A stretch of 24,776 bases of DNA, from positions 1-24,776 of IMG/VR virus record IMGVR_UViG_3300037119_003876. One strand, 5' to 3'. The position numbers and the translations under genes are program-made. The stretch's first letter is position 1; every line of letters starts with the position of its first letter. Shown here piece by piece: positions 1 to 24,776 of the stretch. Below the pieces are notes generated by a model. The model was not told where the DNA came from. It ran no database searches and saw only the letters and a program-made list of their open reading frames with translations. The DNA is from a virus.

Positions 1-19
1 AATCTATTGGTTTGCTCAT
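1..19 (-). CDS. 5' end of an unknown gene, cut by window edge
   Basis: An ATG (minus strand, first base 19) overlaps the TGA of the upstream 48-aa gene in an ATGA arrangement. Only six codons lie inside the window, so nothing can be said about function. It is reported because the same coupling is used along this whole minus-strand operon. Confidence 0.4.
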
Positions 20-162
20 CCCGTTGTCACCCTAGCAAGCCATACGAAGATTAACGCACCAACAAGTCCCAAAAGAATCGCTGGCGCTAAACACATAAGT
101 ACAAAAACACACAGGATACATTTCTCAAAGAAAGACTCTCTGAGGTCAGCTAGTTTATTCAT
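16..162 (-). CDS. Small single-span membrane protein, 48 aa
   Basis: The 48-residue ORF starts at an ATG overlapping the stop of the upstream 101-aa gene. It has a charged N-terminus (about residues 1-14) and one long hydrophobic stretch (about residues 16-42), ending in a short basic tail. One transmembrane helix is likely, so the protein probably sits in the host inner membrane. Phage proteins of this shape include holins, spanin parts and superinfection-exclusion peptides. No endolysin or other lysis gene is next to it, so no specific role is assigned. Confidence 0.6.
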   Translation of the reverse strand: MNKLADLRESFFEKCILCVFVLMCLAPAILLGLVGALIFVWLARVTTG

Positions 163-464
163 ATTGTTATTACCTTTGCTTCGATTAGTTTTATAAGGAG
201 TTTGGCTACGGCATCTTCAGGAGTGTCGGCATATATTGGAGGCTTGTCTTGCATTTCTTGCATTTTATAACGATGCCCTAATACCCAGAGTTTTTTGTCG
301 GTTTCAGTTTGTACCAACGTAACAAGGTAGTTTTCTGGTAATTTCCGTAGCAGATAGCCGAGAGTATAGGCAGGAGACTCAGGCCAGCTCGGAAGCTCCA
401 GATTACCACTCCAGCCGCTGGTTTTATACAGCTCTTTTGCTAGTTCTAAGCTACAAACTTCCAT
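159..464 (-). CDS. Phage hypothetical protein, 101 aa
   Basis: The ATG at 464 follows a GGAGGG Shine-Dalgarno at the end of the upstream gene. The protein is soluble and mixed alpha/beta. An N-terminal part carries an AKELYKTSGW segment, and the C-terminal segment TPEDAVAKLLIKL is of a type seen in many small phage proteins encoded near recombination genes. No catalytic motif is visible. Its stop overlaps the start of the 48-aa membrane protein, so the two are probably translated together. Function is not known; the family resemblance is from memory of similar phage ORFs, not from a search. Confidence 0.75.
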   Translation of the reverse strand: MEVCSLELAKELYKTSGWSGNLELPSWPESPAYTLGYLLRKLPENYLVTLVQTETDKKLWVLGHRYKMQEMQDKPPIYADTPEDAVAKLLIKLIEAKVITI

Positions 465-465
465 C

Positions 466-606
466 CTACCCTCCAGTCAGCTTAAATAGTAAGTAACAAT
501 TATTGGCGAACAGGCTAATAAACGCTATCGTCGCCAGTAATACCACCAAGATCCATTTCTTCATGCTCTCAGTATCTCTCACGCCGTGTTTTAGTGTGTA
601 GTTCAT
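466..606 (-). CDS. Small membrane protein, 46 aa
   Basis: The start codon overlaps the TGA of the hexapeptide-repeat gene (ATGA). After about 16 polar and basic residues there is a hydrophobic segment of about 20 residues beginning at MKKWILVVLL, which can be a membrane anchor or signal anchor. An internal ATG at this segment could also serve as a start. The gene ends inside the ribosome binding site of the next gene. One membrane span is the only property that can be supported. Confidence 0.6.
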   Translation of the reverse strand: MNYTLKHGVRDTESMKKWILVVLLATIAFISLFANNCYLLFKLTGG

Positions 607-1391
607 GAGTTTTTGGTGTTGCCTTTCAAAAGATCTAGTAGCTCATCGACCCACGCTAGGACTTGTTTTGCCACTGGGTTAGTTTTAGGCGTATCTCCAG
701 TAGCAATCCCCATGAAATAAGCTTCAGCAGGACGGTCGCTGTCTGGGGAGATGCCACCAAGTTCTGTATAACTACATTTTCGTACGTTTGCTATCGTACC
801 ACAGAGACAGGCGCACTCTCCCTCATATACAGAGCCATTTACTTTACCATCAACGATAGCTTTCCGCAGTGCTGGGATCTCAGGTATGGCGTGTAGCAGT
901 AGCTCCCACAGATCGGCTTTTATCAGGGAATAGGATACGGAGACCTGTGCTTTGCCGGAGACCCGTGCTTTGCCGGAGACCCGTGCTTCGCCGAAGACCC
1001 GTGCTTCGCCGGAGACCCGTGCTTCGTCGGAGACCCATGCTTTGCCGGAGACCTGTGCTTCGCCGAAGACCCATGCTTCGCCGAAGACCCATGCTTCGCC
1101 GAAGACCCGTGCTTCGCCGGAGACCCGTGCTTCGTCGGAGACCCATGCTTTGCCGGAGACCTGTGCTTCGCCGAAGACCCATGCTTCGCCGAAGACCCAT
1201 GCTTTGCCGGAGACCTGTGCTTCGCCGGAGACCCGTGCTTCGCCGAAGACCCAGCCCCCTACAGAACCTTTTTTAATAGTTTCTCCTCCGCCCGTTTCAA
1301 AGTCTATGGTTGCTTTTAGCCGAAACAGTTTTACGCCGAGCCAATTCACCTGACTCTCAGATGTTAATTTGAAGTATGATTTAGTTGCCAT
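603..1391 (-). CDS. Hexapeptide-repeat (left-handed beta-helix-like) phage protein
   Basis: The 262-residue protein has three parts. Residues 1-43 are a unique N-terminal segment ([13 protein letters not shown]). Residues about 44-152 are about 17 tandem six-residue units of the form (A)xVxG(E/K/D), with V and A at fixed positions, as expected for a left-handed parallel beta-helix. Residues about 153-262 are a C-terminal domain with a Cys-containing [14 protein letters not shown] segment and a [13 protein letters not shown] segment. This repeat plus C-terminal domain combination is recurrent in phage and prophage proteins of unknown function. Start is at a TAATG overlap with the 108-aa gene, with an AAAGGG site upstream. 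The repeat DNA is nearly identical between units, which suggests recent expansion or ongoing length change. A structural or binding scaffold role is inference. Confidence 0.85.
941..1252 (-). repeat. 18-bp tandem repeat array with a 108-bp higher-order period
   Basis: About 17 units of 18 bp encode the hexapeptides of the beta-helix protein. Units differ at a few positions (gcttcgccgaagacc, gctttgccggagacc, gcttcgtcggagacc read on the plus strand). The block starting at 1021 recurs at 1129 for several units, exactly 108 bp (six units) later, so the array grew at least once by duplication of a multi-unit block. Because 18 is divisible by 3, other frames are also open and repetitive here; these are shadows. 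Confidence 0.95.
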
Positions 1392-1717
1392 TATACAATC
1401 CCTTTCCTCTTAAATATTTTCTGTAAAAAACTCTGCTTGCTGAACTCATTAGTAATTTCTTTGAATGCGTGGTAGCGGCGCTCATTAATTAAAGGTGAGG
1501 CTGGAAATTCCTTGCTAAACTCTCTCCGCCGCCGGGCAACTATATCCATACTTGGGATGCCCATGAAAATGAATCGTTGCCCCCTGGTTAATACCAGCCC
1601 CTCATCTTGGGCGATCTGTAACCATAGTTCTTTATCGCTGTCCCTGAATCGCTGATCGAGGAACATTAGGTGCTTAACTCGTTGCCGGACTGAATTGTTT
1701 TTGACTATGACACTCAT
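1391..1717 (-). CDS. Phage hypothetical protein, 108 aa
   Basis: The ATG at 1717 has GGAG about eight bases upstream. The protein is basic, with a cluster of arginines in the middle (SMDIVARRRREF). The layout, with a DSDKELWLQIAQDEGL segment, then IPSMDIVARRRR, then a short basic tail, resembles a family of small phage proteins often found near ssDNA-binding or recombination genes. That resemblance is recalled, not searched. The arginine-rich segment would suit nucleic acid binding, which is inference. It lies between the ERF protein and the beta-helix protein. Confidence 0.75.
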   Translation of the reverse strand: MSVIVKNNSVRQRVKHLMFLDQRFRDSDKELWLQIAQDEGLVLTRGQRFIFMGIPSMDIVARRRREFSKEFPASPLINERRYHAFKEITNEFSKQSFLQKIFKRKGIV

Positions 1718-1737
1718 TTGGTAATCTCCACATTACG

Positions 1738-2367
1738 TTAATTACGGTCTTCGGGCGGTGTTTGATCCATGTCCTCCAATACAGCTTTGGCGCTGAATGC
1801 CTTAACTAAGTTAATAGCGTCCTCAGCCTCGTCCTCACGGATGTTGCCAGGGTACTTGCCGGTGATGTTCTGCAGAGTTTTAATGATGTCCTCAGCTTTG
1901 GACAGCTCGGGGTATATTTCCTTAACAGCTCCGATGAGCCGAGTTTTCTGCTGTGCCGTTGCCAGCCGGTGCTCTTTGGCGTCATTATCGTCATCGGGGA
2001 TCAACCCTAGCATAGCAGTGAGCATATACCGTCTATAGTAAGTAATGGCCGCACCGATAGCTTGGGGATCGTCCCTTTGTAAAACCATCTGCATGGTTTC
2101 TGTTATCCATTCACCACTCTCGATATGGTAGAGAGTGGTTTCAAAGAATTGCCCCATAGACTGATCGCCTGTCGTTGGTGAAGCTACTACCACCAAGCCA
2201 TTCTTCTGCATGAGAGCGCCTACAGCGTCCCAGGTTGAGTTTAAATTGGCATAGGCGTATTCGCGGCTGCCGACCTGACCTTTGGCCGTCTTAGCTATCT
2301 GCCCGGCGCTCTGCTGGACGTTTTGGATGGCAGCCATCAGGTTTTTGACTGATTCAGATTTTTTCAT
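1738..2367 (-). CDS. erf: ERF-family single-strand annealing protein
   Basis: The protein (209 aa) belongs to the ERF superfamily of phage recombinases, which bind single-stranded DNA and anneal complementary strands during phage replication and repair, without ATP. Visible family signatures are YAYANL near residue 37 in a typical ERF N-terminal block, a TTLYHIESGEW strand near 77-87, QAIGAAITYYRRYML at 102-116, and the acidic DDDNDA at 125-130. The C-terminal 70 residues are helical and charged, the usual region of partner binding. Length is normal for the family. Start ATG overlaps the stop of the upstream 60-aa gene (ATGA), so translation is coupled. Confidence 0.93.
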   Translation of the reverse strand: MKKSESVKNLMAAIQNVQQSAGQIAKTAKGQVGSREYAYANLNSTWDAVGALMQKNGLVVVASPTTGDQSMGQFFETTLYHIESGEWITETMQMVLQRDDPQAIGAAITYYRRYMLTAMLGLIPDDDNDAKEHRLATAQQKTRLIGAVKEIYPELSKAEDIIKTLQNITGKYPGNIREDEAEDAINLVKAFSAKAVLEDMDQTPPEDRN

Positions 2368-2546
2368 AGCTCTTCCATCCCGCTAATAAGCTCCTTGAGT
2401 TCGTCGCACTTTTCTATAATATCCTGAGCCTGATAAGCCCGGTCTTCCAAGCTCCCAGATTCATCACCGTCCCACTCACCAGCGATATGGTCAGCCCACC
2501 TGATAACATCGTCCACTGTAAGTTTGTAAAAAGTCTCGTCTTTCAT
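2364..2546 (-). CDS. Small acidic protein, 60 aa
   Basis: The ATG at 2546 is chosen over a TTG two codons upstream because it overlaps the TGA of the preceding micro-ORF and has GGAG at a good distance. The product is strongly acidic and helical (many E, D and L). No motif is recognised. Its stop overlaps the ERF start, so it is probably made together with the annealing protein. A regulatory or modulating partner of ERF is possible but not shown. Confidence 0.65.
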   Translation of the reverse strand: MKDETFYKLTVDDVIRWADHIAGEWDGDESGSLEDRAYQAQDIIEKCDELKELISGMEEL

Positions 2547-2596
2547 GACCAATCTCCAATATCAGAGCGAACGTCAAAGTCTATATCATCAAACAT
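2543..2596 (-). CDS. Possible micro-ORF, 17 aa, acidic
   Basis: The ORF begins at an ATG that overlaps the end of the 48-aa gene and ends in an ATGA overlap with the 60-aa gene. It is too short to judge by composition (rich in D). The exact chaining with both neighbours is the only evidence. It may act only to carry ribosomes from one gene to the next. Confidence 0.35.
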   Translation of the reverse strand: MFDDIDFDVRSDIGDWS

Positions 2597-2735
2597 CAGT
2601 ATTCTCCCCAAAAGTATTAAGCCTATTCTCCATACCAATTAACCACTTGTCGATTAAATCTAGTGTCGCATCAATAGTATTTTTCTGCTCGATCACAACG
2701 TCCTGAATTTGCTGTAGTCGTTCGAGGTCGTTCAT
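2589..2735 (-). CDS. Small helical protein, 48 aa
   Basis: The ATG at 2735 overlaps the TGA of the preceding 43-aa ORF (ATGA), which is why it is preferred over a longer version starting at 2789. The product is amphipathic and probably one or two helices or a short coiled coil (LERLQQIQDVVIEQKN). No function is recognised. Confidence 0.6.
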   Translation of the reverse strand: MNDLERLQQIQDVVIEQKNTIDATLDLIDKWLIGMENRLNTFGENTDV

Positions 2736-2863
2736 ACTGTCAACATCCTTTCTACGTCTATAACCGGCTCGAAATCTAGGGCGTACCACAAAACACCATC
2801 TTCTACGGTCATGTGGATGTTGGCTTTCCAGATGGTTGAGTCGTCTGTTACGTTAATCTTCAC
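2732..2863 (-). CDS. Small protein, 43 aa, GTG start
   Basis: The ORF begins with GTG inside the end of the preceding 27-aa ORF and has a strong GGAGG site. It starts MKINVTDDST and reads as alternating beta-like strands. Its stop overlaps the start of the 48-aa gene. It is supported by Shine-Dalgarno and coupling only; no family is recognised. Confidence 0.55.
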   Translation of the reverse strand: MKINVTDDSTIWKANIHMTVEDGVLWYALDFEPVIDVERMLTV

Positions 2864-2936
2864 TTTCGTCCTCCAGTTCTGCTATGGCAAGTGTCTGCTC
2901 TAGCATTTCAAATTCGTGGTCTGAGTCGCTTTGCAT
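2853..2936 (-). CDS. Possible small acidic peptide, 27 aa
   Basis: It begins at the ATG of a TAATG overlap with the first ORF of the operon and ends inside the next. The product is very acidic (about 12 D and E residues of 27). The coding claim rests on the overlapping chain of starts and stops, not on similarity. Confidence 0.4.
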   Translation of the reverse strand: MQSDSDHEFEMLEQTLAIAELEDESED

Positions 2937-3013
2937 TACTGCATTACCAAAACACCCATAAAAAATGTCCCTTTAGCTGGTTGGCTGTTGCGATCTTTGA
3001 TGGTAATTTTCAT
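2936..3013 (-). CDS. Possible small peptide, 25 aa, first in minus operon
   Basis: The ATG at 3013 has GGAG about seven bases upstream and is the first good start after the minus-strand promoter at 3057-3085. The product begins MKITIKDRNS and is basic in its first half, hydrophobic in the second. It may be a leader peptide for the operon. Its stop overlaps the next ATG. Confidence 0.45.
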   Translation of the reverse strand: MKITIKDRNSQPAKGTFFMGVLVMQ

Positions 3014-3056
3014 AATACTTCTCCGTTTAGTGGTGGCTTCCCTGCTACCTACCTCT

Positions 3057-3085
3057 ATAGTACAGGATGATTAACTATGCGTCAA
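3057..3085 (-). promoter_or_regulatory. Sigma70-like promoter of the minus-strand operon
   Basis: On the minus strand TTGACG (3085-3080) is followed after exactly 17 bases by TACTAT (3062-3057). The predicted start of transcription is about 3050, some 37 bases before the first ATG. This would drive the ERF operon leftward. Confidence 0.75.
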
Positions 3086-3119
3086 GTAGATTATGAATAG
3101 TTTTTGTGATAAGCTAATG

Positions 3120-3203
3120 TTTGCTGGAGATCATCTTTGTTTAGCTAGGATGGCTTCCCCTCCAGCACTATAGCCTCTAGGTTCGGCCGGGAGGCTATTT
3201 TTA
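3120..3203 (+). ncRNA. Candidate small RNA with two perfect hairpins
   Basis: Two perfect 8-bp inverted repeats lie side by side: TGCTGGAG (3122-3129) with CTCCAGCA (3160-3167), then ATAGCCTC (3170-3177) with GAGGCTAT (3191-3198), followed by a T run. The second is a terminator. No plus-strand gene lies upstream that would need terminating. A weak extended -10 (TGTGATAAG, 3105-3113) sits just before the first hairpin. Read as a free-standing RNA of about 84 nt. It could instead be a structural DNA site such as a cleavage or replication signal. Confidence 0.4.
3170..3203 (+). terminator. Intrinsic terminator, plus strand
   Basis: Perfect 8-bp stem ATAGCCTC / GAGGCTAT with a 13-base loop, followed by five T bases. 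It points rightward, toward 3204, and the only candidate transcript upstream on this strand is the small RNA above. Confidence 0.7.
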
Positions 3204-3298
3204 TGTTAATAAAACGCCACTTTTTTAATATATGGCTGGGTATATGTTAAGCGGTTTAATATGTTGGCTTTACTTGGCTTGGGAAATTTGGTGGACGG

Positions 3299-3335
3299 GA
3301 AAAAGAGAAACCCACCTTTCCTAAGATTGGTGGGT
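3299..3335 (-). terminator. Intrinsic terminator, minus strand
   Basis: Perfect 7-bp stem ACCCACC (3310-3316) with GGTGGGT (3329-3335), 12-base loop, followed on the minus strand by a T-rich tract (TTCTCTTTTT). It points leftward and fits as the end of the candidate small RNA. Confidence 0.7.
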
Positions 3336-3365
3336 GTTGATAGCGTTCTCTTGTTTCTAAGCTCC

Positions 3366-3377
3366 ACTACATGTAGT
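3366..3377. promoter_or_regulatory. 12-bp perfect palindrome, possible operator
   Basis: ACTACATGTAGT is a perfect palindrome right beside the two overlapping promoters at 3380-3416. It would suit a dimeric repressor that blocks the minus-strand start and the plus-strand -35. Alternatively it forms the 5' hairpin of the minus-strand RNA. Confidence 0.45.
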
Positions 3378-3379
3378 AG

Positions 3380-3408
3380 TTGATTTAATTATCGCAAAGG
3401 TTTATTAT
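3380..3408 (+). promoter_or_regulatory. Sigma70-like promoter for the 3606 gene
   Basis: TTGATT (3380-3385), 17 bases, TATTAT (3403-3408). Predicted start about 3415, giving a leader of about 190 bases before the ATG at 3606. It overlaps the opposite promoter 3388-3416 almost completely, so polymerase can hold only one at a time. Confidence 0.65.
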
Positions 3409-3416
3409 GCTGTCAA
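3388..3416 (-). promoter_or_regulatory. Sigma70-like promoter for the minus-strand small RNA
   Basis: On the minus strand TTGACA (3416-3411), 17 bases, GATAAT (3393-3388). This is the closest match to the sigma70 consensus found in the window. Directed leftward, with predicted start near 3381. Confidence 0.7.
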
Positions 3417-3605
3417 GACGTTGATAGCGTCGCTCACCAATTTAGCCAGACTGGACGTTTAGTTAACGACCGAGGAGATGGCTTACAATTAAGCTCCTAA
3501 ATGTGCGGTGAGGCACGAATAACTAACTAGGGTGCGTCGCCCTTACAATAGGCGCTCATCTGCCGATATGATTAAGCAGCGCTCATTAACAATAAAGGAG
3601 TTAGC
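3415..3605 (+). promoter_or_regulatory. Long 5' leader without ORF
   Basis: About 190 bases separate the predicted start from the ATG at 3606. It holds a direct repeat GCGCTCAT (3552-3559 and 3579-3586), and the second copy of GTTGATAGCGT (3420-3430; first copy at 3336-3346). A CTCCT near 3495 could pair with the AGGAG of the 3606 ribosome binding site. Several weak hairpins are possible. No known riboswitch was recognised. Confidence 0.4.
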
Positions 3606-3851
3606 ATGAAGCAGTTGCATTATGTTGACCCATATCATAAAAGTAGTGTAATTCGTGGGAGTGGTTATCGTACAGATAACGGTGTCATCAGGGTTATACC
3701 AAATTATGAAAGGGTTGAAAACATTAGAGGTAAACTAAAGTATGTGACTATAACAAACCATAACGGTCTTAAAGTACATATCTCAGCTAAACTAATCCCA
3801 GAAGTAGTAGAAATGCTGTCACAGTACAAAACCCATATCGGTGATGACTGA
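3606..3851 (+). CDS. Small basic protein, 81 aa, beside the promoter hub
   Basis: The ATG follows AAGGAG at a seven-base spacing. The product is soluble, basic in its first two thirds and beta-rich, ending in a likely helix (IPEVVEMLSQYKTH). It is the first gene from the promoter at 3380. That position is often held by phage regulators, but no helix-turn-helix or ribbon-helix-helix pattern can be assigned. Function unknown. Confidence 0.75.
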   Translation: MKQLHYVDPYHKSSVIRGSGYRTDNGVIRVIPNYERVENIRGKLKYVTITNHNGLKVHISAKLIPEVVEMLSQYKTHIGDD

Positions 3852-3981
3852 CAGGATAGACGAGTTGATTGTAGCTCCTGGGCTTGAACAGCTGAAAACA
3901 GGGGCTTATTTGTTGTGGCTTACAAGACCATCATGGAAGCTCGAGACCACGCTCTCTGCTATATCAATCAAACTCTCGTAA
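3844..3981 (+). CDS. Small protein, 45 aa, overlapping 3606 gene
   Basis: An ATG inside the last codons of the 81-aa gene opens a 45-codon frame (MTDRIDELIVAPGLEQLKTG) ending at 3981. The eight-base overlap suggests coupling. Its last 18 bases overlap the end of the convergent minus-strand gene 3964-4155. The acidic start and hydrophobic middle do not match a known family. Confidence 0.5.
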   Translation: MTDRIDELIVAPGLEQLKTGAYLLWLTRPSWKLETTLSAISIKLS

Positions 3982-4155
3982 AACAGCCCGCGTTACCTTT
4001 GCCCCAGCATACGCCCCCAACAGAGCTACCGTGGCTAGAGACAGGCGCTCCGGCGTTAGAACAGGTGCAATGTAGTATCGAGCAAGCCCCTGAATTGCAC
4101 CCACACTGGCGAGTACTAAGTCTTGCGGAGATTGTTCGAGTAGTTTTTTAATCAT
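3964..4155 (-). CDS. Small protein with possible membrane segment, 63 aa
   Basis: The start overlaps the TGA of the preceding gene (ATGA). The product begins MIKKLLEQSPQDL and has a weakly hydrophobic stretch (LSLATVALLGAYAGAKV), which may be one membrane helix, then a basic tail. A plus-strand frame across the same bases (3915-4151) is judged a shadow because this frame is coupled to four others. Last gene of the cassette. Confidence 0.65.
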   Translation of the reverse strand: MIKKLLEQSPQDLVLASVGAIQGLARYYIAPVLTPERLSLATVALLGAYAGAKVTRAVLREFD

Positions 4156-4307
4156 GCTGCTTCTTGTTTCCCAAAATCGACGTAAATAACATTTGCAGAT
4201 AAATCCAGTATCTCAGCTACATACTCTTGCGGGATAAAATCATCAGGAGAATTAGGTTGACGCTCCGGCGTGACCTCCACCACAACCGGCCTAATGTATT
4301 CATGCAT
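4152..4307 (-). CDS. Small acidic protein, 51 aa
   Basis: The ATG at 4307 lies within the last codons of the preceding 52-aa gene and the TGA overlaps the next ATG. The product begins MHEYIRPVVVEVTPERQ. The chained overlaps on both sides are the main evidence for coding. No family recognised. Confidence 0.6.
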   Translation of the reverse strand: MHEYIRPVVVEVTPERQPNSPDDFIPQEYVAEILDLSANVIYVDFGKQEAA

Positions 4308-4458
4308 TATCAAACCTTACAATAATTGTCTTTTCCAACGCCTTAGCGGCAAGCCCCTGTATCTCGCACCATAGCTCCTCTACATCCTCAGCTGACTGTA
4401 TAGCGTCAGACTCCAGGAAAACCTCCATAAAGCCCTCGTAGGGCGGCCATTCAGACAT
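4300..4458 (-). CDS. Small acidic protein, 52 aa
   Basis: Begins eight bases inside the end of the 70-aa gene and ends inside the start of the 51-aa gene. Rich in E, W and hydrophobic residues (SAEDVEELWCEIQGLAAKAL), a probable helical protein. Function unknown. Confidence 0.6.
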   Translation of the reverse strand: MSEWPPYEGFMEVFLESDAIQSAEDVEELWCEIQGLAAKALEKTIIVRFDNA

Positions 4459-4663
4459 TGCGGTGCTCCACCCAAGCTAGAGCGTGGTCGTAGGCAGTAT
4501 AATCACTGGTATTTTTAAGTGCTTGAGCGGCCATCATCGTGGCCCTGTTCATAACCCAAACGGTGCGGGCTGTCTCAGCTGGTAAGGGGATTTGTTTGTG
4601 GATATGAGCAGTAACTAAATCAGGGTCAACTACAACTGGGTCAGGCCGCCACAGCTCGCTCAT
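4451..4663 (-). CDS. Small protein, 70 aa
   Basis: The ATG at 4663 lies 23 bases inside the end of the 88-aa gene. The product (MSELWRPDPVVVDPDLVTAH) has a proline-rich start and a helical C-terminal half with VWVMNRATMMAAQALK. No recognised domain. Part of the five-gene coupled cassette. Confidence 0.65.
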   Translation of the reverse strand: MSELWRPDPVVVDPDLVTAHIHKQIPLPAETARTVWVMNRATMMAAQALKNTSDYTAYDHALAWVEHRNV

Positions 4664-4907
4664 CGCTAGCTTCTGTCAGTAAATGGCCTGCCCAAATATC
4701 TCTTGAGCGCCCATCAGGATAATGGTCGAGCAATGAGTTTACATTGGCTAAGTGCTGCCCAGATTCTACCAGTGTGTCGTAGCTTCCTCTGTGCAAGAGA
4801 GTACGCCGGGCCACCCATTCGCTAATAATAAGGTTTGTTAAAGCGTGGCTGTCACCTTGTGGTATCCCAACTGTTGGTTTGAATTCTTGGTTATAAGGAT
4901 TAGGCAT
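4641..4907 (-). CDS. Small protein, 88 aa, first gene of minus cassette
   Basis: Begins MPNPYNQEFKPTVGIPQGDS. It has no clear Shine-Dalgarno next to the ATG; a GGAG lies far upstream (about 4934). A possible -10 (TATACT, minus strand, 4954-4949) gives a leader of about 35 bases. The sequence is helical and mixed-charge, with no known motif. Confidence 0.6.
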   Translation of the reverse strand: MPNPYNQEFKPTVGIPQGDSHALTNLIISEWVARRTLLHRGSYDTLVESGQHLANVNSLLDHYPDGRSRDIWAGHLLTEASDERAVAA

Positions 4908-5223
4908 AAGTGTAAAATATCATGTTGGGCGAAAATCTCCTAGCAAATAGTATAAAATAGGGATATTATGCTCTCGTTGGCCTCCAACTAGGTCAAAGCA
5001 CCTCCCAAATTACTTACTTTTTTCTCTGGATATGTGATCGCCCACCGATCAGTTCCAACCGTTTTGAAAAGTTCACAAAAAATTCTTTGGCCGAGGGTTG
5101 GCTCGGTCGCTTATATTGGGGCACGGTGCATGGCAAAGTATCTGATGCTGATACCACGGAGAACCGACCTCCAGCAGTCTAGCCCCCTGCACTGGATAGC
5201 CAGGGATGTGTTATTATTCAAAT
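4908..5223. promoter_or_regulatory. Non-coding intergenic region with probable divergent promoters
   Basis: No convincing gene lies here. On the minus strand TATACT (4954-4949) could be the -10 of the 88-aa gene cassette. On the plus strand TATTAT (4964-4969) could be a -10 toward the terminase genes and is followed at once by a small inverted repeat GTTGG/CCAAC (4976-4988). A hairpin CCGAG/CTCGG lies at 5091-5106. A second TATTAT (5213-5218) lies six bases before the ATG at 5224, so the small terminase message could be leaderless. All -35 boxes are poor. The plus-strand frame 5034-5243 looks non-coding. Confidence 0.4.
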
Positions 5224-5664
5224 ATGTCAAAGCTACAGCCTAAACGGCTTTCTCCTGATGAAATTGAATTTGTAAAAGCTAAGGTAGCCGGTAAGTCAGA
5301 TAGGCAAGCGACTAAGGTAGCCAAGCCTAACCTGAGTGAATCATCATTAGGTAAGGTTGCTAATAGGTTGTCAACGAATGTCAATATCCAAGAGGAAATA
5401 GCTAAAGCTTTTGAGCGTAAGGGCATAACAATTGATAAAGCCGTGCAACCAATTGCCGATGGGTTAGAGGCTACAAAAACAATAGTCATGGGGAAAGAAT
5501 CTAACGAGTCGTTCGTGGATATTGTACCTGACCATCCTACTAGACTTAAGGCCGCTGGCATGGCTTTTAATTTGATGGGTGCTGGCCGAGTTGAGGCAGG
5601 GGCAACAACAATTAACAACTTCATAGTCATTGCAGGACAGGATAAAGATGCCTACGGTCTATGA
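5224..5664 (+). CDS. terS: Probable small terminase subunit
   Basis: The 146-residue protein lies directly before the large terminase and overlaps its start, the normal place for the DNA-recognition subunit of the packaging motor. The N-terminal part (SPDEIEFVKAKVAGKSDRQA) reads as a helix-turn-helix with a following helix containing NVNIQEEIAKAFERKGI, as in many phage small terminases. The C-terminal part is less conserved, with an acidic segment. The ATG at 5224 is preferred over one six codons upstream, although neither has a Shine-Dalgarno. Assignment rests on position and HTH-like pattern. Confidence 0.75.
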   Translation: MSKLQPKRLSPDEIEFVKAKVAGKSDRQATKVAKPNLSESSLGKVANRLSTNVNIQEEIAKAFERKGITIDKAVQPIADGLEATKTIVMGKESNESFVDIVPDHPTRLKAAGMAFNLMGAGRVEAGATTINNFIVIAGQDKDAYGL

Positions 5665-6466
5665 GCCCTATAAGCGGTTTATAGAAGATCGCCTCACTAT
5701 TATAAATAAGCAGGGCATTGAAGTGCCGTTCATACTCAACAAAGCCCAGGACTATGTTGTGGATAATGGAACTGGCAGAGACTTCACACTAAAGGCTAGA
5801 CAAGAGGGTATATCGGCTTTTGAGTTAGCTGTGTTTGCCACGGACTTTTTGTTAAAAGAAAACTCCACTAGTGTAGTTGTTGCTGACAACGCAGATAATG
5901 CCCAAGGTCTTCTAGAGCGTGTTAAATGGTATATATCTAGCTATGAACGTAATACAGGCACCAAGGTTCCATTCAAGTACAATTCTAAGTATGAGCTTCG
6001 TAACGAAGCAAACAACTCCCAGTACATTATAGGTACAGCCCAGAACGTTGAAGTTGGCCGGTCACGAACTATTACTAATGCACATTTGTCTGAGGGTTTG
6101 TTCTACCCACACTTTAGAAAACTGCTAGCCTCTTTGTTGCAAGCCGTGGTGCCTGGTGGCAAGGTTATGATTGAGTCAACGGCCAACGGCTTTAATGAGG
6201 GCAAAGAGTTTTGGGATGAAACGATGTTAGGTATCACTGGGTTTAACCCTATCTTTCTCCCAGCCAATCTTATGTATGACCAGGCTTTTCTAGCTGCTAA
6301 ACTTGGTGAATTAGGCGAGAGATTGTTTAAGCAAGAGTACCCAAATAGCGCCGAGGAAGCGTTTATAACCTCTGGCGCAACATACATAGACAACCTAGCT
6401 ATTGCTCGGTTGCTCGATCAAGTTAAGCGTTGGGAACTAAATCACCAGAGGCCAATCAGTGTTTAA
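5648..6466 (+). CDS. terL: Large terminase, ATPase part (split gene)
   Basis: This ORF carries the ATPase half of the packaging motor. Visible motifs, counting from ATG 5648, are a Walker-A-like KARQEGIS at 49-56, the Walker B end HLSE with catalytic Glu149, the coupling motif IESTANG at 175-181, and the FKQEYPNSAEEAF block near 227-239 that in intact large terminases precedes the nuclease domain. It stops at 6466 after RPISV, exactly at the linker to the nuclease. The next ORF overlaps by eight bases in the +1 frame. The total of 272 + 223 residues is the normal length of an intact protein. A TTG six codons upstream is a possible alternative start; AGGA before the ATG favours 5648. Confidence 0.93.
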   Translation: MPTVYEPYKRFIEDRLTIINKQGIEVPFILNKAQDYVVDNGTGRDFTLKARQEGISAFELAVFATDFLLKENSTSVVVADNADNAQGLLERVKWYISSYERNTGTKVPFKYNSKYELRNEANNSQYIIGTAQNVEVGRSRTITNAHLSEGLFYPHFRKLLASLLQAVVPGGKVMIESTANGFNEGKEFWDETMLGITGFNPIFLPANLMYDQAFLAAKLGELGERLFKQEYPNSAEEAFITSGATYIDNLAIARLLDQVKRWELNHQRPISV

Positions 6467-7130
6467 ACGTTTTAGAGCGTTCCAACAAAATGAGTTCATT
6501 GTGGCCTTTGCCGACTTGTCTATGGGCGGTGCGGATAACACAGCCGTACAGTTTCTATCAGCAAAATGGCTAGACCAACCCCAAGTCTTTCACGCCCACG
6601 TTACAGGCTCCTACATGACCCCGTTATTGCACGAGGAGCTTACCAGAATATCTGTTGAGACTGGCGTTAAGCCTGTCGTAGCCTTTGAAAGGAACAACGG
6701 CGGTGGCTTTGAAATGGATAGGTTAGCCCGGCTTAATAGGTATGGTGATTATGAGATTTATACCATGAAAGCCGTTGACCCAACTGGCCGGGTTGTTGAT
6801 ACCGGGAAACTGGGGTTTGACACAAATCTAGCCACCAGACCTAAAATGCTCCAAGAGCTTAAGGATGCTATTGAGAGCGACTTATTGCATCTATACCATA
6901 GACAAACTGTTAGCGAGCTCTTCAGTTTCATAATTAAACCTAACGGTCGTCCAGAAGCAGAAGATAGCGCACATGATGATCTGGTTATGGCTTTAGCTGG
7001 TGCTTGGCAACTGTACCAGAGTGAGAAGCCACGCAAAGATCAAGGCAGCTCAGTAATTGAAACCTCTAATCATGATGGACAATACAAGGAAGCTGGTATA
7101 TTAGTAGCGGAAGAAGAGTTTTATGCTTGA
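6459..7130 (+). CDS. terL: Large terminase, nuclease part (split gene)
   Basis: This ORF holds the RNase H-like nuclease domain that cuts the DNA concatemer during packaging. The acidic residues are present: Asp19 in ADLSMGG, Glu77 in VAFERNN, and Asp173/Asp174 in AHDDLVMALA; a DTNLATRPKM segment also fits the family. It starts with GTG, with AGAGG seven bases upstream, inside the end of the ATPase ORF. It could be made as a separate chain by coupled initiation or as a fusion by +1 frameshifting at GTT TAA A (6461-6467). All catalytic motifs are intact, so this is not decay. Confidence 0.92.
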   Translation: MFKRFRAFQQNEFIVAFADLSMGGADNTAVQFLSAKWLDQPQVFHAHVTGSYMTPLLHEELTRISVETGVKPVVAFERNNGGGFEMDRLARLNRYGDYEIYTMKAVDPTGRVVDTGKLGFDTNLATRPKMLQELKDAIESDLLHLYHRQTVSELFSFIIKPNGRPEAEDSAHDDLVMALAGAWQLYQSEKPRKDQGSSVIETSNHDGQYKEAGILVAEEEFYA

Positions 7131-7383
7131 AGTCCAAATACATACAGCCAGAGTACCCTATAATCAGCTACCGATTAACCTTATCTACAGATCAATAGAT
7201 CGCAAACTCTACCGAGATCAATATTGTATCGAGTGTGGCCATCCATTCATGGCAATCAGCGATAAGTATGTGGCGATTATAGATGGCAATCTACCAGTGG
7301 ATTTGCTGAGGGAGCATGAGCGGGTGTTAGAAGCCCGGTGTCGGTATCATCCGTGCAAGCAGCATTATCGGGTTGAGGTATAA
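7123..7383 (+). CDS. Small Cys-rich, probable zinc-binding protein, 86 aa
   Basis: The start lies within the end of the terminase nuclease gene. A CIECGHPF segment (about residues 35-42) and a later CRYHPCKQHY segment provide four cysteines plus histidines spaced as a zinc-binding unit. Many phages carry such small zinc proteins near terminase genes; their function is unknown. The remaining sequence has no catalytic motif. Confidence 0.75.
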   Translation: MLEVQIHTARVPYNQLPINLIYRSIDRKLYRDQYCIECGHPFMAISDKYVAIIDGNLPVDLLREHERVLEARCRYHPCKQHYRVEV

Positions 7384-7386
7384 AAC

Positions 7387-7415
7387 TAGACATGTCAGGC
7401 ACGACATGGTACACT
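7387..7415 (+). promoter_or_regulatory. Late-type promoter with extended -10
   Basis: TAGACA (7387-7392), 17 bases, TACACT (7410-7415), with TGG directly before the -10 (TGGTACACT, 7407-7415). It lies in the gap before the 44-aa membrane gene and is one of six sites with this motif in the window. Confidence 0.65.
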
Positions 7416-7438
7416 GTCTATGTAATAGGAGTACTACC

Positions 7439-7573
7439 ATGGATAAGATCAATATCAATGTTACGAGCAATTTCTGGCCACACGGGTTTGAAAGTTTTAT
7501 GGTGAAAGTGATTCTAGTTTTGGTGGCCGTAAGTTTATTCATACACATTACAGATTCATTGCGAGGTAGATAA
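7439..7573 (+). CDS. Small membrane protein, 44 aa
   Basis: The ATG follows AGGAG at a proper distance and about 20 bases of leader from the promoter at 7387. A hydrophobic segment (MVKVILVLVAVSLFIHI) can form one membrane helix, with a polar N-terminus and a basic C-terminal tail. Its stop overlaps the next ATG (TAATG). A holin-like role is conceivable but is not supported by neighbours. Confidence 0.65.
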   Translation: MDKININVTSNFWPHGFESFMVKVILVLVAVSLFIHITDSLRGR

Positions 7574-7884
7574 TGCCTGATGTTCACATCTGGGTGCGGA
7601 AAGAAGACTGGGGTAAATGGTATGCTATTGAGAACAAGCCTGAATGGTTGCATGAGCATTTGGCACTCACAGCGCCAGTCACTACCTATTCGTCGGGCAC
7701 ATTATCGGAAAAAGATTTAGATAGAATTGCTAAAACTATGGGTGATGAACTTCCTGAAACTATATTGGTAGCCAAAGACATTGTGGAGCATGATAGATTC
7801 AAAGAGGAGTTCCCAGGTCACAGAATAGTAATGCAAAACGAGATGTCTGACCCAACCTACACTGAGCCAGAGGGTGTAGCATGA
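7573..7884 (+). CDS. Small protein with an EDWxKWxAIExxxEWLH-type N-terminus, 103 aa
   Basis: The first 32 residues (VRKEDWGKWYAIENKPEWLH) resemble a short N-terminal module found in many small phage and plasmid proteins that begin with a strand and a helix, comparable to ribbon-helix-helix DNA-binding proteins. The rest is acidic and without a recognised domain. A DNA-binding or regulatory role is inference. Coupled to both neighbours by overlaps. Confidence 0.7.
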   Translation: MPDVHIWVRKEDWGKWYAIENKPEWLHEHLALTAPVTTYSSGTLSEKDLDRIAKTMGDELPETILVAKDIVEHDRFKEEFPGHRIVMQNEMSDPTYTEPEGVA

Positions 7885-8078
7885 GAAAAGCAAAACTGCT
7901 ATTTGAGAAACCTGGCTACTACTCCGTATACAAAGGCTCGACTGACACTTGGTGGAATCATTTAAGGATAAAGTTGTTTTCCCGTCGGAAGTTCATGGCC
8001 TATAAAAATGATAAGCTGGTCTATAAATTACACTTATTTACGGTGAGAATACCCAAGAAACTATGGGATAAATTGTAG
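7881..8078 (+). CDS. Small very basic protein, 65 aa
   Basis: The ATG overlaps the stop of the 103-aa gene (ATGA). The product is rich in lysine, arginine and aromatic residues (WWNHLRIKLFSRRKF), so binding to nucleic acid or membrane is possible. No family is recognised. It ends three bases before the promoter at 8081. Confidence 0.6.
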   Translation: MRKAKLLFEKPGYYSVYKGSTDTWWNHLRIKLFSRRKFMAYKNDKLVYKLHLFTVRIPKKLWDKL

Positions 8079-8080
8079 TA

Positions 8081-8089
8081 TGGTACAAT
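8081..8089 (+). promoter_or_regulatory. Extended -10 promoter before the chaperonin genes
   Basis: TGGTACAAT with no good -35. The predicted start near 8096 is immediately before the AAGGAG of the GroES-like gene. This places the chaperonin pair and following genes under their own late-type promoter. Confidence 0.6.
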
Positions 8090-8105
8090 CTAAATAATTA
8101 AGGAG

Positions 8106-8121
8106 ACAGCTATACAGCTAT
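8106..8121 (+). repeat. Perfect 8-bp tandem duplication in the GroES leader
   Basis: ACAGCTAT is present twice in tandem (8106-8113 and 8114-8121), directly after AAGGAG. The second copy ends in the start ATG. The duplication lengthens the Shine-Dalgarno to ATG gap from about 6 to about 14 bases, which would be expected to weaken translation of the co-chaperonin. Confidence 0.85.
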
Positions 8122-8452
8122 GAAAACCAAACCTCTAAATAATAATGTACTGATTGAAGTAATGACTGAGCATTCAGGGGTCAGTCAGGCTAGCAGTGAT
8201 GGTTCGCCGGTCACAATGAATTTTGGAAAGCTGATTGACTTTTCAATTGTCAAGTTCCATCTTACTGCCTCAGCCTCTGCGTATCTTGAGGACGATTTCC
8301 TTAATAATTTGCGAGACGAGCTTACTAAAATGAAAGGTGGGATTGTTCGTTGGGAAGAATTCGCTGAGGGCGGCCAGACATTTGAGGAAGATGGTAAGAC
8401 ATACGCATTAATTCCCTGGTGGAGACTCATCGGGTATAAGGAGACAGAATGA
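8120..8452 (+). CDS. groES: GroES-like co-chaperonin
   Basis: The 110-residue protein shows the fold pattern of the 10-kDa co-chaperonin, the heptameric lid of GroEL. KPLNNNVLIEV (residues 4-14) matches the first beta strand (compare RPLHDRVIV in E. coli), GKLIDFS (36-42) matches the GEVLAVG strand, and KGGIVRWEEF with KTYALIPWWRLIGY (72-106) matches VGDIVIF and the final strands. Residues about 15-33 correspond to the mobile loop that contacts GroEL. The loop lacks the hydrophobic Ile-Val-Leu triplet seen in GroES. The roof region is replaced by about 30 residues (44-71), helical in part. The GroEL gene lies 254 bases downstream. Identification is by motif pattern and neighbour. Confidence 0.82.
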   Translation: MKTKPLNNNVLIEVMTEHSGVSQASSDGSPVTMNFGKLIDFSIVKFHLTASASAYLEDDFLNNLRDELTKMKGGIVRWEEFAEGGQTFEEDGKTYALIPWWRLIGYKETE

Positions 8453-8709
8453 CCAAGAAAACTAACCCCGAACCAGAAGAGAAAACATTTAGCCTCAAAG
8501 ACATCGAATTGCAGATGGTGCAGAACATGCACAACCGAGCTAATCAAAGTCTATTCGATTTCTTTAGCTTCATTGCTTTGGAACGTTTAGCCTACACAGT
8601 TACTGAGCACACTCGGTTTAGAGTTGAAGATGGCAAAATGTTTATTAGCGAAGTTGAGCCACCCGAAGCTAACGGCGAACCAGCCAATGATGGAGTGTCT
8701 GTAGCATGA
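8449..8709 (+). CDS. Unknown protein between the co-chaperonin and chaperonin genes, 86 aa
   Basis: It overlaps both neighbours by four bases (ATGA at both ends), so it is made with them. The sequence has an acidic, proline-rich start, a central amphipathic helix (LKDIELQMVQNMHNRANQ), a hydrophobic patch (FDFFSFIALERLAYTV) and an acidic end. No known family recognised. A role as substrate adaptor, chaperonin modulator or early head protein is possible from its place, but nothing in the sequence proves it. Confidence 0.7.
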   Translation: MTKKTNPEPEEKTFSLKDIELQMVQNMHNRANQSLFDFFSFIALERLAYTVTEHTRFRVEDGKMFISEVEPPEANGEPANDGVSVA

Positions 8710-10271
8710 GTGAAATGCCAAAACGAGACATCAAGAACTTAATACTAGGTGACGAAGCTCGATCTAAGCTGGCTGAGGGTGCTCGTAAAATGTACGAGAT
8801 TGTCAGCACGACCTATGGCCCAGCCGGGTACAACGTAATCCTTGGTATGCCAGCAGACTTTGACTCAACTTTAACCCGAGATGGCGTGACCGTAGCCAAA
8901 CGTGTTAGCCTCCCAGATAAGGCAGAAAACGATGGCGCACAAATACTCCGTCAAGCCTCCGAAAAGACTAACAAGACTGCTGGAGATGGTACGACTGCCA
9001 CTATCGTGCTTGGCTATCATCTGTTCAATCGAGGTAATCGCTTGGTTGCTGCTGGCGAGAATGGGATGCTTTTAAAGAAGCAGATTACTCAGGACAGTCA
9101 GAAAGTGATAGACTTTTTAAATGAACAATCCGAAGATGCCACAAACCACCTTTTGGAAGTTGCTACTGTGTCTGCTGGCGATCCTGCTGTTGGTGCGTTA
9201 GTCAGCGACACGCTTAAAGAGATCGGTAATGAGGGTGGCATCAGTATCCGAGAGCAGAACTACCCGACTGTGGACGTGGAAAAGGTTAATGGCTACTATT
9301 TCGACAAAGGCTTCCAGATTCTTAATCAGCCGGTGGATATTGCGAGTCCCTTGATTTTTGTCACTCAGAAGCAACTCAATGCTAACACGGACATCGTACC
9401 CTTATTAAGCCAGGTAATTAATGGGGAAAATAAGAACCTTGTCATTATTGGCGAAGTACGGCCTAACTCTGATGCCTGGAATACTTTGATGCTTAACCTC
9501 ATGCAACAGAAGATTAACGCTATAGTGATTCCACCTCCCGCCTACAATGATGATGGTCAACTGTTCATGGAAGACATAGCTCTATATGTTGGCTCTAAAC
9601 TATTTCTTAATGGTGATGACCCGAAGAAGATTCTGCCTGAGCATTTTGGTACCGCCGAGCGAGTGAAAGTAAACCAAGACGAGGCCATTATCTTTAAGGG
9701 CGGTGGCGATAGTGATGAGATTTCTACCCGTGCCTCACAGATCCAAACTACTATTGAAAAAGAAACTGACAGTCACCGTAAAGATACTTTGGAGCAACGT
9801 TACTCCAAACTTACTGGTAAGATTGCTATCGTGAATGTCGGTGGCTCTACACCTACTGAAATGGAGGAGCTACGCTACAGAGTCGAGGATGCTATTGAAG
9901 CGACCAAGAGCGCTATGGCTGATGGTGTGCTACCTGGTGGCGCTACGATGCTAGTGAGAGCCTTAGAACTAGACATCTCCAAGCTCTACAAAGACGCCCT
10001 TAAAGATACGTTCCGTAAGCTCATGGAGAATGCCGCTGAGCCTGCTGATTACAGGCTGGAACAAGTACATCGGGCCAAGCCTGGATTTGGCTTTAACCTG
10101 CGTGATCTCTCGGAGGAACCTATTGATCTCAAGAAAGCCGGTGTTTGGGACGCTACCCGAGCCGTGATACAGACTATTGAAAACGCTACTAGTGCTGCCG
10201 CATCCTTATTGATTTCGGGTGCTATAATTGATCCTATAGACAAGGAACAAGATGATAAAACGATTGCTTAA
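8706..10271 (+). CDS. groEL: GroEL-like group I chaperonin
   Basis: The 521-residue protein covers the whole chaperonin: equatorial (about 1-145 and 405-521), intermediate, and apical (about 195-375) domains. The ATP motif AGDGTTAT (92-99) includes Asp94 (Asp87 of E. coli). Asp395 in RVEDAIEAT matches catalytic Asp398, Asp482 in VWDATRAV matches Asp495, and Asp59 in LTRDGV matches Asp52. Hydrophobic residues of the apical GroES and substrate-binding helices are kept (DIVPLLSQV, NTLMLNLM). It is slightly shorter than E. coli GroEL (548) and lacks the Gly-Met-rich tail. It would fold proteins in an ATP-driven cage, with the GroES-like partner encoded upstream. Sited between terminase and portal, it likely serves virion proteins. 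Strong divergence, such as IPPPAY instead of KAPGF, indicates a phage lineage and not a recent host copy. Confidence 0.95.
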   Translation: MSEMPKRDIKNLILGDEARSKLAEGARKMYEIVSTTYGPAGYNVILGMPADFDSTLTRDGVTVAKRVSLPDKAENDGAQILRQASEKTNKTAGDGTTATIVLGYHLFNRGNRLVAAGENGMLLKKQITQDSQKVIDFLNEQSEDATNHLLEVATVSAGDPAVGALVSDTLKEIGNEGGISIREQNYPTVDVEKVNGYYFDKGFQILNQPVDIASPLIFVTQKQLNANTDIVPLLSQVINGENKNLVIIGEVRPNSDAWNTLMLNLMQQKINAIVIPPPAYNDDGQLFMEDIALYVGSKLFLNGDDPKKILPEHFGTAERVKVNQDEAIIFKGGGDSDEISTRASQIQTTIEKETDSHRKDTLEQRYSKLTGKIAIVNVGGSTPTEMEELRYRVEDAIEATKSAMADGVLPGGATMLVRALELDISKLYKDALKDTFRKLMENAAEPADYRLEQVHRAKPGFGFNLRDLSEEPIDLKKAGVWDATRAVIQTIENATSAAASLLISGAIIDPIDKEQDDKTIA

Positions 10272-10440
10272 AAATTGGTTAGGGGTTACCGGGCTAGAAC
10301 GTGCTGTATGGGGAGGTCAGGCAAGAGAAGTGGATAAGATTCTCACCTCAGATATACTAAAGGCTCGTATTATAGAGCCAGAAGACCACGAACCAATAAT
10401 CGTAGAGAAGCCAGTTGTCAAAGGTTATGTCTCTAAATGA
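10252..10440 (+). CDS. Small basic protein, 62 aa, overlapping groEL end
   Basis: The ATG lies within the last seven codons of the chaperonin gene, with AAGGA just upstream. The product starts MIKRLLKNWLGVTGLERAVW, a basic amphipathic segment, then becomes acidic. Phage proteins of this kind often sit before the portal. Function is not known. Confidence 0.6.
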   Translation: MIKRLLKNWLGVTGLERAVWGGQAREVDKILTSDILKARIIEPEDHEPIIVEKPVVKGYVSK

Positions 10441-10618
10441 TGAGCTTTTAAGTGACGATCCTGATTCATTAGCTGTTGAAGCTGACGATGATGATATACA
10501 ATTTACCCCTGAACCAGACGAAGATAGCGGAGTAGTTTCCATTGAGCCAGACATCATCAGTATCAAAAGAGCCGAGCGCAAACGAGCTTTGCGAGCGCTG
10601 CCACCAGAACAAAAGTAG
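10427..10618 (+). CDS. Small acidic protein, 63 aa
   Basis: Very acidic (a DDDD run and many E), with a short basic C-terminus (KRAERKRALRAL). The ATG at 10427 follows AAAGG closely; a TTG at 10415 is an alternative. It overlaps the previous gene by 14 bases and the next by 77. The acidic body might mimic DNA or bind a basic partner, which is inference. Confidence 0.55.
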   Translation: MSLNDELLSDDPDSLAVEADDDDIQFTPEPDEDSGVVSIEPDIISIKRAERKRALRALPPEQK

Positions 10619-10859
10619 CATTGGCGTTGTCATTCAGGGTGTGTATTACAAGCTTTGTATGGCTTGCAAGCCGTTGCCTAAAGTCAGCTCAGGACATGCG
10701 AGGTGGAGCCGGAGCATTGACTTAGAAGATCATGAAGCTGATGTCCAGCAACCGTATGGAGCAGACGGAAAACCTAACGCTACGTTCGTAAAACTTTATC
10801 CCAAGCAAGCCAGTGCCGTATTCAGCGATGAGCAAATAAAAGATATTCTCCGAAGCTAA
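10542..10859 (+). CDS. Small zinc-ribbon-like protein, 105 aa
   Basis: CERC (residues 17-20) and CMAC (38-41) form a CxxC-N17-CxxC pair, typical of a zinc ribbon. The rest is polar. The TTG at 10542 is the only start that keeps both cysteine pairs; GGAG lies about nine bases upstream. The frame lies +1 to the 63-aa gene, which it overlaps, so a frameshift fusion cannot be excluded, but both have their own start signals. Function unknown. Confidence 0.65.
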   Translation: MSQTSSVSKEPSANELCERCHQNKSSIGVVIQGVYYKLCMACKPLPKVSSGHARWSRSIDLEDHEADVQQPYGADGKPNATFVKLYPKQASAVFSDEQIKDILRS

Positions 10860-10861
10860 TA

Positions 10862-10870
10862 TGGTACAAT
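10862..10870 (+). promoter_or_regulatory. Extended -10 promoter before the portal gene
   Basis: TGGTACAAT, identical to the site at 8081. The predicted start is near 10877, giving a leader of about 14 bases to the portal ATG with no Shine-Dalgarno. Confidence 0.6.
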
Positions 10871-10890
10871 TTGCATGATAGACTAAATTT

Positions 10891-12912
10891 ATGCAGCCAC
10901 AAGATACAACTCCTAAAGTCTTTAATGTCGATAATATGACCGATGTTGATTTCGGTGACCTTGTAAAACGACGAGCTGAAGAATCTGAGGGGCACTGGAA
11001 TAAGAGCCAGAAGCTCAAGACTGTCCGGGCTGAGAACACTAAAGATTACCTCGCTAAATACGTCGAGGATCAGCTTATAGACGGACGCTATCAAGAAGTC
11101 TACGTCGATAACCGCCAGTTCGTCTCTGTTCGTACCATTTTACCTTTTCTGACCGCTCGTATTACTGCCCCTGAAGTTATCCCAGCTTCAAGTAAAGATT
11201 TGGCTATTCAGTTCGCTGATGACTTTGAGCAAGTATTACAATTGCATGCCGAACGGCAGCAGGGTCGCCCAAAGATACGCCTAGCTGTCCAAGACCTACT
11301 GAAAGGCGAACGCATCGGCATACTCATGTGGCGCTTTGATAAAGCTACCAACACGCTTGTACTAGAGCATGTACCGCCAGGCATTATAACTATCGGCAAA
11401 CGCTCCAAATATCTTGAGGAGCCTGACTTCCTACGCCATCCTATAGAGCGCTCCGTCGGCGACCTGATAACTATGTTCCCAGAGAAAAAGACTGTCATTC
11501 TTAAATTGTTTAACCTGTCTGCCGAGACAGACCCGACACTTGAAGAGCTTGACCGAGTAAAGACCATTAATATGGACTGGGTATGGGTTGTACTTGATGG
11601 CAAAAAGCAACTCCTAGTAGGTTTTAGTTATCAAAATACCGTCTTTGGCAAGATGAAAGATCCAAACTGGGATGAGGGTGGCGATAACATTACCGACCAG
11701 CCCATGATGCCATATATCTTTTATAACTTCCTGAATGACGGTAAGGGCTGGATTGATGAGACTTCGTTTATGGAACAGGCCCATCACTCGCAGGTCAACT
11801 ACAACAAACGTGGCCAGACAATCGCTGAGAACGCTAAATACGGCGGTACCGGCGTCCCTATCTTCGCTAAGGGTGCGATTAACCAAAAAGACGTAGCCAA
11901 AATTCGGTTCAGCCCGATCCAGCGGATCTTATTGGATTCAACTGACCTAACTAAGTCTTTTACTACTTGGCAGGCCCAGGCCTTACCGCAGTATATTTTT
12001 GAGGATAAGACTAACCTGGCTGAATCCATAGACAATATCTGGGCTGCCAATGCCGTACTTCGAGGGCAGCAATCCGAGAACAAGACAGCTACTCAGGATC
12101 TTTTGAATCGCAATCAAGCCGAGGGCCGAATGGCTGACCCTGTGGATTGTATTGACGATTCGATGACACGCTTCTATCTCTTGGAAGCCCAACTTATGTA
12201 CCGTTACTTTGATAAAGAGAAGTATTATAACTATAAGGGCAATGATGGAAATTTCGTCAGTGCTGTAGTCTCCTCTAAGGACATCGCCAAGAACCTGGGC
12301 ATTCACATTACGGTCAGAGCTGGCACCAGTTTGCCTTTGGATAGGGCCCAGCGGCGAGCTACTGTGATGGAGCTATTAAAGCTTAACAAAGTTGGAACCC
12401 TAACTGCGTATAAAGAACTCGGTGTGTTTGACGATCCAGAAGAAGCCTACAAACAATACGTTATGGAGCAACTTGATCCTAAAGCTTCTCTTGAGGAAGT
12501 TGATAAACAGGTCTTTGACCGTGAAGCTAATGAGGATATCCAGATTGTACTTGGCGGTGGTATACCTGATGAGCGTGAAGATATCACCCCAGAATATGTG
12601 AACTACCTGAACGAATGGCTGTTGACTGATAAATTTAAGTTGCTCCAAGAAAAGAAAGCCTCCACAGCCGCTAGACTGTCTCAGTTTATTGACGGTATTT
12701 TAGCTAAGGCCCAGCGCAAAGCCGACAAGCTAGCGCTCCAGCCAGCTCCTGATGCATCCGTAAGTCCTCTGGCCGCAATGGGTGCCGCCCAGCCACCAGT
12801 CGGGCCGCCTCAGCCTGGACAGCCCCCCCAAGCGCCTCCACAATTCCCCAGCGCTCAGCCCCAGCCACCAGCACCGACAGCTGGTGTTGTCCCCAGTAGT
12901 CCTGTACAATAA
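10891..12912 (+). CDS. Portal protein
   Basis: The 673-residue protein is the probable dodecameric portal through which DNA enters and leaves the head. It follows the terminase and precedes the scaffold and capsid. The sequence features are typical: an N-terminal helical region, a central alpha/beta body (YVDNRQFVSVRTILPFLTAR near 71-90; LEHVPPGIITIGKRSKYLEE), a long helical stretch corresponding to the stem and clip, and a C-terminal tail from about residue 622 that is almost all proline, glutamine and alanine. Length is in the range for large portals. The ATG lacks a Shine-Dalgarno. A Mu-like or T4-like subgroup cannot be chosen from sequence alone. Confidence 0.85.
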   Translation: MQPQDTTPKVFNVDNMTDVDFGDLVKRRAEESEGHWNKSQKLKTVRAENTKDYLAKYVEDQLIDGRYQEVYVDNRQFVSVRTILPFLTARITAPEVIPASSKDLAIQFADDFEQVLQLHAERQQGRPKIRLAVQDLLKGERIGILMWRFDKATNTLVLEHVPPGIITIGKRSKYLEEPDFLRHPIERSVGDLITMFPEKKTVILKLFNLSAETDPTLEELDRVKTINMDWVWVVLDGKKQLLVGFSYQNTVFGKMKDPNWDEGGDNITDQPMMPYIFYNFLNDGKGWIDETSFMEQAHHSQVNYNKRGQTIAENAKYGGTGVPIFAKGAINQKDVAKIRFSPIQRILLDSTDLTKSFTTWQAQALPQYIFEDKTNLAESIDNIWAANAVLRGQQSENKTATQDLLNRNQAEGRMADPVDCIDDSMTRFYLLEAQLMYRYFDKEKYYNYKGNDGNFVSAVVSSKDIAKNLGIHITVRAGTSLPLDRAQRRATVMELLKLNKVGTLTAYKELGVFDDPEEAYKQYVMEQLDPKASLEEVDKQVFDREANEDIQIVLGGGIPDEREDITPEYVNYLNEWLLTDKFKLLQEKKASTAARLSQFIDGILAKAQRKADKLALQPAPDASVSPLAAMGAAQPPVGPPQPGQPPQAPPQFPSAQPQPPAPTAGVVPSSPVQ

Positions 12913-12934
12913 GTAAATAATTTTAGGAGTCAAT

Positions 12935-13900
12935 ATGGATGAAAACGGTTCACCAACCAGTCCAGCGCCAGAAGCAACTGAAAGCACCACAACGCCAAGT
13001 TATGAAAGTAGCAACGATTTAGATTTTGAAATGAGTCCTGAGCAAGAGCAGGACTTTGTTAATAAAACCTTGGGTATCACTGACCCAAGCGTGGAGGCAC
13101 CGAAAGATGATAACCCAACAAATGCTCCAAAACCTGACGGAACTGGAGAAGAGCCAGAAACGCCACCAACTCCTAAAGAGCCGCAAGTTACGCCACCTGA
13201 ACAACCAGCACCTGCGGCAGTTAAACCGCCAGAGGCTCCAGAACCAGTTGTTGCGCCGGTCGAGCAAGCTGGTGTCGATACCTCCGACCTCTGGATTGAA
13301 GTCGAGAACGCCGACGGCACCCCAGTAAAGATCACCCTCGATGGTGGCCTCCCTGAGGATTTCCAGTTTAAGAGCGACAAACAGCTCTATGAAGTCATGG
13401 AATCTATGCAGGAAATGAAAAACCTACAGGCCGAGCGTGAGGCAGATTTTGAAGCCAAGAATGAGCAGCAATTGGCTCAGCAGTCCCAAGACGCCCAGCT
13501 AACCACTTGGGAATCAGAAACCCAGACTTTAATAGATGCTGGTCTCATCCCAGAACCGAAACTCAAATCTCCAGCAAACGGCAAGCAGTTCACTCCTGAG
13601 GAAGTAGAAGCCGACCCCTCTCTTAAATTACAGAATGAAGTGTACACTTTCATGAAGTCAGAAAATGACAAGCGTATTGGCGAGGGCAAGCCGCCAATTA
13701 TGTCATTTGGCACGATGTTCAATGTCTATCAGCAACAGCAAAAGAATGATGCCGAAGCTAAGGCCAAGGAAGAAGAGGCTAAACTTACCAAAGAGCGTGG
13801 AGCTTTGATAGGTGGGACTTCGGCTGCCAGCGGTGGTGAGAAATCTGCCTACGTTGCAGGTAGTCATGCCAATATTTGGAGCGTCCCAGTCGAAACTTGA
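12935..13900 (+). CDS. Probable scaffolding protein
   Basis: The 321-residue protein lies between portal and major capsid, the classical position of the internal scaffold that guides capsid shell assembly. It is acidic; residues about 40-115 are proline-rich and disordered, a helical segment rich in E, Q and M follows (about 145-185), and there is a charged helix near 265-290 (QKNDAEAKAKEEEAKL). The C-terminus (about 295-321) is less charged and may bind capsid subunits. The ATG follows TTTAGGAG. A weak -10 (TACAAT, 12905-12910) in the end of the portal gene may add transcription. Not cleaved visibly: no protease motif is seen. Confidence 0.8.
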   Translation: MDENGSPTSPAPEATESTTTPSYESSNDLDFEMSPEQEQDFVNKTLGITDPSVEAPKDDNPTNAPKPDGTGEEPETPPTPKEPQVTPPEQPAPAAVKPPEAPEPVVAPVEQAGVDTSDLWIEVENADGTPVKITLDGGLPEDFQFKSDKQLYEVMESMQEMKNLQAEREADFEAKNEQQLAQQSQDAQLTTWESETQTLIDAGLIPEPKLKSPANGKQFTPEEVEADPSLKLQNEVYTFMKSENDKRIGEGKPPIMSFGTMFNVYQQQQKNDAEAKAKEEEAKLTKERGALIGGTSAASGGEKSAYVAGSHANIWSVPVET

Positions 13901-13914
13901 CATTTTAAAATCCT

Positions 13915-13920
13915 TATAGT
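13915..13920 (+). promoter_or_regulatory. Possible -10 element before the capsid gene
   Basis: TATAGT preceded by a TTGACA (13897-13902), but with only 12 bases between, well short of the normal 16-18. Weak. It is listed because a hairpin terminator follows, as at other promoter sites here. Confidence 0.3.
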
Positions 13921-13934
13921 AAGGTGAAGATAAC

Positions 13935-13962
13935 AACCGCCCGGTTTTCTGGGCGGTTTTAT
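13935..13962 (+). terminator. Intrinsic terminator between scaffold and major capsid genes
   Basis: Perfect 8-bp stem AACCGCCC (13935-13942) with GGGCGGTT (13951-13958), loop GGTTTTCT, followed by TTTTATTTATT. It may reduce read-through from the scaffold message or act as a 5' hairpin of capsid mRNA. Confidence 0.85.
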
Positions 13963-13987
13963 TTATTAGAAAATTAAGGAGCATATT

Positions 13988-15055
13988 TTGGACTACAGCA
14001 GGCTTATCGCAACAACTAGTCAAAGCGTCGCACCCTACGTTGTCGATGCAATCCACGGTTCCAGCGTCCTGGTTGGGCGAACCACTGGTAGCCGTGTTAA
14101 ACCTTGGGAGATGGGTATCTACGAAAAGCAACCCATTCAAGTTAGCGATATTACGACCGCTATCGACTTCCAAGGTATTGGCAACTTTAACACTGCCGAT
14201 AACACCACTGACGTCAACTTGCAGTGGGAAGCTAAGGGTCTGGGCGACTCTGTCATCATCGGATACGCTGAGCTTGGTCTGAATCAAACTAAAGCCCAGG
14301 TTATTAACCTTGTTAAGCGCAAATTCGACGTTGTCAAGAATAGCCTGGTTGCTGCTTCTGGCACTCGTTTCTACGGTCTCGGCGCTGGTGCGGCTATCGA
14401 GGGTCTACAGCTTTCAACTGACGCTGGTACCTACAGTTCTAGCTATGGTGCATTAAGCCGCACGACCTACGGTACAGCAATTAATGGTCAGGTCACGGCC
14501 GCCGCCGGTGGAGTAATTTCCTTTAACTCAGTTGCCGCACAGATGGATCTTTGCTCAGCTGCCGCTTCCGCTACTGACTCCACCAATCTCCTGCTAACTA
14601 CTAAGACAATCTGGGCTTTGCTTGAGAAACTGGTAGAATCCAAGAGCCGTGGTAACTACGATACTTCTCGTGGCAACCTGCGTGTCTCGCCATACACTCC
14701 GATGGGCGTAGCTTTAGAAGCCAAGCAAGTTGGTGTTGGTGGTTACGAAAGTATCTACTTCCGTGGCGTCCCAGCCGTTAAGGATGATCAGTGTGCTTCT
14801 GGTCTCATGTACACCCTAAACGAGAACTACCTAGAATTCGTTAGCTCAAACATCGCTTACTGTGATAACATCACCATGAAGCAGACTGTTACCAAGGGCT
14901 CCTTAGAAGATGTCGTTACTACCGCATGGCAGGTTTCCAAAGAAGCCAAGCCAACCAATGGCCTCGGTGATGTCCGCCAAATCGCCATCTATGGCAACTA
15001 TGTCAATCGTAACCCATTCCGTTCAGGTGTCGTAACCGGAATTACAACCACTTAA
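13988..15055 (+). CDS. Major capsid protein
   Basis: The 355-residue protein directly follows the scaffold gene and is the best candidate for the shell subunit. It starts at TTG with AAGGAG six bases upstream. It is rich in Ala, Gly, Ser, Thr and has the strand and helix pattern expected of the HK97 fold: a long N-terminal arm, a spine-helix-like segment (LNQTKAQVINLVKRKFDVVKNSL, about 98-120, with Lys and Arg), an A-domain with LLTTKTIWALLEKLVESKSR, and a late DNITMKQTVTKGSLEDVVTTAW. No protease or delta-domain signal is seen. HK97 fold is inferred from pattern and position, not from a search. Confidence 0.85.
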   Translation: MDYSRLIATTSQSVAPYVVDAIHGSSVLVGRTTGSRVKPWEMGIYEKQPIQVSDITTAIDFQGIGNFNTADNTTDVNLQWEAKGLGDSVIIGYAELGLNQTKAQVINLVKRKFDVVKNSLVAASGTRFYGLGAGAAIEGLQLSTDAGTYSSSYGALSRTTYGTAINGQVTAAAGGVISFNSVAAQMDLCSAAASATDSTNLLLTTKTIWALLEKLVESKSRGNYDTSRGNLRVSPYTPMGVALEAKQVGVGGYESIYFRGVPAVKDDQCASGLMYTLNENYLEFVSSNIAYCDNITMKQTVTKGSLEDVVTTAWQVSKEAKPTNGLGDVRQIAIYGNYVNRNPFRSGVVTGITTT

Positions 15056-15066
15056 AGGAGAAAATA

Positions 15067-15804
15067 ATGATCTCAGGATTTCTACAGATAACCCCATCCG
15101 ATGCACGTACAACGTCCACTACGAAGAACGGCGTGTTAATCGGAAGCAAAGCCATCACCCGCGACGGTAAAGTATACCGTTGGACACTTAACGGTGCAGT
15201 GGCTCTCGCAGCTGGAAAAACGAACACAGGCGTTGCCCGTGTTGCCAACAACTCTAACATGGCACTTGCCACAACTAGCAACATTGCTATCGGCTCAACA
15301 AAAATTAGCGTTACTCTTGGTGGCACAGCAGTAACAGCCGATCAATACTTAGATGGCTATGCAGTCATCAACGACGGTACTGGTGTAGGCCAGTCATTCT
15401 TACTCGCTGGTAACAGCGCTCAAACAAGTGGTTCTGGTACATGTGAACTCTATCTAGCTGAAGCTATTACTGCCGCATTGGTAATCACGTCAGACACTAA
15501 AGTAACACTGATCCCTAATCCAAATGCAGGTGTCGTTGTTACCCCAGCAGTAGTTACAAACCCCATCGCCGGTGTACCAAATGTTGCTGTCGCAGCCAGC
15601 TCGTACTTCTGGGATCAAAGCCGTGGTATGGCAGGAGTGCTGAGTGATGGTGTCATCGCTCGCGGCACCCAAGGCATTCCATCAGACGCAGTAATCGGCG
15701 CACTCGAAACCCGAGTAGACGCAACTGTTGTCCAGCCCGTGTCATTTGTTCCAGACGCAACCGTAGACGCTAAATACTACCCTCAGTACCTACTAGTAGA
15801 TTAA
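15067..15804 (+). CDS. Probable capsid decoration or head structural protein
   Basis: The 245-residue protein follows the capsid gene by 11 bases with AAAGGAG before its ATG. Rich in Ala, Thr, Val, Gly with many short beta strands, and a NGVLIGSKAITRDGKVYRWTLNG motif near the start. This is the usual composition of decoration proteins and head-associated beta proteins. No transmembrane segment or enzyme motif. Exact role unknown. Confidence 0.65.
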   Translation: MISGFLQITPSDARTTSTTKNGVLIGSKAITRDGKVYRWTLNGAVALAAGKTNTGVARVANNSNMALATTSNIAIGSTKISVTLGGTAVTADQYLDGYAVINDGTGVGQSFLLAGNSAQTSGSGTCELYLAEAITAALVITSDTKVTLIPNPNAGVVVTPAVVTNPIAGVPNVAVAASSYFWDQSRGMAGVLSDGVIARGTQGIPSDAVIGALETRVDATVVQPVSFVPDATVDAKYYPQYLLVD

Positions 15805-15816
15805 TAAGGAGGCTAT

Positions 15817-16371
15817 ATGGCTCAAAAATTTGAAGATTCATATCCTCTCAGCGTACAGGGCGGCTTCACTACCTCATTGCCGGTAGTTTTATCTGGTACA
15901 GCAGCTACATTATCTGTCGGTGGTACGCTGGCAGTCACAGGAACCTCAACCATGACGGGTGCAGTAACATTTACTGCTGCTCCAGTATTCAGCGCTGGTG
16001 CGACAGGTTCGTACTTCGCAGCCAGTTATGTTGGTCAGACCACGGAAGCCGCTACTGACCGTCAATTCTTCGTGGCTCCTATTGCTTGTGCGATTGTGGC
16101 GATCAGTGAAGTACATGCGGTAGCCGCTGGAGGTGCCTCAGCTCTACAGGTCACTAAAGAGACTACAACTGGTGCTCCTGGTGCTGGTACGGACATTCTT
16201 ACGAACAACACGAACTCTGGTTTTGACCTTGCTGCCACAGCCCAAACTGTACAGGTTGGTACGTTCGCCGCTACTTCATTGGCTGTGGGTGATCGTCTAA
16301 GCATAGACTTTGCTCAGGCTATTCAATCAACGGCTGGATTGCTCGTAACAGTAATTCTAAAGACTACATAG
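15817..16371 (+). CDS. Probable head fibre or decoration protein
   Basis: The 184-residue protein starts after AAGGAGG. Residues about 20-70 contain repeated strands of the type LSGTAATLSVGGTLAVTGTS, as in trimeric fibre shafts. The C-terminal about 110 residues form a beta domain (RQFFVAPIACAIVAISEVHA ... RLSIDFAQAIQSTAGLLVTV) seen in phage head-fibre and decoration proteins. Position after the capsid gene favours attachment to the head. Not proven. Confidence 0.65.
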   Translation: MAQKFEDSYPLSVQGGFTTSLPVVLSGTAATLSVGGTLAVTGTSTMTGAVTFTAAPVFSAGATGSYFAASYVGQTTEAATDRQFFVAPIACAIVAISEVHAVAAGGASALQVTKETTTGAPGAGTDILTNNTNSGFDLAATAQTVQVGTFAATSLAVGDRLSIDFAQAIQSTAGLLVTVILKTT

Positions 16372-16380
16372 GAGTAATAT

Positions 16381-16542
16381 ATGTCTGAAACTCATGAGAA
16401 TGCATTTAAGATGGAAGCTGACGAAATGCGCCGACAAGCCGCTACTCTTTTAGGAGAGGCTGAAAGACTTGATCCAACTCCAGTTGAAAAGCCAGCCAAA
16501 GAAGTACCCGAAACTTCGTTGAAAAGCCAGCCAAAGAAGTAA
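16381..16542 (+). CDS. Small protein, 53 aa, with duplicated end
   Basis: The ATG follows AGGAG at about 7 bases. It has a helical, acidic and Arg-containing start (KMEADEMRRQAATLLGEAERL) and a Pro- and Lys-rich end. The end was reshaped by a 24-bp direct repeat: the second copy (16518-16541) is read in another frame and supplies the last residues and part of the stop. Confidence 0.6.
   Translation: MSETHENAFKMEADEMRRQAATLLGEAERLDPTPVEKPAKEVPETSLKSQPKK
16483..16541 (+). repeat. 24-bp direct repeat, out of frame
   Basis: The sequence starting GTTGAAAAGCCAGCCAAAG lies at 16483-16506 and again, identical, at 16518-16541. The offset of 35 bp is not a multiple of three, so the second copy is read in a different frame and ends the gene. 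Confidence 0.95.
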
Positions 16543-16565
16543 TATACTTCTTGCGGTTTGAGATG

Positions 16566-16593
16566 TGGTATACTGCCGTTATAAATTAACGGC
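16566..16593 (+). promoter_or_regulatory. Extended -10 promoter with adjoining perfect hairpin
   Basis: TGGTATACT (16566-16574) is followed without a gap by GCCGTTA (16575-16581), five bases, TAACGGC (16587-16593), a perfect 7-bp inverted repeat. There is no T tract. The hairpin overlaps the predicted start site near 16581, so it could act as DNA (operator) or partly as RNA. Confidence 0.6.
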
Positions 16594-16611
16594 TTCCTGC
16601 CAAGGACTCTT

Positions 16612-17232
16612 ATGCAACCGCAAATGGAAAATGCCTCACAACTACAAGGTCAAGCCTCCGGTGGTATGACTGCCAAGGCCGCATTTAATGCAAAGTATTG
16701 GTTCGGGACGCTACAGATGGTCACGGTTGTGAATCCATTAGAGCAAGACTGGCCTTTCATGGTTGAAATGCGCCACTACATCATTAAAAAAGGGGCAAAA
16801 GAACGCTTCCCTGGGGTTATTGCCAACGTTTACCTCGATCAAATGTCCAAGATTCTCGCTCAGCATGATGAGCAACTAGGCAATATGGCTGATCCTGAAC
16901 TAAAGAAGATTTATTACGACAAACTGATCGTTTCCGTCGACAGTCTAGTCCAGGAGCACGACAACCGACCAGCTTACTTGCAACATGTCGCTCCTGAAGC
17001 CATGCTGGGGGCTCCTGACGAGGTAGCACCATGGGAAAGAGCATCACAAACTCCTGTGGCCTCTCCTGAACCCCCAAAAGCTCCCGCAAAGCCTGAAGCA
17101 GGTGAGAGATCCTTTGACCTTAACGGCCTAAAGTTTAAGATGGTCACGGACGAAGCTGGTTTGGCTACGTTTTTCAAGAATGACAAAGAGATTGACGAAG
17201 CGGCCTATGCTAAAGCGGCCTCAATGGCATGA
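16612..17232 (+). CDS. Structural or assembly protein of unknown role, 206 aa
   Basis: The ATG follows AAGGA six bases upstream. The first half is helical (AFNAKYWFGTLQMVTVVNP; YLDQMSKILAQHDEQLGNMA), then a Pro- and Ala-rich linker (about 140-165) and a short C-terminal alpha/beta part (FDLNGLKFKMVTDEAGLATF). It overlaps the coiled-coil gene by four bases. No known family recognised. A head or tail assembly role is suggested by position only. Confidence 0.7.
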   Translation: MQPQMENASQLQGQASGGMTAKAAFNAKYWFGTLQMVTVVNPLEQDWPFMVEMRHYIIKKGAKERFPGVIANVYLDQMSKILAQHDEQLGNMADPELKKIYYDKLIVSVDSLVQEHDNRPAYLQHVAPEAMLGAPDEVAPWERASQTPVASPEPPKAPAKPEAGERSFDLNGLKFKMVTDEAGLATFFKNDKEIDEAAYAKAASMA

Positions 17233-17669
17233 TTCAATCACTAATACAACAGGCTAAAGACGAGTTAGATAAGCTCGACGCTCTAGCCACCGAAAAGCAG
17301 GCGGTTATTGCACAGGCCGACGCTACTCTGGATAAGGCCGAACAAGAGCTTATTGCGATGCAAGCCTCCATAGATAAGGTACATAAAGACTACGAACAGG
17401 AAATACTTAAAACGGAAAAAGAGGCTACCCCATATCGTAAAGAGCTAGCTAAGCTTAAGGACGAAGTATCCGGTTTTGTTCAGCGCAAAAGCGAACTTAT
17501 GATAGCTAACGCTGAGCTCGAGCGACAAAACAAAGAGTTTATGGACTACGAAAAAGGTGCCTGGAAAGTCTTGAACGCTAAAGATGAAGAACTCACAGCT
17601 AGGGAGAAAACAATATCAGAAAAAGAACAACTACGCCCAGGCGTCAAAACTTTCTTACCCTCGATGTAG
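17229..17669 (+). CDS. Coiled-coil protein, 146 aa
   Basis: The ATG overlaps the stop of the previous gene (ATGA). Nearly the entire sequence is charged heptad-like helix (LDKAEQELIAMQASIDK; KELAKLKDEVSGFVQRKSEL). This would form a long rod or dimer. Such proteins may be assembly chaperones or short scaffolds. No catalytic motif. Confidence 0.75.
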   Translation: MIQSLIQQAKDELDKLDALATEKQAVIAQADATLDKAEQELIAMQASIDKVHKDYEQEILKTEKEATPYRKELAKLKDEVSGFVQRKSELMIANAELERQNKEFMDYEKGAWKVLNAKDEELTAREKTISEKEQLRPGVKTFLPSM

Positions 17670-17675
17670 CAAGAG

Positions 17676-17684
17676 TGTTATAAT
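17676..17684 (+). promoter_or_regulatory. Perfect extended -10 promoter (TGTTATAAT)
   Basis: Matches the TGnTATAAT consensus exactly. The predicted start is near 17691, with the hairpin beginning about three bases later. Confidence 0.7.
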
Positions 17685-17693
17685 CTAGGTAGC

Positions 17694-17722
17694 AGCCGTC
17701 CGGCTTAGGGCGGCTTTTATTT
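17694..17722 (+). terminator. Terminator-like hairpin at the 5' end of the fibre message
   Basis: AGCCGTCC (17694-17701) pairs with GGGCGGCT (17708-17715), eight pairs including one G-T, loop GGCTTA, then CTTTTATTTA. The ATG at 17726 follows with no separate Shine-Dalgarno. It could terminate transcripts from upstream or act as a 5' stabilising hairpin for the new transcript. Confidence 0.75.
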
Positions 17723-17725
17723 ACT

Positions 17726-19705
17726 ATGAGTACCAATAAATTCACCACTAATAACAATCCTACTCTGGTAGCGGTGAGTAATGCTGATGGTGAAACCCCC
17801 GTATATTTATATGCTGATCCAGCGACTCACGGTCTAGTAGTCAGTGCTACGATCAGTTCAGTGGGACTTGCAACCTCAGCCAATCAGACCAACGGTTCAC
17901 AACTTACCCAGATCGTTGATGCTGGCGGTGAAGCCGCTACAGTTACAGGCGGTAAATTAGACGTCAACGCCACTGCTACTCTGTCCGGTAGCTCTATACC
18001 AATCTCAGGAGCGGCAACAGGAGTAGGTGTAGCTATCCTTGACGGATCAGGTAATCAGGTAACCTCATTTGGGGGTGGAACCCAGTATGACGAGGATACC
18101 GCTTCAGCTGATGGTCAAAAACTTACCATGGCAGGTGTGACTAGGGCGGATACGGCCGCTTCCCAAGTGGGAACCGACGGGGATCGCTCGACCCTGATCG
18201 TCGATGCCAGCGGGCGTATGCATGTTAACGTCGGCACATCAGCGCTACCAACTGGTGCCTCAACTTCGGCTAAGCAGGATACGGGGAATACAAGTCTTGC
18301 TTCGATAGATGGCAAGATCACTGCCGTGAATACCGGGGCTGTCGTCGTATCATCTTCAGCGCTTCCATCAGGAGCCTCCACCTCAGCCAAACAAGACACT
18401 CAGATAACAGCAGAACAGGCCATTCAAGCATCTGTTGAACTCATTGATGATACCGTGGCAACCCTTGGCACAACTACTTATACGGAGGCAACCACCAAAG
18501 GGATAACCATTGGAGCTGTTCGTCGGGATGCCAATACTACCCTTGTAGACACAACTAACGAAGTAGCGCCTTTGCAGGTTAATGCCACAGGAGAACTTAA
18601 AGTAGCCCAAATCCAAGCTCTCCCTGCCGGTGCCAACGCTATTGGTAAATTAGCGGCCAATGATGGAGTGGACATCGGGGACGTAACTATTAACAATGCC
18701 TCTGGCGGGAGCGCCGTAAACATTCAGGACGGGGGTAATTCTATCACTGTCGACGGGGCAGTTACCACATCAGGTACTGTCACAGAAGCCAACTCGGGTG
18801 CAGCTCTAACATCCTTACAGCTTATTGATGACATTGTATATACTGACGACACTTCGACTCACGCTACGGGTACAAGTAAGGGCGCTGGGATTATGGCAGT
18901 TGCAGCCCCGACCGATGCATCAGTAGATGCTAATGATATTGGTATGGTCGCCATGACCACTGCCAGAGCTTTAAAAAATGATCTAACCACTATTGCTGGA
19001 ACAGCAGCAGTTAATGGATCAGGAACAGCTACAGGCGCTCTAAGAGTAGAGTTGCCAACCAATGGCACGGGGGTAATAGCTACGGTCGGAGCAGTTACTG
19101 CTATCACGAATGCTCTGCCAACGGGCACTAACTCAATCGGTGATGTTAGATCAATCACTACATCTATAGTCCCTGGTACGGGAGCGACTAATTTGGGCAA
19201 GGCTGAAGATGCTCAACATACTACAGGGGATGTTGGCGTGGCTATTCTAGGCATCCGTGACGATACGTTAAATGCCACCTCCGGCACTGAGGGTGATTAT
19301 GAGATGTTCCACACAACGGCAGAGGGTGCTATGTGGGTCACTCAAGCCCCATCTATTACGAATGGTTGGGCCACATTTAACGCAACGTCTGGCGATGGTT
19401 CTACCGCCCTTACAAACACCGCTCAGCAAGTTAAGGCTACTACAGGTACAGTGGGGGGCTGGTACATTTACAATCCCAATGCCACGGCTACTTACGTCAA
19501 TTTCTACAACGATACTTCGGCTTCGGTAACGGTAGGCACAACCAATCAACAGATGGTTATCTGTGTTCCTGCTACTGCTGGTGCTAACGTAGAGTTTGGC
19601 AATGGCATAACCTTTGCTACTGCCATATCTATCTCTGCTACTACCACGGGTGGAGGCAACACAGCACCGGGGAGTGCCTTAGAGTGTAATGTGTTCTATA
19701 AATAA
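17726..19705 (+). CDS. Large fibre-like structural protein, 659 aa
   Basis: Rich in Thr, Ala, Ser, Gly and Val, with a low-complexity beta-repeat body. It carries repeated segments such as ALPTGASTSAKQDTGNTSL and ALPSGASTSAKQDT, and LIDDTVATLG / LIDDIVYTDD, as seen in many phage tail or fibre proteins. The C-terminal about 130 residues (from GWATFNATSGDG) look like a globular beta domain (VGGWYIYNPNATATYVNFYN) of the type that recurs in phage structural proteins. No enzymatic site is seen. The N-terminus begins MSTNKFTTNNNPTLVAVSNA. Likely virion surface, exact location unknown. Confidence 0.75.
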   Translation: MSTNKFTTNNNPTLVAVSNADGETPVYLYADPATHGLVVSATISSVGLATSANQTNGSQLTQIVDAGGEAATVTGGKLDVNATATLSGSSIPISGAATGVGVAILDGSGNQVTSFGGGTQYDEDTASADGQKLTMAGVTRADTAASQVGTDGDRSTLIVDASGRMHVNVGTSALPTGASTSAKQDTGNTSLASIDGKITAVNTGAVVVSSSALPSGASTSAKQDTQITAEQAIQASVELIDDTVATLGTTTYTEATTKGITIGAVRRDANTTLVDTTNEVAPLQVNATGELKVAQIQALPAGANAIGKLAANDGVDIGDVTINNASGGSAVNIQDGGNSITVDGAVTTSGTVTEANSGAALTSLQLIDDIVYTDDTSTHATGTSKGAGIMAVAAPTDASVDANDIGMVAMTTARALKNDLTTIAGTAAVNGSGTATGALRVELPTNGTGVIATVGAVTAITNALPTGTNSIGDVRSITTSIVPGTGATNLGKAEDAQHTTGDVGVAILGIRDDTLNATSGTEGDYEMFHTTAEGAMWVTQAPSITNGWATFNATSGDGSTALTNTAQQVKATTGTVGGWYIYNPNATATYVNFYNDTSASVTVGTTNQQMVICVPATAGANVEFGNGITFATAISISATTTGGGNTAPGSALECNVFYK

Positions 19706-19707
19706 CG

Positions 19708-19713
19708 TATAAT
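19708..19713 (+). promoter_or_regulatory. Possible -10 (TATAAT) before the 19730 gene
   Basis: A perfect TATAAT, but without the TGn extension or a good -35. The predicted start near 19720 would leave only a ten-base leader. It is a weak candidate. Confidence 0.35.
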
Positions 19714-19729
19714 GAATTAAGGAGAAATT

Positions 19730-20308
19730 ATGTCACGACAATTTTGGGAAGAATCACTAGCCTGGGCTACTACTTCAGCCACGGCGATAGCTAACACGAC
19801 GACTGAGACTGTTTTGTTTCCAAACATCACAATCCCAGCAAACTACATGCAAGATGGTCGAACGTTGCAACTTAACGCTATGGGGGCGTATGGTACGACA
19901 GCTACTCCCACCTTGGTATTTAGTTTAAGATGGGGCGGTGTAGCAGGGACAGTTCTTGCCAAGCAAGCTGCAAACGTGACAACTTCGGGTGTTGGCGGCG
20001 GTGCTTCGATGACCGCTATGTGGGCGTTGCAGATGTTTATCCAGACTCGCTCTAATGGTTCATCTGGTACGCTTATGTCGAACGGCACCTCTACCTTATT
20101 TACCTCTACCTTATTAACAGCTGGTACGGTAACTAACTATGGTCAGACCGCTCCTATTGCTTCTGGTTCTACCGGTGGTACGACGCCAGTAGCAGTAACA
20201 GCCGATTTAACAGCTGACACGGCTTTGTCCCTCACTGCTACGTGGGGTACGGCTAACGCTGCGAATAGTATACAGGGCATTCATTACGTCATTGAAGCAA
20301 TGAACTAG
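19730..20308 (+). CDS. Beta-sandwich virion protein, 192 aa
   Basis: The ATG follows AAGGAG. The sequence has FPNITIPANYMQDGRTLQL and LVFSLRWGGVAGTVL segments, followed by IQTRSNGSSGTLMSNGTST. This type of beta-sandwich protein is common among the tail and fibre genes of environmental phages. Secreted or membrane signals are absent. Likely part of the fibre or tail apparatus; no enzymatic motif. Confidence 0.65.
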   Translation: MSRQFWEESLAWATTSATAIANTTTETVLFPNITIPANYMQDGRTLQLNAMGAYGTTATPTLVFSLRWGGVAGTVLAKQAANVTTSGVGGGASMTAMWALQMFIQTRSNGSSGTLMSNGTSTLFTSTLLTAGTVTNYGQTAPIASGSTGGTTPVAVTADLTADTALSLTATWGTANAANSIQGIHYVIEAMN

Positions 20309-20316
20309 GAGAGTTT

Positions 20317-20880
20317 ATGGGCACTTTCGGGCCATTATCAGCAATGACCTTTGCAACAGATAGCGCCCTCGGGGCAATTGCCTGGACAAATGCTAGCAAT
20401 GCTCAGATATCTGATAATAGCTATGCGACATCTGTCTTGCTTCTAGGACAAATTACAAATTATTTAAAAGCGACTAATTTTGGGTTCAGTATTCCTTTAG
20501 ACGCAACTATAACAGGTATAACTGCCGGTGTTGAGCGCTCTAGTAATACCTTAAATGCTACCCACGATAATTCCGTTAAACTAACGGTCTCAGGTGCTAC
20601 GACAGGCAATGACAAAGCTTCTGCCAACCTATGGCCAACCTCTGACGCTACGGCTACTTACGGTTCTTCTAGCGATTTATGGGGGGCTACGTGGACACCG
20701 ACTCAGATAAACGATTCGACTTTTGGTGTTGAGGTTAGTGCGATTGCTGACCTTGCCGGTACCGCCCAAATTGACTACGTAAGTATCACGGTAGATTATA
20801 CTGGCTCAAATCGGGGCGGCAATATGATCCGACAAGTTAAGACTGGTAACGGTATGAGTGTATCCGAGGGAGCAAACTGA
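20317..20880 (+). CDS. Fibre-associated beta-sandwich protein, 187 aa
   Basis: Begins after GGAGAG. It has a jelly-roll-like pattern: ATITGITAGVERSS, SVKLTVSGATTGNDKA, DLWGATWTPTQINDSTFGVE and AQIDYVSITVDYTG. Such domains are typical of carbohydrate-binding-like modules in phage structural proteins. The C-terminus ends with a GNGMSVSEG motif that is echoed in the next protein. Carbohydrate binding is inference. Confidence 0.65.
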   Translation: MGTFGPLSAMTFATDSALGAIAWTNASNAQISDNSYATSVLLLGQITNYLKATNFGFSIPLDATITGITAGVERSSNTLNATHDNSVKLTVSGATTGNDKASANLWPTSDATATYGSSSDLWGATWTPTQINDSTFGVEVSAIADLAGTAQIDYVSITVDYTGSNRGGNMIRQVKTGNGMSVSEGAN

Positions 20881-21542
20881 TGGCTATTTCTTTAATAGGT
20901 GCCTCTGCCGTGGAAGCTACAACTATAACTATTCCAGGCACTTATCAAAATGGGGACTTGTTAATGATATTTGCTTTTCGTACGGCCACTACTGCTCCCA
21001 GTCTCCCAGCAACCTGGACTAGCCTGGGAACTGCCTCAAGTGGCGCAAGTTCTTATCGAGTAGGCTGGCGATTAGCAACTTCTGGGGCTGATTCTTCTGG
21101 GACATGGACTAACGCTACTGGGTTAGTCTGTCATGTTTATCGAGGGCAAGCCACTAATAAGACCCCTGTTCTCATAGGTACAGCGACTACCGCCACAAGT
21201 GCAACGGTTACCTATGGAGCAGTCTCTGAAAAAGCCCCGACCACATCATGGATAGTGGCGTTTGGGGCTACTAAGACCAATGCTTCGACCCTGGAAACTC
21301 CCCCCACTAATTTAACAAATCAATCAACATTAGTCGGGGCCGCTACTGAATATGCCGGACATGATTCAAATGGACCCTATACGGCTGGAGCAGGGGCATG
21401 GCCGTCAACTAATGTATCAGTTGGGACTTCTGCCGAATACAGAACGGTTACGATTGAAGTCTTAGCTGAGCAGTTAAATATTGAGAACTTTAAATTTGTT
21501 GATGCTGGTAATGGCATGTCAGCGACAGAGAAGATTCGATAA
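20880..21542 (+). CDS. Fibre-associated beta protein, 220 aa
   Basis: The start overlaps the previous stop (TGATG) with GAGGGAG upstream. The N-terminal half has a GDLLMIFAFRTATTAPSLP segment, a pattern of secreted or virion beta domains. The C-terminus FVDAGNGMSATEK resembles that of the preceding protein (VKTGNGMSVSEG). It is coupled to the glycine-rich gene by TAATG. No enzymatic signature. Confidence 0.65.
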   Translation: MAISLIGASAVEATTITIPGTYQNGDLLMIFAFRTATTAPSLPATWTSLGTASSGASSYRVGWRLATSGADSSGTWTNATGLVCHVYRGQATNKTPVLIGTATTATSATVTYGAVSEKAPTTSWIVAFGATKTNASTLETPPTNLTNQSTLVGAATEYAGHDSNGPYTAGAGAWPSTNVSVGTSAEYRTVTIEVLAEQLNIENFKFVDAGNGMSATEKIR

Positions 21543-22267
21543 TGGCTAGTTCTACATTCAATATAACGGGTAGCTGGACTTGTCCCAGTAGTGTAGCTTC
21601 TATAATAGTAGAGTGTTGGGGCGGCGGCGGCGGCGGCGGCGGCGGTGAAGCAGCACTTGGCGGCGGCGGCGGCGGCGGCGGGGCATATTCTCAATCTACA
21701 TTAGCAGTTACTCCGAATACAGTTTATACCGTAACCATAGGTGCTGCTGGTGCTGCTGGTGCTAGTGGTCCTGGGGCAGTTGATGGTGGCACGGGTGGGG
21801 ATTCCTGGTTCAGTTCTACGGGAACTATCCTAGCTAAAGGAGGCGGTAAAGGTATTAGTGGTGCTACCACGGGGGCTGGTGGCTCTGGTGGTGCAAGTGG
21901 TTCTGGGGTTGGGAGTACAAAAAGTTCTGGGGGCAATGGTGCAGCAGGTGTTTCGGGTGTTGGCGGCGGGGGTGGCGGTGCTGCTGGTGTAAGTGGTGTG
22001 GGCGGTAATGCTTCAGGAAGCACAAAGGGTACCGGTGCCGCCCCTATAGGCGGTAATGGTGGAACTGGCGGTGATACGGCTGGTGTTAACAATGCGACCG
22101 CTTCATTAGCTCCTGGCGGCGGCGGCGGCGGTGCTGGTGGCACAACTACCTCTAGTTCAGCTGGTTCTATTGGCAGGGTTATAATCACTTGGACTAGCAA
22201 AACTGACGGTAGACACGGAAACTCAGTCTTGCGCCCTCATGCGTTCTCACCTGGACTGGCAAGGTAA
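21542..22267 (+). CDS. Glycine-rich adhesin-like virion protein, 241 aa
   Basis: After about 30 residues of beta strand (STFNITGSWTCPSSVASIIV) comes an ECWGGGG run with nine consecutive Gly, another Gly-rich run, then a body of strands with many GG and GAxG turns. A last strand (SIGRVIITW) is followed by a basic C-terminal tail of about 24 residues. Similar glycine-rich domains form the tip of receptor-binding proteins in several phages, for example the polyglycine sandwich of phage S16 gp38. A receptor-binding role here is inference from that resemblance and the neighbours. Confidence 0.75.
   Translation: MASSTFNITGSWTCPSSVASIIVECWGGGGGGGGGEAALGGGGGGGGAYSQSTLAVTPNTVYTVTIGAAGAAGASGPGAVDGGTGGDSWFSSTGTILAKGGGKGISGATTGAGGSGGASGSGVGSTKSSGGNGAAGVSGVGGGGGGAAGVSGVGGNASGSTKGTGAAPIGGNGGTGGDTAGVNNATASLAPGGGGGGAGGTTTSSSAGSIGRVIITWTSKTDGRHGNSVLRPHAFSPGLAR
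21620..21676 (+). repeat. GGC trinucleotide tracts in the glycine-rich gene
   Basis: (GGC)8 at 21620-21643 and (GGC)6 at 21659-21676, both in frame as glycine codons; a third tract (GGC)5 lies at 22115-22129. Slippage would alter glycine number by whole codons and keep the frame. Confidence 0.9.
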
Positions 22268-22270
22268 CCA

Positions 22271-22756
22271 ATGTCGTTTTTTCAACTCAGAAGTCCTCGA
22301 ATTCAGAATCCACTGGCCAATTCAGTTGCGGCTAGTGCGGCCTTAACTGGTACGATCACGGCCAGCGTGACGGAAGCGGATATAGTAGCTGGCAGCAAAA
22401 CTATCATCCTAACCTTAACTAATGAAACGTGGGTAGCATCAGGAGCAACGTTTGACGCCCAGAGACAAAACATTATCAATGGTATAGACTCAGCTCAAGC
22501 TGAGGCTAACGGCTGGGATGCGGTGGTTAAAGCCACTCAAGGTGTAACAGGAGTCGTTAGAACCAGTGCCACAGTGGTCACTATTACCCTTGATGCTTTC
22601 GCTACCTATGATATAACTTCTACGGAGACTATCACGGCTACAATTCCGGGATCAGCTTTAACTGGCGGCAATGCTCTAGTAGCAACCCCTACTTTTACGG
22701 TGTCTCCCACCGGTGGCGTAGTCTCAAGAATGTTAGCGCTTTTAGGAGTTGGGTAA
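22271..22756 (+). CDS. Beta-domain virion protein, 161 aa
   Basis: The ATG follows AAGG. Contains a domain with TIILTLTNETWVASGATFDA and IINGIDSAQAEANGWDAVV, then VVTITLDAFATYDITSTETI and ATIPGSALTGG. This immunoglobulin-like domain is repeatedly seen in phage tail and fibre proteins. The N-terminal 20 residues (MSFFQLRSPRIQNPLA) may be the attachment segment. Function as a fibre part is likely but unproven. Confidence 0.65.
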   Translation: MSFFQLRSPRIQNPLANSVAASAALTGTITASVTEADIVAGSKTIILTLTNETWVASGATFDAQRQNIINGIDSAQAEANGWDAVVKATQGVTGVVRTSATVVTITLDAFATYDITSTETITATIPGSALTGGNALVATPTFTVSPTGGVVSRMLALLGVG

Positions 22757-22759
22757 GGG

Positions 22760-22768
22760 TGGTATAAT
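22760..22768 (+). promoter_or_regulatory. Perfect extended -10 promoter (TGGTATAAT)
   Basis: TGGTATAAT starts four bases after the previous stop codon. The predicted start is about 22775. A hairpin begins about four bases further on. Confidence 0.7.
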
Positions 22769-22778
22769 TCACCTAACG

Positions 22779-22806
22779 GCTCTCCAGCTTGGGGAGCTTT
22801 TTATTT
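22779..22806 (+). terminator. Terminator-like hairpin at the 5' end of the next message
   Basis: GCTCTCC (22779-22785) pairs with GGGGAGC (22791-22797), one G-T pair, loop of five, followed by TTTTTATTT. It could act on transcripts from upstream or as a 5' stabiliser; the promoter immediately before makes the second reading interesting. Confidence 0.75.
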
Positions 22807-22818
22807 AGAAAGGCCATC

Positions 22819-23058
22819 ATGAAATATATAACGACCGCAGCAACACTTACCCTACCGAACGTTTATGGTATTCGGGTGGAAATCAACAAAGCCCTGACGG
22901 GGACAGTTACCATAGCTGACGCCGGGACAACTGTAGCAGTAATAGCAGCAACTACAGCCGCATCTGCTAAAGAGTACTTCGGTTTTAACGGTGCTGTTAC
23001 TGTAGTTAACGCCTCAACTGAAGATATAACAGTCAGCGTTCTTAACACCCCAAGGTAA
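22819..23058 (+). CDS. Small virion-like beta protein, 79 aa
   Basis: The ATG at 22819 follows GAAAGG; a TTG at 22789 lies inside the terminator hairpin and is rejected. Alternating beta strands (TVTIADAGTTVAVIAATT) and no charged clusters. May be a minor fibre or decoration part. No family recognised. Confidence 0.6.
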   Translation: MKYITTAATLTLPNVYGIRVEINKALTGTVTIADAGTTVAVIAATTAASAKEYFGFNGAVTVVNASTEDITVSVLNTPR

Positions 23059-23060
23059 AT

Positions 23061-23417
23061 ATGCCAAAAAATGCAACATTATGGATGCCCAAAGACAGCG
23101 GTACATCAGTCTCTACTAATGAGGGATTCTCGTACTTACTGGAGTCAGGTGATATTCTGTTGCAAGAAGACAATGCCAGTTTTTACCTACTGGAACCTAG
23201 TGTAGTTACAACAAAAACGCCTGCAGTTTGGGCTATTCCTGCGAAAGAAGCTACTCCTTGGTGGCAGAACGATGGAACGGCTACGTTTACTACAGGTACG
23301 GGCGATACTCGCACTACTGCCGCCGGTGACACTAGGGTTACCGAGGACGGCAATATCCGCATTACCGAACTCACTACCGTTAATACTAAAAAGCCTGCAA
23401 TGTGGACGGAAACCTAG
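23061..23417 (+). CDS. Virion-like protein with short internal repeat, 118 aa
   Basis: Follows two bases after the previous stop with AAGG upstream. It contains two repeats of a TKxPAxW type (TTKTPAVW near 52-59 and NTKKPAMW near 108-115), and GDTRTTAAGDTRVTEDGNIR. Similar short GDTR-rich repeats are seen in many uncultivated phage virion proteins. The N-terminus MPKNATLWMPKD also carries the Trp pattern. Confidence 0.6.
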   Translation: MPKNATLWMPKDSGTSVSTNEGFSYLLESGDILLQEDNASFYLLEPSVVTTKTPAVWAIPAKEATPWWQNDGTATFTTGTGDTRTTAAGDTRVTEDGNIRITELTTVNTKKPAMWTET

Positions 23418-24422
23418 ATGGCGAATAAGACAATCTTAGCTCTAACCAACATGTCAGGCAATGCCACGATTGACCGTGCCGCCGATTTCCTAGAGATTAC
23501 CGATACCTCAGCGGCTGTATCTTACAAAGCCACGCCTAACTTCATTCTGGGGCTTACCTCTGCACCCGTTGGGATCAACGACAGCCAGGTGCTCACAAAT
23601 AAGACTTTGGGGAATACCAACACGATTACCCTTAAAGATACATTATTTACACTTCAGGATGACGCGGATGTCACTAAACAGGCTCAATTTCAACTCTCAG
23701 GTAACACTACGGGTACAACGAGGACGTATGCGTTACCAAATGCTTCAGTGACGCTAGCTAGTCTGACAGGTACGGAGACCCTGACTAATAAGACCCTAAC
23801 GGCACCTGTTATTAACAACGGCTCTATCACGGGTACGACGATCACGACTGATGCTATTGTCGGGCAAGCGGCCAGCACTACGGGCACAGTGTACGGCGTT
23901 AGTATTACTACAGGCACAATTAGTAGTGCTGGCCTCGCTTCTGGGGCGGTTACATTCTCTAAGGTAGCCACCGGATTCCCAGTACAGACCGTGAATGCCC
24001 TGACTACTGCGGTAGCTACGGGTACGACAGTTATCCCAAACGATGATACAATCCCTCAAATCACCGAGGGTGATCAGTATATGACACTAGCGATAACGCC
24101 CAAAAGTGCGACTAATACTTTAGTTATTCAGGCGACCGCAAACTTCTCTAGTTCGGTTATCAATAACCTGACTACGGCACTCTTCCAAGACGCCACAGCC
24201 AGCGCTTTAGCAGCGACTCTTACCAGGGCAGATACAGCGACTGCTTCATATGGGACAACGCTCGTGCATACAATGACTGCTGGTACCACCTCCTCTACGA
24301 CCTTTAGGGTTCGCATTGGTGGAAGTGCCGCAGGTACCACAACCTTTAACGGTACGTCTGGAGTTAGAATTTTCGGGGCAATTACAAAATCATCAATGGT
24401 TATAACAGAAGTGGCTGTATAA
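23418..24422 (+). CDS. Tail-fibre-like protein, 334 aa
   Basis: The ATG follows the TAG stop of the previous gene directly, so translation relies on coupling. The N-terminal module has LGLTSAPVGINDSQVLTNKTL, then repeated strands LTGTETLTNKTLTAPVINNG as in trimeric fibre shafts. The C-terminal domain starting near VQTVNALTTAVATGTTVIP with DTIPQITEGDQYMTLAITP is a recurrent tip domain of phage tail fibres. It has a paralogue immediately downstream. Confidence 0.8.
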   Translation: MANKTILALTNMSGNATIDRAADFLEITDTSAAVSYKATPNFILGLTSAPVGINDSQVLTNKTLGNTNTITLKDTLFTLQDDADVTKQAQFQLSGNTTGTTRTYALPNASVTLASLTGTETLTNKTLTAPVINNGSITGTTITTDAIVGQAASTTGTVYGVSITTGTISSAGLASGAVTFSKVATGFPVQTVNALTTAVATGTTVIPNDDTIPQITEGDQYMTLAITPKSATNTLVIQATANFSSSVINNLTTALFQDATASALAATLTRADTATASYGTTLVHTMTAGTTSSTTFRVRIGGSAAGTTTFNGTSGVRIFGAITKSSMVITEVAV

Positions 24423-24776
24423 TGGCAAACCAGAAAATTAGCTCTCTAACTGCCGCTAGCACTATTGATGCTACCAATGACTACCTTGCAATTGCCCAAA
24501 GTGCAATAAGTAAAAAAATTAACCGTAACACCCTGCTTGGTTTGACCTCTGCGCCAGTCGGCAAAGACGATGTGCAAACTTTAACAAACAAGACCTTAAC
24601 AAGTCCGACAATTAACAGTGCTACGTTTTCTGGTACACTCTCAGGTACATATACGATCGGAGGAACACCGACGTTTCCTAGCTCTGTCGTTACTCTTACA
24701 GGCTCACAAACCCTAACTAATAAAGTCCTGACAGCCCCAACGATCAATAACGGTAGTATTACAGGTACGACCATCA
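24422..24776 (+). CDS. Second tail-fibre-like protein, 3' end outside the window
   Basis: The ATG overlaps the stop of the previous fibre gene (TAATG). It shares with it LGLTSAPVG and LTNKTLTSPTIN, and the LTGSQTLTNKVLTAPTINNG shaft repeat, so the two are paralogues. At least 118 residues are present before the edge; the C-terminal domain is not seen. A tandem duplication of fibre genes followed by divergence is the simple reading. Confidence 0.8.
   Translation, partial: MANQKISSLTAASTIDATNDYLAIAQSAISKKINRNTLLGLTSAPVGKDDVQTLTNKTLTSPTINSATFSGTLSGTYTIGGTPTFPSSVVTLTGSQTLTNKVLTAPTINNGSITGTTI

Follow-up and report, generated by a model that had tools for sequence, protein, structure and literature searches.

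Phage T4 encodes gp31, a lid of the cpn10 fold that serves capsid folding; its partner is the GroEL of the host, and T4 has no GroEL of its own. Pseudomonas phages EL and OBP and Bacillus phage AR9, all jumbo phages, encode divergent GroEL-like proteins, and these chaperonins work without a co-chaperonin (PMC9598537, PMC7185714). In vitro, the chaperonins of EL and AR9 act on the endolysin of their own phage (PMC9598537). Other phages are known to encode GroES together with GroEL, as stated in PMC7185714 with reference to Marine 2017. PMC9611531, referring to the same study, gives a tendency of GroEL-carrying viruses to have genomes of >70 kb. Clear exceptions to this tendency are the complete 38.8-kb TM7 phage DolZOral124_53_65 and the 39-kb MW202566. 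The locus described here resembles T4 in encoding a lid of the cpn10 fold that may serve capsid folding, and resembles EL, OBP and AR9 in encoding a divergent GroEL-like protein.

Annotated pairs of groES and groEL occur, as here, in Flavobacterium phages immuto and elemo and in Caudoviricetes MW202828. A pair is also present in MW202566, and MW202497 has a groEL between terminase and portal, again as here. However, the GroELs of these phages and of MW202566 belong to other or uncertain lineages, and immuto GroEL keeps the canonical Y203/F204, unlike the GroEL studied here. Cellulophaga phage phi38:1 (NC_021796) has the same order of Cpn10, a small ORF (90 aa) and GroEL, but its GroEL is ~28% identical and its neighbours include exonuclease and resolvase genes. 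Its small ORF, considered as a relative of the 86-aa protein at the equal position, proved unrelated by profile search. The closest likeness by major capsid protein (MCP) among named phages is to TM7 phage DolZOral124_53_65 (MG269973, locus L014), a phage of Saccharibacteria (TM7), with 36% identity in the MCP, 27% in the portal and a GroEL of shared lineage. In that phage, a distant GroES-like ORF (E 7e-4) lies directly 5' of Cpn60, and a homologue of a CxxC protein follows Cpn60. Unlike the pair described here, the TM7 pair is on the strand opposite the head genes and away from the portal, its GroES is unannotated, and the apical loop of its GroEL is full length but has other residues.

Since phage GroES and GroEL pairs are already known, we regard the present pair as a new, divergent version of a known kind, from a host group that is unusual for it. 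It is set apart by a lid-barrel contact that has changed, by the host group, by complete relatives of small size and by its close linkage with head genes.

Gene layout and conservation of the locus

The window, the whole stretch of DNA analysed, is the 24,776-base IMG/VR virus record IMGVR_UViG_3300037119_003876, which has linear ends and is possibly a fragment. It is read with the usual genetic code, and no code change is necessary. The preliminary description, made from sequence alone, had located a GroES/GroEL pair, encoded by the phage itself, among the head genes. The three ORFs it named are present (Table 1), and they are chained by ATGA overlaps as it said, at 8449-8452 between the GroES-like and 86-aa ORFs and at 8706-8709 between the 86-aa and GroEL ORFs. 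The trio does lie between the terminase genes and the portal gene. The pair itself is upheld by the family matches, the cpn10 fold and the conserved linkage.

Table 1. Features of the window discussed in the text, with positions and the basis of each assignment.
Feature	Position	Strand	Basis
Terminase large subunit, ATPase part	5630..6466	+	phrog_2 1.2e-11
Terminase large subunit, nuclease part, separate ORF	6459..7130	+	phrog_24361 3e-11
GroES/Cpn10-like co-chaperonin, 110 aa	8120..8452	+	AF2 model, Foldseek and VIA, hhalign, bridge homologue, alignment
Conserved 86-aa protein between GroES and GroEL	8449..8709	+	Alignment of 10, AF2 pLDDT 80
GroEL/Cpn60-like chaperonin, 521 aa	8706..10271	+	Pfam, PHROG, residue map, trees
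62-aa ORF overlapping GroEL 3' end	10252..10440	+	ORF list
Small conserved acidic protein, motif L-x-x-D-P-D-S-x-A-V-E-A-D	10415..10618	+	Profiles over relatives
105-aa CxxC protein, 'EDHE.D.QQPY..DG..N..F..LYP'	10542..10859	+	Profiles over relatives
Portal protein	10891..12912	+	phrog_156 1.5e-14
Scaffold-like acidic protein	12935..13900	+	Position and composition only; Pfam/PHROG without notable match
Terminator-like hairpin in the gap from scaffold to MCP gene	13935..13958	+	
Major capsid protein (MCP)	13988..15055	+	phrog_9953 1.4e-29

Gene order was surveyed by running a profile of each neighbour over all loci. The order is CxxC protein, GroES, 86-aa protein, GroEL, small acidic protein, CxxC protein, portal and MCP. 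As far as the contigs extend, it is kept in the window and in L003-L008, L010-L012, L056 and L057, which are ten further IMG/VR contigs and an eleventh, L008, that ends before GroEL. Conservation across these contigs indicates that the arrangement is not due to chance. Identity to the window among the relatives is 70-88% for the MCP, 52-59% for GroES and 63-72% for most GroELs, falling to 52-56% for the GroELs of L056 and L057. A lid gene adjoins every family GroEL found. The distant relatives L013, L060, L063 and L014 (the TM7 phage) keep GroES-GroEL and the downstream CxxC homologue even with other head genes elsewhere, and the homologue of the 105-aa CxxC protein follows GroEL in L062 as well as in these four.

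The chaperonin genes had also been assigned beforehand to a separate late transcription unit, a claim that the analysis does not support. The gaps from terminase to scaffold are <=41 nt and mostly overlaps, promoter-like sites that could indicate a separate chaperonin promoter show no excess (14 versus 17.7 in shuffles), and in relative L004 GroES starts ~11 nt past the preceding gene. The terminator-like hairpin lies between the scaffold and MCP genes and does not flank the chaperonin genes; hairpins with T-runs are found at the equal place in L003, L004, L010, L011, L012, L017 and L056. From the small gaps, the promoter counts and the position of the hairpin, it follows that the chaperonin genes are part of one gene run that starts with terminase and ends with scaffold, and that the MCP gene lies behind the hairpin. 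Within window 13890-13990, the hairpin sits just 5' of the MCP ribosome site. Promoter-like hexamers are seen by eye just upstream of it (TTGACA-17-TAAGGT in the window, TTGCAT-17-TATATT in L056), and the MCP mRNA may therefore begin with the hairpin. An Rfam search of the window gave 0 matches.

Identity of the barrel and the lid

Judged by sequence comparison, the 521-aa protein is a chaperonin of the Cpn60/GroEL family with an intact ATP site. It matches PF00118 (Cpn60) with E 3e-39 and 135.5 bits (cut-off 34.3), and phrog_5725 'chaperonin groEL' with 6.5e-106 over residues 10-508. Residues kept, in E. coli numbering, are T30, G32, P33, D52, G53, D87, G88, T89, T90, D398, G414, G415 and D495. 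The ATP-site aspartates noted in the preliminary description are thus all present in the alignment, the equivalents of D52, D87, D398 and D495 each being Asp. Other parts of the protein are altered. The inter-ring contact residues of GroEL are changed in the window protein, neither the R197-E386 nor the D83-K327 bridge is retained in the phage family GroELs, and the GGM C-terminal tail is missing in the phage clade and present in Patescibacteria cellular GroELs. Given the changes in the inter-ring contact and in both bridges, the cycle may differ from that of GroEL, with a single ring or with a lid that is unnecessary, as in EL, OBP and AR9.

The 110-aa protein had nothing relevant by sequence alone in Pfam, PHROGs or the PDB (hmmsearch), and for this reason its fold and bridge homologues were used. 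An AlphaFold (AF2) model, built from 11 sequences only, has pLDDT 80 and pTM 0.72. Cpn10 was the top match in a Foldseek comparison of the model with the PDB (best E 2.1e-4, probability 1.00), and 31 of the best 34 rows named cpn10/GroES chains, the other three being chains of 7ekq. Re-alignment with VIA gave Z 9.2 and rmsd 4.8 over 86 residues for 1p3h_A (M. tuberculosis cpn10) and Z 7.8 and rmsd 3.6 over 83 residues for T4 gp31; beyond cpn10, the best-scoring fold class reached only Z 5.2. The modelled protein therefore adopts the cpn10 fold, as its description as GroES-like implied. A sequence link is provided by a homologue in L013, directly 5' of the L013 GroEL, that is 31% identical (tblastn 5e-5). 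It reaches 40.4 bits against the Pfam profile of Cpn10, where the cut-off is 21.1; the window protein itself does not match this profile. In hhalign, the profile of the 110-aa family, with the L013 bridge left out, aligned end to end with cellular Cpn10 (E 3e-6, probability 88%). The probability stayed <0.4% for each of five neighbouring families, which served as negative controls. Taken from the model, the bridge homologue and the profile comparison, the 110-aa protein is a lid of the Cpn10/GroES type. The model also has a predicted flexible loop: residues 18-24 are the only ones with pLDDT <50, and they connect strands one and two, which is the place of the GroES mobile loop. By alignment and model, the roof segment of the lid is swapped for an insert of ~35 aa with a conserved H-x-T-A-S.

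Proposed clients and the lid-barrel contact

The reading we favour, and consider fairly probable, is a private phage folding machine of lid and barrel, with head proteins as the most likely client. The phage would supply barrel and lid alike. In this view, the 521-aa protein would form an ATP-driven ring chamber, the 110-aa protein would cap it as a ring, and the client would fold inside; the adjoining head proteins (major capsid, portal, scaffold or terminase) are the most likely candidates. Ring assembly of both proteins is presumed. Gene linkage suggests head proteins as clients, though the TM7 phage has its pair on the strand opposite its head genes.

It is possible, although we think it less probable, that the pair is a real folding machine whose main clients are other than head proteins, such as endolysin, tail fibres or stressed host proteins. 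The in vitro action of the EL and AR9 chaperonins on endolysin is in keeping with this, as is the placement of the TM7 pair away from the portal. In the window family, however, the pair is always between terminase and portal, and the TM7 pair is just ~2 kb away from the MCP gene. On account of this proximity, head proteins are the more probable clients.

The contact between lid and barrel is changed on both sides. In E. coli, the mobile loop of GroES engages the apical groove of GroEL through I25 and L27, and I25A or L27A lowers the affinity for GroEL >1,000-fold (PMC5575113). The lid tripeptide aligned to IVL is G-V-S in the window and most relatives, with charged residues flanking. Variants are LVS in L007, AVS in L006, GVI in L056 and GLA in L057, and the bridge L013 has A-V-V. 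On the barrel side, the apical substrate and GroES site was compared at E. coli Y199, Y203, F204, L234, L237, L259, V263 and V264. The segment with Y203/F204 is absent in all nine tabulated family GroELs, and positions 199, 234 and 264 are substituted in the window protein. The tabulated cellular GroELs of Patescibacteria keep Y203 and have F or M at 204. The pair therefore departs from the canonical one in the hydrophobic IVL-type tripeptide of the lid and in the apical site and GGM tail of the barrel.

The simplest reading of these alignments is that lid and barrel have changed together and form a private pair. The two proteins would have co-evolved, with a latch lacking the large hydrophobics for ordinary GroEL and a barrel lacking part of the matching groove, so that the phage lid should fail on host GroEL. 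Phage lid and phage barrel would then bind each other, and their pairing may be exclusive. The loss of Y203/F204 and IVL could instead signal that the interaction is weakened or gone. A bolder version of the private pair, which we regard as tentative and doubtful, is an orthogonal chaperonin: the contact would be co-changed, host GroES and GroEL ignored and the 86-aa protein a third working part, with an MCP-like small ORF behind GroEL in some relatives as a possible client mimic or regulator. Mutual binding of the altered latch and groove would make the pair an orthogonal chaperonin of natural origin, with which lid-barrel recognition could be dissected.

It is also conceivable, but unlikely, that the 521-aa protein needs no lid and functions as one open ring or two, as do the chaperonins of EL, OBP and AR9, which need no co-chaperonin. 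The 110-aa protein would then have another target, or would serve host GroEL in the way of T4 gp31. The changes in the canonical GroES-binding and inter-ring residues of the 521-aa protein agree with a barrel of this kind. Against it, the lid gene stands beside every family GroEL and both partners are changed at their contact, while use of host GroEL in the manner of gp31 is at odds with a lid that lacks the I25/L27-type residues required by canonical GroEL.

Descent, probable host and neighbouring genes

The descent of the GroEL was analysed in a tree of 49 GroELs (LG+C20, 549 columns). The 11 GroELs of the window family group with their five closest phage relatives in a single clade, with support of 100/99; the window GroEL thus falls in a deep phage clade and not inside one recent bacterial clade, the placement that would have spoken against the preliminary description. 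The phage clade joins a divergent Patescibacteria cellular GroEL (L047), itself in a canonical groES-groEL operon, and branches among Patescibacteria, not among the few other bacteria sampled. A tree keeping cellular Patescibacteria apart was weakly rejected (AU p 0.02), and the exact place among Patescibacteria GroELs calls for caution because of long branches. An old, phage-specific descent of the pair is supported by the tree. Recent capture of a host groESL operon as passenger genes with no special role is very improbable, as bacteria and some plasmids do have groES-groEL operons in equal order but the window GroEL has ~30% identity to the compared GroELs outside its deep, 100/99 phage clade, and its ATP residues and linkage are conserved over many contigs. 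A single common origin of phage chaperonins was considered separately, and was dropped since a clade of all phage GroELs was rejected (AU p 2e-60).

Patescibacteria are tiny, parasitic epibionts with small genomes; to our knowledge, their phages are hardly known. The virus of the window is probably a phage of Patescibacteria, a view taken from the relatives of its MCP and portal and the placement of its GroEL. Among 50,697 phage records, MCP and portal matches were found only in TM7 phage DolZOral124_53_65 and in MW202566, whose host is unknown. An MCP scan of 84,980 prokaryote species, each represented by a single genome, confirmed two contigs, in a Woesebacteria and a Berkelbacteria MAG, both Patescibacteria; an earlier genome scan with a narrow MCP alignment had found 0, and the broader alignment gave both. 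The MCP was present in 1 of 380 sampled Patescibacteria genomes (the same Woesebacteria), which indicates that carriage is rare and makes the host evidence consistent but thin. Of 59 sampled Patescibacteria genomes, 53 have their own GroEL, so the need for a phage pair is not obvious. That a phage with a genome of possibly 40 kb would devote ~2 kb to a folding machine, though the host group usually has GroEL, raises the question of why host chaperonins would not suffice.

The 86-aa protein has a predicted fold of a long helix and a beta hairpin; a PDB fold search gave no match and PHROG matches were marginal only. Weak homologues beyond the family occur in L013 and L060, where they lie 3' of the CxxC-protein gene and not between GroES and GroEL.

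In two relatives, the small ORF directly behind GroEL contains segments that match the MCP profile, at L004:3935-4396 (33.1 bits) and L006:5272-5532 (18.5 bits), against a best of 5.7 (L004) and 4.0 (L006) in 1,000 shuffles each. One example is GFEAIYYKGVPVERD versus MCP GYESIYFRGVPAVKD. In the L004 ORF, a second MCP-like stretch comes next, in permuted order. The equivalent 62-aa ORF of the window has no MCP-like segments by the same profile.

Elsewhere in the window, a repeat protein at 603-1391 (-) consists of GEAxVSGxAxVFGEA repeats, which account for the long antisense ORFs open there, and matches phrog_7964 and phrog_5070 of unknown function (1.6e-40). An Erf-like ssDNA annealing protein (phrog_155, 1e-30) is encoded at 1738-2367 (-), upstream of the late genes. 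Two ORFs that overlap by 8 nt (window 5630-7130) share the large terminase between them, one for the ATPase and one for the nuclease. The split is shared by L003-L008, L010 and L012, and the halves are separated in L006 by an ORF that resembles an HNH endonuclease.
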